Shown here piece after piece: positions 1-64,000 of a DNA stretch of 64,000 nt. Within the stretch, counting starts at the first letter, position 1; every line of letters starts with the position of its first letter. The notes below the pieces were generated by a model that did not search any database, had not been told where the DNA came from, and saw only the letters and a program-made list of their open reading frames with translations. Both the position numbers and the translations under genes were made by a program. Origin of the DNA: Bacteroidetes bacterium HGW-Bacteroidetes-7 (GTDB lineage: Bacteria > Bacteroidota > Bacteroidia > Bacteroidales > UBA932). The stretch covers positions 1-64,000 of the forward strand of contig PHDA01000005.1 in the NCBI GenBank assembly GCA_002842465.1. Direction: 5' to 3'.

Positions 1-1
1 G

Positions 2-1093
2 ATAAAAGAGTTTTCTCATGAGCTATATAAAAACAGATATTCTACAGAAGGGGCGGCAACTGCTTCGCTGGTAGATCAATGGATTACAGAGCTGATAGTA
101 AAAGAGAAATCTACTTCGGAGTTGAAAGTGATGGAGGCTGTAAGGAAAAGTCTGGAGGATCAATATATCTATTTTGCTCCTATAGGATCAATATTAAAGA
201 GAATGGAGAGGGAGATTGGGTTTACTGAGCAATCGTATTTATCTGTCCAACAAAGTCTTAATGCAGCTTTAATGAGGCAAAAGAATCTTCAGATGACCTC
301 TGCATCTCTTAAACCAATAAACCCACCCCTATTCCCTGTTGCTCCTATTCCAACAAAAAGAAAGGCCATTGTTTTGGCGACCTATTTTGGGACACTTTTA
401 CTGATTATTGGACTGTTTGTTCTTATTGAAATATTTGACAGAACCGTTAGAGATAAAACCAGGGCTGAGAGAATAATTAGAACACCGGTACTTGGAGCCT
501 TCCCTGTCAAAAAATTAATCAGACACAGAAGATACAACGAAGAGTGTAAGAGAATTGCAGTTAATTACCTGGCCAACTCGATTGTACCATATCTTAATCC
601 TAAGGAGAGGCCTGATATAATTAATTTTATAAGCACAGATGACAATACAGATAAGAGCGATTTAATAACATATTTGGAAAAATTCTGGACCGAGAGAGGG
701 CTTAGAATCAGAACAGTCACATGGCATGACGGGATTTTAAATGATAACAGAAACCATATTTTATCAAGCAACCTTTCTGATATGCTTGATTACGAAAATG
801 AGGATATTATTTTGGTTGAGCATCGTTCTCTCCGGTTCTCTGCAATACCTGTAGGTTTGTTGAGAGAGGCCTCTCTGAATTTACTGACCGTTAGGGCAGA
901 TAAAGTATGGCGAGATATTGACGCAATAGCATTTGAAAGACTTAAAGAACAGTGCATGAGCACACCATTAATGCTGTATCTTACAAGAACAAAAAGTGAA
1001 GTAGCCGAAAATTTCCTAGGTCTGCTGCCCCCAAATACCTGGACGAGAAAGATGATTTACAAACTCACGCAGTTTGGCCTTACCTCTAAGTAG
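2..1093 (+). CDS. Wzz/Wzc-like polysaccharide chain-length protein with degenerate kinase-like domain (5' partial)
   Basis: The frame is open from base 2 and the start lies upstream of the window, leaving 363 residues. The visible part has the end of the periplasmic coiled-coil region, a proline-rich stretch (PINPPLFPVAPIP) typical of GNVR/Wzz proteins, and a transmembrane segment at about visible residues 121-145. A cytoplasmic domain follows that lines up with the BY-kinase/MinD-like fold. Where a Walker A GEGKS/T is expected there is NTDKS, and the Walker B-like aspartates are replaced (IILVEHRS). No C-terminal tyrosine cluster is present. It probably acts in the inner membrane to regulate or couple polysaccharide polymerisation and export without phosphotransfer. 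A glycan operon follows at once, beginning with a GTG start 8 bp after this stop. Confidence 0.8.
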   Translation: MKEFSHELYKNRYSTEGAATASLVDQWITELIVKEKSTSELKVMEAVRKSLEDQYIYFAPIGSILKRMEREIGFTEQSYLSVQQSLNAALMRQKNLQMTSASLKPINPPLFPVAPIPTKRKAIVLATYFGTLLLIIGLFVLIEIFDRTVRDKTRAERIIRTPVLGAFPVKKLIRHRRYNEECKRIAVNYLANSIVPYLNPKERPDIINFISTDDNTDKSDLITYLEKFWTERGLRIRTVTWHDGILNDNRNHILSSNLSDMLDYENEDIILVEHRSLRFSAIPVGLLREASLNLLTVRADKVWRDIDAIAFERLKEQCMSTPLMLYLTRTKSEVAENFLGLLPPNTWTRKMIYKLTQFGLTSK

Positions 1094-1101
1094 TTTCAAT
1101 A

Positions 1102-2568
1102 GTGGATATCATTAACACAATACATGATAACCTCAATAAAACAATACTTTTTGCATTGTTGTTTTGTGCAAGTTTTCTGTCAGGGTTTGTAATATTAAGG
1201 GTTGGAATAATACCGGGATTACTTGTCTCCATGGCACCATTGTTAGTGGCGGGATTAATATTTTTGCTGAACAAACCACTCTGGGCATTTATCATCCTGT
1301 TTGTAATGAATTACTATGTTTCGGGATTATCCCGTTATATCCAGGGAGTCTCACCTGGCATAGTAATGGATATACTTCTTATAATGACAATTGCGGTACT
1401 GATTTTTCAGTCATTCAGGAAATCAAGCGAGTATAGTTTATCGAGAGTGGCTAATCCTGTTACTTTTTTGTCTCTCATATGGTTTATTTATTGCGCGTTA
1501 CAAATTTTTAACCCTATTTCTTCAAGCTCTTTAGCTTGGATAATGAATGTAAGGGGAATTGGTGTTTATTTCCTTCTTATCAGTATTGTTACCAGTTTAT
1601 TTCTGAGAAAATACAAGCATCTGAACACGATTATGATAATTTGGGCGATTCTTGCATTAACAGCTGTCACCAAGGCAGTACTTCAAAAAACGGTTGGTTT
1701 TGATTTTGCTGAGAATAGATGGCTGGCAGAAGGGGCTCGTTCAACTCATATTCTATATTCAGGTATAAGATATTTTTCATTCTTTACTGATGCGGGAAAC
1801 TTTGGATCAGGCATGGGCTTTACCTCAGTTGTTTTTTTGATTTTCGGGTTTAATATTAAAATGAGTAGTCGTAAAATTCTATACATCATTACAGGTTTGG
1901 CTTGTTTATATGGGATGATTATATCTGGCACAAGAGGGTCGCTGGTTATTCCTTTCATTGGGATATTGTACTACGCATTTATTTCAAAAAATTTCAAAGC
2001 AATCGTATCGTCAATAATATTAGTTGTATTTCTCATTGGTTTTTTAAAATTCACCTATATAGGACATAGTAATCAATATATCAGAAGGATGCGTTCAATA
2101 TTCAATGAACAGGATGCTTCCTTTAGAGGCAGGATTGATAATCAGAAGCTAGTTAAGGAGTTAATGAGAGATAAGCCTTTTGGTGTAGGTATAGGAATGA
2201 TGAGAAGTAAGGCTATAGCATATAGACCCCATCCTGTCCTATCAGCAATTCCACATGACTCCTGGTATATTTTAATATGGGCTGAGCTTGGTATAGTGGG
2301 ACTTGTATTGTATCTTTTTATACTATTTTATATATTGATGCATGGATCGTATTTGGTCTTGTTTAAGCTTAAAAACCGAGAGTTAAGAGGTGTCGTCTCT
2401 TCAATATTATGCGGTTTGTTTGGATTGTATGCCGCTGCATACAGCCTTGAAATCTTTGGCCAATTTCCAAATGCTTATATAATTTTTATATGTATGACTG
2501 TTGTATTTCTAAGCCCGATATATGACAAAGAGTTAAATGATCGGGCAGGCGATTTGCAAAAAACATGA
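1102..2568 (+). CDS. O-antigen ligase/polymerase (Wzy-like) membrane protein
   Basis: A 488-residue protein with about ten to twelve hydrophobic segments and a large loop in the C-terminal half (around residues 330-400). This is the layout of the Wzy_C / O-antigen ligase superfamily, which polymerises lipid-linked repeat units or transfers them to an acceptor at the periplasmic face of the inner membrane. Motifs such as SGTRGSLVIPF and PHDSWYILIWAELG fit the family, the second resembling its conserved loop histidine region. Start is GTG at 1102, 8 bp after the chain-length gene. Its stop overlaps the next ATG by 4 bp (ATGA), which indicates translational coupling. Polymerase and ligase cannot be told apart from sequence alone. 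Confidence 0.8.
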   Translation: MDIINTIHDNLNKTILFALLFCASFLSGFVILRVGIIPGLLVSMAPLLVAGLIFLLNKPLWAFIILFVMNYYVSGLSRYIQGVSPGIVMDILLIMTIAVLIFQSFRKSSEYSLSRVANPVTFLSLIWFIYCALQIFNPISSSSLAWIMNVRGIGVYFLLISIVTSLFLRKYKHLNTIMIIWAILALTAVTKAVLQKTVGFDFAENRWLAEGARSTHILYSGIRYFSFFTDAGNFGSGMGFTSVVFLIFGFNIKMSSRKILYIITGLACLYGMIISGTRGSLVIPFIGILYYAFISKNFKAIVSSIILVVFLIGFLKFTYIGHSNQYIRRMRSIFNEQDASFRGRIDNQKLVKELMRDKPFGVGIGMMRSKAIAYRPHPVLSAIPHDSWYILIWAELGIVGLVLYLFILFYILMHGSYLVLFKLKNRELRGVVSSILCGLFGLYAAAYSLEIFGQFPNAYIIFICMTVVFLSPIYDKELNDRAGDLQKT

Positions 2569-3449
2569 TCAAGATACCGGACATATCTTTCATTATAGTT
2601 AATTTCAATGGAATAATCCATACAAGAGAGCTGTTGTTATCCATTTGTAAAGAAATCTCCGGGTTAACTTATGAGGTGATTGTAGTTGACAATGGTTCAT
2701 CTGGTAACGACTACGATTTATTAGTAAAGGAATTTCCCAATTTTATCCACATAAGAAGTGATATTAACCTTGGATTTGCGGGTGGGAATAACATTGGCAT
2801 AAAATCATCTGCAGGAAGATACTTAATGCTAATTAACAACGACACTTTAATTCCAGATAGATCTTTACCAGATCTGGTAAAATTTATGGATGACAACCCA
2901 AAGGTTGGTGCGGCATCTCCAAAAATTCTTTACCTGAGCCCGCCGAATACAATACAGTTCGCCGGATTTACCGAGCTAAGTAAATATACTTTACGAAATC
3001 ATGGACTTGGTTACAATGAACCAGACTCAGGACAGCATAACACCCCTCTAAAGACAGCTTTTATACATGGAGCAGCGGTAATCATAAGAAGAGAGGTAAT
3101 TGAAGAGTGTGGATTAATGCCAGAAGAGTATTTCCTCTATTACGAGGAGATAGATTGGAGCTACAGGATTAGAGAAAAGGGGTACGAGCTCTGGTATTTT
3201 CCCGGAACTAAAATAATTCACAAAGAGAGTCAAAGCATCGGGAAAAACTCTTGTATTAAGGTATTCTATATGACTCGTAACAGATTGCTGCTGGCCAAAA
3301 GAAACAGAAAAGGTTTTGTGCGGACAGTAGCTATTCTCTATCAGCTCTTTGTAGCTATTCCAATAAATATATTAAGCCAAATGATAAATCTAAGGTTTGA
3401 TTTGATTAAATTCACATTGAAAGGAGCTGTTGATTTTTTTAAAACATAG
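2565..3449 (+). CDS. GT2 family glycosyltransferase (rhamnosyltransferase-like)
   Basis: A 294-residue GT-A fold enzyme. The N-terminus has the classic GT2 opening ISFIIVNFNG and VIVVDNGSSGN, then NLGFAGGNNIG and the DXD-equivalent NNDT (about residue 93). The acceptor-side YYEEIDW carries the likely catalytic acid, followed by SYRIREKG. The pattern resembles WbbL/RfbF-type rhamnosyltransferases that add a sugar to a lipid-linked intermediate at the cytoplasmic membrane face. The start overlaps the polymerase stop by 4 bp. The donor sugar cannot be assigned. Confidence 0.85.
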   Translation: MIKIPDISFIIVNFNGIIHTRELLLSICKEISGLTYEVIVVDNGSSGNDYDLLVKEFPNFIHIRSDINLGFAGGNNIGIKSSAGRYLMLINNDTLIPDRSLPDLVKFMDDNPKVGAASPKILYLSPPNTIQFAGFTELSKYTLRNHGLGYNEPDSGQHNTPLKTAFIHGAAVIIRREVIEECGLMPEEYFLYYEEIDWSYRIREKGYELWYFPGTKIIHKESQSIGKNSCIKVFYMTRNRLLLAKRNRKGFVRTVAILYQLFVAIPINILSQMINLRFDLIKFTLKGAVDFFKT

Positions 3450-3453
3450 ATTA

Positions 3454-4614
3454 ATGGAAAAATTTCTATATATAATTGATTATATTCTGTTTGGGATTCT
3501 TGGAATATCAGTTGGGTATCTATTTATATTCTCTTTCTTTTCATTTATTATAAAGCAGAAAAGGTATAACGTAGCAATCAAAAAGGGCAAATGCCTTGTT
3601 TTGGTTCCGGCATACAGAGAAGATGCTGTTATAATGGACACTGTAAACTCTCTTATGGAACAATCTTACCCTGCTGATTTATATGAAGTTGTTGTAATTT
3701 CAGATCAAATGGAAGATGAAACCAATCAATTACTCTTCAAACAGAGGGTGAATTTGATGACAATCAATCCGTTCAAAAGTTCAAAAGCTTACGCATTGAA
3801 TTTCGCCATCAATAATCTGAATAAATTTGATTTTGATTTTGTGATTATTCTTGATGCCGACAATATTGTAGAGAAAGATTTCATCTCTGATATCAATGAT
3901 GCATTTCAATTTGGAATTATTGCAATACAGGCACATAGGGTTGCTAAAGAGCCTAAGAATGATATTGCTGTTTTAGATGCTTTTAGTGAAGAGATAAACA
4001 ATTCAATTTTCAGATTGGGACACGTCAATATCGGATTATCATCTGCCTTAGTAGGATCAGGAATGGCCTTCAGTTATGACTGGTTTGTCAAGAATGTTCA
4101 TAAACTTACAACTTCCTGGGAGGATAAAGAGCTTGAATTATTGCTGTTTAAGGAGGGAATCTTTATTGAATATCTCAGCTATGTCTATGTTTTTGATCAG
4201 AAAACTGAGAAACAAAAAGCATTTTATAATCAGAGGAGAAGGTGGCTTGCATCACAGTTTAATTCGTTAAGCTCGGGGGTCAAGGATTTAGGTTTTGCGG
4301 TCAAAAACCTAAGATTAGATTATTTAGATAAACTGTTTCAGTGGCTATTATTACCAAGAGTAATTCTAATAGGTCTTATATCAGTTATTACAGTAGCAAT
4401 AACGATTTTAAACATAGATATGTCTGTTAAATGGTGGGTTTTATTGTTTATACTGTTTCTTACTTTTGCAGCAGCAATTCCAGACAACATGATTGTTATA
4501 AGGAATATAAAATCGTTGATTAAACTCCCGATTTTGTTTATCTTGATGTTTCTAAATTTTTTCAGATTGAAGGGGGCTGGCAAAACATTTATTCACACTA
4601 CTAAAGGAGGGTGA
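3454..4614 (+). CDS. Membrane GT2 glycosyltransferase, processive-type motifs
   Basis: I chose ATG 3454 (MEKFLYII) over the in-frame TTG at 3430, which lies inside the preceding gene; the protein is then 386 residues. An N-terminal transmembrane helix precedes a GT2 domain with VLVPAYREDAVI, the metal-binding DAD in IILDADN, the ED pair in SWEDKELE and a Q/RxxRW-type motif (NQRRRWLA). Three to four C-terminal membrane helices follow. This arrangement is that of membrane GT2 enzymes related to PgaC/cellulose-synthase-like transferases. It overlaps the previous gene slightly (to avoid a gap) and is followed 1 bp later by the next transferase, consistent with one operon. Confidence 0.82.
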   Translation: MEKFLYIIDYILFGILGISVGYLFIFSFFSFIIKQKRYNVAIKKGKCLVLVPAYREDAVIMDTVNSLMEQSYPADLYEVVVISDQMEDETNQLLFKQRVNLMTINPFKSSKAYALNFAINNLNKFDFDFVIILDADNIVEKDFISDINDAFQFGIIAIQAHRVAKEPKNDIAVLDAFSEEINNSIFRLGHVNIGLSSALVGSGMAFSYDWFVKNVHKLTTSWEDKELELLLFKEGIFIEYLSYVYVFDQKTEKQKAFYNQRRRWLASQFNSLSSGVKDLGFAVKNLRLDYLDKLFQWLLLPRVILIGLISVITVAITILNIDMSVKWWVLLFILFLTFAAAIPDNMIVIRNIKSLIKLPILFILMFLNFFRLKGAGKTFIHTTKGG

Positions 4615-4615
4615 T

Positions 4616-5749
4616 ATGAAAATTGCAATTGAGGCACAGAGAATTTTCAGAAAAAAGAAGCACGGGATGGATTTTGTTGCTCTTGAATCTGTTCGTGAGC
4701 TGCAAAAGCTTGATAAAGAAAATGAATACTTCATTATAGTATCTCCAGGAGACGACGAAAGTGTATTGCAGGAGACAGACAACTTTCACATAGTAAAATT
4801 AAAGGCACCACTTTATCCTGTATGGGAACAGGTAGCTCTTTTACATACCGTAAATAAGATAAAACCAGACATCCTGCACTGCACCTCAAACACTGCCCCT
4901 GTCTTTTGCAGTACTCCTCTTGTACTGACTCTACATGACATTATTTTTCTTGAAAAGAGAGCAAAATCTAACGCCTCTTTATACCAAACCATGGGTTGGT
5001 ATTACCGAAAATTTGTAGTTCCGGCAATAATACCTAAATGCAAAAAAATTATTACTGTATCTAATTATGAAGCAGGAGTAATAAAAAAGAGATTAAACCT
5101 TGGTGATGATAAAGTAATTCCTGTTTATAACGGGTTTGGGGAACATTTTAAAAGAGTAGATGATTTCAAAAAGATTACCTCTGCATATATTAACCATGAA
5201 AGCTATCTCTTTTTTTTAGGTAACACTGATCCTAAGAAAAACACTGAAAATGTTTTTAAAGCATACAGTATCTATCTTGATAAATCTAATGTGAAGCTGC
5301 CGCTTTTAGTTGCAGATCTTGATAATGACTACATAAACAAAATTCTGGCAAAAGAGGGTATTTCACACATCAAAGATTTCATTCATGCACCGGGGTATAT
5401 ACCCAATAACCATCTGCCGGCAATTTATTCAGGTGCTTTTGCATTCCTTTACCCATCCCTAAGAGAGAGTTTTGGCATACCTATTCTTGAGTCAATGGCA
5501 TGTGAAACACCGGTTATAACATCAAATGTATCTGCAATGCCCGAAATTGCATCAGATGCGGCAATTCTTGTGTCACCGGAAAATCCTCATGAAATTGCCA
5601 ATGCAATAATGGCGTTGGAAGACAAGGAGTTGTACAAAACAATGGTTGCCAAAGGAAAAGAGAGAATAAAAATATTCTCATGGAAAAACTGTGCACAGAG
5701 TCTGCTGGATATTTATAAAACTATTTACAATGAGCAGTATAAAAGATAA
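4616..5749 (+). CDS. GT4 family glycosyltransferase
   Basis: A 377-residue GT-B enzyme. The C-terminal half has the EX7E signature in ESFGIPILESMACETP, with the nucleotide-sugar site around FLGNTDPKKNTEN. The N-terminal Rossmann half contains LVLTLHDIIFLEKRA and the ITVSNYEAGVI linker strand, as in mannosyltransferases of the WbdA/WcaI type. An unusually good ribosome binding site for this genome (AAAGGAGGGTGAT) sits directly upstream of ATG 4616. The last 20 bases overlap the acyltransferase gene. Likely role: addition of one sugar to the repeat unit in the cytoplasm. Confidence 0.85.
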   Translation: MKIAIEAQRIFRKKKHGMDFVALESVRELQKLDKENEYFIIVSPGDDESVLQETDNFHIVKLKAPLYPVWEQVALLHTVNKIKPDILHCTSNTAPVFCSTPLVLTLHDIIFLEKRAKSNASLYQTMGWYYRKFVVPAIIPKCKKIITVSNYEAGVIKKRLNLGDDKVIPVYNGFGEHFKRVDDFKKITSAYINHESYLFFLGNTDPKKNTENVFKAYSIYLDKSNVKLPLLVADLDNDYINKILAKEGISHIKDFIHAPGYIPNNHLPAIYSGAFAFLYPSLRESFGIPILESMACETPVITSNVSAMPEIASDAAILVSPENPHEIANAIMALEDKELYKTMVAKGKERIKIFSWKNCAQSLLDIYKTIYNEQYKR

Positions 5750-6350
5750 AGTCAAATCGAATCCCAAGCTTAAAGAGCTAATATTGAACTTTATGGTTCA
5801 TCCGGTTAAGACCAGACCCAGACTATGGCTGAGACTTTTTAGAAGGTTTTATACTACCAGAGGCCGAGGATCTGTAATCTACAGAAGCGTCAGAAAGGAT
5901 ATCGTTCCATTTAACAGGTTCTCCCTTGGAGAGAGGTCGGTTATTGAGGATTTCTCTATAGTGAATAACATGGTTGGAGATGTAATTATAGGCAAGGAGT
6001 CAAGGACAGGTTTGGGAAACGTAATAATCGGTCCGGTATCAATCGGAGATAATGTTATACTTGCTCAGGGCGTTGTGCTGTCCGGCCTTGACCATAACTA
6101 CAAGGAATGCAACATAAGCATAAGTAAACAAGGAGTATCAACATCATTAATTAATATTGAAGATGATGTTTGGATTGGAGCCAATGCTGTGATAACAAAA
6201 GGGGTTCAAATTGGCAAGCACAGTATTGTTGCCGCTTGCTCTCTTGTTAATAAAAATGTCCCGCCATATAGCATTGTTGCCGGGAATCCTGCAAAAGTAA
6301 TTAAGCAATACAACCATTCAAACGGCCAGTGGGAGAGTCAAAAACAATAA
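5730..6350 (+). CDS. Hexapeptide-repeat (left-handed beta-helix) acyltransferase
   Basis: Start taken at ATG 5730 (MSSIKDKVKSN), giving 206 residues. A longer frame begins at 5691 but runs deeper into the upstream gene. The centre and C-terminus show isoleucine-patch hexapeptide repeats (VIIGKESRTG, VIIGPVSIGDNVIL, VWIGANAVI) and the family ending IVAGNPAKVIKQY. The histidine in GLDHNYKE is the likely catalytic base of O-acetyl/acyltransferases of the NodL/WcaF/LacA group. It probably acetylates a sugar of the exported glycan. It is embedded between a transferase and the flippase. Confidence 0.85.
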   Translation: MSSIKDKVKSNPKLKELILNFMVHPVKTRPRLWLRLFRRFYTTRGRGSVIYRSVRKDIVPFNRFSLGERSVIEDFSIVNNMVGDVIIGKESRTGLGNVIIGPVSIGDNVILAQGVVLSGLDHNYKECNISISKQGVSTSLINIEDDVWIGANAVITKGVQIGKHSIVAACSLVNKNVPPYSIVAGNPAKVIKQYNHSNGQWESQKQ

Positions 6351-6358
6351 CCAAATAG

Positions 6359-7843
6359 GTGGAGGCTAATACTGCATATACAAAGGTTTTTAAAGCTACA
6401 TCTCTTTTTGGAGGAGTGCAGGTTATTCAGGTTATTTTAAACCTGTTACGAGGTAAGGTTATAGCCTTACTTCTAGGTGCTTCCGGTATGGGTATTAACA
6501 GCCTGTTTGTCTCATCAGTAACCATAATTAGTAATGTAACAGGATTAGGGTTAAACTTTAGTTCGGTGAGGGATATTTCACAAGCTGTCGAGAGCGGTAA
6601 CAAAGAGAAAATTTCCAGAATTATTCACGTATTCTCGCGATGGCTGAATGTTACTGCCTTGCTGGGCATGATTGCTGTTTTGCTCTTTTCTCCTATTCTG
6701 AGTAGCACCACTTTTGGAAGCAACAAATATACTGTCGCCTTCTTGTTCCTCTCGCTGATGGTCCTTTTTAATACTCTTTCAACAGGTAATGGATCAATGC
6801 TGCGAGGAGCAAGAGACAATAAAGGTTATGCAAAGTTGACTCTGACAGGGTCTGCTGTATCTCTTTTAATATCGGTACCCCTTTACTACTTTTTTGGAAT
6901 TGAAGCTATTGTTCCCGCTTTGATACTTTCGGCCTTTGTCACCTATTTGTTCAGTCTGTATTACACCTCAAAGATTAGAAAATCTGATGTAAAGATGTCA
7001 TTAAGACAATCTCTCTTCGAAGGAGGAGATATGGTAAAACTTGGAGTTGCAATGATGGCTACAACTGCAATAACCTCTCTGGTTCACTATCTTTTAAATA
7101 TTTTTATCAGCAGTAAAGGATCGGTTGCCGATCTTGGTTTTTATCAGGCAGCAATGAATATAACAAATCAGTCAATAGGACTTATTTTTACTGCCATCAT
7201 TATTGACTACCAACCTCGTCTTGCAGCTGTGAGTGACGATAACTCAAAGGTAAGGGAGATGGTTAACCATCAGGCAGAAATTACTCTCCTGATTGCTGCT
7301 CCTATTCTGATTCTTCTTATAATAGCATCTCCGTTAATGATACGAGTGCTTTTATCAGAGGAATTTCTTCACATTTCAGGCCTTATACGGGTGCTGGCTT
7401 TCGGTATGATTTTTAAGGCAGCATCGTACTCAATTGGTGCAATTTCTTACGCAAAAGGGGATAAAAAGGTCTTTTTCCTTATGGAAGGAGGCTATACGAA
7501 CCTAAGTTTTCTTATTTTTTGTGCGGGAGGTTATTATTTGGGAGGTTTAACAGGTTTGGGGTATGCTTTTATTCTCATGCAGGCTGTATATCTGATACTA
7601 ATTAATATTGTGAATAATATTCTGTATGAATATAGACCCAGTAAAATCCTTTTTAGGTTATTCTTTTCGCAATTATTACTGATTACGATTGTCTTTGTCT
7701 CTCACCTTACCTCAGGAAGTGTTTACATGTATTTAATCTCTATCCCAGTTTTATTAATATCATTAATTCTTTCATTCAGATATCTTGATTCTTTCATCGG
7801 AATTAAGCAATATATTCCAAAATTTTTCAGAAAAGAGGTTTAA
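6359..7843 (+). CDS. Wzx-type oligosaccharide flippase
   Basis: A 494-residue polytopic protein with about twelve to fourteen hydrophobic helices. The N-terminus (SLFGGVQVIQVILNLLRGK, then LGASGMGINSLF) is the O-antigen translocase pattern of the MOP superfamily, which moves undecaprenyl-linked repeat units across the inner membrane. GTG 6359 is the first start in frame and the gap to the acyltransferase is only 8 bp. Together with the Wzy-like and Wzz-like genes upstream it makes a Wzx/Wzy-dependent assembly route likely. The motif pattern resembles WzxE-like flippases of Bacteroidota. Confidence 0.85.
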   Translation: MEANTAYTKVFKATSLFGGVQVIQVILNLLRGKVIALLLGASGMGINSLFVSSVTIISNVTGLGLNFSSVRDISQAVESGNKEKISRIIHVFSRWLNVTALLGMIAVLLFSPILSSTTFGSNKYTVAFLFLSLMVLFNTLSTGNGSMLRGARDNKGYAKLTLTGSAVSLLISVPLYYFFGIEAIVPALILSAFVTYLFSLYYTSKIRKSDVKMSLRQSLFEGGDMVKLGVAMMATTAITSLVHYLLNIFISSKGSVADLGFYQAAMNITNQSIGLIFTAIIIDYQPRLAAVSDDNSKVREMVNHQAEITLLIAAPILILLIIASPLMIRVLLSEEFLHISGLIRVLAFGMIFKAASYSIGAISYAKGDKKVFFLMEGGYTNLSFLIFCAGGYYLGGLTGLGYAFILMQAVYLILINIVNNILYEYRPSKILFRLFFSQLLLITIVFVSHLTSGSVYMYLISIPVLLISLILSFRYLDSFIGIKQYIPKFFRKEV

Positions 7844-7861
7844 AAATTAATTTAAGAAACT

Positions 7862-8719
7862 ATGAAATGGTATAAGAAATATCTGACGGTCTTTGAAAAG
7901 CCATTCGACTCTGTATCTAAGGATACTGTTAATGAAATAAAAACGAAGCTCAGCCTACTGCAAAGCGAAGCCCCGGTTGCATCCGTTGTTGTAATTGCTT
8001 ATAACGAAGAGAGAAGACTTCTAAGTTGTCTTTGGTCTCTAAGTGAGTCAAAATGTAAATACCCAATCGAAATTATCGGAGTTGATAATAATTCATCTGA
8101 CAAAACCCGAGAGATTTTTAAAACTCTTGGAATCAGGCACTTTGTTGAAACCCAAAAGAGTTGTGGTTATGCACGAAACAGAGGTCTCCAGGAGGCAAAA
8201 GGAAAGTACTACATATGTATTGATTCCGATACAATGTATCCTACAAGGTATGTAGAATCTATGATTGAAGAGTTAAATAAAGAGGGGGTTGTTGCTGTAA
8301 GCGCAACATGGAGTTATGTGCCAAGCAAAAAATACCCAAGGTATATTATGTACTTCTACGAACTGTTAAGGGATATCAACCTTTGGCTTCTTTCATTTAA
8401 AAGCCCGGAAAGAAGTGTCAGAGGTTTGGTCTTCGCCTACAAAACGGAACTTGGAAGAAAAGTAGGCTACAGGGTACAGATAATAAGAGGCGAAGATGGA
8501 TCTATGGCTTATGGACTCAGGGATTACGGTAAAATAAATTTTATTAGAAAATCAAGAGTAAAAGCGGTTACTGCCACAAACACGCTTGAGTCCGATGGTC
8601 CACTATTCAGGGCTTTTGCTAAAAGAGTTTTTTCTTCCATTACAGGAATTCGAAGATACTTTAAGAAAGCTTCGGGAGAGGTTGTTGACCATCCATCAAA
8701 TTTGATTGATAATAAATGA
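7862..8719 (+). CDS. GT2 family glycosyltransferase
   Basis: A 285-residue soluble GT-A enzyme. Visible motifs are SVVVIAYNEERRLL at the nucleotide site, GVDNNSSDKTREI, the basic GYARNRGL helix, the metal-binding DSD in YICIDSDTMYP, and RGEDGSMAYGL as the acceptor-side ED region. There are no convincing membrane helices. ATG 8716 of the next gene overlaps its TGA stop by 4 bases. It is one of several sugar transferases of the locus and its sugar specificity is not readable. Confidence 0.82.
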   Translation: MKWYKKYLTVFEKPFDSVSKDTVNEIKTKLSLLQSEAPVASVVVIAYNEERRLLSCLWSLSESKCKYPIEIIGVDNNSSDKTREIFKTLGIRHFVETQKSCGYARNRGLQEAKGKYYICIDSDTMYPTRYVESMIEELNKEGVVAVSATWSYVPSKKYPRYIMYFYELLRDINLWLLSFKSPERSVRGLVFAYKTELGRKVGYRVQIIRGEDGSMAYGLRDYGKINFIRKSRVKAVTATNTLESDGPLFRAFAKRVFSSITGIRRYFKKASGEVVDHPSNLIDNK

Positions 8720-9849
8720 AAGCAATTTTTATACATTTTTATGGGTTCTCATCTCACAGTGGTATAAGTAAAAAGATACTCAGCCAGATCAAAGCCCTTC
8801 ATACCTGTAGTGTGGAGACAGAACTATGTTATATAGAAATTGATGACGAGGGTAGTCAAAAAAGAGTGTGCAACGGTAAAGTGATTGATGATTTTGGAAA
8901 GGGTTTTTCGGCAAAATATGCTAAATGGATTAAATTCAAAAACCTAACAGAATATATCTTAAATAACGGCTTTGATTTCTGCTATGTTAGGAGTTCCTAT
9001 AACTCTAATTTCCAGCTTATAAAAATGTTAGTTCAACTTAAAAAAGCTGGAGTTACAAATATTATGGAGATTCCGACTTACCCTTACGATAACGAAATTA
9101 AAGGAGTTGTAATTAAATATTTACCAATATTTCTGTTAGACAAAATATACAGAAACCGGCTGAATGGTGTAATTGACAGAATTGTAACATTTTCTGATTA
9201 TCCCGAAATTCTCGGTATAAAGACAATCAGAATCTCAAATGCTGTAGAATTTGATTTAATAAAAGTTAAGGAGTCAAATATCATCAGAAATAATATTTTA
9301 AATCTGATAGCTGTTGCAGAAATTCATTTCTGGCATGGTTTCGACAGAATAATCAGTGGGTTGGGCCGGTATTATAAAGATAAAAATAGAAAAATGGACA
9401 TAATCCTTCACCTTGTTGGAGAAGGTCCTTCAAATGACATGAAACATTTAAGGGCATTAGTGAGTGAGTTTAAACTGGAGGAGAGGGTGATATTTTATGG
9501 AAATCAACAAGGTTCTGTTTTAGATGATTTATTTGAGATTGCAAATTTTGGAATTGCCAGTCTTGGGCGTCACCGTTCGGGAGTGTCAAAAATTAAAACA
9601 CTAAAAAACCGGGAATATGCAGCCAGAGGTATTCCTTTTATCTATTCAGAGTTTGATGATGATTTTGACAATATGCCATATATTCTCAGAATGCCACAAG
9701 ATGATTCTCCAATAGATGTATATAGTATTCTGGATTTTTACAATAAAGTTGACAAGAATCCCATGAATATCAGAGAAAGTATAATAAATACACTTTCCTG
9801 GGAAATACAGATGAGAAAGGTTGTTGATGAAATTAAATTGATACGATGA
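8716..9849 (+). CDS. GT4-like glycosyltransferase
   Basis: A 377-residue GT-B-type protein, more divergent than its neighbours. The C-terminal domain contains AVAEIHFWHGFDRIISG, the glycine-rich LHLVGEGPSNDM and EERVIFYGNQQG, all typical GT4 landmarks. The EX7E region is altered to KNREYAARGIPFIYSE, which keeps the first glutamate of the pattern. The start overlaps the upstream stop by 4 bases and the stop overlaps the downstream start by 4 bases, so it sits in a tightly coupled run. The function is inferred from the fold and the neighbourhood. Confidence 0.72.
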   Translation: MKAIFIHFYGFSSHSGISKKILSQIKALHTCSVETELCYIEIDDEGSQKRVCNGKVIDDFGKGFSAKYAKWIKFKNLTEYILNNGFDFCYVRSSYNSNFQLIKMLVQLKKAGVTNIMEIPTYPYDNEIKGVVIKYLPIFLLDKIYRNRLNGVIDRIVTFSDYPEILGIKTIRISNAVEFDLIKVKESNIIRNNILNLIAVAEIHFWHGFDRIISGLGRYYKDKNRKMDIILHLVGEGPSNDMKHLRALVSEFKLEERVIFYGNQQGSVLDDLFEIANFGIASLGRHRSGVSKIKTLKNREYAARGIPFIYSEFDDDFDNMPYILRMPQDDSPIDVYSILDFYNKVDKNPMNIRESIINTLSWEIQMRKVVDEIKLIR

Positions 9850-11027
9850 AAACCATTGAAATATTTTTTTGGATATTCCTGAGTATAGTTGTTTACACAC
9901 ACATCGGCTATGGACTTTTATTATTTCTGGCAGTCAAATGCAAAGAGTTGTTTATAAAAAAGAAAGAGATTCCTACCGGAAAACCCCTGCCACATCTAAC
10001 CCTCCTAATAGCGGCATATAACGAAGAGGATGTTATTAAGATGAAAATGGAGAATATCCATTCACTTTCATATCCTGAAAACTTTCTAGAGATTGTTTGG
10101 GTTACTGACGGAAGTAATGACAATACCAATGAATTACTATCTTCATACAAAGATGTAAAGGTATTACATCAACCTGAAAGACTTGGGAAAACAGCCGCCA
10201 TTAATAGGGCCATGAAACTTATTAATAATCCAATCATTGTATTTACTGATGCCAATACCCAAATGAACAGTGAGGCCTTACTCGAGATTGCAGCTGCTTT
10301 TGAGATCTCTTCTACAGGGTGTGTATCCGGTGAAAAAAGGGTCTATTCGGATAGTGAGAGTGTATCTTCAGAAGGGGAGGGTTTGTATTGGAAATATGAA
10401 TCAAAGTTAAAAGAACTTGATTCTCGCTTATACAGTGCAGTTGGAGCAGCTGGGGAGTTATTTGCAATAAGGAGAGAGTTGTTTGAGGAGGTAGAAAACG
10501 ATACACTATTGGATGACTTTGTAATATCAATGAATGTGCTTAAGAAAGGATACAGAATCATATACTGCAAATCTGCCTATGCCACAGAAAAGGGTTCTTT
10601 AAATTTGAAGGAAGAGAAGAAGCGTAAAATAAGAATCTCTGCAGGGGGCTTGCAGGCAGTATTAAGACTTGGTTTTTTGCTCAATTTTTTTAGATATCAT
10701 ATCTTCACTTTTCAATACTTATCACATAGAGTTTTAAGATGGACAATTGCTCCATTTGCAATAGCAGCTTTAATTCCATTAAACATTATTCTGGCTTTTA
10801 ATCTGGAAAGCCCAATTTATTTAGTGCTTCTGCTATTGCAGGCCCTATTTTATACTTTGGCTTTAATTGGGATTTCTTGTTACTCAACCGGAAAAGCCGG
10901 AAGGTTGCTAATCATACCCTATTATTTCTTATTTATGCACTACAATGTTTTTAGTGGAATTGCATATCTGATTCGGAAAAAACGTGGTGATGGTTCTTGG
11001 GAAAAAACGAAGCGGTTGGATGTCTGA
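9846..11027 (+). CDS. Membrane GT2 glycosyltransferase (PgaC-like)
   Basis: A 393-residue protein with an N-terminal membrane helix, a GT2 domain and three C-terminal helices. Motifs are LTLLIAAYNEEDVI, WVTDGSNDNTNE, the metal-binding DAN in VFTDANTQ, the DDF pair (TLLDDFVIS) and KRKIRIS followed by SHRVLRW. The last resembles the acceptor/product QxxRW-like motif of processive GT2 enzymes. It closes the first plus-strand run of the locus. It converges with the minus-strand transferase whose stop lies only 8 bp away. Confidence 0.82.
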   Translation: MKTIEIFFWIFLSIVVYTHIGYGLLLFLAVKCKELFIKKKEIPTGKPLPHLTLLIAAYNEEDVIKMKMENIHSLSYPENFLEIVWVTDGSNDNTNELLSSYKDVKVLHQPERLGKTAAINRAMKLINNPIIVFTDANTQMNSEALLEIAAAFEISSTGCVSGEKRVYSDSESVSSEGEGLYWKYESKLKELDSRLYSAVGAAGELFAIRRELFEEVENDTLLDDFVISMNVLKKGYRIIYCKSAYATEKGSLNLKEEKKRKIRISAGGLQAVLRLGFLLNFFRYHIFTFQYLSHRVLRWTIAPFAIAALIPLNIILAFNLESPIYLVLLLLQALFYTLALIGISCYSTGKAGRLLIIPYYFLFMHYNVFSGIAYLIRKKRGDGSWEKTKRLDV

Positions 11028-11034
11028 TTAATGC

Positions 11035-12180
11035 TTAGTTTATCACTTCATTAAACAATGCGGCCCACTCCTTGGCGATGACATCTATTCTGAATCGTTC
11101 TGACCTTGTTCTGGCATTTGAACCCATTTTCTTTCTTAATTGTTCGTCTTCTATAAGGCATGCTATCTTTTGAGCAAGATCAAATACGTTTTCAGGCTCT
11201 GCCAGTAATCCGTCTGTTCCGTCCGAGATTATATCTCTGGGCCCGCATGGACATGCGAAAGCAACAGGAGGGATACCACAGGCCATTGCCTCGGTAATTA
11301 CCATTCCAAAACCTTCAAATCTGGAACTAAACGCAAAAATTGAACTCTCAGCAAATTTTTCGTTCAGATTCAGAACAGTCTCTTCAAGGAAACAGTTTGA
11401 ACTGAGGCCATTTTTGAAAATCTGATTATTAAATGCCTCTTTTGAACCAGGTCCATATATAGTTAATGTCCAATCAGGATGCTTTTCGGTTACAATCTTC
11501 CAGGCATCAATCAACATATCAAACCCTTTCTGATGAGCAAATCTTCCTGCAGAAATAACCTTTTTGGCAGAACAATCAGAAACATTACCGGGCATTCTTT
11601 CAATTGCATTGTAAATCACGGCTGTATTATCTAGTTCTGTCCACTTAAGTTTATCTTCATTGCTAAGTACAACAAATTTGTCCAGTTTTTTAAGATTTCT
11701 TATCAACTGTTTCATCCATAGTTTAGCCAAAACCCCTTTAATACCACCTCTTTCACCTTTGGTATTAAAGTCTCTGTAATTAATCTTGTTAAAGTGCATC
11801 TCTCCAATTTTGGCACTCCCGTCTTTAATTTTTGTTAAGAAATTGATCTCTCTTCTTAACAGCGAAATTGTAATATCAGGTTTAATCTTATTTAAAACAG
11901 CAGACAGCCTCTTCCTGTATAAAACTTGTTTGATTAGATAAACAATAAATTTCAGGTAAATTGGATAAGACCATATTTTATCATAGTTAATATTAAGATT
12001 GATTATCTTTACTTTATCAGATAATTTGAATGCGGGTTCTTTTCCTGCGCCATCAGTAAGAATTATTGTAATGTCATAACCAAAAACATCTGCAAAATAA
12101 TTTGCTTTGATAGTTAGGGTACGCTCCATCCCACTGGGAGTGTAAATAGCAGGAATACAGTATGCAATTTTATATTTCAT
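11035..12180 (-). CDS. GT4 family glycosyltransferase, opposite strand
   Basis: A 381-residue GT-B enzyme with GMERTLTIKANYFAD near the N-terminus, ISAGRFAHQKGFDMLIDAW at the nucleotide-sugar site, IYGPGSKE, and a full EX7E motif in EGFGMVITEAMACG. The pattern is close to GalNAc/GlcNAc-type transferases of capsule loci. It is the only minus-strand gene of the polysaccharide locus and has its own promoter-like box (12196-12203). It may therefore be expressed separately from the surrounding plus-strand genes. Confidence 0.85.
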   Translation of the reverse strand: MKYKIAYCIPAIYTPSGMERTLTIKANYFADVFGYDITIILTDGAGKEPAFKLSDKVKIINLNINYDKIWSYPIYLKFIVYLIKQVLYRKRLSAVLNKIKPDITISLLRREINFLTKIKDGSAKIGEMHFNKINYRDFNTKGERGGIKGVLAKLWMKQLIRNLKKLDKFVVLSNEDKLKWTELDNTAVIYNAIERMPGNVSDCSAKKVISAGRFAHQKGFDMLIDAWKIVTEKHPDWTLTIYGPGSKEAFNNQIFKNGLSSNCFLEETVLNLNEKFAESSIFAFSSRFEGFGMVITEAMACGIPPVAFACPCGPRDIISDGTDGLLAEPENVFDLAQKIACLIEDEQLRKKMGSNARTRSERFRIDVIAKEWAALFNEVIN

Positions 12181-12195
12181 ACATTAATATTTAAC

Positions 12196-12203
12196 CAAAT
12201 ATA
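12196..12203 (-). promoter_or_regulatory. Candidate -7 box for the minus-strand transferase
   Basis: Read on the minus strand this is TATATTTG, a perfect match to the Bacteroidota primary-sigma -7 consensus TAnnTTTG, about 16 bases before ATG 12180. No good TTTG -33 box is present at the usual spacing, so support is partial. Confidence 0.35.
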
Positions 12204-12250
12204 GTTAAAACATTGTTTAAATTTTAAGTAATTTTACAAAAAGAAGTATT

Positions 12251-13030
12251 ATGAACATAAGGAGAAAACCATTTGACAAAGATAACCTTAAAATTAAAAA
12301 AGGTTATAATGTCCTGGAAGTTGGTCCTGGCAGTAATCCAACAAAAAGAGCAGATGTTCTCCTGGAAAAGTTTATTGATAACAACCAACACAGAAGAGGA
12401 GATCTAAAAATATTTCCACATCAGAGACTAGTAGAAGGCGATGCCGAAGAAATGCCATTTAAAGATAAGGAGTTTGACTACTCAATTTGTTGCCATGTTC
12501 TGGAACATGCCGAAGATCCTGCAATTTTTTTAAACGAGTTAATGAGAGTATCAAAAGGGGGATATATTGAGACTCCAAGTTTGATTGGGGAATTTCTGGC
12601 GCCAAAGAAGTCACATAAATGGCTACTGCTCGAAATAAACCAAAAGTTGGTCTTGTACGAAAAGTCAAAAGTATGGGAGGAGCAAAGCTTTAATTATGGA
12701 GATTTTTTTCTTAACCATATGCCATATAATTCGCTGCTATACAGGTTATTAGACATGACTCAGGATAATTTTATGGTTGTCAGATATTTGTGGAAAGATA
12801 ATATTGAATATCTGGTTAACCCCGAAGGAGAATATCGTGACTATTTTTCGAATGTTTGGACTCCAAATATAGTTAGCAAATTGTACCCCAAAATCTCAAT
12901 TAGTCGCCAGGTAGCATTGTTCCTTCAGGGCCTGGGATACTTTGCAAAAAAGAAATTTATAGATAAGCTTACTAAAAGGTACAAAGCAATGTCCATTGAA
13001 GATTACAGACAACTAAAAAAACATGATTGA
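12251..13030 (+). CDS. Class I SAM-dependent methyltransferase
   Basis: A 259-residue Methyltransf_11-type protein. Motif I is YNVLEVGPGSNPT (SAM-binding glycine-rich loop), the acidic post-I region follows, motif II is around LVEGDAEEMPFKDKEFDYSIC, and CHVLEHAEDP is the typical VLEH segment. It could methylate a sugar or glycan terminus in the cytoplasm, since such enzymes often cap or decorate repeat units. Its last 8 bases overlap the next transferase gene, indicating co-transcription. The substrate is not readable. Confidence 0.8.
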   Translation: MNIRRKPFDKDNLKIKKGYNVLEVGPGSNPTKRADVLLEKFIDNNQHRRGDLKIFPHQRLVEGDAEEMPFKDKEFDYSICCHVLEHAEDPAIFLNELMRVSKGGYIETPSLIGEFLAPKKSHKWLLLEINQKLVLYEKSKVWEEQSFNYGDFFLNHMPYNSLLYRLLDMTQDNFMVVRYLWKDNIEYLVNPEGEYRDYFSNVWTPNIVSKLYPKISISRQVALFLQGLGYFAKKKFIDKLTKRYKAMSIEDYRQLKKHD

Positions 13031-14054
13031 TAACGGGAAAATAAAATTTTCGGCCTATCCTCCCTATATAAAGGAAAATCCCGCAATTGAATTATTTCAT
13101 AATTCTCTGATAGAGTCCGGATTTGAGCATTGTCAGTTGAATTTTTCACTCTTTACAATATGCACCAGAAGAGGAAATGGGCTGTTACTTATAATACACT
13201 GGCCCTCTTTTTTCTGGTATTCGCCTTCATTATTTATAAGCTGTTTGAAGCTTTTCAAATTTATTCTGATATGCTTGGCAGCTAAAGTAAATGGATATCG
13301 GCTTATATGGTGTGCTCATAATTCAATGCCTCATAAATTATTTAGCTATAAACTGGAGTTGTTTGCCAGAAAATTTATTCTTAGATATTTTGATTTAATA
13401 ATAAATCTCGCAAAAAATGCAAGTCTTGAAAGACTTATGATAACCGGAGTTAAACCTGTAAGAGAGGTGTTGGCGATACATGGCCATTATGAAGATAGGT
13501 ATATTTCCGTAAATGTTATTAACAGAGAAACTCTTGGAATACCTCAGGAATCGATTGTAATCTTTTTACATTCAAATCTCAAGGATTATAAAGGAGACAT
13601 AGACTTCATTGATGATTTCAGAGAGAATGCAACACAAAAACTTTTATTAGTTGTTACAGGAGAGATTAGAAAGCAAGAACCCTCTCATCCAAAAATCATT
13701 TTCCTTCCAGGCTATAAATCAGAGGAGGAGATGGCAGACCTAATCACATTGTCAGATTACTTTGCATTACCTTATAAAAGAATTACCACCTCAGGTGCTT
13801 ATATGCTTGCCGTTACATTTAAAAAGCCAATGATTACAACGGATCTTCCTTTTTTCAGAGAACACTCTCTTAAAGATACAGCACTTTTTTACAGGATAGG
13901 GGATGATTCACTTAGACACATTTTTGAAAAGATAGAGAAAGGATGGGTGCCTAATAATGATAATCTTCAGGAGATGAAAAATTTATATACATGGAGCAAT
14001 GCTGCCGCGAAAATCAAAGAAGCGGTTGTTAAAATGATAAAAACCGGCAATTAA
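13023..14054 (+). CDS. Glycosyltransferase-like protein (GT-B), end of polysaccharide locus
   Basis: A 343-residue protein with GT-B features: VIFLHSNLKDYKGDIDF in place of the usual sugar-nucleotide strand, KIIFLPGYKSEEEMADLI, then SDYFALPYKRITTSGAYMLA. The last replaces the EX7E segment, as in GT4 relatives of the GumK/WcaK-like type. A hydrophobic stretch near residues 52-85 may associate with the membrane. It starts inside the end of the methyltransferase gene. Its TAA stop is in the loop of the terminator hairpin at 14034-14071. Confidence 0.68.
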   Translation: MIDNGKIKFSAYPPYIKENPAIELFHNSLIESGFEHCQLNFSLFTICTRRGNGLLLIIHWPSFFWYSPSLFISCLKLFKFILICLAAKVNGYRLIWCAHNSMPHKLFSYKLELFARKFILRYFDLIINLAKNASLERLMITGVKPVREVLAIHGHYEDRYISVNVINRETLGIPQESIVIFLHSNLKDYKGDIDFIDDFRENATQKLLLVVTGEIRKQEPSHPKIIFLPGYKSEEEMADLITLSDYFALPYKRITTSGAYMLAVTFKKPMITTDLPFFREHSLKDTALFYRIGDDSLRHIFEKIEKGWVPNNDNLQEMKNLYTWSNAAAKIKEAVVKMIKTGN

Positions 14055-14071
14055 TTACCGGTTTTTATCAT
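14034..14071. terminator. Bidirectional intrinsic terminator ending the polysaccharide locus
   Basis: A perfect 14-bp stem (ATGATAAAAACCGG with CCGGTTTTTATCAT) around a 10-base loop, with U-rich exits on both strands. It separates two converging genes, and the upstream gene's stop codon lies in the loop. Confidence 0.85.
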
Positions 14072-14090
14072 AGTTCTAAATGAGTTACAA

Positions 14091-16472
14091 TTAATATATG
14101 AACTCGTAATTCCTGTAACCTGGTAAATCTAAATACCAGTCAGTATATTGTGTTCCGCCTGAAGTTGCCCAAGCTGCAAAATGCGTATATGCAGTAACTA
14201 TAGACTTTCCTTCTAGTGCGTAACTGAAGTCTGAAGGAAACATCAACCCCCACATCATACCATCACTGGATCTGAAATTATCTGAAGGGTGTAACGACGC
14301 ACCGGAAGTTGCCGAGGAATTAAATTTTTCAGTTGCCATATAACCTGGTAAATGTACTTCTGTCCCTCTTTCATCCACCGCAATAAAGAAGTTGAATGAG
14401 TCCATTCCAATGGTGGATTGTGCAACAGGAGATCCAAATGCTACCTTTACTTGATTATAAGATGTTGAAACATAGGAATCTCGTATAGTATTTAAAAAAC
14501 CACTATATGACACAACATTTGTCGTGTGGTTAAATATTGGTATAATAGCTTTTGTTACGCCACTTTCTACGCCATTAGAGCCAATACTGAAAGGTGAGTT
14601 GCCTCCTGCTATCTGACCTATTACAGAGCTAATTGCCGAGGCAGAGACATTATCAAGCTGGAATGCGGCAGATATCTGTTTTGTTGCACCAACTGCCACA
14701 ATTCTGTAGTCAAAAATTAGTTCAATTATCTGATTTGAACTGTTAAGAGCAGAAGTGACACGGAATTGAAGAACAAGGTCGTTAAGGTCGTAATCACCTT
14801 TTGATGGCCAAAGATCTTCAAATGCATATGTAGCCCATCCGCTTTGAGAAGGGAAGTAGGTGTAAAACGATGGAGTAGTACCCGGATCATCATCAGGTTC
14901 TATCTGACCTAACGAACCATTACATGTAGTGCCGGGAATATTCTTTGTTTGTGCTGCATTAATGATTGCTCCGTTTGACAAAAAAGGTTCATAAGACGAT
15001 CGGTTGGCGGTAGTCAGCGCGGTATATACAAATTCGATATTTCCGTTAAATGTTGTATTTGCCCATGTAAATGCCGGCACTGTTCCAGTGCTTTTGAACA
15101 AAGAAAAGGTGCTTGATGTAGAAGAAATATGAAAGGCCCAGATACTTGTAATCTGTCCTGTAAGAAACATGCTGGCACCTTTCATGTTAATAGTGCTGTT
15201 ATTTGCGCTTAGTTTCTGACTGTTCCACAATGATCCTGATTCAAGTACTGCTGTCATTTGTTGCATACTTGTCTCATCAGCAGTTATTAAACAGAAATTG
15301 TTTACTGTACCTCCTCCGGAATTGCCGAATTTTTCAGTAGCAGCAACCTCTCCATGGTTGTTTAGTATAGAACCATTTGATTGATACCACTCTTTAGTGG
15401 TAATCACGCCACCCGGCAAGTTTGTCATTCCACCGTTGGTAGTGATACTTATTTTAGGAGCAGTTATTGTTCCGGAATTATATCCAAAAGCGAAGTTTGT
15501 AATATGAAGCTCATCGCTTTTTTTGTTACTTGTCATATTGAGAGTACCCTCATTATGAAACTCTGAGTTGTTATTAATATCAATTTTTTTAGACGTTGTA
15601 ACTATACCCTTGTTAACAAATTTGGAATTTGAGATATTAACCTCTGCAGAAGGAGTAAAGGTACCTCCGTTCTGAATGTACAAAACAGGGAAATCTGCTT
15701 CAATCACTCCGGTGCTTACCCCTTTTACAGAGACAGAACCCCCGGAGAGAACAACAATTGACGTTTTATTTAGTGCTGCATTAGAATTCAAATTTAATGT
15801 GCCCTGAACATACAATACAGCATGCTGCAAAGAGTTGCCAAAATTTATATTCCCTGTTCGGGTAAACCCGGAAGGTATAAGATACGATTTGTAAGTATTT
15901 CCAAATGCAGAAGACTCACCAGTATTAAATCCAACAATACTTAAACCAGAGTTGTTATTAATAGTCACATCGAACTGTGTAGGTATAGTTATGTCTGCAT
16001 AAACAGAATGAGCTATAGCGTTAGCTCTGAATACATTATTGTTTTCATAACCTGTTGCGCTTTTTGTAAGCGTAGTGTTTATTGCAGCCGAGCTGACCTT
16101 AACTGTAGATACAGATACTAGTCCGTTAGGTTTTGTCTCGTGAATGTATAGCTCCTCAGTTGGAGTAGATACTGATATTCTGACTTTGTAAGGCTCATTT
16201 ATTTTTGCACCACCGGACGCAATAAGTGATCCTGAGTTTAACAGGGGCGAGCTGTAAACTCTGATTATATGAACATTGTTGTTTAGGGATCCTCCCAAAG
16301 GGGTAATATTCACAGTAAGATCTAACGTTTTAATTGTTTTCCAATCAAAATCGTATGGAATTGAACCGACTGGTGATAGTGGCAATCTCGGCTGAGCGTT
16401 ATCAGGGATCTTCACGCAGGAGCCCAAAATAAGCAGGCCAATAATTATTATTGCTAAAATTCGTGTTTTCAT
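14091..16472 (-). CDS. LruC domain-containing surface lipoprotein
   Basis: A 793-residue protein beginning with a lipoprotein signal (LLILGSC, cysteine about residue 19). The C-terminal part carries the LruC/DUF4842 signature: YFPSQSGWATYAFEDLWPS followed by KGDYDLNDLVLQFRV, then repeated beta-rich segments and the ending LPGYRNYEFIY. The middle (about residues 220-420) is a repetitive beta-rich region full of asparagine, serine and threonine, resembling a beta-helix. LruC-domain lipoproteins are envelope or surface proteins of poorly known function in Bacteroidota and Leptospira. It faces the polysaccharide locus across a shared terminator and is transcribed away from the exporter operon. 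Confidence 0.85.
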   Translation of the reverse strand: MKTRILAIIIIGLLILGSCVKIPDNAQPRLPLSPVGSIPYDFDWKTIKTLDLTVNITPLGGSLNNNVHIIRVYSSPLLNSGSLIASGGAKINEPYKVRISVSTPTEELYIHETKPNGLVSVSTVKVSSAAINTTLTKSATGYENNNVFRANAIAHSVYADITIPTQFDVTINNNSGLSIVGFNTGESSAFGNTYKSYLIPSGFTRTGNINFGNSLQHAVLYVQGTLNLNSNAALNKTSIVVLSGGSVSVKGVSTGVIEADFPVLYIQNGGTFTPSAEVNISNSKFVNKGIVTTSKKIDINNNSEFHNEGTLNMTSNKKSDELHITNFAFGYNSGTITAPKISITTNGGMTNLPGGVITTKEWYQSNGSILNNHGEVAATEKFGNSGGGTVNNFCLITADETSMQQMTAVLESGSLWNSQKLSANNSTINMKGASMFLTGQITSIWAFHISSTSSTFSLFKSTGTVPAFTWANTTFNGNIEFVYTALTTANRSSYEPFLSNGAIINAAQTKNIPGTTCNGSLGQIEPDDDPGTTPSFYTYFPSQSGWATYAFEDLWPSKGDYDLNDLVLQFRVTSALNSSNQIIELIFDYRIVAVGATKQISAAFQLDNVSASAISSVIGQIAGGNSPFSIGSNGVESGVTKAIIPIFNHTTNVVSYSGFLNTIRDSYVSTSYNQVKVAFGSPVAQSTIGMDSFNFFIAVDERGTEVHLPGYMATEKFNSSATSGASLHPSDNFRSSDGMMWGLMFPSDFSYALEGKSIVTAYTHFAAWATSGGTQYTDWYLDLPGYRNYEFIY

Positions 16473-16555
16473 TGTATTAATTGTTCGTTCTTTTTAATAT
16501 CTATATGTCAATATTTGTACCAAACATTAACTTCATGTTAAACTATAAATATTTG

Positions 16556-16589
16556 CAAATTTAAAAATAAATTTTATATAAAGCGCAAA
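16556..16589 (-). promoter_or_regulatory. Candidate promoter of the LruC lipoprotein gene
   Basis: On the minus strand TTTG (16589-16586) is followed after 22 bases by TAAATTTG (16563-16556), a full match to TAnnTTTG. The spacing is slightly longer than typical. The implied leader is roughly 80 bases. Confidence 0.4.
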
Positions 16590-16717
16590 TATTTATTAAG
16601 TAGCACTGATTCTGAGAGATGGCACTTTTGGTTTTTTGTGAAAAAAGGATTATTTATAAAAATATCTCTTATTATTTATTTTGTTCATATATTTCTTTGA
16701 GTAAAATATTTTTACGG

Positions 16718-16749
16718 TTTGTTAAATTGGAATATACAAAATTTATTTG
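16718..16749 (+). promoter_or_regulatory. Candidate promoter of the TetR/exporter operon
   Basis: TTTG (16718-16721), a 20-base spacer, then TTTATTTG (16742-16749), seven of eight matches to TAnnTTTG. A leader of about 60 bases would reach the TetR start. It lies in the 342-bp AT-rich divergent spacer 16473-16814, in which I see nothing else. Confidence 0.5.
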
Positions 16750-16814
16750 CTGATTAAAAAAAAATATTGTTATTTCGCATTAATTAATAGAGCTATTAAA
16801 TAAAACGATTAAAT

Positions 16815-17465
16815 ATGTCAGTTAAAAAAGAGCGCCCCGTAAAGAGCGAAAACTTTGAACAGTTGATTCTGGATATTGCTGAAAATGTTTTTCTTGAGAG
16901 AGGCTTTGCCCTCACAACAACAACCGAAATAGCCAAAAGAGTCGGGTGTAATCAGGCCCTTATACACTACTATTTCAGAACAAAGGATAGACTCTTTGAA
17001 CGGTTATTTGAGAAGAAGTTTTTTGCTTTTATGACCTCAGTATCGTACAGACGTGAAGACAATCTCCCTTTTAAAGAGATAATAAGAGGTATTGTACACA
17101 ATCATCTTAAAATAATTTCAGAAAACCCAAAGCTTCCGTTCTTGATAATCAGCGAGATGACGCTTAATCCACAAAGATTCAGGGCTATTGCAGAAACTAT
17201 CGAGAGTGCAGTGAAAAGTATGTTAGTGGACCTGAATTTAGAGCTTCAAAAAGAGATCGAGGCTAAAAGGGTAAGAGAGATTTCGGCATTCGATCTTTTA
17301 TTGAGTATACTCTCATTAAATCTTTTCATGTTTGTATCTCAGCCGCTTATAAGTTATGTGAAGGGCTTTACCTGGGATGAGTACATGAATTTTGTAAAGC
17401 AAAGGGGTGACGAAATATTTTTTACAGTATGGAGAGGAATCTCCCTCGAACCTGACAAACAGTAA
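16815..17465 (+). CDS. TetR family transcriptional regulator of the exporter operon
   Basis: A 216-residue regulator with an N-terminal TetR helix-turn-helix (AENVFLERGFALTTTTEIA, then CNQALIHYYFRTKDRLFE) at about residues 14-65. A helical ligand-binding/dimerisation domain follows. It is the first gene of the exporter run, 6 bp before the TolC-like gene. By family behaviour it probably represses its own operon until an exported compound binds. No clear palindromic operator was found in the AT-rich upstream region. Confidence 0.88.
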   Translation: MSVKKERPVKSENFEQLILDIAENVFLERGFALTTTTEIAKRVGCNQALIHYYFRTKDRLFERLFEKKFFAFMTSVSYRREDNLPFKEIIRGIVHNHLKIISENPKLPFLIISEMTLNPQRFRAIAETIESAVKSMLVDLNLELQKEIEAKRVREISAFDLLLSILSLNLFMFVSQPLISYVKGFTWDEYMNFVKQRGDEIFFTVWRGISLEPDKQ

Positions 17466-17471
17466 TTTACC

Positions 17472-18749
17472 ATGAAAAAGTTTTTTGGATTAATATCTTT
17501 TCTAATGATTCTGACACTTTCTACATTAAAAGGTCAGACGCAAGAAAGCCAACGGGTCTATACAATAGAAGAGTGCCAGGCATTGGCGGCTGAAAATTAT
17601 CCTGCGATTAAAAGATTCACTGTAATTGAGACAATTAAGGAGCTTAAAATAAAGAATTTGAACACATTATATCTTCCTCAGGGAGGGATAAACATTAAAG
17701 CCTCATATCAGTCCGATGTTACCTCTATCCCTGTAAACATTCCGGGAATGACAATAAACCCGTTAAGTAAAGACCAGTACTCGGCCACCTTAAATGTGGA
17801 ACAACTGATTTGGGACGGGGGAGTTACAGGAGCAGCAAAGAGGCAGGTAATTAAAGAGAGCGAAATTGGGAAAAATGAGTTGGAGAGTGAACTATACTCA
17901 GTTAGAGAGATGGTTAATGAGCTCTATTTCGGAATTCTTTTGAACGAAAGGTATTTACAAGACATAAAGCTTGTCAGAGAAGATTTGCTAAGAATTTTGT
18001 CAAGAGCAGAGGCCCTTGTATCTGAGGGAATGGCTAATAGATCGGACACTGACGCAATAAGCGCCGAACTTATCACTTTGAATCAACGAGAGACCGAGTT
18101 AAAATCGGGAAAAGAGTCTTTGATAAGTATGTTGTCATTGCTAACCGGCTCAGGAATTAATCCAGATTCAGAATTCCGTGAACCATCGGGGGCCATACCT
18201 GATGTAGAGATATTCAGACCTGAGCTTAAAATTTTTGAATCAAAGAGTGATTTTCTGCAAATCAAGAAAGAGCAGACACTATCACAGAGAAGGCCAAAAA
18301 TTGGTGCTTTTCTGCAAGCCGGATACGGCAAACCTGGATTGAATATGCTCAAGGATGAATTCTCTCCCTTTTTTGTCACCGGTATTAAATTATCATGGAA
18401 TATCGGATCGCTCTATTCAAAAAATAATGAAATAAGAATACTTGACAGAGAGATGATGAACATAAATTCACACAGAGAGACATTCCTTCTGAATATATCA
18501 CTTAAATCTGCATCACAACGCTCGGCAATAAGTAAAATTGAAAAACTATTGGAGTCAGATAATGAGGTTATTGAACTTAGAGAAAGGCTTGTAAAGGCAG
18601 CTGAAGTAAAACTTGAAAATGGCATAATTTCAGTAACAGACTATTTAAGGGAGTTAAATAACCTTGACATTGCAAGAGGCAATAAACGACGTCACAATAT
18701 TGAACTCATTTTGGCAATCTACACATTAAAGCACACCCATAACCAATAA
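17472..18749 (+). CDS. TolC-like outer-membrane efflux protein
   Basis: A 425-residue protein with a signal peptide (about 1-21, ending LKGQTQ) and the TolC/OEP architecture: two alpha-helical repeat regions (around 95-215 and 300-420) and short beta-barrel segments such as YSATLNVEQLIWDGG, a typical OEP strand. It would form the outer-membrane channel of the exporter. It follows the TetR gene by 6 bp and precedes the adaptor by 13 bp. Confidence 0.87.
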   Translation: MKKFFGLISFLMILTLSTLKGQTQESQRVYTIEECQALAAENYPAIKRFTVIETIKELKIKNLNTLYLPQGGINIKASYQSDVTSIPVNIPGMTINPLSKDQYSATLNVEQLIWDGGVTGAAKRQVIKESEIGKNELESELYSVREMVNELYFGILLNERYLQDIKLVREDLLRILSRAEALVSEGMANRSDTDAISAELITLNQRETELKSGKESLISMLSLLTGSGINPDSEFREPSGAIPDVEIFRPELKIFESKSDFLQIKKEQTLSQRRPKIGAFLQAGYGKPGLNMLKDEFSPFFVTGIKLSWNIGSLYSKNNEIRILDREMMNINSHRETFLLNISLKSASQRSAISKIEKLLESDNEVIELRERLVKAAEVKLENGIISVTDYLRELNNLDIARGNKRRHNIELILAIYTLKHTHNQ

Positions 18750-18762
18750 ACGACACAATATC

Positions 18763-19665
18763 ATGAAACTAAAACTTATACTCCCTATGGTTATTCTTTT
18801 AACCGCATCTTGCAAAGGAGACAACGGAGATGTAGTGGCTTCAGGAAGATTTGAGGCAGATGAAACTGTAATATCTTCGGAGCTTTCCGGAAAGATTGTT
18901 GAAATGTGGGCAGAGGAGGGCACAAGAGTTACAGCCGGAGATAGCCTGGCGCTAACCGACACAATGCAGCTCTATCTCCAGAAACAGAGACTCATTACTA
19001 CAATAGAATCACTTAATGCAAGAAGAGTTGATGTGTCAAAACAGATATCTGCATTAAATCAGCAGATATCTCACCTGACATCTGAAAGGGAGAGGGCACA
19101 GCGATTGTTAATGTCAAATGCAGGGAATGCAAAAACTGTTGATGATCTGGACTCACAAATATTAACCTTGAAAAAGCAGAGAGATGCCCAAATATCTACA
19201 TTGGATAAGGGTAATTTAGCGGCTGACAGAGAGATAGAATCCCTTAAAATACAGATAGCCCAGACTGATGATATGTTGTCAAAGAGCCTTGTAAAAGCAC
19301 CATCAGACGGTAATATTCTGGTAAAATACGCATCAAAGGGAGAGATTTCAATGCCTGGAAAACCACTATTTAAAATGGCCGATATGGAGAGTATGACCCT
19401 TAGGGCATACATCAGCGCAAAACAACTCACTTTTATCAAAATAGGAGACACATTAGAAATTGTCACAGGATTTGACAGCCAAACCATAAAAAGCTATGAG
19501 GGAGTTGTAGTGTGGGTATCTGGTGAGGCAGAGTTTACTCCAAAAAATATCCAGACAAAAGAGGAGAGATCGAATCTTGTTTATGCTGTTAAAATTGCTG
19601 TAAAGAACGACGGCTATATAAAAATCGGAATGTACGGTGATGTGAAACTAAAAGGGGGAAATTAA
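18763..19665 (+). CDS. HlyD/YbhG-like periplasmic adaptor lipoprotein
   Basis: A 300-residue membrane-fusion protein with a lipobox (LLTASC, cysteine about residue 19). The first half of a lipoyl/barrel-sandwich domain is seen in SGRFEADETVISSELSGKI. A long alpha-helical hairpin (about 70-175) comes next, then the second lipoyl half (LVKAPSDGNILVKYASKGE) and a beta-barrel domain. It bridges the ABC permeases and the TolC-like channel. The organisation parallels E. coli ybhG-ybhF-ybhS-ybhR. Confidence 0.87.
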   Translation: MKLKLILPMVILLTASCKGDNGDVVASGRFEADETVISSELSGKIVEMWAEEGTRVTAGDSLALTDTMQLYLQKQRLITTIESLNARRVDVSKQISALNQQISHLTSERERAQRLLMSNAGNAKTVDDLDSQILTLKKQRDAQISTLDKGNLAADREIESLKIQIAQTDDMLSKSLVKAPSDGNILVKYASKGEISMPGKPLFKMADMESMTLRAYISAKQLTFIKIGDTLEIVTGFDSQTIKSYEGVVVWVSGEAEFTPKNIQTKEERSNLVYAVKIAVKNDGYIKIGMYGDVKLKGGN

Positions 19666-19666
19666 A

Positions 19667-20593
19667 GTGTCGGCAGATAAGAAACCGGTTGTAGCTGAGA
19701 ATCTGTCAAAATCATTTGGACAGGTAACTGCCTTGCAAAACATCAGTTTTGAGACAGAAAGAGGAGAGATGTTTGGAGTAATCGGTCCCGACGGAGCCGG
19801 TAAAACAACACTATTCAGAATTCTGACAACTTTACTGGTACAATCTTCCGGAGATGCATTTGTAGATGGTTATGACGTTAAGGGTGATTTTAGAAAAATA
19901 CGAGAAATCATAGGATATATGCCTGGAAAGTTCTCTCTTTATGGCGACCTCTCCGTTGAGGAGAATCTCAATTTTTTTGCATCAATTTTTAAGGTTGACC
20001 CCAAAGAAAACTATCATCTGATAAAGGATATTTTCCATCAACTCGAACCCTTCAGGAATAGAAAAGCAGCGGCTCTTTCAGGCGGTATGAAGCAAAAGCT
20101 CGCCCTAAGTTGTGCGCTTATCCATAAACCATCTGTACTCTTTCTTGACGAACCAACCACCGGTGTTGACCCTGTATCAAGAAGAGAATTTTGGCAGATG
20201 CTAGACCGATTAAAGTCAATGGGAATAACAATTATTGTATCAACGGCCTATATGGACGAGGCCCTTTTATGTGACAGAATTGCCCTAATGAAAAACGGAA
20301 TCCTTCTGGGTGTTGACTCCCCGGCAGGCATGGTCGCATCTTACAAAGAGAGGCTTCTGGCAATCAAAGGGGGCGATATGCACTCTATTCTTAAAGCCCT
20401 CCATGACATTGATATTGTAAAAAGCGCCTACTCTTTTGGCCATGAACACCATGCAGCAATATCGCCCGATTTCACCGGTGACGCAGTAGAAAAGATTATG
20501 CTCGAGCTTACATCAAGAGGGTTTAATGATGCTTTGGTAAAGAATATTAACCCATCTGTAGAGGATTGCTACATGGAGTTGTCGGCCAATTAG
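19667..20593 (+). CDS. ABC exporter ATPase 1 (degenerate Q- and H-loops)
   Basis: A 308-residue ABC ATPase starting at GTG 19667, one base after the adaptor stop. Walker A is GPDGAGKT (40-47), the signature is LSGGM (137-141), and Walker B is VLFLDEPT with the catalytic glutamate at 162. The Q-loop glutamine is replaced (YMPGKFSLY) and the switch histidine is alanine (VSTAYMDEA, A194). Only its signature motif is fully canonical. It most likely pairs with ATPase 2, supplying LSGGM to the other subunit's active site. It is equivalent to one half of the fused YbhF. Confidence 0.87.
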   Translation: MSADKKPVVAENLSKSFGQVTALQNISFETERGEMFGVIGPDGAGKTTLFRILTTLLVQSSGDAFVDGYDVKGDFRKIREIIGYMPGKFSLYGDLSVEENLNFFASIFKVDPKENYHLIKDIFHQLEPFRNRKAAALSGGMKQKLALSCALIHKPSVLFLDEPTTGVDPVSRREFWQMLDRLKSMGITIIVSTAYMDEALLCDRIALMKNGILLGVDSPAGMVASYKERLLAIKGGDMHSILKALHDIDIVKSAYSFGHEHHAAISPDFTGDAVEKIMLELTSRGFNDALVKNINPSVEDCYMELSAN

Positions 20594-20612
20594 AGATAGA
20601 GAAGATAAAAAA

Positions 20613-21350
20613 ATGAAGGAGAAGACTTATGCAATAATAACTGAGAATCTCACTAAGAAGTTTGGAGATTTTACTGCTGTAGATAGCATCTCTTTTGATG
20701 TAAAAAGGGGAGAGATATTTGGTTTTCTTGGAGCAAACGGAGCCGGTAAAACAACCGCTATGAAGATGTTGTGCGGACTTTTAAAGCCAACATCAGGCAT
20801 GGGCATGGTTGCAGGTTACGACATTTCAAAAAACAGCGAAATGGTCAAAAAGAATATCGGATATATGAGCCAGCGGTTCTCTCTCTATCAGGATCTTAAA
20901 GTTTGGGAGAACTTTCGTCTTTTTGGGGGGATATACGGCTTAAAGGATGGTGAGATTGCCTCCAGAACTGATGAGATGCTCAAAAGTCTTGGTTTTTTTG
21001 ACGAGAGAGATACCCTGGTTCAATCGCTTCCCGCAGGATGGAAGCAGAAGCTGGCCTTTTCGGTGGCAATCCTGCACAAACCCTCAATTGTCTTTCTTGA
21101 TGAGCCCACAGGGGGAGTTGACCCAGCCGCCAGAAGACAGTTCTGGGAGCTTATCTATGCTGCAGCCGAAAGTGGAATAACAGTTTTTGTGACCACACAC
21201 TATATGGACGAGGCAGAGTATTGCGACAGAGTATCAATAATGTCAGAGGGAGTAATAGCAGCTCTGGATTCACCCGAAAATCTGAAGTACAAATACGGGT
21301 GTACAACTGTTGAAGAGGTATTTCATAAACTTGCGGGAGGTCAGTTATGA
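20613..21350 (+). CDS. ABC exporter ATPase 2 (degenerate signature motif)
   Basis: A 245-residue ABC ATPase. Walker A is GANGAGKT (40-47), the Q-loop is intact (YMSQRFSLY, Q87), Walker B is IVFLDEPT (catalytic E164), and the H-loop is intact (VTTHYMDEA, H196). The signature is degenerate, LPAGW (139-143) instead of LSGGQ. Its defects mirror those of ATPase 1, so the heterodimer would have one working and one dead ATP site. It overlaps the first permease by 4 bases. Confidence 0.88.
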   Translation: MKEKTYAIITENLTKKFGDFTAVDSISFDVKRGEIFGFLGANGAGKTTAMKMLCGLLKPTSGMGMVAGYDISKNSEMVKKNIGYMSQRFSLYQDLKVWENFRLFGGIYGLKDGEIASRTDEMLKSLGFFDERDTLVQSLPAGWKQKLAFSVAILHKPSIVFLDEPTGGVDPAARRQFWELIYAAAESGITVFVTTHYMDEAEYCDRVSIMSEGVIAALDSPENLKYKYGCTTVEEVFHKLAGGQL

Positions 21351-22474
21351 AACAATTTTGGGTATTTGTAAAAAAGGAGTTTATGCACATTTTTCGTGAC
21401 GGCAGAACCGCCATGATCCTTCTGCTTATGCCAATTGTTCAGATTATTCTCTTTGGTTTTGCATTGTCAAATGAGATAAAAAATGTAAAGTTTGCAGTCA
21501 TTGACCACTCAAATGATGCCATTACAACTTTTGTAACCGAGAGGCTATCGCAAAGTGAATATTTTATCTTCGAAAGAGACATTTCTACAGAAGAGGAGGC
21601 TGATTATCTTATTAAATCATCTCAGGTGTCATTAGTGGTTGTTTATGGAGCTAATTTCAGAGAGAATTTTGTTCGTGAGGGTAAGTCCCAAATATCACTA
21701 ATTGTGGACGGATCTGACCCAAATACCGCCTCAGGAGTGCTAAGATATGCAAGCTCAATTATTGCCTCGTCAAATGAGCAGATTATGACACTTTCCGGGC
21801 TTACTCCACACTCCGGTGCTAAGCCAACTTTCATTGAGCCGGTTGTAGAGCTTCTTTATAATCCGCAGATGAAAAGCGCATACAATTTTGTTCCGGGTGT
21901 AATGGGTCTGATACTTATGCTTATTTGCGCAATGATGACCTCTGTCTCCATTGTAAGAGAGAAAGAGACCGGAACAATGGAGGTACTTCTTGCATCGCCG
22001 GTAAGGCCTGTGATTGTCATATTGGCCAAGACTGTTCCCTATTTTATACTTTCTGTAATTAATCTGGCAACCATATTACTCCTCTCTGTTTTTGTGCTGG
22101 GGGTTCCAATTACCGGAAGCATTTTCTGGCTTGTTCTTGCATCATTTATCTTCATTTTGGTATCACTCTCAACAGGTTTGCTCATCTCCTCTTTCGCAAA
22201 CACCCAGGTAGCTGCTATGTTAATATCGGGACTTGTCTTTATGATGCCTGTGATGCTTCTTTCCGGAATGATTTACCCAGTTTCAAATATGCCTTATCTG
22301 CTTCAGATTGTTGCGCAGTTTATACCTGCAAAGTGGTTTATTGAGGCAGTAAGAAAGCTTATGATTCAGGGATTGCCTGTCACCTCAGTTCTTAAAGAAC
22401 TTTTAGTAATGACATCAATGGCGCTGGCATTTATTGTATTAAGTATAAGGAGTTTTAAACAAAGGTTAGAATAG
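21347..22474 (+). CDS. ABC-2 type permease 1 (YbhS/YbhR-like)
   Basis: A 375-residue inner-membrane protein with an N-terminal helix (about 24-40), a periplasmic domain, then five helices in the C-terminal half. It has the ABC-2 family signature around VREKETGTMEVLLASPVRP, the cytoplasmic coupling segment. It is paired with a second permease 8 bp downstream and with two ATPases, so the transporter is a four-subunit heteromer. The likely substrates are drugs or lipids exported through the TolC-like channel, which is inferred from the family only. Confidence 0.87.
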   Translation: MKQFWVFVKKEFMHIFRDGRTAMILLLMPIVQIILFGFALSNEIKNVKFAVIDHSNDAITTFVTERLSQSEYFIFERDISTEEEADYLIKSSQVSLVVVYGANFRENFVREGKSQISLIVDGSDPNTASGVLRYASSIIASSNEQIMTLSGLTPHSGAKPTFIEPVVELLYNPQMKSAYNFVPGVMGLILMLICAMMTSVSIVREKETGTMEVLLASPVRPVIVILAKTVPYFILSVINLATILLLSVFVLGVPITGSIFWLVLASFIFILVSLSTGLLISSFANTQVAAMLISGLVFMMPVMLLSGMIYPVSNMPYLLQIVAQFIPAKWFIEAVRKLMIQGLPVTSVLKELLVMTSMALAFIVLSIRSFKQRLE

Positions 22475-22482
22475 ATTGAGTC

Positions 22483-23577
22483 ATGTTTAAATATTTAGTA
22501 GAGAAGGAGTTCAAACAGATTATCAGAAACAAATTTCTGCCAAAACTTATAATCGGATATCCGATAGTGATGATGATACTCATGCCCCATGCGGCAAACC
22601 TGGATATTAAAAACATTCGGGTGTCGGTTGTTGATGGTGCAAATTCGTCTCTTTCAAGGGAGCTCTACAGAAAAGTTGAGGCATCGGATTATTTCAGCTC
22701 TGTATATGTGGTTCAATCATATGAAGAGGCCCTTCAAAGTGTAGAGAGGTCAAAATCTGACATCATACTGGAGATTCCCGCCTCTTTTGAAAACGACATT
22801 GTAAATACCGGCAAAGCGTCTGTTTATATTGCATCAAATTCTGTTGACGGATTAAGGGGAAGTGTGGCAGCATCTTACCTTGCTACTGTTGTGTCAGAAT
22901 ATTCCAGACAGGTTACACAAGTTTCCCAGGCTTTACCCGTAGTTGAGATTATCTCCCGAAGCAGGTTCAACCCATCAATGGACTATAAGGTTTTTATGGT
23001 ACCGGCACTTATAGCGATGTTGATTACAATAATCGGAGGTTTTTTGCCTGCTTTGAACATAGTCTCAGAAAAAGAGGCGGGCACAATTGAGCAGATGAAT
23101 GTGACTCCGGTGGGTAAATTTCAGTTCATTGCAGCCAAATTGATACCATACTGGATTATCGGTTTTATTATACTAACCATAACACTCATCCTCTCAAAAC
23201 TCCTATATGGAATTGTGCCGGTGGGCAGCCTTCTGGTATTCTATCTTCTTTCATCCCTCTTTCTGCTTGTGGTTTCGGGATTTGGACTGCTTATTTCCAA
23301 CTACTCATCAACCATGCAGCAAGCAATGTTTGTTATGTTCTTCTTTCTCTTGATTATGATACTTATGAGCGGGTTGTTTACCCCGATTGCCAGTATGCCG
23401 CTGTGGGCCAAAGCAATCTCAGCCATTAATCCCATGAGCTATTTTATCGAGATAATGAGAATGGTCTTTCTTAAGGGAGGGAATCTCTACTATCTTGCAA
23501 AGCCGGTAATTATTCTATGTGGTTTTGCGGTATTATTCAATACATGGGCAGTTGTTAGTTATCACAAAACAACCTGA
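22483..23577 (+). CDS. ABC-2 type permease 2
   Basis: A 364-residue paralogue of the preceding permease with the same topology and the segment VSEKEAGTIEQMNVTPVGK at the coupling position. It is the last gene of the exporter operon. Its final 16 bases overlap the 3' end of the convergent pabA gene. No intrinsic terminator is visible between the two. Confidence 0.86.
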   Translation: MFKYLVEKEFKQIIRNKFLPKLIIGYPIVMMILMPHAANLDIKNIRVSVVDGANSSLSRELYRKVEASDYFSSVYVVQSYEEALQSVERSKSDIILEIPASFENDIVNTGKASVYIASNSVDGLRGSVAASYLATVVSEYSRQVTQVSQALPVVEIISRSRFNPSMDYKVFMVPALIAMLITIIGGFLPALNIVSEKEAGTIEQMNVTPVGKFQFIAAKLIPYWIIGFIILTITLILSKLLYGIVPVGSLLVFYLLSSLFLLVVSGFGLLISNYSSTMQQAMFVMFFFLLIMILMSGLFTPIASMPLWAKAISAINPMSYFIEIMRMVFLKGGNLYYLAKPVIILCGFAVLFNTWAVVSYHKTT

Positions 23578-24155
23578 TTTAACCAGCATTTAATAATTGA
23601 CTCTCCATTTTTAGTAATTACCGATTCGGGATGAAATTGTACTCCAAAAAGCGGAAGATGTTTGTGATAGAGAGACATAATTATTCCATTTTCATTTACA
23701 GACCCTATAGTTAACTCCTTTGGAAAATTCTTAGGACTCACCGCCCATGAATGATAAAGCCCAACTTCAGGGTGTTCATTGCTGAAGCAAAAGCTGCCGG
23801 AGAGCAGAGGGTCACCCTCTTTTGTGATTGTGAGTTTTGAGGTGTGGCCGTGAAGTGGATGGCTGAGATTAATTAGTTCTGCACCAAAGTGTTGCGCTAT
23901 TGCCTGATGGCCAAGACAAATTCCAAGAATTGAGTGACTTCTCTTGCTCTTGTCTATGACTTTGAGCAAATCCCCAGCTTCAGATGGTACCCCCGGCCCC
24001 GGTGAAAGAATAATATGGCTGTACTCCCCAAGTGTTTCAAAGGGGATTTTATCATTGAAACAGATATCCACATCAAGTCCTGTTGCACTCTTTACAAGAT
24101 GCACAACATTATAGACAAATGAGTCATAGTTATCTATAAGCAGAATTCTTGTCAC
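23562..24155 (-). CDS. pabA: Aminodeoxychorismate/anthranilate synthase glutamine amidotransferase subunit
   Basis: A 197-residue class I glutamine amidotransferase. It opens with MTRILLIDNYDSFVYNVV and has the oxyanion-region SPGPGVPSEAG. The nucleophile elbow is GICLGHQAI (C80), and QFHPESV carries the catalytic histidine and glutamate. It supplies ammonia to the chorismate-binding subunit. PabA and TrpG are indistinguishable by motif alone; the divergent neighbour carries the PabB-type lysine and pabC follows, so folate (p-aminobenzoate) synthesis is favoured. It may serve both pathways. Confidence 0.85.
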   Translation of the reverse strand: MTRILLIDNYDSFVYNVVHLVKSATGLDVDICFNDKIPFETLGEYSHIILSPGPGVPSEAGDLLKVIDKSKRSHSILGICLGHQAIAQHFGAELINLSHPLHGHTSKLTITKEGDPLLSGSFCFSNEHPEVGLYHSWAVSPKNFPKELTIGSVNENGIIMSLYHKHLPLFGVQFHPESVITKNGESIIKCWLNQVVL

Positions 24156-24211
24156 TTCATATTAACATTAATGTGGTAAAAGTAGTTATTTGGTCAATAT
24201 TTGCATAAAAA

Positions 24212-25258
24212 ATGTACTTTAGCAATATGATTAAAGCTACTGAGGTAAGGGAGTTGATGAACAGATACGGAGCAGAGAGGGTTCCGTTTCTGTTTGCTGT
24301 TGATTTTGAACTTGAAAAGGGAATCTTTGAGCTTAACCCGCTTGAAAGTAAGAGTGTGCTTTTCAGAGTAGGGGCGGTTGAAAATTACTCAAATTCTCAG
24401 CCTGGCATCGCTAATGACTTTTCTGATAATAAACTTTCTGATAATATTTTTTTTAGGGATAATCAGGAACTCCTAAAAATTAAAACTCCTCCCGACAAAA
24501 CCGAATACAAAAAAGCTTATGATACTGTAATGGCAGGGCTTATGCGGGGAGACACTTATCTCATCAACCTAACCAAGGTAACCGAAATATCAACCCCGCT
24601 CACTTTTGAACAGATAATTGCCAACTCAACCTCGCCATACGCCCTCTGCATTCCCGATAATTTTGTGTGTTTTAGCCCGGAAAGGTTTGTGAGAATTGAA
24701 AAGGGAGTTATCACATCCTGCCCAATGAAGGGGACAATTGATGCAACCATACCCGGTGCTAAAGAGATAATACTCTCTGATTACAAAGAGAGTTGCGAGC
24801 ACAATACCATAACAGACCTCATTAGAAACGACATAGGTGCTGTCTCCAAAAGGGTGTGGGTTGAGAGGTTTCGCTATACCGAAAATATTGCAACCGACAG
24901 AGGTAATATAATTCAGGTCAGCTCAGACATCAGGGGTGAAATCAAAGATGAATTTAAAGAGAGGCTGGGAGATATAATCTTCTCTTTGTTGCCGGCAGGC
25001 TCTGTTTCGGGAGCCCCAAAACCATCGACACTAAGGCTGATTTCAAACGCAGAGGGGAGCGTGAGAGGTTTCTACACCGGAATCTTCGGTTACTTTGACG
25101 GAGAGACTCTCGATTCGGCAGTTCTCATACGGTTTATTGAAAAGGGGCCTAACGGAAAACTCTTCTATCGGAGTGGAGGAGGAATTACAGTGAACAGTAA
25201 TTGGGAGAGTGAATACGAAGAGGTGCTTAAAAAGGTTTATCTGCCTGTAAAGTTGTGA
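24212..25258 (+). CDS. pabB: Aminodeoxychorismate synthase component I
   Basis: A 348-residue chorismate-binding enzyme, shorter than TrpE. Motifs are GDTYLINLT, SPERFV, SCPMKGTID, RNDIG, PAGSVSGAPKPST, FYTGIFGYFDG and RSGGGIT. The lysine in PMKGT is the PabB-type residue (TrpE proteins usually have alanine there), which assigns it to 4-amino-4-deoxychorismate synthesis. An in-frame ATG at 24227 (MIKATEV) is an equally plausible start. It is divergent from pabA across 56 bp and followed by pabC. Confidence 0.88.
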   Translation: MYFSNMIKATEVRELMNRYGAERVPFLFAVDFELEKGIFELNPLESKSVLFRVGAVENYSNSQPGIANDFSDNKLSDNIFFRDNQELLKIKTPPDKTEYKKAYDTVMAGLMRGDTYLINLTKVTEISTPLTFEQIIANSTSPYALCIPDNFVCFSPERFVRIEKGVITSCPMKGTIDATIPGAKEIILSDYKESCEHNTITDLIRNDIGAVSKRVWVERFRYTENIATDRGNIIQVSSDIRGEIKDEFKERLGDIIFSLLPAGSVSGAPKPSTLRLISNAEGSVRGFYTGIFGYFDGETLDSAVLIRFIEKGPNGKLFYRSGGGITVNSNWESEYEEVLKKVYLPVKL

Positions 25259-25362
25259 GTAAACAAACAGAAAAAAAGAGATTTGGAAGCAAGTATAAGC
25301 TTAATAATTTTAGGGAAAGATATAAGAAACAGAGATCTGGAGAATTGGTTAAAAATGTTTAA
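25255..25362 (+). CDS. Possible 35-residue basic small ORF between pabB and pabC
   Basis: A GTG codon overlaps the pabB stop (GTGA), opening a frame of 35 codons that ends at TAA 25360-25362. The product would be strongly basic (about a third lysine or arginine). No domain is recognised and there is no independent evidence of expression. It is listed because the stop-start overlap resembles the coupled junctions elsewhere in the window. Confidence 0.2.
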   Translation: MSKQTEKKRFGSKYKLNNFRERYKKQRSGELVKNV

Positions 25363-25372
25363 AAGGGATTAG

Positions 25373-25993
25373 ATGAATGGAATAACTTTTTTTGAAACAA
25401 TCAGAGTAGATGCTGGGAAGATTTCAAACCTTGATCTGCACGTAAAAAGGTCATCTGCCACAATTCACCACCACTACGGTGTTTTATATGAAATTCCTTT
25501 TGAGCAACTTCTTGATGAGCATTTTCTTAAAGAGCAATCACAAAAAGAGTACTCTCTTCATAATGGCATATTTAAATTTAGGGTAGTCTATTCAAACAGA
25601 GTGTTAAAACACACCCTTACTCCCTATTCTCCTCTGCCTCTAAACACACTTAAAGCAGTTGATTGTAAAGATATTGAGTATGACTACAAATATGAAAACA
25701 GATCCCGTATTGAATCGCTAAGAGCACTAAGAGGAGGCTGTGACGATATCCTGATTATTAAAAATGGTTTTGTTACAGACACATCATACGGGAATGTTCT
25801 TTTCAAACTTAAGAGAGACAATAATTTATACACCCCAACAACATTTTTACTCAATGGAACCAAAAGGCAATTCATGCTCTCGAAAGGGATAATTTTCGAG
25901 AGAGATCTTAGAGTGGAGAACCTTAATGAGTGTGAATCGTTTTATATGATAAACGCAATGGTTGACCCGATAACTGTTACTGTTGAATTATAA
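25373..25993 (+). CDS. pabC: Aminodeoxychorismate lyase (class IV PLP aminotransferase family)
   Basis: A 206-residue protein beginning NGITFFETIRVDAGKISNLD, the class IV opening. It has a candidate PLP lysine in YDYKYENRSRI and the family block DDILIIKNGFVTDTSYGNVLF. It would cleave 4-amino-4-deoxychorismate to p-aminobenzoate and pyruvate. It is short for the family (often about 260-280 residues), but the catalytic half is intact. Its position after pabB supports the assignment over a branched-chain aminotransferase. Confidence 0.8.
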   Translation: MNGITFFETIRVDAGKISNLDLHVKRSSATIHHHYGVLYEIPFEQLLDEHFLKEQSQKEYSLHNGIFKFRVVYSNRVLKHTLTPYSPLPLNTLKAVDCKDIEYDYKYENRSRIESLRALRGGCDDILIIKNGFVTDTSYGNVLFKLKRDNNLYTPTTFLLNGTKRQFMLSKGIIFERDLRVENLNECESFYMINAMVDPITVTVEL

Positions 25994-26014
25994 ATCTTAA
26001 AAAGACTAAATAGT

Positions 26015-26518
26015 ATGAAGAAAATTTTATTAAGCGCAATTTTAATGCTTATGCTTACAGGCCTAAGAGCACAGACAGATGAGGCAAGTAATGTTAAAAC
26101 CGGTGATATTGTTCCGGAATTTAAGGTTAAGATGTTTGATGGAAAAGAGATTAACATGAAAGACCTCAGAGGCAAGGTGGTTTTGATTAATTTTTGGGCA
26201 GTGTGGTGTCCATATTGCGTTCAGGAGCTGGCGGTTGTGCAAAAGGAGATAATTGACAAATTCAAGGGTAAAGATTTTGTTTTTCTGCCAATTTCAAGGG
26301 AGGATACATACGAGAAAATTGATGCCTTTAGAAAGGAGAAGGGGCATACTTTTCCTATGGGCATGGACCCCGACAGGAGCATCTACAACCTCTTTGCAAA
26401 AACATCAATACCAAGAAATTATGTTATTGATAAAAATGGCAAAATTGTTTATATGGATAAAGGTTATAATGCCGAAATGTTAAAAGAGCTTGTAAAGAGT
26501 ATCGAAAAACTATTCTGA
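26015..26518 (+). CDS. Exported TlpA/ResA-like thiol-disulfide oxidoreductase
   Basis: A 167-residue thioredoxin-fold protein. A signal peptide (about 1-19, ending GLRAQ) sends it to the periplasm. The active site is WCPYC (C65 and C68), following VVLINFWAV. The cis-proline region is TSIPRNYVIDKNGKI. Family members reduce or maintain thiols of periplasmic proteins such as cytochrome c apoproteins. It is 21 bp after pabC but functionally unrelated to folate, so operon membership is uncertain. Confidence 0.87.
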   Translation: MKKILLSAILMLMLTGLRAQTDEASNVKTGDIVPEFKVKMFDGKEINMKDLRGKVVLINFWAVWCPYCVQELAVVQKEIIDKFKGKDFVFLPISREDTYEKIDAFRKEKGHTFPMGMDPDRSIYNLFAKTSIPRNYVIDKNGKIVYMDKGYNAEMLKELVKSIEKLF

Positions 26519-26650
26519 TTGATATAATCGGGGTATTATAAGCTGAAGCTAAAAAGATGTCCTGATGTTTAATATTGTAAAATATACAGTTTTGAAATCA
26601 ATATTCTGAGAATAATAGTTAAGTTTGTGAAACTACTTAAATTTAATACG

Positions 26651-27001
26651 ATGGATGAGTTGGCTAACAACAATACCCCGTTACCGGACATCTCATATTT
26701 GAAGGAGATGGTAGGGGATGATAAGGAGACCATTAAAGAAATTATATTACTGTTTATTGAGCGGGCGCCTCTGAGAACGAAGGCGTTAAGAGAGAGTGCC
26801 AACGCAGGAGACCATGATAAACTAAAAGCAGTTTCATACTCCCTGATAACAGACCTAACCACAGTTGGTATTCTCTCTGTCGTGAATGACCTTAAGAGAA
26901 TCAACACTTCAAGCAGAGATATGGAAAATTTAAAAGAAATCGTCGATAGGATAATTACAGTAATAAACGAAGGAGTGCAAGGTCTTAAAAAACTGATTTA
27001 A
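26651..27001 (+). CDS. Hpt-like protein lacking the phospho-acceptor histidine
   Basis: I chose ATG 26651 (MDELANNNTP), giving 116 residues; an in-frame GTG at 26627 is possible. The fold pattern is that of a four-helix Hpt domain: PLPDISYLKEMVGDDKET, then IILLFIERAPLRTKAL, a second helix DHDKLKAVSYSLITDL, and a C-terminal helix. At the position of the conserved AHxLKG the sequence is SYSLIT, so the histidine is tyrosine (Y63) and the following lysine is lost. It cannot act as a normal phosphorelay intermediate. It ends 4 bp before the sigma-54 regulator, which suggests a role as binding partner or decoy. Confidence 0.72.
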   Translation: MDELANNNTPLPDISYLKEMVGDDKETIKEIILLFIERAPLRTKALRESANAGDHDKLKAVSYSLITDLTTVGILSVVNDLKRINTSSRDMENLKEIVDRIITVINEGVQGLKKLI

Positions 27002-27005
27002 ATCT

Positions 27006-28376
27006 ATGGAAAAAATTTTAGTTATTGATGATGATAAAATAATCCGGAAACTGTTCAAAATTGCTCTCGTAAAGGCCGGATATATTGTTGTTGAGGCGGA
27101 AAACGGAAGCGACGGACTGTTACAGGTTCATTCAGAGAGACCCGACCTTATCATTACCGATTACCAGATGCCGGGAATGAATGGTCTGGAGGTTTTAGCT
27201 GAGGTGAGAAAATTAAAGTTCAGGGTTCCGGTAATAATGCTTACAGGTTTTGGGGACGTTGTGCTTACAATTAAGTCTATTCAACAAGGGGCATTTGAGT
27301 TTCTTGAAAAACCGGTTAAACCTGAGGTGTTACAATCAACTATAAGAAAGGCGCTCCTCTCTGTCAGTACAAGTAAGAACCTTACCGAGGTAGTAAGTAA
27401 AAATCTGCCCACTGAGGGAATGTTAGAGAGCAACATTCTTGTTGGCAAAGCTCAACAGATGAAGGAGATATTCAAAAATATCGGACTCATCTCAATGAAC
27501 AAGGTAAATGTTCTTATTCAGGGGGAGACAGGTACCGGTAAAGAACTTATTGCAAGACTAATTCACTACTCAGGAATAACATCAGATAAACCACTTGTGG
27601 TTGTAAACTGTAGCGCGCTTACTGAGACTCTGCTTGAAAGTGAATTATTTGGCCACGTAAAAGGTTCGTTTACAGATTCTATTAGAGACAAAAAGGGAAA
27701 ATTTGAACTCGCGGGAGATGGAACAATTTTCCTGGATGAGATTTCAGAAATTTCATTGAATACTCAGGTTAAGCTGCTTCGTGTTATTCAAGAGCTTGAG
27801 TTCGAAAAGGTGGGCGGAGAGCAACCAATTCCAATGAAGGCAAGAATTATTGCTGCCACAAACAAAAACCTTGAAGAGCTAATCAAACAGGGCAAATTTA
27901 GAGAGGATCTCTACTACAGATTAAAGGTATTTACTATTAACCTTCCATCCCTTAAAGAGAGAAAAGAGGATATCAATGACTTAGTTATTCACTTCCTTCA
28001 TAAACTTAATAAGAGGTTTAACCGTAATGTTACCAAGATTGGTGACGGCGTTATTGAATTGCTTCAGAAGCATGACTGGCCGGGTAATGTGCGAGAGCTG
28101 GAAAATGCTGTTCTTCAGGCTATTATTATGGCCAAAAATGATGTTTTAGAGAAAGAGCATATTATTCTTAATGATCGTGGAGGCTCCGAAGATGATAGTG
28201 AGATGCATGTTAATCAACTGCAGACGCTTTCGTTTGTCGAAAGGAACCACATAAAACGAGTTCTTGATTTAGTACGCTGGAATAAACTTGAAGCCTCAAG
28301 AATTCTTGATATCACAAGGCCAACCCTTAACGCAAAGATTGAGAAGTATAATCTGGCTCAGGGGCCTGTTGTATAA
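27006..28376 (+). CDS. NtrC-family sigma-54-dependent response regulator
   Basis: A 456-residue three-domain regulator. The receiver (1-120) has D8/D9, phospho-acceptor D52 in IITDYQMPG and K102. The AAA+ domain has Walker A GETGTGKE (173-180), Walker B IFLDEI (about 241-246) and the arginine-rich AATNKNLEELIKQGKFREDL. The sigma-54-contacting loop is GSFTDS (220-225) rather than GAFTGA. A Fis-type helix-turn-helix closes the protein (about 410-450, RVLDLVRWNKLEASRIL). It lies next to the chaperone-usher cluster and is the obvious candidate activator of the sigma-54-like promoter at 33788-33803. Its last 50 bases overlap the usher gene. Confidence 0.9.
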   Translation: MEKILVIDDDKIIRKLFKIALVKAGYIVVEAENGSDGLLQVHSERPDLIITDYQMPGMNGLEVLAEVRKLKFRVPVIMLTGFGDVVLTIKSIQQGAFEFLEKPVKPEVLQSTIRKALLSVSTSKNLTEVVSKNLPTEGMLESNILVGKAQQMKEIFKNIGLISMNKVNVLIQGETGTGKELIARLIHYSGITSDKPLVVVNCSALTETLLESELFGHVKGSFTDSIRDKKGKFELAGDGTIFLDEISEISLNTQVKLLRVIQELEFEKVGGEQPIPMKARIIAATNKNLEELIKQGKFREDLYYRLKVFTINLPSLKERKEDINDLVIHFLHKLNKRFNRNVTKIGDGVIELLQKHDWPGNVRELENAVLQAIIMAKNDVLEKEHIILNDRGGSEDDSEMHVNQLQTLSFVERNHIKRVLDLVRWNKLEASRILDITRPTLNAKIEKYNLAQGPVV

Positions 28377-31179
28377 CAGGTTTGACTGCAGTGTAACTAC
28401 TTATGTTTTCAGAGCCGGGTGTTGATCCCGGCTTTTTATTTTCCGTTTCACTATCTTCACTCTTTACTTGACTCTTTTCTGCCAACTTCTCATGATCGTT
28501 CTTAATATTAGCCTCAGCGCTCTCTAAGTTCTCTCCTTCGATCATTTCTCCTGCTTCAATGTTAGTGTTTTCTGAAATCGGCTGCTTGTCAATGTAGAAT
28601 TCAAGTCCGTCAACAAAATCACCCTCAAACGACTCCTCTATTTCAAATTCAATGATTCCCGGGGTTGCCTTCATGGCCAGTCTTCTCATCTGAGAAGTAT
28701 CAATTATTGCAATGTATTTGCCCGGTCTAAGGCCCATGTAGCTAAAGTAACCATCCTCCTCTGTGAGAGTACTGCTTACAAGGGTATAATCTCTCTTGAA
28801 TATGTTCACAATTACACGGCCCTGACCTCTATCCGAACCCTCTGCTCCCAGATATACCATGCCTGCAACCTCTCCCAAAATGTCAATAGGAACCTCAACA
28901 ACCTTGAGCTGATTTGGATCGGCGGTTACCGCAATTGTCTTGTTTCTTGTCTGCCATGCAATATTGTCAAAGTTGCTACCATAAAGAGTAAGAAGATATG
29001 TTGTGTATGGCTCCATATCAAAAATCCTTATAAGTGTATCCTTCTCGTGATACTCAACCCTTCCTCCACTAACATTCAGATTTAGTCCATTTACCTTTGG
29101 TTCACCTTTATCGCGCACTCCGTTTGCATTAAGATCAAGAAACGGATAGATTGTAATACCACCTTTGCCTACACTTGATCTCAGATGAGTCCCTATGAAC
29201 TTGGTTTTTGCATCTGCCATAATTGTACCGCTGGCAGTCTCTACAAATGTTGTTGTACCTCCTCCTCTGCGAACATTAATTCCTGCCTGTGCAAATTTGA
29301 AATCCCAACGGAAACCTACCTCAAAGCTTGTAAACTTTGATTTAAAGTTTTGTTCATATGCTAAATTGACTGTGCCTCTGTTTTTTATTCGCTTCTCCAA
29401 TGCTCCTCTTACTGAGACAAATTGTCCATCAGAGTAGTTAAACTGAGTCTGTGGCATTAGAATGTACCCTTTTGGCAATCTAAGTGAAAATGCAAGATTA
29501 CTGTAAACATCTGTCTTTGCAAAAGATGAGAATACAGCATTGGTTGTAAAATTGGTATTGATGCCCATAATTGGACCGGAGAACATAAGCTCAGCCGTAG
29601 TATATTCACTTTGAGCCGTTATAAATTGATTTACTGCCAGCCTTGAGTAGAGAGTTACGTTTTTGGTGCGGATTGGCGCGGTAACAGAAATTTTTCTCTC
29701 TTCAAGGTAACTGGTGTTGACTGCTTTTTGATTTTTGTCGTAAATTGTATAGTTTGCCTCAATTTGTAAATCTGAAGGTAGGCGATAATTTAACACACTT
29801 TTAATTCTCACTCCATGCATATACTCTCCTGAGAGCAAGAGATTGGCGCCAAGCCTTAATGACGAGCTTATAAATGGCATAAATTTGTCAGATTCAAGAT
29901 TGGAGAGATACTCAACACCCGCCCCAATTGTAATAAAGTCAGCAAGGCCATAATCAAAATTTACTCTTGAAAAGCGAGTAGATGAGGTATCCTCCAGAAT
30001 ACCTGCAGTTGCCTTGTACTCAAACTCTCCTGTAGGTAAAAAATTAAAGGGGATGCTAATGCTCTTCTCTTTAGATCTCTCTTCTCCCCAGGGCCCATAA
30101 AACTGAAGTTTGACATTGGTATATCCATAAATCAATGGAACGTCAAATGAGAAAAACCCCGAAGCGTCTGCCCTTTTGTAATCAACCAAAACATTATTTA
30201 CATACAGCTCAACTAACCAATCAGGTTCGGTCACATCACTTAGTGTATAGGTTCCGTATGAACGACGGTATGTTGTTGGTGAGTTCGAAAACTGAACACC
30301 AATAATAGATGAATTTAGTGTAGAAATGGCATCAGCAGATATTTTACCAACCATTGTCTGGCGCAGATATTTAAAATTATTATCAACAAATCGCCAAAAA
30401 TAATATTGATCTCTTTTTTCAAATGGAGCAGAGGGGTTATAATTAAGGTTAACATTTGTTTCGCCACCAAGTAAAACTGAACCCAAAGTGAGAGAGAGGC
30501 GGGTATCTGTTTTACCGTTAACAATCTGTGTAGAAGTAGCCATCCAGTCAGCCATACCAAAATGAAAAAGAGGATATTTGCGCTTTATGGTTGTATCAGC
30601 AACAATGTCTCCCCTGATTTGCCCTACGTTTCTTCTCATCTGTTCGAGCCTCATCTCTCGGATAACAGGTAATTCTACAGATGTATTTAACACCACAGAG
30701 AGGCTCCTGAAATTAAATGAGCAGTTAAGGTCAAAAACCTCACCAAAATAATTTGCCTTGAGGTAAAGAGTTGTCTCGGTCCTGATAAGATCACCGGGTT
30801 TAATCTGGGATGTTTTCTTATTATAGACAATGTTGTTGTTTATCCTGTCAATTGCATAAGTTGACTGTTGATTAACAAAAAAACCGGTTACTTGGTCAAA
30901 CCCTGCTTCATATTCAACTTTAATCTTTAAAAAGTTAAAAAGGTCAACAACTGAAATGTAAAGTTGGTCGTCTTTAATAAGTCCCGGAATATCTGCACCA
31001 CCAATACGTGGCACACTTAGAAAAACAATGATTTCGTCATAATCATCATTATTCTGGGCGATAAGATTTAACGGGAGAGTGATGCTAATTAATAAAAATA
31101 AAGTCGCAAAATATTTGATAGCTAAACCTTGCAACTTCCAACGAATATCTTTTGTTGTAAAGGTTTTCAGGCAGGCCAT
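28327..31179 (-). CDS. Usher-like outer-membrane protein (chaperone-usher pathway)
   Basis: A 950-residue protein with a signal peptide (about 18-42, ending LNLIAQ). The region VELYVNNVLVDYKRADASG, then FSFDVPLIYGYTNVKLQFYG and PWGEERSKEK matches the plug/middle-domain pattern of ushers. A long beta-strand-rich barrel region follows (about 370-650). The C-terminal part has FLDLNANGVRDKGEPKVNG (SdrD_B-like) and a second regulatory-like beta-sandwich (GEVAGMVYLG, ending LRPGKYIAII), as in CupB3-type archaic ushers. An acidic, low-complexity tail of about 90 residues is unusual. The role is inferred: assembly and export of the adjacent DUF4402 subunits. It is last in a minus-strand operon after the chaperone and tip-like subunit. 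Confidence 0.75.
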   Translation of the reverse strand: MACLKTFTTKDIRWKLQGLAIKYFATLFLLISITLPLNLIAQNNDDYDEIIVFLSVPRIGGADIPGLIKDDQLYISVVDLFNFLKIKVEYEAGFDQVTGFFVNQQSTYAIDRINNNIVYNKKTSQIKPGDLIRTETTLYLKANYFGEVFDLNCSFNFRSLSVVLNTSVELPVIREMRLEQMRRNVGQIRGDIVADTTIKRKYPLFHFGMADWMATSTQIVNGKTDTRLSLTLGSVLLGGETNVNLNYNPSAPFEKRDQYYFWRFVDNNFKYLRQTMVGKISADAISTLNSSIIGVQFSNSPTTYRRSYGTYTLSDVTEPDWLVELYVNNVLVDYKRADASGFFSFDVPLIYGYTNVKLQFYGPWGEERSKEKSISIPFNFLPTGEFEYKATAGILEDTSSTRFSRVNFDYGLADFITIGAGVEYLSNLESDKFMPFISSSLRLGANLLLSGEYMHGVRIKSVLNYRLPSDLQIEANYTIYDKNQKAVNTSYLEERKISVTAPIRTKNVTLYSRLAVNQFITAQSEYTTAELMFSGPIMGINTNFTTNAVFSSFAKTDVYSNLAFSLRLPKGYILMPQTQFNYSDGQFVSVRGALEKRIKNRGTVNLAYEQNFKSKFTSFEVGFRWDFKFAQAGINVRRGGGTTTFVETASGTIMADAKTKFIGTHLRSSVGKGGITIYPFLDLNANGVRDKGEPKVNGLNLNVSGGRVEYHEKDTLIRIFDMEPYTTYLLTLYGSNFDNIAWQTRNKTIAVTADPNQLKVVEVPIDILGEVAGMVYLGAEGSDRGQGRVIVNIFKRDYTLVSSTLTEEDGYFSYMGLRPGKYIAIIDTSQMRRLAMKATPGIIEFEIEESFEGDFVDGLEFYIDKQPISENTNIEAGEMIEGENLESAEANIKNDHEKLAEKSQVKSEDSETENKKPGSTPGSENISSYTAVKPVIQQAPEPDYTSQSLR
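28413..28438 (+). terminator. Intrinsic terminator of the sigma-54 regulator, inside the usher gene
   Basis: A stem AGCCGGG / CCCGGCT (28413-28419 with 28427-28433) with a 7-base loop, followed by TTTTA on the plus strand. It lies 36 bases after the regulator stop, within sense codons of the convergent usher. There is no U-tract on the other strand, so the usher transcript should not be affected. Confidence 0.75.
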
Positions 31180-31209
31180 CTTTTTCTTAAAGTAGAGGTT
31201 GAAAATTAA

Positions 31210-31716
31210 CTATTGTTGAATTGCGGTAACGGTAAATGTGCCTGAATATTGCCCTGCTGGGTTAGCTGAAATGGTGCCTATAGTTAAGGTTCCACCAACG
31301 CTAACATCCCTGTTTCTACCGTTAGAATTATTAAGAGCAAATGGAGAAGATGGATTTGTAGCCGTAAAGGTCAAGCTTAGCGAGCCTCCCCCCCCGGTAC
31401 GAGTTAATGTAGTATTCGAAATGTTAATTGCTGTAATTGTTCTGTTTCCAGAAATTCTGATATTGAATATTGCCTGCTGAACAGTACTGCCCGATAATGC
31501 TATGACGGTTCCGGTGGTTGACCTTGCTCCGGTGTTGCTAACGGTAATAGTTCCACCGCTTGAACCCGGAGTGAAAGTTCCAAATAATAGAGGTTGATTA
31601 TATGTTATTGTTTGGGAGTACGCAGTGGTTTTGCCTATGATAAGAAACATAAACAGGAGGAAAAATTTTACATAAGTGCTAACATTATGTTTTGATAAAT
31701 TATAATTACAATTCAT
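31210..31716 (-). CDS. DUF4402 fibre subunit without donor strand, possible tip subunit
   Basis: A 168-residue protein with a signal peptide ending at AYSQ. The mature part starts directly with TITYNQPLLFGTFTPGSSGG, the first strand of DUF4402. The domain continues through SNTGARSTTGTV to PAGQYSGTFTVTAIQQ. Unlike the other three DUF4402 proteins of the cluster, almost no residues precede the LFGTF strand, so there is no N-terminal extension for donor-strand exchange. By analogy with chaperone-usher systems this suits a distal tip subunit. Its ATG overlaps the chaperone stop (ATGA) and the usher follows 30 bp later. Confidence 0.75.
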   Translation of the reverse strand: MNCNYNLSKHNVSTYVKFFLLFMFLIIGKTTAYSQTITYNQPLLFGTFTPGSSGGTITVSNTGARSTTGTVIALSGSTVQQAIFNIRISGNRTITAINISNTTLTRTGGGGSLSLTFTATNPSSPFALNNSNGRNRDVSVGGTLTIGTISANPAGQYSGTFTVTAIQQ

Positions 31717-32567
31717 TTCCGGTTTAATTCATACTCCATTTGAGCATATATTTCAGGTCTGGTTTCAGATTGAGCCGAGTAAGTAATCTTCAGTTTGCCG
31801 TTTTTATAATCAACAGATTTATCTGTTTTTAGTTCAATTAATACCCTTCTAAATGGATTTGGGGAATATACAGCTAACCCATTAAGAGCTCCGATTGGGG
31901 TCTCTTTACCATCGTTTGAAATATATGAAATTTTGATATCACCGTAAACAGACATTTTGCCAGTTCTGTTGATTTTAAATTCAATTATTTTTGTTGTGTC
32001 ACCTGAGTTGTGTAAGTTGACTTCAGAAAGATTGACCTTTGTGTCATTCTCTCCTATTCTTATAATAACAGGGATAGTTATTCCAAATATTGGAATAAGT
32101 TGAACATTTACTGAAGTTGTATCTGAACTTTGAGCTTCATCACCAAGAGCAATTAAATTTGGAACAGACCTAAAATAAACGTGAGATCTGTATTCCCCGG
32201 GAGCAAGCTTGTCTTGATTTGTTACCTGCATCCTTACTGATTGAGCCTCATTTGGACCAAGAGTCACTGAGCGTGGGAAAAACCTAATATTTTTATCTGC
32301 AAAATTTTGTCCAGGATCCGGCTCTGTAATTTCTGTAAAAGTCCCATCTTCATTCATTCTGTAGTGAAGCAAAGAGATATTGTACCTGGCGGTGTCAATA
32401 CCAGTGTTTGCCAAATTTAGCTCCATGACTCTTCTTGTTCCGTCAAAAACAATACGCCTTGGAGTTATGAGGAGGTTCCCTTGTGCGTAGGCACCGGTAT
32501 TATTAAAAAGCGATAAAATCGTAGAAATTACAACGAAAATACCAAATTTTGAAATTGTTTTAAACAT
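31713..32567 (-). CDS. PapD-like periplasmic fimbrial chaperone
   Basis: A 284-residue exported protein (signal peptide about 1-29, ending GAYAQG) with two Ig-like domains. Domain 1 reads LLITPRRIVFDGTRRVMELNLANTG in part (shown in two overlapping blocks: LLITPRRIVFDGTRR and VMELNLANTG). It continues with FFPRSVTLGPNEAQSVRMQV, the G1-strand region that donates a strand to subunits. LAPGEYRSHVYFRSV is the conserved chaperone block. It would fold DUF4402 subunits in the periplasm and hand them to the usher. It is larger than FimC (about 205 residues mature). A separate promoter-like box precedes it. Confidence 0.82.
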   Translation of the reverse strand: MFKTISKFGIFVVISTILSLFNNTGAYAQGNLLITPRRIVFDGTRRVMELNLANTGIDTARYNISLLHYRMNEDGTFTEITEPDPGQNFADKNIRFFPRSVTLGPNEAQSVRMQVTNQDKLAPGEYRSHVYFRSVPNLIALGDEAQSSDTTSVNVQLIPIFGITIPVIIRIGENDTKVNLSEVNLHNSGDTTKIIEFKINRTGKMSVYGDIKISYISNDGKETPIGALNGLAVYSPNPFRRVLIELKTDKSVDYKNGKLKITYSAQSETRPEIYAQMEYELNRK

Positions 32568-32610
32568 GAGTGCGGTTATTAAAAGTTTTATACACTAGGT
32601 AAAATATCAC

Positions 32611-32642
32611 CAAATATAATGAAAATTAATACAAAGTGTAAA
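32611..32642 (-). promoter_or_regulatory. Candidate housekeeping promoter for chaperone, tip and usher genes
   Basis: On the minus strand TTTA (32642-32639), a 20-base spacer, then TATATTTG (32618-32611), a perfect TAnnTTTG box. It sits in the 97-bp gap between the second subunit gene and the chaperone, giving a leader of roughly 37 bases. Confidence 0.42.
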
Positions 32643-32664
32643 ACATAAGCACTTTTGGAGCAAC

Positions 32665-33186
32665 TTAGTTATAAGAGAATGTTATCACGTAGGTTCCAGA
32701 ATACATGCCGACAGGATTGTCAACCATATTTCCCACTCGTAATGTTGCTCCGACATTCAATGTTAAGACCCCACTACTCGGTATTTTAATACTTGAACTA
32801 ACTGAGGGGATTGACTCCCAGTTTATAACTGTCATTGTCTTGCCATTTGTAATGTTCGTTAAAAGAACAGGTGCGGCAGGCAAATTTACAACAATAGAAA
32901 AATCAGGCTGACCTGACAAATTGAATGAAGCAGGATTATAAAGACCACCGCTTAGAGATACGCTCCCGGTAGAGGATCTTACCCCGTCTGGAGTTAGTCT
33001 GATTTCTCCTCCCGTGCTTTCAGGAGAGAAACGACCAAAATTAAGTGCTGAACCTTCTGTTGCTGCAAGAGCCTGTATAACCTCTGCGCTGGCGTGAGCT
33101 GTTACACTTACTTGTCCATAGACACTTAACGCTAACAACATTGTTATTAGCGTTAGTGTGATGGAGATTAAAAGACTCTTAATCAT
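32665..33186 (-). CDS. DUF4402 secreted fibre subunit
   Basis: A 173-residue protein with a signal peptide (about 1-24, ending SVYGQ). The N-terminal extension VSVTAHASAEVIQALAATE precedes the ALNFGRFSPESTGGEIRL strand, then come the SLSGGLYNPASFNLSGQ block and the C-terminal GMYSGTYVITFSYN. DUF4402 resembles the spore-coat-U type subunits exported by archaic chaperone-usher systems. The hydrophobic-alternating extension is suited to donor-strand exchange. It follows the first subunit gene by 19 bp, in the sigma-54-preceded unit. Confidence 0.8.
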   Translation of the reverse strand: MIKSLLISITLTLITMLLALSVYGQVSVTAHASAEVIQALAATEGSALNFGRFSPESTGGEIRLTPDGVRSSTGSVSLSGGLYNPASFNLSGQPDFSIVVNLPAAPVLLTNITNGKTMTVINWESIPSVSSSIKIPSSGVLTLNVGATLRVGNMVDNPVGMYSGTYVITFSYN

Positions 33187-33205
33187 ACTTTTTTAAATGG
33201 GTGTA

Positions 33206-33715
33206 CTAGTTGTATGCAACTGTTACGTTGAATGTAGATCCGCTAGTATATGTTCCGGCAGCTTGGTTCATACCAACACCCAAGGTTGCGCCAACATTAA
33301 GAGTTTGTTTACCTGTTCCGTCTAAAGTACCGGTTGTTGCAGGGTCACTTACAAATGTATTAACAGTCATTGTTCCTGTTCCGGCTCCACCGCTGTGTGT
33401 AATTGTTAGAGTAGTAGGTAGTGTAATTGCATAGGTATAATTGGCCTGTCCACTTACAGTAAAAGATGCTGCAGAAACTGAACCTGTTGTTGCTGGCAGA
33501 GTAACACCACCGCTTGGAGTTCTAACCCCGGCGGTAGAAAGAGCAACCGATCCGGCTACTCCGCTTGCATTTACATTGCCAAAATTCATGTTATCTACAA
33601 CGGCAATTGAAATTGGAGTAACAATTGTTGCCGAAGCGGTAGATTGAGCATAAGATACTACTGAGTAACCAACCATGGCTACGAATACAATTAGGATTTT
33701 TAGAGTTGTTTTCAT
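33206..33715 (-). CDS. DUF4402 secreted fibre subunit, first in operon
   Basis: A 169-residue protein with a signal peptide (about 1-23, ending VSYAQ). The N-terminal extension STASATIVTPISIAVVD leads into NMNFGNVNAS, followed by the DUF4402 core (STAGVRTPSGGV, SFTVSGQANYTYAITLP) and the terminal strand GSTFNVTVAYN. The mature protein is nearly free of charged residues, typical of a polymerising surface subunit. As the first gene behind the sigma-54-like promoter it is the best candidate for the major fibre subunit. Confidence 0.82.
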   Translation of the reverse strand: MKTTLKILIVFVAMVGYSVVSYAQSTASATIVTPISIAVVDNMNFGNVNASGVAGSVALSTAGVRTPSGGVTLPATTGSVSAASFTVSGQANYTYAITLPTTLTITHSGGAGTGTMTVNTFVSDPATTGTLDGTGKQTLNVGATLGVGMNQAAGTYTSGSTFNVTVAYN

Positions 33716-33787
33716 TTTTTATTAGTTTTTGTTTTTTAAGATTATATCTTGTTATTATTAAATATTGTCATTTTCTAAATCGTTTTA

Positions 33788-33803
33788 ATCAGAAAGCGTG
33801 CCA
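33788..33803 (-). promoter_or_regulatory. Sigma-54-like promoter upstream of the fibre-subunit genes
   Basis: The minus strand reads TGGCACGCTTTCTGAT. The -24 half TGGCACG is perfect. The -12 half is CTGAT where TTGCW is consensus, with correct GG-to-TG spacing but the conserved C replaced. The leader to ATG 33715 would be about 60 bases. The window also encodes an NtrC-type activator next to the same cluster. A TGTGTG-N8-CACACA inverted repeat lies 21 bp upstream. Confidence 0.55.
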
Positions 33804-33823
33804 TTTAATTGTTATGGATGTAA

Positions 33824-33843
33824 TGTGTGCAATTCGACACACA
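33824..33843. promoter_or_regulatory. Inverted repeat TGTGTG-N8-CACACA, possible activator site
   Basis: A 20-bp interrupted palindrome with perfect 6-bp arms immediately upstream of the sigma-54-like promoter, in the 331-bp gap 33716-34046. Fis-type dimers bind such sites, but the distance is shorter than for most sigma-54 enhancers. Confidence 0.35.
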
Positions 33844-33945
33844 AAACACAAGTATAAGCATAAGAAATACAGCTATATAGGTGTCATATAAATTATTGTT
33901 ACAAAAATGTTACGAAGACAAATAGTTGTATTTGCGGGGGGGAGG

Positions 33946-33978
33946 TAAAAAGAAAAAACTTTACGAAGTGTAAAGTTT
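33946..33978 (-). terminator. Intrinsic terminator of the outlying DUF4402 gene
   Basis: A perfect 9-bp stem AAACTTTAC / GTAAAGTTT (33956-33964 with 33970-33978) around GAAGT. On the minus strand it is followed by TTTCTTTTT. It lies 68 bases after the stop of the 34047-34517 gene and separates it from the main cluster. Confidence 0.75.
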
Positions 33979-34046
33979 TAAATAGAGTAAAGATTTTTAA
34001 CAAATGGTACTTTAGTGTTTGGATTTTTCTGATGACTTAATCTTTT

Positions 34047-34517
34047 TTAGTTGTAAGCAAGAATAATTGAATATGTTCCCTGGTAATTTCCGGATGCTTG
34101 CACCTGATTCAGGTTTGCGCTTCCATTTAGTTTAATGATTTGATTACCATTGGTTAAAACGCAACCATTATTTGTGGGTTTTGTCGGTGCAGGGTTAATG
34201 TTGAAATTGTTACCCGAAGTGTTAGACAAAGTAGCCTGAGAGATGATAAGGTTTAAACCTACATCTGATCCAGAGCTGATTTTAATCTCGCCCAAATTGA
34301 CATTTGAATGGTTATTTGCGCCTTCTATATATATATCTGAATCTAATCCCGGTGAATTTGATAACTCGAAGTTTGTAACAACTTGTGATTTTACACTTAC
34401 GGACTCAACTACCTCAGCAAAAACCCTACCAGTCACAGAAGTTTGACCAATAGCATAATCGGCTGTAAACAAACCGATTGTCATGATCAATATTGCTATT
34501 TTTAACGAGCTCTTCAT
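34047..34517 (-). CDS. Outlying DUF4402-like secreted subunit
   Basis: A 156-residue protein with a signal peptide (about 1-24, ending DYAIGQ). The N-terminal extension is TSVTGRVFAEVVESVSVKS, then VVTNFELSNS, and the terminal strand is GNYQGTYSIILAYN, matching the end of the other subunits. The core is more divergent than in the other three copies and contains a single cysteine (NNGCVLTNG). It has its own terminator and its upstream region lacks the sigma-54-like site, so it may be a minor or differently regulated subunit. Confidence 0.7.
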   Translation of the reverse strand: MKSSLKIAILIMTIGLFTADYAIGQTSVTGRVFAEVVESVSVKSQVVTNFELSNSPGLDSDIYIEGANNHSNVNLGEIKISSGSDVGLNLIISQATLSNTSGNNFNINPAPTKPTNNGCVLTNGNQIIKLNGSANLNQVQASGNYQGTYSIILAYN

Positions 34518-34738
34518 CTCTCATAAAACTTCTCTGAACAAATATATATATTAAAAACTTTACATGCAACAAATGGTAAATAAAATATTTACATAAAGTA
34601 AAATAAACATACATTCAGTTTGATTGTCTGCTCTTTAAATTTTCAAAAAAAATTATATTTATATCATTTATAATATCTGAATGTGCATTGCTGGCTTGTT
34701 TTTGCTATATTTATGGAAAATCTATATATCCTTATTCA

Positions 34739-37120
34739 ATGTATTCAACTGACCATTCTACTTCAAAGCTGACTAAAGAGATTGATGAGCTTAAAAAGAG
34801 GTATGAATCTCTAAAAATCTCCTACGATTTGTTGGTTGAAGAGCAGAGACGTTCACAAACAGAATTTTTTGATTCAAGACTTTCGGCAGAAAAGCGCCTT
34901 TCAAGCATTTTCAGGGTTGCTCCTACAGGAATAGGAGTTGTTGTTAAAAGAGTGATTAGTGAGGTTAATCCAAAATTGATTGAGATAACAGGCTATTCAA
35001 AAGAGGAGCTTATTGGTCAAAGTTCAAGAATACTATATATATCAGACGAAGAGTATGATTATGTTGGTAAGGAGAAGTACAACCAAATAAAAGAGAAGGG
35101 GACAGGCACTGTTGAGACTAAGTGGTTACGAAAAGATGGCCAAACAATTGATGTTTTACTAGCCTCTACCCCAATTGATACAAACGACTTGAATAAGGGG
35201 ATTACCTTTACTGTATTGGATATTACAAAGAGAAAACGTGGCGAGGCCAGGTTAAAACAGAGTGAATATCTTCTCAATAAGGCGCAGGAAATTGCACATG
35301 TCGGTTCATGGTCGCTTGACCTTAAGTCAAACGCTCTTACCTGGAGTGATGAGATTTACAGAATTTTTGGGTTAGATCCAACTGAGAGTGAGCAAACTTA
35401 TGAAACGTTTATTGAGGCTGTTCACCCTGAGGACAGAGAAAAAGTTGACAAAGCTTACAGGACATCAATTGAAGAAGGCAAAGACAGCTACGAGATTGAA
35501 CACAGAGTTGTAACCAAAATTCGCGGCGAGGTAAGGTATGTAATTGAGAGGTGTGAGCACATAAAAGACTCTGATGGAAACATAACCTGCTCGATAGGAA
35601 TGGTTCAGGATATTACAGAAAACAAACTGGCAGAAGAGAAAGTACGTGAAAAAGACATTCTATTCAGAAAATTATCGGCAAATGTATCAGACCTTATATA
35701 CCAGTTTACGAGGAGACCCGACGGTTCTTATGTAGTCCCAATTGCTTCCGAAGGGATAAAAAACATTTTCGGATGCAGACCGGAAGATGTAACAGATAAT
35801 TTTGAACCGATTGCAAGGGTTATTCATCCTGACGATGCCGAAAGAGTCATAAAGGAGATTGAGCACTCGGCCGAACACGTCTCTTACTTTACATGTGAGT
35901 TCAGGGTCTGCATTCCCGGAAGACCAGTAAGATGGATTCTTTCAAGATCAACTCCGGAGAAGCTGCCTGACGGGAGTATTACCTGGTATGGATTTAATGC
36001 AGATATAACAGAAAGAAGACACGCCGAAGAGCAGTTGAGAAAATTATCAAGAGCAGTTGAGCAAAGCATTAACGCAGTAATAATTACTGATACTAAAGGT
36101 ATTATTGAATATGCAAACCCAGCTGTAATTTCATTAACCGGATATACTCCCGAAGAACTCATGGGGGAAAATCTAAGGTCATTATGCTGTCTGGAAGAAC
36201 CAAACAATAATTGCGAAGAAATTTGGACTACTTTATATGCCGGCAAAGTATGGGCCGGAGAGATCTCAAACTACAGAAAAAACGGAGAGCATTACTGGGA
36301 GTCGGCAATTTTTTCACCAATTTTCAATGAACAAGGCGAAATTCTAAACTTTCTTGCAATTAAGAAAGATATTACTCTTGATAAAAAGATGGAAGAGGAG
36401 CTTGTTCAGGCTAAAGAGAAGGCAGAGGAGAGTGATAGGTTGAAGTCTGCATTTCTTGCCAACATGAGCCATGAAATCAGGACACCAATGAATGGGATTA
36501 TGGGTTTTGCAGAGCTGCTTCGTGAGCCGGATTTATCAACGGAACAAATGCAGGAGTATATTAGGATAATTGAGAAGAGCGGGCAGAGGATGCTTAACTT
36601 AGTAAATGATATCACCGATATTGCCCGAATAGAGGCTGGTCAGATGAAACTATCGATTCACGAGTCTAATGTGAATGAAATCGTGAAGGAGGCATATAAG
36701 TTCTTCATGCCCGAAGCAGAGAGTAAGGGTATTAGTCTTTCTTTTATCACCTCAATGTTGCCTGAAGAGGCTGTCTTAAAAACAGATAGAGATAAACTCT
36801 TTGCCACACTTTCAAACCTCATTAAAAATTCACTAAAATTCACATTCTCAGGAAGCATAGATTTTGGATATCAAAAGAAGGGCGAATTCCTGGAGTTCTA
36901 TGTAAAAGATACAGGTATAGGCATACCGGAAGAGAAACAGGCAGCTGTATTTGAAAGATTTATTCAAGCTGATATGTCAAATACAAGAATTTCAGAGGGT
37001 ACCGGCCTCGGGCTGTCAATCTCAAAAGCCTATGTTGAGATGCTTGGCGGTAAAATCTGGTTGGAGAGTGAAGTGGGTAAAGGCACATGCTTTTACTTCA
37101 CAATACCACTCCAAAATTAA
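34739..37120 (+). CDS. Multi-PAS sensor histidine kinase
   Basis: A 793-residue kinase. I chose ATG 34739 (MYSTDHST) over ATT/ATG-rich upstream codons such as 34688. Four PAS/PAC modules follow an N-terminal coiled coil; examples are GYSKEELIGQSSRIL, WSDEIYRIFGL, NIFGCRPEDVTD and GYTPEELMGENL. The HisKA motif MSHEIRTPMNG has H578. The HATPase_c domain has NLIKNSLKF, VKDTGIGIP and GTGLGLSIS boxes and ends at TCFYFTIPLQN. There is no membrane helix and no receiver domain, so it is probably cytoplasmic. It is the likely partner of the NtrC-type regulator on the other side of the fibre cluster. Confidence 0.85.
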   Translation: MYSTDHSTSKLTKEIDELKKRYESLKISYDLLVEEQRRSQTEFFDSRLSAEKRLSSIFRVAPTGIGVVVKRVISEVNPKLIEITGYSKEELIGQSSRILYISDEEYDYVGKEKYNQIKEKGTGTVETKWLRKDGQTIDVLLASTPIDTNDLNKGITFTVLDITKRKRGEARLKQSEYLLNKAQEIAHVGSWSLDLKSNALTWSDEIYRIFGLDPTESEQTYETFIEAVHPEDREKVDKAYRTSIEEGKDSYEIEHRVVTKIRGEVRYVIERCEHIKDSDGNITCSIGMVQDITENKLAEEKVREKDILFRKLSANVSDLIYQFTRRPDGSYVVPIASEGIKNIFGCRPEDVTDNFEPIARVIHPDDAERVIKEIEHSAEHVSYFTCEFRVCIPGRPVRWILSRSTPEKLPDGSITWYGFNADITERRHAEEQLRKLSRAVEQSINAVIITDTKGIIEYANPAVISLTGYTPEELMGENLRSLCCLEEPNNNCEEIWTTLYAGKVWAGEISNYRKNGEHYWESAIFSPIFNEQGEILNFLAIKKDITLDKKMEEELVQAKEKAEESDRLKSAFLANMSHEIRTPMNGIMGFAELLREPDLSTEQMQEYIRIIEKSGQRMLNLVNDITDIARIEAGQMKLSIHESNVNEIVKEAYKFFMPEAESKGISLSFITSMLPEEAVLKTDRDKLFATLSNLIKNSLKFTFSGSIDFGYQKKGEFLEFYVKDTGIGIPEEKQAAVFERFIQADMSNTRISEGTGLGLSISKAYVEMLGGKIWLESEVGKGTCFYFTIPLQN

Positions 37121-37157
37121 TCTCGACTTTTCTAACGGATTAACAAACTTATTTAAC

Positions 37158-37622
37158 ATGGAGATTGAAAGGAAGTTTCTGGTTTTATCAATGGACTTCA
37201 AAAATGAGGCTTTCAAACACTCACACATAATTCAAGGATATCTCTCATCTGTTCCTGAGCGTACAGTAAGAGTCCGCACTAAGGGAGAGTCTGCTTTTCT
37301 GACAATAAAGGGAGTTGCGAATGAAAGCGGCTTGTCACGTTTTGAGTGGGAGAAAGAGATTGATTTTAAAGATGCTGAGGAGCTTTTAAAATTATGCGAG
37401 GCTGGTGTTATAGATAAAATCAGGCATGAAATCAAAGTCGGGCAGCATATATTTGAAGTTGATGAATTTTTTGGAGAAAATTCAGGATTGGTAATTGCTG
37501 AGATTGAGCTTAAGGATGAAGATGAGGCTTTTGATAAGCCGTCATGGTTGGGTAAGGAGGTTACAAGTGATTCGAGGTATTACAATTCAAACCTTATAAA
37601 GAACCCTTTTTCCAAGTGGTAA
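37158..37622 (+). CDS. CYTH domain protein (triphosphate-binding)
   Basis: Start set at ATG 37158 because the CYTH signature EIERKFL (E2, E4, K6) begins right there; a longer frame from 36951 lies inside the kinase gene. The protein has 154 residues. Other family blocks are RTVRVRTKGESAFLTIKG, FEWEKEID and VIAEIELKDEDEAF. CYTH proteins bind triphosphates in a beta-tunnel and act as tripolyphosphatases or adenylyl cyclases. Bacterial single-domain forms are mostly inorganic triphosphatases. It converges with adk. Confidence 0.85.
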   Translation: MEIERKFLVLSMDFKNEAFKHSHIIQGYLSSVPERTVRVRTKGESAFLTIKGVANESGLSRFEWEKEIDFKDAEELLKLCEAGVIDKIRHEIKVGQHIFEVDEFFGENSGLVIAEIELKDEDEAFDKPSWLGKEVTSDSRYYNSNLIKNPFSKW

Positions 37623-37641
37623 AATTCCATTTATGACCAAT

Positions 37642-38214
37642 TTACTGTTGGTCAATAAATTCACAAATCTCAGCAAAGTTCTGCTCAATTGTTAAGTTGC
37701 CATTAATCGGATGGTAAATGCCCTTCTTTTTATAAATTTCAATTAGCGGGTGGGTCTGTTCCCGGTACACCTCAAGCCTCTTTTTTACAACATCGGTACG
37801 GGCGTCATCCTCTCTGCCTTCAATGGCAGCTCTGCCCTGTATCCTTTGAATAATAACATCCTCGTCGGTTTGAAGCGATATAACCGCATCAATCTTCTGC
37901 CCCAACTTAATAAGTAGTGCCTCCAGTGCCTCTGACTGCTTTACAGTACGGGGAAATCCATCATACAAAAAACCTGCAACACCGTTTGAATTCACAAGAA
38001 CTCTTTCAATAATCGCAATTATTAAAGCGTCACTAACCAGCTCTCCTTTGTCCATTAGGTTTTTAGCCTTTAATCCAAGCTCGCTTTCTCTTTTTACCTC
38101 CTCCCTTAGTATGTCACCTGTTGAGATGTGTTTAAAATTGTACCTTTTTGACAGGATTATGCACTGACTGCCTTTACCTGCACCCGGAGGGCCAAAGATT
38201 ATAAAGTTTTTCAT
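37642..38214 (-). CDS. adk: Adenylate kinase
   Basis: A 190-residue short-form adenylate kinase converting AMP + ATP to 2 ADP in the cytoplasm. The P-loop is GPPGAGKGSQ (about 8-17), the AMP-binding region is HISTGDILREEV, and FLYDGFPRTVKQ and RADDARTD-like GREDDARTDVVKKRL complete the family. The LID is the short type, without zinc cysteines. A weak hairpin (TGACCAA / TTGGTCA, 37634-37654) overlaps the stop codon and may help terminate it. Confidence 0.95.
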   Translation of the reverse strand: MKNFIIFGPPGAGKGSQCIILSKRYNFKHISTGDILREEVKRESELGLKAKNLMDKGELVSDALIIAIIERVLVNSNGVAGFLYDGFPRTVKQSEALEALLIKLGQKIDAVISLQTDEDVIIQRIQGRAAIEGREDDARTDVVKKRLEVYREQTHPLIEIYKKKGIYHPINGNLTIEQNFAEICEFIDQQ

Positions 38215-38316
38215 ATTGCAAATTATAAGAAAGTACCTCTAAATATAGGAAAAAATTCAAAAATTATTGCTACAATTGCACTTTACGGGACTAACCAGAA
38301 GTGTAAAAAAGGGTCG

Positions 38317-38895
38317 TTGTTGCAACAAAACATCAACAGTAAGGATTTTCTTGTCTCTCTTAAGAGTGGCAGTGAGGACTCTTTTACCCAGTTGTTCAAT
38401 AAGTTTAACCTGGACCTCTGCTCTTATGCATACAGGATTCTTAACGACAATAACGATGCAAAGGAGGTTGTCCATATTACATTCTGCAAAATTTGGGACA
38501 ACCGAAAGAGTATAGAAATTAACGAATCCATCAAATCTTATCTTTACAAATCTGTTTACAACAATAGTATTTCACTTTTGCGTAAAAAAAAGCAATACTC
38601 AAAGTATGTAGATATGGGGCTTGGTGATTTATACTTTAACAGAATTGTCCAGGATCCTCATGCAGAGCTTAAGCTTATCGACTCTGAAAGCAGAAAAATT
38701 ATCCTTTCGGCCATAAATGAACTTCCGGACCGTTGTAAGGATATTTTCATAAAGTGTAAAATTAACGGGCAAACATACAATAATGTGGCGGATGAGTTAA
38801 AGATCTCCGTGAAAACCGTGGAATCTCAAATGTCAATCGCCCTGAAAAGGCTCAGAAAAAATCTTGACTGGTTATTAATTTTAATTCTTCCTTAG
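38317..38895 (+). CDS. ECF RNA polymerase sigma factor (Bacteroidota FecI-like)
   Basis: A 192-residue ECF sigma. No ATG exists in frame, so TTG 38317 or 38320 is the start. Region 2 is SEDSFTQLFNKFNLDLCSYA and KEVVHITFCKIWDN. Region 4 is AINELPDRCKDIFIKCKING, then QTYNNVADELKISVKTVESQ. It is directly upstream of a FecR anti-sigma and a STN-domain SusC, the standard cell-surface signalling arrangement. It is predicted to activate the SusC/SusD operon when substrate is sensed. Confidence 0.9.
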   Translation: MLQQNINSKDFLVSLKSGSEDSFTQLFNKFNLDLCSYAYRILNDNNDAKEVVHITFCKIWDNRKSIEINESIKSYLYKSVYNNSISLLRKKKQYSKYVDMGLGDLYFNRIVQDPHAELKLIDSESRKIILSAINELPDRCKDIFIKCKINGQTYNNVADELKISVKTVESQMSIALKRLRKNLDWLLILILP

Positions 38896-38939
38896 GGGTC
38901 TTTTGAGTAATTTGCGTCATAACATTAGAACACTTAATT

Positions 38940-40088
38940 ATGGCGCAAGAGATCATCAATCCGGAATCAGACATACTTCTGTCAAAAATTTTAAACAACA
39001 GTGCTACTACTGAGGAGATTATTGAATTTTCTGAGTGGGTTAAGGACTATAGGAACGAGGCATATTTCGAAAAATTTAAAGAGATGTGGAACGTTTCCCG
39101 GGATGTTTGGTATAAAAAAGAGTTTGCATCAACACAAAATTCTGACCGTTTTGTATCATATATAAGAAGGTCTAAACTTAAAGCAAGGGCAAGACGGGCA
39201 GTTACATTCACATTAAGCGCAGCGGCATCTCTTGTATTGATTTTTGGATTGTCTCAACTGCTTTTTGATGGGGGAATGAATTCCGTAAGAGTTGTTGATT
39301 TTAATGAGTTGAGCTACTCTACAGACTCTGTGAGGGTAGAGCTTAACGATGGACAACTTGTAAAGAATATTAAAAGTACACAGAAGTCACTCACTAATAT
39401 TGAGGATATTGTTTCCGGGCAAGCTGAAGAGACTCCGGTTGCATCACCCAAGGTCTTTAATTCCATTACGACTCCTGCCGGAGAAAGAGTTGCCATGTTG
39501 CTATCAGATGGCTCCAGGGTCTATCTTACCTCTAATTCATATTTAAGATATCCATCAAGATTTGATGATGACAAGAGAGAGGTTACGCTTGTGGGCCGGG
39601 CATATTTTGAAGTAAAAAAATCAAAGGTGCCGTTTATTGTTAACACTTCGGATATGAATATTGAGGTGCTGGGAACCTCTTTTGATGTTGAATCAAGAAA
39701 TACCGGCATAAACTCTTCTGTTATTCTGGTTGAAGGCTCTGTAAAGGTAAATGCTCAAGGCAAGAGTCAGATTATTTTCCCTGACGAACAAATAAGCCTC
39801 CACAGGTCATCAAAAGAGCTTACCGTAAAAAGTGTTGACTCTAGAATGATGACTATGTGGAAAGATGGAGTGCTGATAGTGCATGGCCAGACATTCGATG
39901 AATTGGTTGAAAGCCTTGCATCGTGGTATGGTGTTAAAATTGTTGATAAATCTAATGTTTCAAAATCTGAAAGATTCAATGGAAGATTTGACCGTGAAGA
40001 CATTGAAGCTGCCATAAAGGCAATTTCAATTAGCGCCGGTATTATATATAAAATCGAAGATGGCAAATTAGTCCTGGAAGACTTGTGA
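38940..40088 (+). CDS. FecR family anti-sigma factor
   Basis: A 382-residue inner-membrane protein. The N-terminal cytoplasmic helices (DILLSKILNNSATTEEIIEF) would bind the sigma factor, and a transmembrane helix lies at about 80-100. The periplasmic FecR domain includes FNSITTPAGERVAMLLSDGS, LVGRAYFEVKKSKVPFIV and VLGTSFDVESR, and the C-terminal DUF4974 region is FNGRFDREDIEAAIKAIS. It would receive a signal from the STN domain of the downstream SusC. The distance to SusC is 57 bp. Confidence 0.92.
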   Translation: MAQEIINPESDILLSKILNNSATTEEIIEFSEWVKDYRNEAYFEKFKEMWNVSRDVWYKKEFASTQNSDRFVSYIRRSKLKARARRAVTFTLSAAASLVLIFGLSQLLFDGGMNSVRVVDFNELSYSTDSVRVELNDGQLVKNIKSTQKSLTNIEDIVSGQAEETPVASPKVFNSITTPAGERVAMLLSDGSRVYLTSNSYLRYPSRFDDDKREVTLVGRAYFEVKKSKVPFIVNTSDMNIEVLGTSFDVESRNTGINSSVILVEGSVKVNAQGKSQIIFPDEQISLHRSSKELTVKSVDSRMMTMWKDGVLIVHGQTFDELVESLASWYGVKIVDKSNVSKSERFNGRFDREDIEAAIKAISISAGIIYKIEDGKLVLEDL

Positions 40089-40145
40089 CTGACTAAACTA
40101 TTTAATTAACCTCATAAACCAAACTTACAGCTAAACAATCAAACT

Positions 40146-43100
40146 ATGAACAAACTATTCACTTTGCGGCAGTTGACTGCATTGCCGCTCTTATGTCTCC
40201 TTCTTCTTTCCGGGAAGCTCTATGGGGCTCCCCAGCAAGATAAGATTACATTAAGCCTGAAAGAGGTTTCTCTTACTCAGTTTTTTAAAGAGATAGAAAA
40301 CAAGAGTACATATAAATTCTTTTACAAAGACTCACAGGTAGAGAATACATCTCCTGTGACAGTTGAGGCAAAGGATCTTTTTCTGAGAGATGTCTTAGAT
40401 GCGGTGTTTGTAAAAACAGATCTTACTTACGAAATCTCGGGTAATCAGATCGTTATCAAACAAAAACCATCGCCAACAACAAAAAAAATTACAGGTACTG
40501 TTACAGATAAAGGTAAAGTGCCTATACCGGGAGTTGGAATACTTGTACCGGGAACCAAAAAGGGAACATACACCGATGAAAATGGTGAGTTTGCCCTTGA
40601 GGTTCCTTTGTTGAATTACAACATTATCACCTTTATGATGATAGGAATGAATGACTTCACCCTTAGATTGGATACAAGAACCTATTACAGTGTTGTAATG
40701 GAAGAGAGTTCGGTAAATCTTTCGGCGGTTGTAGTTACAGGTATTGTTGACAAAAGGTTAGAAAGCTATACCGGAGCCGCTTCTTCAATTTCATCAAAAG
40801 AGCTGATAAGAGCCGGTAATAAGAACGTATTTGAGTCGCTTAAGAATATCGATCCATCTATTTATATAATGGATAATCTTTTAAGCGGGTCAAATCCAAA
40901 TGCTCTGCCGGGTATGGAGATTAGGGGAACATCAAGTTTTCCTGAAGAGAGCTCAATAGGTATTTCACTTAAAGGTAATTATGGCAACATTCCAAACACT
41001 CCACTCTTTATTCTTGACGGTTTTGAAACCAGCATTGAGAGGATTATGGACATGGATATGAACAGAATCGAGAGTGTAACAATTCTTAAGGATGCTTCTG
41101 CAAAGGCTCTGTATGGTTCAAAAGCAGCAAACGGAGTTGTTGTTATTGAAACTAAAAAACTTCTTGGCGGACAGCAGAGAGTTACCTATACAGGAAGTAT
41201 GGATATCTCTATGCCGGATTTGACTAGTTACAATCTGGCCAATGCAGCAGAGAAACTTGAGGTTGAGAGAATGGAGGGTGTATACAGCTCTCCTAATACT
41301 ATTGAAACTCAGCTAGAGTTAAACAGGTTGTATAACGACAGAAAAAAACTTATTGAAGAGGGTCTTGATACATACTGGCTTGCTAAACCACTCAGAGTTG
41401 GCGTTGGTTCAAAACATAATGTAAACATAGAATTGGGCGACAGTAAAAGCCTTAAGGGAATTGCTGACTTCACATACAACACTATAAATGGTGTAATGAA
41501 AGATTCTTACAGAAAGAACATTTCAGGAAGCGTGAACCTCTCTTACAGGTATAAAAATATTCTATTTAGGAATGTAATGACAGCGGTAAGTAACACAGGT
41601 CAGGAGAGTCCATGGGGTGAATTTGGTGTTTATGCCAAGATGAACCCGTACTGGAGAAGTAACGATCCTGAAACGGGTTTGCTTCTTCGTTGGGCTGAGC
41701 CTTCGACATATACTGCTAACCCTATGTACGATGCTACAATCGGAACAATGAATACTTCAAGCTACCTTGATTTCCTTAACAACTTCTATGTGGAATTCAG
41801 ACCTACACAACATATTAAGGTTGCAGGTCGTCTTGGTATTTCTGCAAAGAGAAGCACTGCAGATGAATTTCTGCCTGCAAACCACTCTACATTCTCTACA
41901 AGTTCATATATGTACAACGAAGAACTTAAGATGAGACGTGGCTCTTACAGACTTGATAATGGTAAAAGCAGCAGCTTTTCGGGTGATGTGAACGCATCAT
42001 ATACAAGGAACTTTGACAGACACTTTATTTCGGCCAACATTGGTGCATTTGCTTCGGAAAGTATGTATGCTGCGTATGTAAACATTGCGGAGGGCTTTCC
42101 AAACAATCAGGCTGCAGATATCACTTTTGCGCGTCAGTATGCCGAGGGAACAAGACCAGTTGGTTTGTCTTCACTCAACAGAGAGCTCAGTTTTCTTTCA
42201 ACCGCAAACTATGCTTACGATAATAAGTATTTGATAGATGCAACATACCGCATAAGCGCATCATCGCTTTACGGAAAAGATAACAGATGGGCACCGGGTT
42301 GGAGTGTTGGTATTGGTTGGAACATACATCATGAGGATTTCTTGAATCTGCCTGATTTTGTCACACAACTTAAACTGAGAGGATCGGTTGGTGTTACAGG
42401 TAATCAAAACTTCAATACAAGCTACGCAGTAGGAACATATCAATATTATATCGATTACAATTATGACGGTTTTACCGGTTCATACCTATCAAACCTTCCA
42501 AATCCGGCTTTGAAGTGGGAGCAGAAGAAGGATTACAATATTGGACTTGACGCTGCAGTTGGTGGCTTGTATCTGAGAGCCGATTACTACGACAGTTATA
42601 CCGAGAATATGGTTACAAATGTCTCTGTCTCTCCTTCAACAGGTTTCAATATGGTAAGAGATAACCTGGGTCTTGTAAGAAATAGGGGTTACGAGCTTAC
42701 AGCCAACTATAATGTTTGGCAGAAAGAGACAGGTTTTGTAAACATTTACGGTTCGATTGCCTCTAACATTAATGAAATTGTAAGACTTTCTGAAAGTATG
42801 AAGACCTTTAACGAGCTTCAGGAGAAAGAGGCTGCCGATAAGGGCAACAACAAACCTGTAATTATGTACAAAGACGGTATGTCTATGAGCTCTATCTGGG
42901 CAGTTCGCTCACTGGGTATTGACCCAATGAATGGTCAGGAGATTTACCTTAAGAAAGATGGAAGCAGAACTTATGTTTATGACCCGTTGGATCTGGAGGT
43001 AGTTGGAGACACCAGACCTAAGGCAAGAGGACACTTTGGAATTACTGCGGAATACAAGGGGTTTGGTTTCAGTACCACATTCAGGTATCTATTCGGAGGA

Positions 43101-43496
43101 CAAATGTATAATCAGACATTGGTTGACAGAGTTGAAAACATTGATATTAACAATAACGTTGATAAAAGAGTTCTGTCGGGAAGATGGCAAACTCCGGGAC
43201 AAAATGCAATGTTTAAAAGGCTTGGCAGATTCCAATATGTAGGAGATAATACCTCTTATCAGGAGATGACAAGAGCAACCAGCAGATTTGTTCAGGATAG
43301 AAACGAACTAACCTGGGGTACTGCTACAATGTACTACGATCTTCCAAAATTTATTACAGACAGCTGGAGAATTCAGAGAATGAGGTTCTCTGTCTATATG
43401 AACGACATTCTTACAATCTCTTCCATTGATATTGAAAGAGGTTTGTACTATCCGTTTGCAAGAACAGTATCTTGTTCACTTTCCATCACCTTTTAA
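40146..43496 (+). CDS. SusC/RagA TonB-linked outer-membrane transporter with STN domain
   Basis: A 1116-residue TonB-dependent transporter. After the signal peptide (ending LYGAPQQ) there is an STN signalling domain (about 33-107), then a CarboxypepD_reg-like domain (ITGTVTDKGKVPIPGVGILV). The plug contains TPLFILDGFETSIERI and ESVTILKDASAKALYGSKA, the SusC hallmark. A 22-strand-type barrel ends in CSLSITF with C-terminal aromatic. The STN domain indicates direct signalling to the FecR/ECF pair upstream. Neighbouring proteases suggest peptide or protein substrates rather than glycans. Confidence 0.93.
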   Translation: MNKLFTLRQLTALPLLCLLLLSGKLYGAPQQDKITLSLKEVSLTQFFKEIENKSTYKFFYKDSQVENTSPVTVEAKDLFLRDVLDAVFVKTDLTYEISGNQIVIKQKPSPTTKKITGTVTDKGKVPIPGVGILVPGTKKGTYTDENGEFALEVPLLNYNIITFMMIGMNDFTLRLDTRTYYSVVMEESSVNLSAVVVTGIVDKRLESYTGAASSISSKELIRAGNKNVFESLKNIDPSIYIMDNLLSGSNPNALPGMEIRGTSSFPEESSIGISLKGNYGNIPNTPLFILDGFETSIERIMDMDMNRIESVTILKDASAKALYGSKAANGVVVIETKKLLGGQQRVTYTGSMDISMPDLTSYNLANAAEKLEVERMEGVYSSPNTIETQLELNRLYNDRKKLIEEGLDTYWLAKPLRVGVGSKHNVNIELGDSKSLKGIADFTYNTINGVMKDSYRKNISGSVNLSYRYKNILFRNVMTAVSNTGQESPWGEFGVYAKMNPYWRSNDPETGLLLRWAEPSTYTANPMYDATIGTMNTSSYLDFLNNFYVEFRPTQHIKVAGRLGISAKRSTADEFLPANHSTFSTSSYMYNEELKMRRGSYRLDNGKSSSFSGDVNASYTRNFDRHFISANIGAFASESMYAAYVNIAEGFPNNQAADITFARQYAEGTRPVGLSSLNRELSFLSTANYAYDNKYLIDATYRISASSLYGKDNRWAPGWSVGIGWNIHHEDFLNLPDFVTQLKLRGSVGVTGNQNFNTSYAVGTYQYYIDYNYDGFTGSYLSNLPNPALKWEQKKDYNIGLDAAVGGLYLRADYYDSYTENMVTNVSVSPSTGFNMVRDNLGLVRNRGYELTANYNVWQKETGFVNIYGSIASNINEIVRLSESMKTFNELQEKEAADKGNNKPVIMYKDGMSMSSIWAVRSLGIDPMNGQEIYLKKDGSRTYVYDPLDLEVVGDTRPKARGHFGITAEYKGFGFSTTFRYLFGGQMYNQTLVDRVENIDINNNVDKRVLSGRWQTPGQNAMFKRLGRFQYVGDNTSYQEMTRATSRFVQDRNELTWGTATMYYDLPKFITDSWRIQRMRFSVYMNDILTISSIDIERGLYYPFARTVSCSLSITF

Positions 43497-43506
43497 TTAG
43501 TTTGCT

Positions 43507-45000
43507 ATGAAAAATAATATCATAAAAGTATTTATTATATCGGTCGGCCTTCTTTTAAACTCTTGCAGCGATTGGCTCGACGTTACCCCTCCGTCGCAAA
43601 TCCGGGAGGAGGCGCAATTCAATTCGGTAGAGGGATTCCAGCAAGCTCTGGTTGGCTGCTACATAGGAATGACAGACGAACTGCTCTATGGAAGGGCTTT
43701 AAGTTGGTCAACAATTGAACTTATGGCCGGACAGTTTGAGCAACTACAGCCATCTACCAGTAATGACTTTAATATTTCCAATTACAACTATACATCTTCA
43801 AATGCCCTTAGATACATTGATGGTACATGGGCAAAATCATATAATGTAATTGCAAATGTAAATAATGCTTTAAAATATATTGAATTAAACAAAAGCATTC
43901 TGGACAACATTAACTATCAGGTTATTAAAGGTGAATTGCTTGCAATCAGAGCCTTTATGCATTTTGACCTGATGAGATTGTACGGACTTGGAAATCTTAA
44001 TTCAAGAAACGATCTGGCTGCTAAATTTGCCATACCGTATGTAACAACTCTTAGCAAAGAGATGACTCCACAGATTACATACAAACAGACAATTGACCTT
44101 ATGGTAGCAGATCTAACCAATGCTCTTGAGCTACTTAGAATTGATCCGGTAACAAAATTACACCCGGCTTCATTTTATAATGAGGTGAATATTGATGGTT
44201 TCTTTAGTAATCGTCAGCAAAGGTTTAACTATTATGCAACTAGTTTGCTGCTTGCAAGAGTCTATATGTGGGAGGGCAGTCAGCTAAGTATCGCCAATGC
44301 GCTTACTCTTGCCAATAAAGTAATTGAAGAGGCTGAGACCAATGCTGTTGTAAGCTGGGCTACAAGCACAAGTGTTACCAACGATGTGGTTATGAAATCT
44401 GAGCATCTTATGTCTTTGAACACTCAAAACCTAATAAGCAGAACTGCAGATTTCTTTAAACTCGAAATTATTGCTGCCGGCGATATAAAGGCTCAATATG
44501 TGTCAAATGCCAGAATGATGAGTATTTATGAGGCTGAAGGAGTCGGTAGTACAGACTTCAGATTTTCAAAACAGTTTATTCAGAACTCTGTAACTACAGA
44601 CGGTAAAAATGCTTACACGCCACTGAAATTTTATGGTGTAAGCAATAATAATATCACCAAAAACTACATTCCTTTAATGAGAATACCGGAGGCATACTAC
44701 ATTGCAGCTGAATGTATGATTAAGAAATCAACTCCTGACGCAGCAGGCGCACTTACACTTCTGAACTCAGTAAGACAAAGAAGAGGTATCACTACCGATC
44801 TTACAGATGCAACTACATCTGTAATTATGAATGAAATTGTAAAAGAGTATGCAAAGGAGTTTTATTGCGAAGGAGCTATGTTTTTCCTTTACAAACGTCT
44901 TGGTAAGGAGTCAATTCCGGGATATACACAGGTTGCAGGTGATGCAATTTACATGCTGCCTTATCCTTCTACAGAACTTCAAATGGGTAGAAAACAGTAA
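43507..45000 (+). CDS. SusD/RagB family substrate-binding lipoprotein
   Basis: A 497-residue lipoprotein (LLLNSCSDWLDVTP, cysteine about residue 20), the usual SusD opening. The TPR-like helical scaffold is visible in YIDGTWAKSYNVIANVNNAL, GELLAIRAFMHFDLMRLYG and FAIPYVTTLS. The C-terminal block includes LMRIPEAYYIAAECMI and LNSVRQRRGI. It would cap the SusC channel and bind substrate at the cell surface. It lies 10 bp after SusC. Confidence 0.93.
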   Translation: MKNNIIKVFIISVGLLLNSCSDWLDVTPPSQIREEAQFNSVEGFQQALVGCYIGMTDELLYGRALSWSTIELMAGQFEQLQPSTSNDFNISNYNYTSSNALRYIDGTWAKSYNVIANVNNALKYIELNKSILDNINYQVIKGELLAIRAFMHFDLMRLYGLGNLNSRNDLAAKFAIPYVTTLSKEMTPQITYKQTIDLMVADLTNALELLRIDPVTKLHPASFYNEVNIDGFFSNRQQRFNYYATSLLLARVYMWEGSQLSIANALTLANKVIEEAETNAVVSWATSTSVTNDVVMKSEHLMSLNTQNLISRTADFFKLEIIAAGDIKAQYVSNARMMSIYEAEGVGSTDFRFSKQFIQNSVTTDGKNAYTPLKFYGVSNNNITKNYIPLMRIPEAYYIAAECMIKKSTPDAAGALTLLNSVRQRRGITTDLTDATTSVIMNEIVKEYAKEFYCEGAMFFLYKRLGKESIPGYTQVAGDAIYMLPYPSTELQMGRKQ

Positions 45001-45003
45001 AAA

Positions 45004-45876
45004 ATGAGAATTATGAAAAATATAATAAAATATCTGCTTCTGGTTTTGATTGTCCTATCTGTTGCAGGATGCCAAAAGGACAACATAATGGTCTTTGACA
45101 TTAACGATGGTGGGGTATTATTCCCGGGAGCCGGAGATGGAATGACCTACAAAGGATACAATTCTGCCGATAAGGTGTACTATGTAAACGAATCCTTTCT
45201 GAATATACCACTTACACAGGAAAAATACATTGTTGATTTTCCGGTGAGGGTTTCAGGAGATTCCCTTAAGCGTGACAGAGTGGTTGCGTTTGATATAGAT
45301 CCTGAGATAACTACGGCTATCCCATCACAGTACAAAATTGTTGATGCGATTATCCCGGCAGGAAAACAATACGGAAGAATCAGGTTTGAACTAACCAGAG
45401 ATCCTGTATTAAATAGTGCTTCTGTTAAAGTCGGAATTATTCTTAAAGATTCAGAAGACCTTAAGGTGGGCTCGAACGAGTACAAAAAAGGCATTCTAAC
45501 ATGGAGTAATATGCTTGCTATGTTCCCTAATTCGGCCAGCTATGTTAGAACTTACAACTGTATTATACTATCTCCATTTACAAAGCTTGGTACATCAAGC
45601 GCCTATTATAGCCCAAATGCACATAAGGCGATAATTGATGCACTTGGATGGCCTATTAATTTCTGGCCAACTTTCTCAAGCGGATTTGCTGACCCGAGTA
45701 CAGGAACCAGTCCTATGTTTGGAGCATACTATACAGACCTTTACGCACAAAAGCTCAAGACTTATCTTGATGAATATGCTGCAGCAAATGGTGGTGTAAG
45801 GCTAAAACACAACGCAGGTACAGATAATGGAAAAGATATTCAGCCAAGAATCACAGGTGCTGTTTATATTCCCTAA
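45004..45876 (+). CDS. DUF4843 lipoprotein of the SusC/D operon
   Basis: A 290-residue lipoprotein (LSVAGCQKD). The domain pattern VYYVNESFLNIPLTQEKYIV, VDFPVRVSGDSLKRDRVVAF and YGRIRFELTRDPVL matches DUF4843, which regularly follows SusD in protein- or peptide-linked loci. It is probably a surface accessory binding protein. The start could also be ATG 45013 (MKNIIKY), 9 bases downstream. It is tightly packed between SusD (3 bp) and the PKD-like gene (7 bp). Confidence 0.82.
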   Translation: MRIMKNIIKYLLLVLIVLSVAGCQKDNIMVFDINDGGVLFPGAGDGMTYKGYNSADKVYYVNESFLNIPLTQEKYIVDFPVRVSGDSLKRDRVVAFDIDPEITTAIPSQYKIVDAIIPAGKQYGRIRFELTRDPVLNSASVKVGIILKDSEDLKVGSNEYKKGILTWSNMLAMFPNSASYVRTYNCIILSPFTKLGTSSAYYSPNAHKAIIDALGWPINFWPTFSSGFADPSTGTSPMFGAYYTDLYAQKLKTYLDEYAAANGGVRLKHNAGTDNGKDIQPRITGAVYIP

Positions 45877-45883
45877 TCATTAA

Positions 45884-47500
45884 ATGACATTAACAATGAA
45901 AAGAATAATATATAATTCAATAGCTTTATTGCTGGTGGCAGTACTTTTTAGCGGCTGTTACACAGACAAGTCCGGACTGGACATAAATAAAATCAGTGAC
46001 ATAGAGATTGAGACTCCAAATATGTCGTCTATACTCAGGGTTGAGTATCTTGAAGCTGTAACTTTTGAACCAACTGTTAAAGTGGGCACTGCCGTTAATC
46101 CAACGGGGATATCATACAGATGGGAGATAAACCAGACTCCCGGATCTACAGACTTGATTGTTCTGGGTGAAGACAGGGTATTAAATGCAACAATTAAAAA
46201 CACAATACTGTCTGCGGCTTATACACTGATATTCACCGCAATTGATGATAAAAGCGGAGTTGAATTTCAGAAAAGCTGGCCTGTATTTGTAAGCAGTGCA
46301 TTCCGCGAAGGAATTGTTGTTGCCGATACAAAGAACGGTACCACATCGGACCTTTCACTTGTAATGGATAACGACATTACTACTTCTTATGAAAAGGGAG
46401 AAACTATTAAGCGCAATCTTTGGGAGACCTCAACAGGTTCAGCACACTCCGGACTGATAAAGAGTATTGCTTATACACTTCACAAACCATCTCCAATTCT
46501 TACCAAGAATGTTATTACGACAATTTTTGCCAACAAGGACATCAAAATGTACGATAGCGAGAACTATTCGGTGTACAAGACTGCAGAGCAATTATTCCCT
46601 GGAAAGAACGCAAGTTTTGATCCTCAGGCATTTTACACAATAAATAATGCTACATGGATTCTGGTGGCCAACAATGTTGCATATCTTTTTGCAAACAATC
46701 AGGGTATTACCTCATTCCTTTTGCCTGCTTCAGGAGTGAACTATGTTGACAATTCAATTATGGTTGCAGATAACTCTTCCGGTTCCGGTCCATACGCACT
46801 TTGGTACAACAACAATACCGGTAAGTTCTACAACATCTCTATGACCTTTACAACTCCTGCAAGTGGTGGGGAATATACCAATCAGGGTGTATTTAATCCA
46901 ACCAATGTTCCTGACAGGAGAATGGTTGCAGGTGATATCTCTGTTGACGGTGTTACTCCAACTATGCTTTTGAAAAATCAGGTGACAGGTAACTATGAAC
47001 TTTATGCAATATCTTTCGGTTATTACGATGCAAACTGGAATCTTACACCCTCTGCTCCAAAGCTTAAGGTTGAACTTCCGGTTGCACTTACTCCAATCTT
47101 AAACTCTGCAGTATCTGTGTTTTTCAACATGTTTGACCCGATTATGTATGTTGCAACTCCAACAAAAATATATGCAGTAAATTTTGGAGGTGGTATTGTT
47201 TCATATAGTGAGAAGTACACAGCTCCAGCAGGAGAACAGATAACCAAGGCAAAACTCTTTGTGCAGGGCAGATACCGCCTAAACAGACAAGACTTTAACG
47301 AAACCAACGGTCCTGTATTTGAGGCTCCACTTGCCCTTAATACAAAAGCTGTTGTAATATCTACTTCAAAAGGCGAATATGAAGGTCAGATTTATGTTAT
47401 CCCTCACGGAACACCGGGAACGGGTAATCTAAACGGAGCACAGGCAAAGAAATATTCAGGATTTGGTAAAGTACTTGACTTTACATTCCAGGGACAATAA
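45884..47500 (+). CDS. PKD-like family lipoprotein
   Basis: A 538-residue surface lipoprotein (LFSGCYTDK). ATG 45896 (MKRIIYNS) is an alternative start closer to the signal peptide. The first domain (about 35-145) is an Ig/PKD-like fold with GISYRWEINQTPGSTDLIVL and ending AFREGIVVADTKNG. The remainder looks like a beta-propeller-type region with repeated tyrosine- and glycine-rich strands. Proteins of this type sit third or fourth after SusD in loci that also have DUF4843 and DUF5117 proteases. The ligand is unknown. Confidence 0.78.
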   Translation: MTLTMKRIIYNSIALLLVAVLFSGCYTDKSGLDINKISDIEIETPNMSSILRVEYLEAVTFEPTVKVGTAVNPTGISYRWEINQTPGSTDLIVLGEDRVLNATIKNTILSAAYTLIFTAIDDKSGVEFQKSWPVFVSSAFREGIVVADTKNGTTSDLSLVMDNDITTSYEKGETIKRNLWETSTGSAHSGLIKSIAYTLHKPSPILTKNVITTIFANKDIKMYDSENYSVYKTAEQLFPGKNASFDPQAFYTINNATWILVANNVAYLFANNQGITSFLLPASGVNYVDNSIMVADNSSGSGPYALWYNNNTGKFYNISMTFTTPASGGEYTNQGVFNPTNVPDRRMVAGDISVDGVTPTMLLKNQVTGNYELYAISFGYYDANWNLTPSAPKLKVELPVALTPILNSAVSVFFNMFDPIMYVATPTKIYAVNFGGGIVSYSEKYTAPAGEQITKAKLFVQGRYRLNRQDFNETNGPVFEAPLALNTKAVVISTSKGEYEGQIYVIPHGTPGTGNLNGAQAKKYSGFGKVLDFTFQGQ

Positions 47501-47512
47501 AAAATATACTTA

Positions 47513-50143
47513 ATGAGAAAATTATTCCTAACGAGCGCCCTATTTGTATTAACCTGCAGCCTTTTTGCTGCTTCAGGCGTAGCGCCGGTTTATCAAAACA
47601 AGAAAGATGAGAAAGAGAAAACTGCTCCCAAAAAGGATTCAGTTTCGGCGTACGACAAGTTGTTTAAAGAGAAGCATGAAACAGCAAAGGGTATGTTTAC
47701 CCTGCATAAAGTAAAGGAGAAGGTATATTTTGAGATACCGCTCAATATGCTGGGTAGGCAGATGCTTATTGCATCAACGGTTACAGAGACCAGTGATAAC
47801 GGAAATGGAATTGTGGGGGGTAAACCCGGTCCGATTCATATAGCATTTACTAAATCGGCTGAGAGTATTCAGCTTAGAAGAATAAACAGCGATGTGATAA
47901 CAGACAATTCAGAATCCAATATTGCAGAGGCAATCAGAAGGAGTAGTATTGGCTCAATAATGAGAAGTATGAAAATCGAGGCATATTCCAACGACAGCAC
48001 TGCTGTCGTTGTGGATATGACCAGTTTTTTTGTAGGTGACAATAAAGACCTTACACCGTTTGACATTTACAGTCAATACACAATGTTCAACGGTCTTAAA
48101 AGAACCGAGAGCTTCCAGCAGGATAAGTCATTTCTCGGAGGCATTAAGTCTTTTAGTGACAACCTTGTTGTAACCAGTACATTAAGTTATAATTATACCC
48201 TCACTGATGTAAGAACAAGCAGGACAATTGTAAAAGATGAGCCTTTTACGGCTGTAGTTTCCAGATCAATTGTTTTGCTCAGAGAACAACCGGTGAGGCC
48301 AAGAAATGCTGACTACAGGGTTGCAGTATTCCCTACCGGTAAGTATATGTTTGGTGAGAAGGAGCAATCTTCGAAGCTTATATATTATGCCAACAGATGG
48401 AATCTGGAGCCTAAGGATATTGAAGCATTCCGCGCAGGTAAACTAAGTGAGCCAGTTAAACCAATAATTTTCTACATTGACAGCAACTTCCCTGAAAAGT
48501 GGAAGCCGTTTATCAAAGAGGGAGTAGAGCAATGGAATGAGCTTTTTGAGGAGATTGGATTCAAAAATGCCATTAAGGCTGTTGATTTCCCAAAGGATGA
48601 TCCCGAATTTGACCCGGATAACATTAAATATTCTTGCGTAAGATATGCTCCCATTGGAATTCAAAATGCGATGGGCCCATCTTGGGTTGATCCAAGGTCT
48701 GGTGAGATAATAAACGCTTCTGTATATCTCTATCATGACATTATCAAACTGTTGAATAACTGGATGTTTGTTCAGATTTCACCTGCAGACAAAAGGATTC
48801 AGACCAAAAATATTCCTGAAGATATCATGAATGACGGTATTAGATATGTTGTTGCCCACGAGGTAGGTCACTGCCTTGGTTTTATGCACAATATGAGTGC
48901 TTCCAATGTCATCCCAACCGACTCTTTACGTTCGGCAACTTACACAAACGAAGTTGGGACTACAACTTCAATTATGGATTATGCAAGGTTTAATTACGTT
49001 GCACAACCTGGAGATAAGGAGCGGGGTGTAAAGCTGACTCCTCCAAGATTCGGTGAATATGACAAATTTCTTATCAAGTGGAGTTATTCATACTACCCGG
49101 AGACAAAGAGTGCCAACGAAGAGGCAAAAATTTTGTCTGACATGGTTAGCGAGGCAATCAAAAACCCTGTTTACAGATATGGCAAGCAGCTCTCTTACCC
49201 TCTAGACCCAAGATCACAAACCGAAGACCTTGGAGATGATGCAATAAAGGCTACCCTTTATGGTATTCAAAACCTCAAGTACCTTTTAAACAACCTCAAT
49301 TCATGGGTTGCTGCAGAGGACGAGGACTTCTCTTACAGGACTGAGATTTACGACGGTGTTGTTATGCAATACTTTAGATACATTAACCATGTTTTTGCCT
49401 ATGTAGGTGGTATATACCTTAATGAGGTAAAAGTGGGTGATGATATGTTGCCTTTCGAAAGTGTAGAGCGTGAAAAACAGATAGCTGCACTTAATTTTAT
49501 GATGAGCCAGGTAAAAGATCTTGATTGGTTACACAATGAAGAGCTTATGAAGAACATTACTATCATGGGTTCTGCTAAAGAGCTTTTGCAAAGAGTAATT
49601 GCGCAGGCTGTTGTTGCTGCTCCTGTCAAGGTTATGTTATCTTCTTCGATTGCAAAAGACCCATATACCTTTAATCAGTGTTCTGATGATGTTTTCAATT
49701 TTGTTTGGGAGCCTGCTGTAAAGAGAAGGAAACTTTCAGAAATTGAGAAATTTATGCAGACCGAATACATTACCAGTGTTCTTAACACAAGCAATGTTGC
49801 TAAGCTGATAAGTGGGATGGGAGTTTCAGAAAATGCACAGATTTCACTTAATGATATTCTTGCTAAGGAGGACAGGCAGTCACGGTTCACAAAACAGATG
49901 CAGACAATCTCTGCTTTTGAATCTCTTCCTTTAGCCGGACAAGATATGAATCCGGTTGCAGGTTACGGTGTCCCTTCTACAAAATTCAGCATTGTGTTCA
50001 ATCCTGAGACCAATTTCTATAACTACCTTGTCAAGGCTAAAAAAGTTCTGGAATCTGCTTCTAAATCACGTGCTCCAAAAGAGGATAAGCTTCACTATGA
50101 GCTTCTTCTCAAAAAAATAAACTCAGTTCTAAAAGTACAATAG
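47513..50143 (+). CDS. DUF5117/DUF5118 zinc-dependent metalloprotease, active copy
   Basis: An 876-residue exported protein (signal peptide about 1-19). A DUF5118-like N-terminal region (SAYDKLFKEKHETAKGMFTL) leads to a DUF5117 domain, then the metzincin-type catalytic domain with HEVGHCLGFMHN (H449, E450, H453, H459) and a downstream Met-turn SIMDYARFNY. It likely hydrolyses proteins or peptides in the periplasm or at the surface. It is 12 bp after the PKD-like gene and 10 bp before its paralogue. Confidence 0.9.
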   Translation: MRKLFLTSALFVLTCSLFAASGVAPVYQNKKDEKEKTAPKKDSVSAYDKLFKEKHETAKGMFTLHKVKEKVYFEIPLNMLGRQMLIASTVTETSDNGNGIVGGKPGPIHIAFTKSAESIQLRRINSDVITDNSESNIAEAIRRSSIGSIMRSMKIEAYSNDSTAVVVDMTSFFVGDNKDLTPFDIYSQYTMFNGLKRTESFQQDKSFLGGIKSFSDNLVVTSTLSYNYTLTDVRTSRTIVKDEPFTAVVSRSIVLLREQPVRPRNADYRVAVFPTGKYMFGEKEQSSKLIYYANRWNLEPKDIEAFRAGKLSEPVKPIIFYIDSNFPEKWKPFIKEGVEQWNELFEEIGFKNAIKAVDFPKDDPEFDPDNIKYSCVRYAPIGIQNAMGPSWVDPRSGEIINASVYLYHDIIKLLNNWMFVQISPADKRIQTKNIPEDIMNDGIRYVVAHEVGHCLGFMHNMSASNVIPTDSLRSATYTNEVGTTTSIMDYARFNYVAQPGDKERGVKLTPPRFGEYDKFLIKWSYSYYPETKSANEEAKILSDMVSEAIKNPVYRYGKQLSYPLDPRSQTEDLGDDAIKATLYGIQNLKYLLNNLNSWVAAEDEDFSYRTEIYDGVVMQYFRYINHVFAYVGGIYLNEVKVGDDMLPFESVEREKQIAALNFMMSQVKDLDWLHNEELMKNITIMGSAKELLQRVIAQAVVAAPVKVMLSSSIAKDPYTFNQCSDDVFNFVWEPAVKRRKLSEIEKFMQTEYITSVLNTSNVAKLISGMGVSENAQISLNDILAKEDRQSRFTKQMQTISAFESLPLAGQDMNPVAGYGVPSTKFSIVFNPETNFYNYLVKAKKVLESASKSRAPKEDKLHYELLLKKINSVLKVQ

Positions 50144-50153
50144 TTAACCAAGG

Positions 50154-52916
50154 ATGAATATGATAAAGAAATTATTAATTCTGACTCTTATCTCCTGCAG
50201 TGCTTTTGTACTGAACGCACAGAGTAAGAGTAAGACAACGGATAAAAAAGATACATCAAAAACGGAGAGTGCCGACACTACAAAAAAACTCTCTGCTTAT
50301 GAAAAGCTTTTTGACAAAAAGAAAAATGTTACCACTTCTGTGGGAATTATTACCCTTCATAATGTAGAGGGGAAGGTTTACTTTGAATTTCCATTAAACC
50401 TTATCGGCAGAAGTTTTCTGATGAGCTCTTTGGTTGATAATGTGAGTGATATGAGCCTGAGTTACGCGGGTCAAAGACCTTCGAGACCTTCTCATATCAA
50501 TTTTTCAAAAACAGACTCTCTTGTTCAGGTAAGGCTCGTGCCGATTCCTAAAATTGTTGACTCTGATGATGCGGGAATTCAGGAGGCTGTGGACAGAAGT
50601 TCATTGCCATCAGTTATAAACTCAGTACCCATTTTGGCTTACAATAAAGATAGCAGCGCAATTGTTTTTGATGTTACCTCTTTCTTTGTGTCCGGTGCTA
50701 AGCATATAGGAACTCTTAACGCCTCCTCTTTTGGTGGTTTTATTCAAAAGGTTGCTACTTTCAGCAAAGAGCTTTCGGCTCTTAACTATGTCGAAGCCTA
50801 TGATGATAACATATCTGTTGTAAGCAACATGACCTACACTTTCAAAACCTTCTTTCTTGGAATGGAATCCGGAGGTTCGGAGTACCTTACAGTAGAGATG
50901 AGGACAACTTTAAGCTTGCTGCCGGAGGAGAAATTCAGACACCGTTATGCTGATTACAGAATTGGTACAAGTGTGACTGAATTTGAAAAAATTGACAGCA
51001 AGGAGCAGGGGACAAAACTTAGCTATCTCTCCAACAGGTGGAGACTTGAACCAAAGGATGCTGAGGCTCATCGCTCAGGTAAATTGAGTGAGCCAATAAA
51101 ACCAATAGTATTCTATGTTGATACTCTGTTTATTCCTTCGTGGAGAGAGGCTATTAAAAAGGGTCTGCTAAAATGGAATGAATCTTTTGAAAAGATTGGT
51201 TTTAAGGATGTAATCAGGGTATACGATTACCCTTCGAAAAGTGAGGATCCTAAGTTTAGTGCCGGTAATGCTTCTTATAACTGTGTTAAATATGCGCAGA
51301 CTCCATCGAGGGGAATTGCCAGGCATATAAATACAGATCCAAGATCGGGTGAAATTCTGAGTGCCTCAATACTTTTCTTCAGAGACTCTCCGGTTACTCT
51401 TCAAAGGGAGAGAATTTACCAGACAGCCGCAGTTGAGCCGGGAGTGAGAGGTTATGAGCTTCCTGATGATCTGATGGCAAATTCAATTGAGTTGGCTATG
51501 ATGAGGGAGATGGGCTATTGCCTTGGTCTCACCACCAACCTTGCTGCATCTTCATGGATGCCTGTTGACTCTCTCCGATCTGCAACTTTTACTCAAAAAG
51601 AGGGAATTACCTCTTCCGTTATGGATCAAATCAGGTACAACTACATTGCTCAGCCTGGCGATATTGAAAAGGGTGTTAAGCTAACTGCAGATAAACCTGG
51701 TGTTTATGACCACTATGCAATTGAGTGGCTCTACAAACCAAACTATGCTGCAAAGACGCCTGCTCAGGAGGTTGCTTCTCTTAGAGAACTTATCTCTTCA
51801 AAGATTGATGATCCTCGCTTTTACTATGGCAGAGAGCAGAACTGGAGCGCATATTTTGACCCGCGATCTTTGGTTGAAGACCTTGGAAACGACAAAATCA
51901 AGGCTGCTCAGTATGGGATCAATACTCTCCAATATGTAAGTGAGAATGCTACAAAATGGGTTAATAAAAATGAAGCTGACGAATCTTACAGAGAGCTCTT
52001 TATCGATTTTATTTTCCTTAAACTATACGACTATTACAGAAGTCTTATGGTAAACATAGGCGGAATAGAGATTAACAGCAAATATGAGGGAGATCCTGCA
52101 CCTACGTTTGTTCCGGTTGATAAGAGAATTCAGAGGGAGAGTCTTTTATATATGCTCAACCAGGCTGATGACCTTACCTGGGCCGACAACAAAGATCTGC
52201 TTATGATGTCCGGTATGAACCCATCTTTCTCAAAATATCTCTCTAACAGCCTTGCAAGATTACCATTCCAGAGAATTTCGATGGTTGCTTTTGCTCAGAC
52301 AAAATCTGCCGACGCATACACAGTTGATGAGATGCTTACTGACCTTTCTGAGTTTGCTTTTAAAAATATTAGCAAAGGTTTGGACCCATCTGAAGCTCAA
52401 AGGGCAACGCTCATATCCTTAACACAAGTTTTGCTTGGAGGCTCTAATCTGCCAAACGTTATCACAGCCAGGGCCAAGAATAGAGCGGCATTCCAGTTTG
52501 CTGACATTCAGCTTGCAGCAGAGGATAACTACATGTCTTACGAAAATATTAGGGCACGTTGTTTCCCTGACGAGGTGATGATTGATCATTCAGGCGATTT
52601 GAACAATTCCTTAATGTTCGATTTGAGCGACGACTCTAAATCTGGATATAACATGATCTCAGGATTTGGGTTCAACAACCTAATGGGAAATGGCTTAAAC
52701 GGTTCATCGGATAACGGGTTTGAACGATCAAATTTTCAACCACTTGTCTCGATAAAATATTTGACCGATCAAAACCTCGCTCCGCTATACTACAAGCACC
52801 TTTTAGAGCTAAGATCGAAACTTAAATCCTACAGATCAAGGGCAAAATCTCAAGAGTCAAAAAACAAGATTGACTACCTTATTTTGTCAATAGATAAAGG
52901 GTTGGGCAAGAACTAG
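50154..52916 (+). CDS. DUF5117 metalloprotease paralogue lacking the zinc site
   Basis: A 920-residue paralogue of the preceding protease with the same layout (SAYEKLFDKKKNVTTSVGII, YIAQPGDIEKGVKLT and so on). At the zinc motif the sequence is REMGYCLGLTTN (R451, E452, Y455, T461) where the active copy has HEVGHCLGFMHN. All three ligand histidines are lost while the glutamate, the CLG core and the Met-turn (SVMDQIRYNY) are kept. The reading frame is intact and long, so it is a maintained pseudoenzyme, perhaps a binding or chaperone partner of the active copy. Last long gene of the operon. Confidence 0.88.
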   Translation: MNMIKKLLILTLISCSAFVLNAQSKSKTTDKKDTSKTESADTTKKLSAYEKLFDKKKNVTTSVGIITLHNVEGKVYFEFPLNLIGRSFLMSSLVDNVSDMSLSYAGQRPSRPSHINFSKTDSLVQVRLVPIPKIVDSDDAGIQEAVDRSSLPSVINSVPILAYNKDSSAIVFDVTSFFVSGAKHIGTLNASSFGGFIQKVATFSKELSALNYVEAYDDNISVVSNMTYTFKTFFLGMESGGSEYLTVEMRTTLSLLPEEKFRHRYADYRIGTSVTEFEKIDSKEQGTKLSYLSNRWRLEPKDAEAHRSGKLSEPIKPIVFYVDTLFIPSWREAIKKGLLKWNESFEKIGFKDVIRVYDYPSKSEDPKFSAGNASYNCVKYAQTPSRGIARHINTDPRSGEILSASILFFRDSPVTLQRERIYQTAAVEPGVRGYELPDDLMANSIELAMMREMGYCLGLTTNLAASSWMPVDSLRSATFTQKEGITSSVMDQIRYNYIAQPGDIEKGVKLTADKPGVYDHYAIEWLYKPNYAAKTPAQEVASLRELISSKIDDPRFYYGREQNWSAYFDPRSLVEDLGNDKIKAAQYGINTLQYVSENATKWVNKNEADESYRELFIDFIFLKLYDYYRSLMVNIGGIEINSKYEGDPAPTFVPVDKRIQRESLLYMLNQADDLTWADNKDLLMMSGMNPSFSKYLSNSLARLPFQRISMVAFAQTKSADAYTVDEMLTDLSEFAFKNISKGLDPSEAQRATLISLTQVLLGGSNLPNVITARAKNRAAFQFADIQLAAEDNYMSYENIRARCFPDEVMIDHSGDLNNSLMFDLSDDSKSGYNMISGFGFNNLMGNGLNGSSDNGFERSNFQPLVSIKYLTDQNLAPLYYKHLLELRSKLKSYRSRAKSQESKNKIDYLILSIDKGLGKN

Positions 52917-52935
52917 AACTCAAAAGGAGCTATTA

Positions 52936-53067
52936 ATGAAAATATTAAAGGAATATATTACAATAATAATTCAATTGAATAAAAGGTTATTAGATAATCA
53001 GCAAAAAGCAGGTATCATGATGTTTGCGGAATATTCATGGTTCTTTAGGATGGAACTGGAAACTTAA
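52936..53067 (+). CDS. Possible 43-residue small ORF after the protease pair
   Basis: ATG 52936 is preceded by AGGAG with 6-base spacing, one of the better ribosome binding sites in the window, 19 bp after the protease stop and upstream of the operon terminator. The product starts MKILKEYITIIIQLNKRL and is aromatic at its end. No domain is recognised. It may be a leader or tail peptide, or chance. Confidence 0.35.
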   Translation: MKILKEYITIIIQLNKRLLDNQQKAGIMMFAEYSWFFRMELET

Positions 53068-53132
53068 GTTTTGGTTAGTATTTAAGTGTGTGCTCTTTTA
53101 GTTAGGGGAGCTCAAATATCTGCCGCTGATTT

Positions 53133-53162
53133 AAAGGGATCTCAAACGAGGTCCCTTTTTTT
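53133..53162 (+). terminator. Intrinsic terminator of the protease operon
   Basis: A stem AAAGGGATCTC / GAGGTCCCTTT (one G-U pair) with tetraloop AAAC, followed by a T-run. The same design recurs at 55010-55035 in front of the same repeat. Confidence 0.8.
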
Positions 53163-53163
53163 A

Positions 53164-53185
53164 TCTCCGCGCCAGTTTGTGGTAT
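53164..53185. repeat. Repeat arm, unpaired copy (22 nt identical to 55039-55060)
   Basis: TCTCCGCGCCAGTTTGTGGT plus AT. It directly follows a terminator hairpin, exactly as at 55036-55060. No matching right arm occurs before the next copy at 53401. Confidence 0.85.
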
Positions 53186-53400
53186 ACGCAATCGCCACTT
53201 CTGCAATGGAAAGCTCATTATTCGCAACGCAGTTTTTTTTAACGCTTTTTTCTTTGTGTTTTTCGGGGCTTCCGGAACGCCTCCCTTCGGTCGTTGAACG
53301 GTCCTCAGCCTTTTTCCGAAAAACAATACAGAAAATAAGCTAAAAAACAGATGTTGCTCATAGTTGAGCTTTTCCATTGCATTATTCAATCCCTGCAATA
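53186..53400. other. Gene-free spacer with a nested imperfect inverted repeat
   Basis: It contains GCAATGGAAAGCTC (53203-53216) and its near-complement GAGCTTTTCCATTGC (53366-53380), one base longer. A minus-strand open frame crosses it, but the composition and repeat content argue against a real gene. Nothing else is recognised. Confidence 0.5.
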
Positions 53401-53547
53401 AAATTTCTCCGCGCCAGTTTTGGACAACTTATTGCTATTTAGCGCGTTGCAAATAAGACTTTTTGAAAATTAACACTTTATGGCTAAAGTCTATTTTATA
53501 AGCACTTGTTATTCAGAAACATGTCCAAAACTGGCGCGGAGAAATTT
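53401..53547. repeat. Inverted-repeat element, 25-bp perfect arms
   Basis: The left arm is 53401-53425 and the right arm is 53523-53547, exact reverse complements, with core TCTCCGCGCCAGTTTTGG. They bound a 97-bp AT-rich segment. Right-flank sequence is shared with the element at 55036-55167. It may be a MITE-like or intergenic palindromic element; no target-site duplication is obvious. Confidence 0.85.
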
Positions 53548-53563
53548 GCATTGTTGGAATTTT
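53528..53563 (+). repeat. 36-nt direct repeat, left copy bracketing the AT-rich lipoprotein gene
   Basis: Identical in sequence and orientation to 55150-55185. It begins AAACTGGCGCGGAG and ends TTGTTGGAATTTT. It includes most of the right arm and the conserved right flank of the inverted-repeat element. Confidence 0.85.
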
Positions 53564-53577
53564 GTTTGATACATATG

Positions 53578-53684
53578 ATCCCTGGGAATTCTTTCCTTTC
53601 GGCTCATAATCAGCAATTTAACTACATTGCCACAAAATAGCTAAGTGTTACATTATCAGCAAAGAGGAAATAATTCCCAGGGAT
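53578..53684. repeat. Second, unrelated palindromic element (13-bp arms)
   Basis: ATCCCTGGGAATT (53578-53590) and AATTCCCAGGGAT (53672-53684) are perfect reverse complements 81 bp apart, with partial pairing continuing inward. It lies in the leader of the AT-rich lipoprotein gene. Confidence 0.7.
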
Positions 53685-53829
53685 TGATTTGAACTAATTT
53701 TTAATTTATTTAGTAAAATACTTTGGGTTATCATTTAAAGTATTAATTTTATGTCTCTGTAATATATTGGATTACAACCTCCAGGGTATATAATTTTATC
53801 ATTTATTAACATTACTTTATTTTTTTATT

Positions 53830-54975
53830 ATGAAAACTTCTTTTCCAATATTGACTTTGCTTTCAATTTTTATTCTATTAGGTTGTTCAAATAAACCAAT
53901 ATTCAAATCAATTGAAAGAGACTATCAAAAAACATCATTCAACCCAGTTGTCGTTGAAAATGAAATTATTCCAAATTTTATTATTTCAATTACTCCTCAG
54001 AATTACTTAGAAACAGACAGAGAGTCATTTATTTTCTCACAAGCTGATGGTGTTGGTGAAAATGAAAACGTAAGATCGTGGGTTTATAATTTATCGGATA
54101 TTGAAGTTAAGAGTGATAAAAACAAAAGAATTATTCTTAAGATTTTTAATGAAATTGATCAACTTGTTCAGATTGGATTCTTAACTACTGAGATATCAAA
54201 TGCTTTTAAATTAAAGATGATTAATAAAGGCAATATCAGTGATGGGTCAGAAGTTATCTCAATGTTAGATAATTCAGCTGTTTATTCAGACCAATATAAT
54301 CCATATAAAGTAAATAATAGATATTTGAGTGTTTTCAAGGCTTCTTTTACTAATAATTCGGATACTTTAATTAAGTTAGGAATCAATAATTTTCAAGTAA
54401 TAAGTGAAAATGAATTACTAAATCCTCTAAAAACTGAATATTTTGAGAAAGCTTTTGACAGAAATTCAGAAAAGCTTAAAAATATTCTAAGAATGAACTT
54501 ATCCGATGATATTATAATTTTACCAAAACAATCAATTATCAAATATTTTGCTGTACCTACACTTAATCCATCCAATAAAGGGTTGAGTATAAAATTTCTT
54601 TATAACAGTAAAGTTTATAATTATGACTATGACCTTAATATTTTATCATCTAAAGAATCATTTAACTTTATTGGAGTTAAAATTAAAAAACAAAAAGATG
54701 CCATAACAGATATTGTAATTAACCAACAAGGCCGGATTTATTCCCTTACTGACAACATTATTTATGTTCTTGAAAATAAGCAAACAGAACCATTAACCAT
54801 TTATTCAATGAAAGTATCAAATGGATATGCTGAGTATGGTAAAGTAGTCAATATTAGGGCCTATGACTTTCAAAATTCAAATATTATAATACCTACAAGA
54901 TCATTAAATGTGATTAAAAAAAATCCTAATGATATTAAATATCTTGTTCCGCAAAAATCTGTTATTCGTTTGTAA
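53830..54975 (+). CDS. AT-rich hypothetical lipoprotein bracketed by repeats
   Basis: A 381-residue lipoprotein (signal and lipobox LILLGCSNK-like ILLGCSNKP, cysteine about residue 19). No family is recognised. The mature protein is beta-strand-rich, with many asparagine, isoleucine and lysine residues. The gene is visibly more AT-rich than its neighbours, and its codons favour AAT, ATT and TTA. It sits alone between two copies of a 36-nt direct repeat and has its own terminator at 55010-55035, all suggesting acquisition as a unit. The function is unknown. Confidence 0.75.
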   Translation: MKTSFPILTLLSIFILLGCSNKPIFKSIERDYQKTSFNPVVVENEIIPNFIISITPQNYLETDRESFIFSQADGVGENENVRSWVYNLSDIEVKSDKNKRIILKIFNEIDQLVQIGFLTTEISNAFKLKMINKGNISDGSEVISMLDNSAVYSDQYNPYKVNNRYLSVFKASFTNNSDTLIKLGINNFQVISENELLNPLKTEYFEKAFDRNSEKLKNILRMNLSDDIIILPKQSIIKYFAVPTLNPSNKGLSIKFLYNSKVYNYDYDLNILSSKESFNFIGVKIKKQKDAITDIVINQQGRIYSLTDNIIYVLENKQTEPLTIYSMKVSNGYAEYGKVVNIRAYDFQNSNIIIPTRSLNVIKKNPNDIKYLVPQKSVIRL

Positions 54976-55009
54976 TCTTTAAATTTTGTTACATCATTTA
55001 ACCATATTA

Positions 55010-55039
55010 AAAGGGGTCTCAAGCGAGACCCCTTTATTT
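55010..55039 (+). terminator. Intrinsic terminator of the AT-rich lipoprotein gene
   Basis: A perfect 11-bp stem AAAGGGGTCTC / GAGACCCCTTT with loop AAGC, then ATTT. The stem and loop design matches that at 53133-53158, and the same repeat arm follows directly. Confidence 0.78.
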
Positions 55040-55167
55040 CTCCGCGCCAGTTTGTGGTATTTAATTGTAAAACAAGATGTTGAAAATGAGCCAAATTTTA
55101 CAAAATATTCCGCTCTTTTTTATATTGGTTGCAATGAACATGTTACCACAAACTGGCGCGGAGAAAT
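55036..55167. repeat. Inverted-repeat element, 24-bp perfect arms
   Basis: The left arm 55036-55059 and right arm 55144-55167 are exact reverse complements (core TCTCCGCGCCAGTTTGTGG) around 84 bp. It shares its core with 53401-53547 but differs where that copy has TTTTGGAC, with matching changes in both arms. Confidence 0.85.
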
Positions 55168-55185
55168 TTGCATTGTTGGAATTTT
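55150..55185 (+). repeat. 36-nt direct repeat, right copy
   Basis: Identical to 53528-53563; together they define a unit of about 1.6 kb carrying one gene. Confidence 0.85.
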
Positions 55186-55218
55186 ATTTTTTACTTTGCA
55201 AAAAAAAGTGCTTTTCAT

Positions 55219-55827
55219 ATGAAAGAGGAAAAAAAATATATTAAAGATATTGGTGAAATTCGCTCTATGATGGAGCGAAGTTCAAAGTTCCTGTCACTTT
55301 CGGGGTGGGCTGGAATAATGGCAGGTATTTATGCACTTGCAGGTGTTTATGTTGCAGACTTTTATTTTGGATTTAATCCTGATTATATAATTGATTCAGG
55401 TGGGATAGGTTTAAATATTGTGCTTCTGGCAACAGCAATATTGGTACTGGCAATTGTAACTGCGATTTTCCTTTCGTATAAAAGGGCAGATAAAAGATCA
55501 GAAAAGCTGTGGAATTCAACAACCAGACGATTGGTCATAAATATGGCTGTCCCTTTGGTTGCTGGTGGAGTTGTGATCTTGATTCTTGCTGCAAAGGATT
55601 TGACCGGCATTATTGCCCCTTTTTCAATGATATTTTACGGCTTGGCACTTTTTAATGTAAGCGGCATTACAATAAAGGAAATTAAGGGGCTTGGTATAAC
55701 TCAGATTATTCTAGGGCTTGCTGGACTATATTTTGTAGAGTATGGTTTGCTATTGTGGGCTTTAGGATTTGGAGTTGCCCATATTGTGTACGGCATAGTC
55801 ATGTATTTAAAATACGAGAGGGGTTAA
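55219..55827 (+). CDS. Hypothetical inner-membrane protein paired with a winged-helix regulator
   Basis: Start set at ATG 55219 (MKEEKKYIKD); an upstream in-frame codon at 55168 lies in the repeat. The 202-residue protein has a cytoplasmic N-terminal stretch (IGEIRSMMERSSKFLSLSG) and about five membrane helices. It is a recurrent Bacteroidota membrane protein of unknown function found beside a small winged-helix regulator. The next gene starts 1 base after its stop, so the two are coupled and the regulator may report on or control this protein. Confidence 0.75.
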   Translation: MKEEKKYIKDIGEIRSMMERSSKFLSLSGWAGIMAGIYALAGVYVADFYFGFNPDYIIDSGGIGLNIVLLATAILVLAIVTAIFLSYKRADKRSEKLWNSTTRRLVINMAVPLVAGGVVILILAAKDLTGIIAPFSMIFYGLALFNVSGITIKEIKGLGITQIILGLAGLYFVEYGLLLWALGFGVAHIVYGIVMYLKYERG

Positions 55828-55828
55828 A

Positions 55829-56134
55829 GTGAAAACATTTACTGACAGACTACATAAAGCGTTCGAAAGCAGGGTTCGGCTTGGAATCATGTCGGCCCTC
55901 GCCGTGAATGATACACTTGATTTTAACGCGCTTAAGGAGTATCTTGATATAACTGACGGTAATTTGGCAAGTCACATTAAAGCGCTTGAAAAAGAAGAGT
56001 TTATTGGGGTGGAGAAGTCATTTGTTGGCAAGAAGCCAAACACCAGATACTTTATTACAAAAGAGGGGAAGAAAGCATTTAATGCTCATCTTGAGGCGCT
56101 TGAGGTTTTTATTAAATCTGGAAAAGCCCTTTAA
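55829..56134 (+). CDS. Winged-helix transcriptional regulator
   Basis: A 101-residue single-domain DNA-binding protein starting at GTG 55829. The winged-helix pattern is RVRLGIMSALAVNDTLDFNA, LKEYLDITDGNLASHIKALE (recognition helix) and the wing FVGKKPNTRYFITKEGKKAF. It resembles the HTH_34/ArsR-MarR-like regulators of actinobacteria and Bacteroidota. It is cotranscribed with the preceding membrane protein. Confidence 0.85.
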   Translation: MKTFTDRLHKAFESRVRLGIMSALAVNDTLDFNALKEYLDITDGNLASHIKALEKEEFIGVEKSFVGKKPNTRYFITKEGKKAFNAHLEALEVFIKSGKAL

Positions 56135-56270
56135 GAAGAAATTTTATGAAAGATCAGGTTAATTCTAAATATAGAAAAACATTATAACGAATATATTTTT
56201 TTTATCTAAACACTTTGAAACACAAAGAACTTTTAAACAAACAAATAAATAATCAAATAAATAAACAAAA

Positions 56271-56576
56271 ATGGAAACAGCATCAATGGTAAAACGAATG
56301 CTCATAGGAGCAGGTATAGCATTAGTATTAATCTCCCTATTCTTGTTGGGAGTAGATGAGCCTAATCCCGATTGGCCAAAGTTGTGGATGATAAGACCTC
56401 TTGTGGTAGTACCGATTGCCGGGGCATTCGGAGGCTTTTTGACATTTCAGATTGACAAAAGGTTGAATCAGGGCACATGGGCAAAAATTGCAGCGGTTAT
56501 TCTAAGCTTTATTGCGTATGTATTCGTACTCTGGATGGGCAGTGTATTAGGTCTCGCCGGAACTTTGTGGAATTAA
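56271..56576 (+). CDS. Small hypothetical membrane protein
   Basis: A 101-residue protein with three hydrophobic segments (about 10-27, 45-62 and 75-98) and no recognised domain. The 5' leader (56200-56270) is a run of AAAC/AAAT-type repeats, common in Bacteroidota untranslated regions. No functional assignment is possible. Confidence 0.65.
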   Translation: METASMVKRMLIGAGIALVLISLFLLGVDEPNPDWPKLWMIRPLVVVPIAGAFGGFLTFQIDKRLNQGTWAKIAAVILSFIAYVFVLWMGSVLGLAGTLWN

Positions 56577-56616
56577 TAATCCACTGGTAACATAATTAAT
56601 AATACAGTTGTAAAAT

Positions 56617-58140
56617 ATGAAAGATCAGATTCTTTCCAATTTGAACAACCCTGGGGAACTTGAAAAGTTATACCGGGGTAATAAAACTCTTTTTAGAAAG
56701 GAGTTTTCAGAAATCTACCTCAGCATTCAAGGTCAGCAGCAAGGTCAGCAGCAAGGACAGCAGCAAGATCAGCAGGACTGTCTGTCTGTAGTTGACTTTT
56801 GGCACGAAAGGTTAAAGTTTCCGGATGCGGAGATCCAATCAGTAAAAGCTAACATCACACCTAACAACATCGCATCAAAGGATAACATAGGCGAGAGAAC
56901 AGCTATAGGTATTGATGATATTAAGTGGGGTAACAAGAGCGATATAGTTCTGGTTGTTGTTCTGGTACTGGTTGCGGGTTTGATTGCAAAAATTCCTGCT
57001 ATTTTTGGTATTAATGAGGAGTTCTTTTATTCAAGGAATGTGGGCTTTGTAATATTTCCAGCCCTGACTGCATTTTTTGTATTTAAAAACGGGGTCTCAA
57101 AAATTCATATAGGTGTAATATCCCTTTTTACTCTCATTGCGTTGGTTTTTATAAACTCACTCCCGGATGTTAAAGAGAGTGACACATTGGTACTCTCTTC
57201 AATTCATATTCTGCTTTTGCTTTGGGCAGTTCTGGGTTTTGCCTTTACTGGGGACCTGAGCATAAAACTCTCAGATATATTTCATTATAACAAAAGGTTA
57301 AAAAGACAGCCTCTCTTTATCAATGAACCAATTACAAATAACCAGGAAATCACGTGTAATTCGCCTCACTCGGTAGATAATATAAACGCTTCAAATAATT
57401 CTCCTCTGGAATTCCTGAAGTATAACGGAGATCTTATAGTTATGACAACCTTGATATTAATTGCAGGAGGTATAATGTCTGCAATTACAATTGGCCTTTT
57501 TGACCTTATCGGGCTCAATATTGAGGGGGTATATTTTGACTATGTTGCCATTTTCGGGCTTGCAGCTGCACCAATTGTCGGAACTTATATAATAAGAACA
57601 AATCCACAGCTGGTTGGAAAGGTTTCGCCACTGATCGCAAAAATATTCAGTCCTCTTGTTCTAATAATGCTCGTAATTTACATATTGGCAATCATTTTTT
57701 CAGGTAAAGATCCATATAATGACAGGGAGTTTTTGATAATCTTTAACGCACTTCTGGTTGGAGTTATGGCATTAATATTCTTTTCGTTGGCCGGGATTTC
57801 AAAGAATTCAAAAAGTCGTTTTGAAATATGGGTTCTGACACTTCTTTCTATAGTAACAATTGCAGTTAATGCAATTGCCCTTTCGGCAATTCTTTACAGA
57901 ATATTTGAATGGGGAATAACTCCAAACAGAGCTGCAGTGATAGGCTTAAACACCCTTATATTTATAAATTTGATAATTGTAACACTCCGCTTTGTAAAAG
58001 TTATTAGAGGGGGAATTCAACATAGTTCAAAAAATGGATATATAGAAATTTCTGATGTAGGTAAAGCAATCACAGGTTTCATTCCTATGTATATCCTCTG
58101 GGCAGCAATTGTAACATTTCTTTTTCCATTTATTTTCTGA
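56617..58140 (+). CDS. Hypothetical polytopic membrane protein with a Gln-Gly repeat
   Basis: A 507-residue protein. The N-terminal cytoplasmic part (about 1-105) contains GQQQGQQQGQQQDQQD, encoded by a 12-nt tandem repeat, then WHERLKFPDAEIQ. About eleven or twelve membrane helices follow in two blocks (about 110-215 and 270-505), separated by an asparagine-rich loop. No family was recognised. Downstream of 58140 is a 139-bp gap with no visible terminator. Confidence 0.7.
   Translation: MKDQILSNLNNPGELEKLYRGNKTLFRKEFSEIYLSIQGQQQGQQQGQQQDQQDCLSVVDFWHERLKFPDAEIQSVKANITPNNIASKDNIGERTAIGIDDIKWGNKSDIVLVVVLVLVAGLIAKIPAIFGINEEFFYSRNVGFVIFPALTAFFVFKNGVSKIHIGVISLFTLIALVFINSLPDVKESDTLVLSSIHILLLLWAVLGFAFTGDLSIKLSDIFHYNKRLKRQPLFINEPITNNQEITCNSPHSVDNINASNNSPLEFLKYNGDLIVMTTLILIAGGIMSAITIGLFDLIGLNIEGVYFDYVAIFGLAAAPIVGTYIIRTNPQLVGKVSPLIAKIFSPLVLIMLVIYILAIIFSGKDPYNDREFLIIFNALLVGVMALIFFSLAGISKNSKSRFEIWVLTLLSIVTIAVNAIALSAILYRIFEWGITPNRAAVIGLNTLIFINLIIVTLRFVKVIRGGIQHSSKNGYIEISDVGKAITGFIPMYILWAAIVTFLFPFIF
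56731..56775 (+). repeat. 12-nt in-frame tandem repeat
   Basis: GGTCAGCAGCAA occurs twice exactly, then once with one change (GGACAGCAGCAA), and then a truncated GATCAGCAG. It encodes the glutamine-glycine stretch. Slippage would change length by four residues without frameshift. Confidence 0.85.
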
Positions 58141-58279
58141 CAGATAACTCTTTTTTATACCGGCATGTGAGATATGTGTAACTTTTGAGTGGAATACTGT
58201 AGCAATTCAATAGAGGTTAAGTCGCATCTTTGTCACTGAACCATTTAAATTCATAATGGTTTTTATAAATGACATAGAA

Positions 58280-58930
58280 ATGAAAAAAACAATGAAAAAA
58301 GTAATTCTGGTTTTCGCATTTGCAACCTTTATTTTTGGTAGTACATTTGCTCAAACTAACGGTACAGATTTCAGGCAGAAATTATCATTTGGTATAAAGG
58401 GTGGTGCAAATTATTCTAATGTGTACGATACGCAGGGTGAACAGTTTAATGCCGATGCCAAATTCGGTTTAGCTGCAGGAGCTTTTGTAGCCGTGCCAAT
58501 TGGAAAATATTTTGGTATTCAGCCGGAACTTTTGTTCTCGCAGAGGGGATATAAGGGATCGGGTTCTTTGTTAGGTAGCGATTATAGCTACACTTATACC
58601 AGTAATCATATAGATGTACCTTTATTGATAGCTATCAAACCGATTCCTTTTCTTACAATATTGGCCGGTCCTCAATACTCGTTCCTGATTAAAGACAAAT
58701 ACACTTTTAATAGTGCTATTGTTAATACAGAACAGGAACAAGTGTTTGAAAATGACAATATTCGTAAAAACACACTCTCGATTTTGGGTGGACTTGATTT
58801 TAACTTCAGCAATTTTGTTATAGGTACAAGAGTAGGATGGGATATTCAGTCTAATAAAGGCGATGGAACATCAGAAACTCCGCGCTATAAGAATATGTGG
58901 TATCAAGCTACTATAGGTTTTAGGTTCTAG
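58280..58930 (+). CDS. Outer-membrane beta-barrel protein (porin/PorT-like family)
   Basis: Start placed at ATG 58280 (MKKTMKKVILVF) as the signal peptide begins there; ATG 58292 is possible. The 216-residue protein has a signal peptide ending STFAQ and alternating amphipathic strands of an eight-stranded OMP_b-brl_2 barrel. Typical blocks are FGIKGGANYSNV, FGLAAGAFVAVPIGKYFGIQ, PELLFSQRGYKG and the C-terminal MWYQATIGFRF ending in phenylalanine. It is followed by a strong terminator. The cargo or partner is unknown. Confidence 0.85.
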   Translation: MKKTMKKVILVFAFATFIFGSTFAQTNGTDFRQKLSFGIKGGANYSNVYDTQGEQFNADAKFGLAAGAFVAVPIGKYFGIQPELLFSQRGYKGSGSLLGSDYSYTYTSNHIDVPLLIAIKPIPFLTILAGPQYSFLIKDKYTFNSAIVNTEQEQVFENDNIRKNTLSILGGLDFNFSNFVIGTRVGWDIQSNKGDGTSETPRYKNMWYQATIGFRF

Positions 58931-58954
58931 AAATCACCTGAACCATAAAGAAAG

Positions 58955-58982
58955 AAGCACCTGTTTACGCAGGTGCTTTTTT
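58955..58982 (+). terminator. Intrinsic terminator after the beta-barrel gene
   Basis: A perfect 9-bp stem AAGCACCTG / CAGGTGCTT with loop TTTACG and a T-run (58979-58982 onward). Confidence 0.88.
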
Positions 58983-59027
58983 GTATTGATGTGTACTGAT
59001 ATTGTTTTGGTATTTTTCTTAGAATGA

Positions 59028-60173
59028 TTATCTAAGTTTTTTCATAATTTCAGCAGGTACTGCCTCTTTGTGTACCAATATCGAGATGGTTTTTGCCTTC
59101 ATGTACTCCTGAGAGAGGTGGTTGTAGCCTCCAAAACGGTTGATTTCGGGCTTCCATGAGTTTTTGACAATGTAGTAGGTAGTTCCGTTTTTGTCCTTTG
59201 CCTTTCCAATCAGGTGCATAAGGTGGTCGTCGGTTGTTAAAAATGTCTCAAAGCCCTTCTGGCGTGAAGCTGCATCGACCTTCTCCTCCTTATAAATTCT
59301 GCCAAATGAGAGCTTGGACCCCTCTTCTGAGGCGATCTCCTCTGCTGTTGGCATCATAGCCAAACCGGCTTTGTCTGAGTAACTCTTTTCGCTCATATCT
59401 CCGTCCCAGCATACAGTGAATCCCTTTTCGATAGAGTTGTCTATGACTTTCATAAATTCGTCAAGGGGGAGGTTGTAATAGAGCCCACCGTTCCAGTTGT
59501 CCGGAATCTCAAGCAGAAACTCTTTGTAATATGGGTGATGGGTAAAGCTTGTGAAAAAGATGTAATCGTTGGTATTAAGCCCCAGGCTTTGGAAGAAGCT
59601 CTTAGGAGTATATTCTCTCCCTTTGTAGGTGAACTTTTGCGGCACAACCCCTAGATAGATATCCAGCAGAGAGTTGAGCAGCTTGTCAAACTCCACAGTT
59701 ACCTCTTTGTTTTTTACAGGAACCTGCGAAATTACATTTACATATTCGTTCAATAGCGCATGGTTGTGGGTAGGGGAGTTGTAGTTAATTCCGCTATAAA
59801 CCTCCTCGGGCACAATCCCATATTCATTTACAACATCAAACATCATGTTCGAAAGACTTCCCTCCTGCAGGTTTCCCTTGCCACGCTTTAAATAGTTGTC
59901 CTTAACCCTGTTTATATAATTGTATCTTACTGTATGCATCTCAGAAAGATCAAACACCCCTTTGCCCATTCTGATAAGTTCTGATTCAAAAAACGAGGTG
60001 GTAGCAAACGACCAGCATGTACCCGTTACAGCCTGATCCTTTACCGGAGTGGCAGGGAGCATTTTGGTGTATTCAAACTGATATACAGGGCATTTTTCGG
60101 TAATCTGGCCGTTGGATTGTTTTGGAAAGGCAAGCGCAGTAGTGGCAAGAAGAATTGTAAAGAGTTTTTTCAT
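59028..60173 (-). CDS. Exported C1B-type cysteine peptidase (bleomycin hydrolase-like)
   Basis: A 381-residue papain-like peptidase with a signal peptide (about 1-22, ending SNGQ). The active-site segment is VKDQAVTGTCWSFATTS (oxyanion Q47, nucleophile C53). FDLSEMHTVRYNYINR follows as in C1B aminopeptidases. The catalytic histidine lies in DDHLMHLIGKAKDKNG and the asparagine in YYIVKNSW. Most C1B enzymes are cytosolic hexamers; a signal peptide places this one in the periplasm, as in several Bacteroidota members. It is convergent with the beta-barrel gene. Confidence 0.87.
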   Translation of the reverse strand: MKKLFTILLATTALAFPKQSNGQITEKCPVYQFEYTKMLPATPVKDQAVTGTCWSFATTSFFESELIRMGKGVFDLSEMHTVRYNYINRVKDNYLKRGKGNLQEGSLSNMMFDVVNEYGIVPEEVYSGINYNSPTHNHALLNEYVNVISQVPVKNKEVTVEFDKLLNSLLDIYLGVVPQKFTYKGREYTPKSFFQSLGLNTNDYIFFTSFTHHPYYKEFLLEIPDNWNGGLYYNLPLDEFMKVIDNSIEKGFTVCWDGDMSEKSYSDKAGLAMMPTAEEIASEEGSKLSFGRIYKEEKVDAASRQKGFETFLTTDDHLMHLIGKAKDKNGTTYYIVKNSWKPEINRFGGYNHLSQEYMKAKTISILVHKEAVPAEIMKKLR

Positions 60174-60311
60174 GACAGTCTGTTGGTTTATTTACGAGCA
60201 AGTTACAAAAACTTAGCACATGGATTAAGGTTTAAAGATGGTTTTTAAGAATTAAATAGACTTGAGCGATTTTTCTTTTAAATTTGTGTAATAATTACAA
60301 AAACAGAACTG

Positions 60312-61091
60312 ATGGACGGTAAGTTTATATATGATCATCCCAGAGCAGCGCTTACCTCAGATTGCGTCGTGTTTGGATTCGATGGTGACAATCTTAATAT
60401 ATTGCTTGTTCAACGAGGTGTAGAACCTTTTAAAGAGAGCTGGGCACTGCCCGGAGGATTTTTAAAAATGGATGAGACAACAGAAGAGTGTGCAGAGAGA
60501 GAGCTAGAAGAAGAGACAGGCATCTCGGGTGTATTTATGAGACAGATAAGAACCTTTTCTACTCCTGACAGAGATCCGCGAGGACGTGTTATAACCATTG
60601 CCTATTATGCATTGATGAATCCTCATCACTTTAGCAGGGTTAGTGTTAGAGGAGGAGATGATGTTACAGATGCCGGGTGGTTCCCGATTGAAAGCGTTCT
60701 TGCTGACACCTCACTTGCTTTTGACCATCACGAAATAATTGAAGCAGCAATAGAAAAACTAAGGCAGGAGATACGTCACTATCCGATAGCATTTGAACTG
60801 CTTGACACCTATTTTACAATCAAACAGCTCCAGACTGTTTACGAAAGTATTCTTAATACAAAGTTTGACCGGGGCAACTTCCACAAAAAGATGGTTGGAA
60901 GAACAGAGAATGCAGCAGGAGAGGAAGGAGGCACAAAACCACGAAAAGAGCAACGGAAGAACACAGGTGTGCTGATTGACTCGGGTGAGGTTGTAAGCGG
61001 AGTTAAACATAAACCAGCAAAAATTTACAGCTTCGATCGTACACGCTTCAACCAACTCGTAAACAACGCAGATTTTACATTTGATTTTTAA
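60312..61091 (+). CDS. Nudix domain protein with C-terminal winged helix (NrtR-like)
   Basis: A 259-residue protein. The N-terminal Nudix domain has the full box GFLKMDETTEECAERELEEE followed by TGI (about 47-69). The C-terminal part reads YPIAFELLDTYFTIKQLQTV and KFDRGNFHKKMV, the winged-helix region of NrtR-type regulators of NAD or sugar metabolism. A charged insertion of about 25 residues (AGEEGGTKPRKEQRKN) interrupts the C-terminal domain. It may bind ADP-ribose-like ligands and regulate DNA, or be a hydrolase; target genes are not visible in this window. Confidence 0.85.
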   Translation: MDGKFIYDHPRAALTSDCVVFGFDGDNLNILLVQRGVEPFKESWALPGGFLKMDETTEECAERELEEETGISGVFMRQIRTFSTPDRDPRGRVITIAYYALMNPHHFSRVSVRGGDDVTDAGWFPIESVLADTSLAFDHHEIIEAAIEKLRQEIRHYPIAFELLDTYFTIKQLQTVYESILNTKFDRGNFHKKMVGRTENAAGEEGGTKPRKEQRKNTGVLIDSGEVVSGVKHKPAKIYSFDRTRFNQLVNNADFTFDF

Positions 61092-61122
61092 ATTGTGTTT
61101 AAGCAATACCATCCAATTCACA

Positions 61123-61191
61123 ATGAAAGAGACAAAAGAGGAGCTGAATAAAGTTATTGAGTGGCTTACAGGTTTTGACAGAATAAATTAA
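61123..61191 (+). pseudogene. Likely remnant of a DUF2200-type gene
   Basis: A 22-codon frame, MKETKEELNKVIEWLTGF followed by DRIN and TAA. It matches from memory the central TK-E-v-dEvI-WLTGyD motif of DUF2200 proteins, without the rest of that roughly 115-residue family. Too short to be functional as such; similarity is over one motif only. Confidence 0.4.
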
Positions 61192-61327
61192 GAGATCTTA
61201 AATGGTTTTTTATATTTAGTTATCAATTTTAAAAATCTGTTTTTCTATTTTTAAAAAATCTACTACCTTTATCTCAGGTATTCAATAAGATATTAAATCT
61301 CCACATAAAAAGTGAAGCGACTTCAAA

Positions 61328-64000
61328 ATGCAAGAAATTACCTCTTATCACGCTAAATTTTTTGCCTATGAACTTACAAGGCAACGTCCGGCTAATGATA
61401 TTGGTAAGTTAACCGCTTCATTACAGGATGCACAGGTTGATCTTAACCCACACCAAGTAGAGGCCGCTATATTTGCTTTTAAATCGCCTCTATCAAAAGG
61501 TGCAGTTTTGGCTGACGAAGTAGGACTTGGTAAAACAATTGAAGCTGGAATAATATTATCACAACAGTGGGCAGAAAACAAAAGAAAGCTTTTGATAATT
61601 TGTCCTTCAAATCTGAGAAAGCAATGGAACAGAGAACTAGCAGATAAATTCTATCTTAAATCAACAATTTTAGAAACAAGATCGTTTGAGAATATCATTA
61701 AAGACGGCAATTTAAATCCATTTGACAAAGAGAATCAAATTATAATCTGTTCGCTCCATTTTGCAAAAAACAAGGCTTCATACCTCAAGTCTGTATATTG
61801 GGATCTGGTAGTCATTGACGAAGCACACCGTCTTAGAAATGTTTACAAGCCAACCAATAAAATTGGTAACACAATAAAAAATTCACTGGACCATTGCAAA
61901 AAAATTTTACTTACAGCAACTCCACTTCAAAATTCGGTACTTGAACTTTACGGTCTGGTAAGCCTGATTGATCCTTATATTTTTGGAGATTTAAAGAGTT
62001 TTAAGAGTCAATTCAGCAGGCTGCTTGATGAGGAAAACTATGAAGATCTAAGATCAAGACTTGAGCCGGTATGTAAGAGAACCCTCAGGAGACAGGTTTT
62101 AGAATACATAAACTACACAGAAAGAATTCCCATCGTTCAGGAATATTTTCCAAACGAAGATGAAATTACACTTTACAATTGGGTAAGCGAATATCTGCAG
62201 CGCCCTACCCTGTTTGCTCTTCCTACGAGTCAGAGACAACTGATGACTCTTATTCTGCGAAAGCTTCTGGCCTCATCTACTTATGCGATTTATGGAACAT
62301 TAGATGCATTGGTAAAACGCCTTGAAAAGATTATTCAAAGTAACAATCCAGTCATAGGAGATGATCTGTTTTCAAGTGACTATGATGTTTTTGAGGAGGT
62401 TGCAGAAGAGTGGGAAACAGACGATTATGCAGATGATGATGACGAAGAAAATGAAGAAGAGGCAAAAATAAGGGCTTACACATCTGAGGAAATTGAACAA
62501 ATCAAAGAAGAAAAAGAAGATTTGGAAAGATACCGTACACTAGCTCAAATTATCAAGAAAAACTCAAAAGCCGAACAGCTTTTTGCAGGATTGGAAAGAG
62601 GATTTGAGGCATTGGAAAGACTTGGTGCAAATAAAAAAGCACTCATATTTACCGAATCAAGAAGGACTCAGGATTTTATTTGTTCTCTTCTTGAGAAGAG
62701 AGGATATGCAAGTAAGGTAATTAAATTTAATGGTTCAAATTCCGATACAAATTCTAAGTGCATATACGATGCATATCTAAAAAAACACAAAGGCACTGAA
62801 ATCCTAACAGGGTCTGCAACCGCAGATAAAAGAGCAGCTATTGTAGATTACTTTAAAGAAAAAGCTACAATCATGGTGGCAACTGAAGCAGCTGCAGAGG
62901 GTATAAATCTGCAGTTCTGTTCCCTTGTAATCAATTTTGACTTGCCTTGGAACCCGCAAAGAATTGAACAAAGAATTGGAAGATGTCATAGATATGGTCA
63001 GAAATTCGATGTAGTTGTTATTAATTTTCTGAACAAGGCAAATGCAGCAGATCAGAAAGTATATGAATTACTCGACCAGAAATTCAAACTGTTTAGTGGT
63101 GTCTTTGGAGCATCAGACGAAGTATTGGGCAACATAGGCAATGGAGTAGATTTCGAAAAAAGAATAGCAGCAATTTATCAGAAATGCAGAACCCCTGAAG
63201 AGATAAAATATGCATTTGATCAGCTGCAGGAAGAGCTAAGAATAGATATTTCTGAAAAGGTAACAGAGACAAGAAAAGTTCTGCTAGAAAACTTTGACGA
63301 AGAGGTAAGAGAAAAATTAAGAGTGAATTTGGCCGAAACATCAAAGTACCTATCCGGATTCGAAGAGAGGTTATGGAAAATATCAAAGTTCTACCTTAAG
63401 AGCCTGGCAAATTTTGACGATTCAAATTATACTTTTACTCTAAACAAAAATCCATTCCCGGAAGAGCAAATCAATAAAGGGCCATATATGGTTCTGAAAC
63501 CTGAACGGGGACAGCGGAAATCAGATATTGAAGTTCCGGATGACACTAACATTTACAGAATTGGTCACAAATTGGCGCAGAATATTCTGAATGCATGCAA
63601 ACGAATGCCAGTCCCCATAAAAGAAGTAGTTTTTGATTATACAAACACTCCCACAAAAATAACGGTATTAGAAGAATTAGTCGGAAAGAGCGGATGGTTG
63701 CAAGTTAAAATTCTCACAATATCTTCATTTGAAAAAGAAGAGTATATTTTGCTTTCGGGCTTTTCAGACTACGGAATTATTCTTGACCCGGAAACATGCA
63801 AAAAGTTATTTTCTCTCAACGCATATGAAGAAGATAATATCAATGTTACAGAAGATTCCTTAGCCAAGTTCTATATCCAATCTCAAAAGCAGATTCTTGA
63901 GATTCAAGATGAGAACATGCGCAGGAATTCAAAATTCTTTGATGAAGAATACAACAAACTTGAAACCTGGGCAGACGACATGAAAATCAGTCTTGAAAAA
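61328..64000 (+). CDS. SNF2-family DEAD/DEAH helicase (3' partial)
   Basis: The frame from ATG 61328 is open to the last base (891 codons), so the gene continues beyond the window. Walker A is ADEVGLGKT (62-70, K69) and Walker B is VVIDEAHRL (DEAH 164-167). TATPLQNS is motif III. The helicase C-lobe has ALIFTESRRTQDF, VATEAAAEGINLQF and WNPQRIEQRIGRCHRYGQ (motifs V and VI). A strongly acidic insertion (about 350-385) separates the lobes. The pattern resembles RapA/DISARM DrmD-like SNF2 ATPases that translocate on DNA or remodel nucleoprotein. Its extended C-terminus and upstream gap of 136 bp suggest the first gene of a defence or restriction operon, which cannot be confirmed here. Confidence 0.88.
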   Translation, partial: MQEITSYHAKFFAYELTRQRPANDIGKLTASLQDAQVDLNPHQVEAAIFAFKSPLSKGAVLADEVGLGKTIEAGIILSQQWAENKRKLLIICPSNLRKQWNRELADKFYLKSTILETRSFENIIKDGNLNPFDKENQIIICSLHFAKNKASYLKSVYWDLVVIDEAHRLRNVYKPTNKIGNTIKNSLDHCKKILLTATPLQNSVLELYGLVSLIDPYIFGDLKSFKSQFSRLLDEENYEDLRSRLEPVCKRTLRRQVLEYINYTERIPIVQEYFPNEDEITLYNWVSEYLQRPTLFALPTSQRQLMTLILRKLLASSTYAIYGTLDALVKRLEKIIQSNNPVIGDDLFSSDYDVFEEVAEEWETDDYADDDDEENEEEAKIRAYTSEEIEQIKEEKEDLERYRTLAQIIKKNSKAEQLFAGLERGFEALERLGANKKALIFTESRRTQDFICSLLEKRGYASKVIKFNGSNSDTNSKCIYDAYLKKHKGTEILTGSATADKRAAIVDYFKEKATIMVATEAAAEGINLQFCSLVINFDLPWNPQRIEQRIGRCHRYGQKFDVVVINFLNKANAADQKVYELLDQKFKLFSGVFGASDEVLGNIGNGVDFEKRIAAIYQKCRTPEEIKYAFDQLQEELRIDISEKVTETRKVLLENFDEEVREKLRVNLAETSKYLSGFEERLWKISKFYLKSLANFDDSNYTFTLNKNPFPEEQINKGPYMVLKPERGQRKSDIEVPDDTNIYRIGHKLAQNILNACKRMPVPIKEVVFDYTNTPTKITVLEELVGKSGWLQVKILTISSFEKEEYILLSGFSDYGIILDPETCKKLFSLNAYEEDNINVTEDSLAKFYIQSQKQILEIQDENMRRNSKFFDEEYNKLETWADDMKISLEK

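Follow-up and report, generated by a model that had tools for sequence, protein, structure and literature searches.

The GC-rich inverted repeats at positions 53133-55185 of the stretch analysed here, 64,000 nt of contig PHDA01000005.1 of Bacteroidetes bacterium HGW-Bacteroidetes-7 (the window), are very probably REPIN-like non-autonomous elements moved by a RAYT-like Y1/HUH transposase that is encoded among them. We draw this conclusion because a RAYT gene elsewhere in the genome is bracketed by the elements, because its modelled fold matches the REP-associated transposase 4er8, and because a second arm family of the genus likewise surrounds a RAYT of its own. The system, found in a Bacteroidales bacterium and three close relatives, is of a kind known in other bacteria, with some of the usual marks missing.

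Repeats of the window and their genome-wide family

The original prediction counted three left-type and two right-type arms, and all five lie where it placed them: across the whole window, left arms begin at 53165, 53407 and 55040, and right arms end at 53541 and 55163. A 14-nt core with at most two mismatches matches the window five times; 100 shuffles averaged 0.13 matches, and none of them reached five. The two complete elements that had been described do carry perfect arms, and the two left arms at 53165 and 55040 are, as proposed, directly preceded by terminator-like hairpins of the same design (24/32 identical to each other). The features of the locus are as follows.

53133..53158, + strand: terminator-like hairpin before the left singlet arm (hairpin scan; counterpart in the relative G014)
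53163..55163, no strand: whole block of singlet arm, repeat P, type B element, palindrome Q, ORF, terminator and type A element, absent at the orthologous place in G014
53164..53184, + strand: type A left arm without partner (singlet), directly 3' of a terminator-like hairpin
53401..53547, no strand: complete type B element, 26-bp perfect arms (53401-53426/53522-53547) enclosing a 95-bp interior
53542..53572, + strand: near-copy (28/31 identical) of 55164-55194, the flank that comes after the type A element
55010..55035, + strand: the other terminator-like hairpin, which precedes the type A element (read by eye; missed by the hairpin scan)
55036..55167, no strand: complete type A element, 24-bp perfect arms (55036-55059/55144-55167) enclosing an 84-bp interior
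55083..55120, no strand: type A inner hairpin, AAAA-GAGC ... GCTC-TTTT (from the fold and the type A family hairpin; imperfect in the window copy)

Measured from core to core, the type B element spans 53407-53541 (135 bp; DNA fold z -9.74) and the type A element 55040-55163 (124 bp; z -9.30). In G014 the terminator runs straight into the native flank, and everything from 53163 to 55163 is missing; because this block is composite, containing besides the arms two repeats of other kinds, an ORF, and a second copy of terminator and flank, the gap does not represent a clean single-element empty site. The terminators may owe their common design to the intergenic unit having been duplicated locally as a whole, since the 31-nt stretch past both right arms is also duplicated, the native flank being present at the site in G014.

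The repeats form a genome-wide family. In the own genome (G000; 42 contigs, 2,393,680 bases) the 14-nt core has 43 exact copies and the pattern read backwards none, and with up to two mismatches the counts are 90 and 3, respectively. The opposite outcome that the original prediction envisaged, in which further copies would be lacking or would lie at random with decayed arms, was seen only in that some arms are decayed; the copies are many and their positions are non-random. Counting the core with S at its variable place, four genomes of the genus are carriers (G000 70 arms, G001 74, G014 51 and G015 48), and the other 21 of the 25 same-genus genomes have no arm or one, a single genome having one. 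Outside the genus, 4 of 93 genomes hold one arm each. When named genomes, possibly without the own genome, were scanned for a type B pattern of 19 nt, 25 of 31 stretches belonged to two assemblies of Bacteroidales, Rikenellaceae bacterium UBA12406 and Bacteroidales bacterium C8_metabat.bin.20.

The own genome, in the stretches fetched, contains 31 complete elements, nine of type A (120-125 bp) and 22 of type B (135-136 bp). Loci from the four carriers gave 83 aligned rows, with one element counted twice, and 79 of these rows are 124-125 or 135-136 bp long. Both types have near-invariant inverted arms of ~20 bp around variable interiors of roughly 85-95 bp; type A has the arms CTCCGCGCCAGTTTGTGGTA and an inner stem GAGCCAATTTT/AAAATTGGCTC, and type B the arms CTCCGCGCCA[G/C]TTTTGGACA and an inner AGACTT/AAGTCT. 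Many small copies with inverted arms could also be expected of MITEs of an ordinary DDE transposon, the arms being its terminal repeats. This origin is very improbable, given the absence by eye of any consistent target duplication around the 31 paired copies of the own genome, a sign that the original prediction had proposed to look for, and given 21 further arms that are unpaired, some of them cut by contig ends or by an IS.

Folded as single-stranded DNA, all five whole elements examined did better than their shuffles (z -5.2 to -10.9), and the four single arms examined did no better than theirs (z -0.34 to 0.37), so that these four arms are not themselves short palindromes as in canonical REPs. 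Inspection of the aligned rows by eye revealed no tag of the GT[AG]G kind, as expected at the foot of the hairpin, that is common to all arms; type A arms contain GTGG, and where a type B arm has C at position 11, GTGG stands on the other strand in a different place. The arms had been thought to co-vary between copies in a way that preserves the palindrome (TGTGG versus TTTGG). The two forms indeed mark two subfamilies, but palindromicity is maintained in part only, position 11 of the type B arm (G or C) being paired in 34 of 58 copies and unpaired in 24. The two sides are close to independent at this position, C-G being seen 23 times with 21 expected by our own arithmetic.

For the covariation analysis, near-identical rows were merged to 20 type A and 54 type B sequences, after one 101-bp element of the A set and one 137-bp row of the B set, which repeated an A element, had been dropped before any counts. 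In the type A fold we counted 15 double-change cells, whereas 500 shuffles of the 20 sequences averaged 4.9 and reached 11 at most; by our own count, 14 of the 15 fall in the inner stem. The fraction of paired positions in this fold is 0.950 against a shuffle maximum of 0.944. For two other measures, extra pair types (24 vs 25) and double-change pairs (7 vs 7), the highest shuffle value was equal or greater. As RNAalifold did not recover the inner stem of type B, we make no claim of covariation there.

A RAYT-like transposase among the elements

A search with the Pfam Y1_Tnp family led to a gene outside the window, at 20764-21591 of contig C34, that lies between two type B elements. Its product of 275 residues matches PF01797 at 31.9 bits (cut-off 23) and carries the motifs NHVH and YILQNP, the latter of the form Y-x-x-x-NP. 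Both sequence and structural model indicate that it is a Y1/HUH transposase of the RAYT (TnpAREP) kind. The AlphaFold2 model has a mean pLDDT of 82.8 and predicted C-terminal helices, and in a fold search of the PDB its top match was 4er8, a REP-associated transposase with its REP hairpin (E 7.5e-6), followed by mostly IS200/IS605 transposases. A sequence-profile search of the PDB gave 0 matches, Pfam gave no HTH match despite the predicted C-terminal helices, and the score against the NCBIfam REP-transposase equivalog NF047646 was 33.8 bits, under its cut-off of 80.

Orthologs of this RAYT are found in G000, G014 and G015 and are 73-79% identical in pairwise alignment. They are flanked by type B elements on both sides in G000 and by type A elements on both sides in G014, and in G015 by type B on one side, the second element being cut by the contig end; the stop codon is separated from the downstream arm by 2 nt in G000 and by 1 nt in G014. 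In G001, which has 74 arms in an assembly that is 89% complete, only a 40% homolog and no ortholog was found, which speaks against this RAYT as the general mover. An ORF that lies there between a type B element and a left arm encodes a UbiX-like flavoprotein and no transposase, and another candidate, the ORF adjoining an IS-like match at locus L053, is fimbrillin-like. The idea that the elements are autonomous transposons was set aside on the order of the arms and the finding of the RAYT.

In the mechanism that we propose, the inverted arms around an interior would fold as one long hairpin in single-stranded DNA, and the RAYT would most likely recognise the folded arms, nick the arm ends via its tyrosine during replication, and copy or move the elements to sites just behind genes. 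That the protein binds and moves the elements, and that they are mobile at all, is suggested by homology and arrangement, and transposition presumably proceeds through single strands. The proposal of a non-autonomous mobile element, one of three made in the original prediction, is therefore the one that has gained good support, from the genome-wide copies, the patchy occurrence in the genus and the RAYT-like gene bracketed by elements.

Related RAYT proteins are encoded in 22 of the 25 genus genomes. Under a strict test of the flanks, in which a palindrome of 95-155 bp with perfect arms of at least 14 bp was counted, 12 of 32 distinct RAYT loci have such a palindrome on at least one side and 20 have none. 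Palindromes on both sides occur at 6 of the 32, against 0/61 and 0/153 other ORFs, the 61 coming from the RAYT and other loci of relatives, where some are presumably neighbours of the same palindromes, and the 153 from loci of the own genome that were selected for carrying elements. A palindrome on one side is no rarity at these other ORFs (12/61 and 19/153). A second arm family, GCCTCAGAGGAAAAGTGTCAA with at most one mismatch, counts 30 arms in G007, 27 in G011, 15 in G023 and 8 in G024, and in each of these four genomes it brackets a RAYT on both sides, that of G023 having an internal stop codon. Arms of this family also occur in G021 (6), G013 (3) and G022 (1). For the family flanking the RAYT of G018, only its own two arms beside the gene were found in the genome. 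Two arm families within one genus, each with its own transposase, constitute natural sets of enzyme and substrate, and the related genomes offer intact, decayed, swapped and absent copies.

Gene ends and the history of element sites

Among the 31 complete elements of the own genome, 25 lie between ORFs, one lies inside an ORF call and five are at the edges of stretches. Twelve of the 25 placed elements are found between convergent genes, which make up 20% of intergenic length (binomial p 0.0015), and in the four genomes pooled the figures are 30 of 60 and 22% (p 1.6e-6); these p-values are overstated, since orthologous elements of different genomes and clustered elements were counted apart. 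Flanking gene 3' ends lie within 0-10 nt in 30 of 81 cases and gene starts in 2 of 39, in a count made on mechanically found, uncurated ORFs of at least 90 aa from stretches chosen for holding elements, so that sites empty in other genomes are under-sampled. The association with terminators that had been predicted thus exists in an indirect form, as a preference for gene 3' ends. Type A is the carrier of a bidirectional terminator-like hairpin: terminator-like copies number 21 of 23 for one strand and 19 of 23 for the opposite one, where shuffles give 28%. For type B, the number is 22 of 58 on either strand, where shuffles give 22%. A reading of the repeats as structured RNA consequently holds in part, namely for type A.

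These observations could alternatively mean that the elements are resident, immobile bidirectional terminators or mRNA 3'-end hairpins kept under selection, in favour of which speak the enrichment between convergent genes, the proximity to gene 3' ends, the terminator-likeness of type A and the excess of double-change cells in its fold, as well as half a type A element that immediately follows a tRNA-Arg (ccg) gene (L034:4170-4326) and whose inner hairpin could serve as the terminator of this tRNA. We nevertheless regard residence as improbable: type B scarcely shares the terminator-likeness, two of the type A covariation measures stay within the shuffle range, the elements are patchy in the genus and decay in place in G001 and G014, and the RAYT bracketed by elements is left unexplained. 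Type A probably ends transcripts in the cell, and if it does, it would show how a selfish repeat can turn into a signal of the gene end.

The history of single sites was followed in the relatives. At G000:C2:71445 an intact type A element corresponds to a decayed one in G001, to a mere remnant past the stop codon in G014 and to a type B element lying further on in G015, and no element was present in the 330 nt read in G016, G018 and G022. Seven distinct orthologous sites with an element in at least two genomes were available, all from loci fetched for their elements, and element sites common to several genomes look old. At two of the seven, the element is of type A in one genome but of type B in a second; at G000:C35:38221 the flanks match up to the element ends, and at the other of these two sites one flank is weak. 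Replacement of one type by the other probably took place by recombination through the common arms. Neither a clean single-element empty site nor a target-site duplication was found at the loci compared, and neither excision nor a new insertion was seen; like the old look of the common sites, this counts against movement by the RAYT.

Recombinase sites were a further possibility raised by the original prediction; they could be invertible segments or integron attC-like sites. At one orthologous site G001 and G014 have the element in opposite orientations, one half being identical to the opposite half at 37/40 positions and to its own at 28/40, and the size of the elements is attC-like. Yet the flip can be seen only half by half, the G001 copy being shortened to 101 bp and scored as 'neither' in the test of the whole interior, and ordinary recombination or replacement would explain it equally well. 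Four of the seven orthologous sites have at least one clearly direct pair, and no attC core was noticed by eye, an inspection upon which the attC idea was dropped; nor was a recombinase noticed beside the elements. Programmed recombinase sites are unsupported and very improbable.

A bolder extension of the RAYT-based scenario can be drawn, although it is unlikely in its entirety. The arms might make each site behind a stop codon an addressable slot, at which whole elements are swapped or flipped in place by the RAYT or by recombination, so that the genome would reassort a set of exchangeable bidirectional terminators among gene ends that stay the same, left arms combining freely with right ones. 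The RAYTs of the genus might then form a branch within Bacteroidales, with many of its lineages each possessing a long-palindrome partner of their own.

The elements also serve as the neighbourhood of an insertion sequence. Each of the eight IS ends found in the own genome (GTGAACCCAAAAAGTTNGAC, at most one mismatch) lies immediately after the half-stem of a type A element, (G)AGCCAA with a few further bases, and at the end of a contig.

Ends of G000 contigs C7, C13, C15, C17, C31, C34, C35 and C37 (loci L207-L214): IS ends

Upstream of these ends, an intact type A arm is present in five cases and a partial arm in one, and none is visible in two. Only the ends of the IS are assembled, and the first codons inside read like orfA of the IS3 family, which points to an IS3-like element.

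Known systems and further repeats of the locus

REPINs together with RAYTs have been described in Pseudomonas fluorescens, and the accessible part of that account (PMC3116915) allows the likeness to be specified: inverted conserved ends, a variable spacer and one long hairpin; singlet arms, clusters and an extragenic location; and a RAYT adjoining its own family. The present elements share with REPINs the inverted ends in one hairpin and the extragenic, genome-repeated occurrence, and a cognate RAYT flanked by the same repeat exists in G000, G014 and G015. They differ from the REPINs of the same part of PMC3116915 in that their arms are not self-folding, that no GT[AG]G tag is common to both types, that they are longer (124-137 bp) and of two length classes, and that their host belongs to Bacteroidales.

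Among published systems, the elements are most similar to the TIRYT/TIR variant. According to the portion of Di Nocera 2013 (PMC3733652) that was available, RAYT-like genes can lie between long TIRs that are unrelated to GTAG repeats, some TIR families are moderately abundant with many members in dimers or clusters, and a GGGGWSAS motif occurs in some TIRs only. A RAYT-like gene between long non-GTAG inverted repeats is what the present case has in common with such a TIRYT or TIRtron; unlike those described in that portion, the present arms are without GGGGWSAS (by eye), and the majority of copies close into a palindrome that contains an inner hairpin. Judged by this portion, it is the nearest published description that we found; a literature search on TIRYT/TIRtron yielded nothing beyond PMC3733652 and PMC6006769, and for RAYT/REPIN combined with Bacteroidetes/Bacteroidales, none of the titles among the matches listed describes such elements.

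In the classification of TnpAY1 transposases, as far as the accessible text of PMC6006769 goes, no REP-like neighbours are reported for subclass 2.1 (RAYT group 1), and subclass 2.6 (RAYT group 5) is mostly from Bacteroidetes, with atypical flanking structures and a longer HuH-Y distance. With the proteins of this text the present RAYT has NHVH and Y-x-x-x-NP in common, and its predicted C-terminal helices may correspond to the HTH-like tail at the C-terminus of TIRYT (subclass 2.1). Its HuH-Y spacing is nearer to that of subclass 2.1, in which it may belong: from H76/H78 to Y133 there are 55-57 residues, against about 58-67 for TIRYT (subclass 2.1), and the distance in subclass 2.6 is longer. 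It departs from subclass 2.1, so far as that text reports, in having flanking repeats. The two arm families bear on how RAYTs without GTAG-type REPs find and spread repeats. ISs that insert specifically into palindromic repeats are also known, IS1397, ISKpn1 and IS621 being named as REP-targeting in the available part of PMC1525189; compared with what is given there, an IS3-like element lies here beside the inner stem of a non-GTAG palindrome.

Several minor observations concern the arms and the surroundings of the elements. Among the ten type B rows of G015, nine have the left arm in the form TTTTGC and nine the right arm in the form TTGAACAAAA (by eye), the copy beside the RAYT has TTTTGT and TTGAACAAAA, and most other type B rows have TTTTGG; these variants hint at a possible co-evolution of the arms with the RAYT. 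Four left arms stand in tandem at 84-bp spacing in G001 (L082:4848-5234), the last of them being part of a complete type B element, and short repeats of the GCCGYAGGCAC kind are strung between clustered elements at L057:4700-5040 and L053:5080-5520 (by eye).

Within the block of the window, the ORF at 53830-54975 encodes 381 aa with a start that looks lipoprotein-like by eye; it has no Pfam family and, among the matches listed, no match in 24 same-genus genomes. A search of Rfam over 52500-56000 gave only two matches to microRNA families (E 0.0084 and 0.16), far under the gathering scores and judged to be chance matches to a palindrome, and none to repeat P. The latter (53192-53383) is ~190 bp long with a GC-rich core, is represented among the matches listed by copies 74-93% identical from 15 or more of the 25 genus genomes, and in the own genome recurs as a 90% copy between two type B elements on contig C22. 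Palindrome Q (53578-53684) reads ATCCCTGGGAATT ... AATTCCCAGGGAT and has related copies in G000, G001, G014 and G015; because its inner GCTCATAATCAGCA resembles the palindromes beside the RAYT of G012, it may represent a further REPIN-like family.
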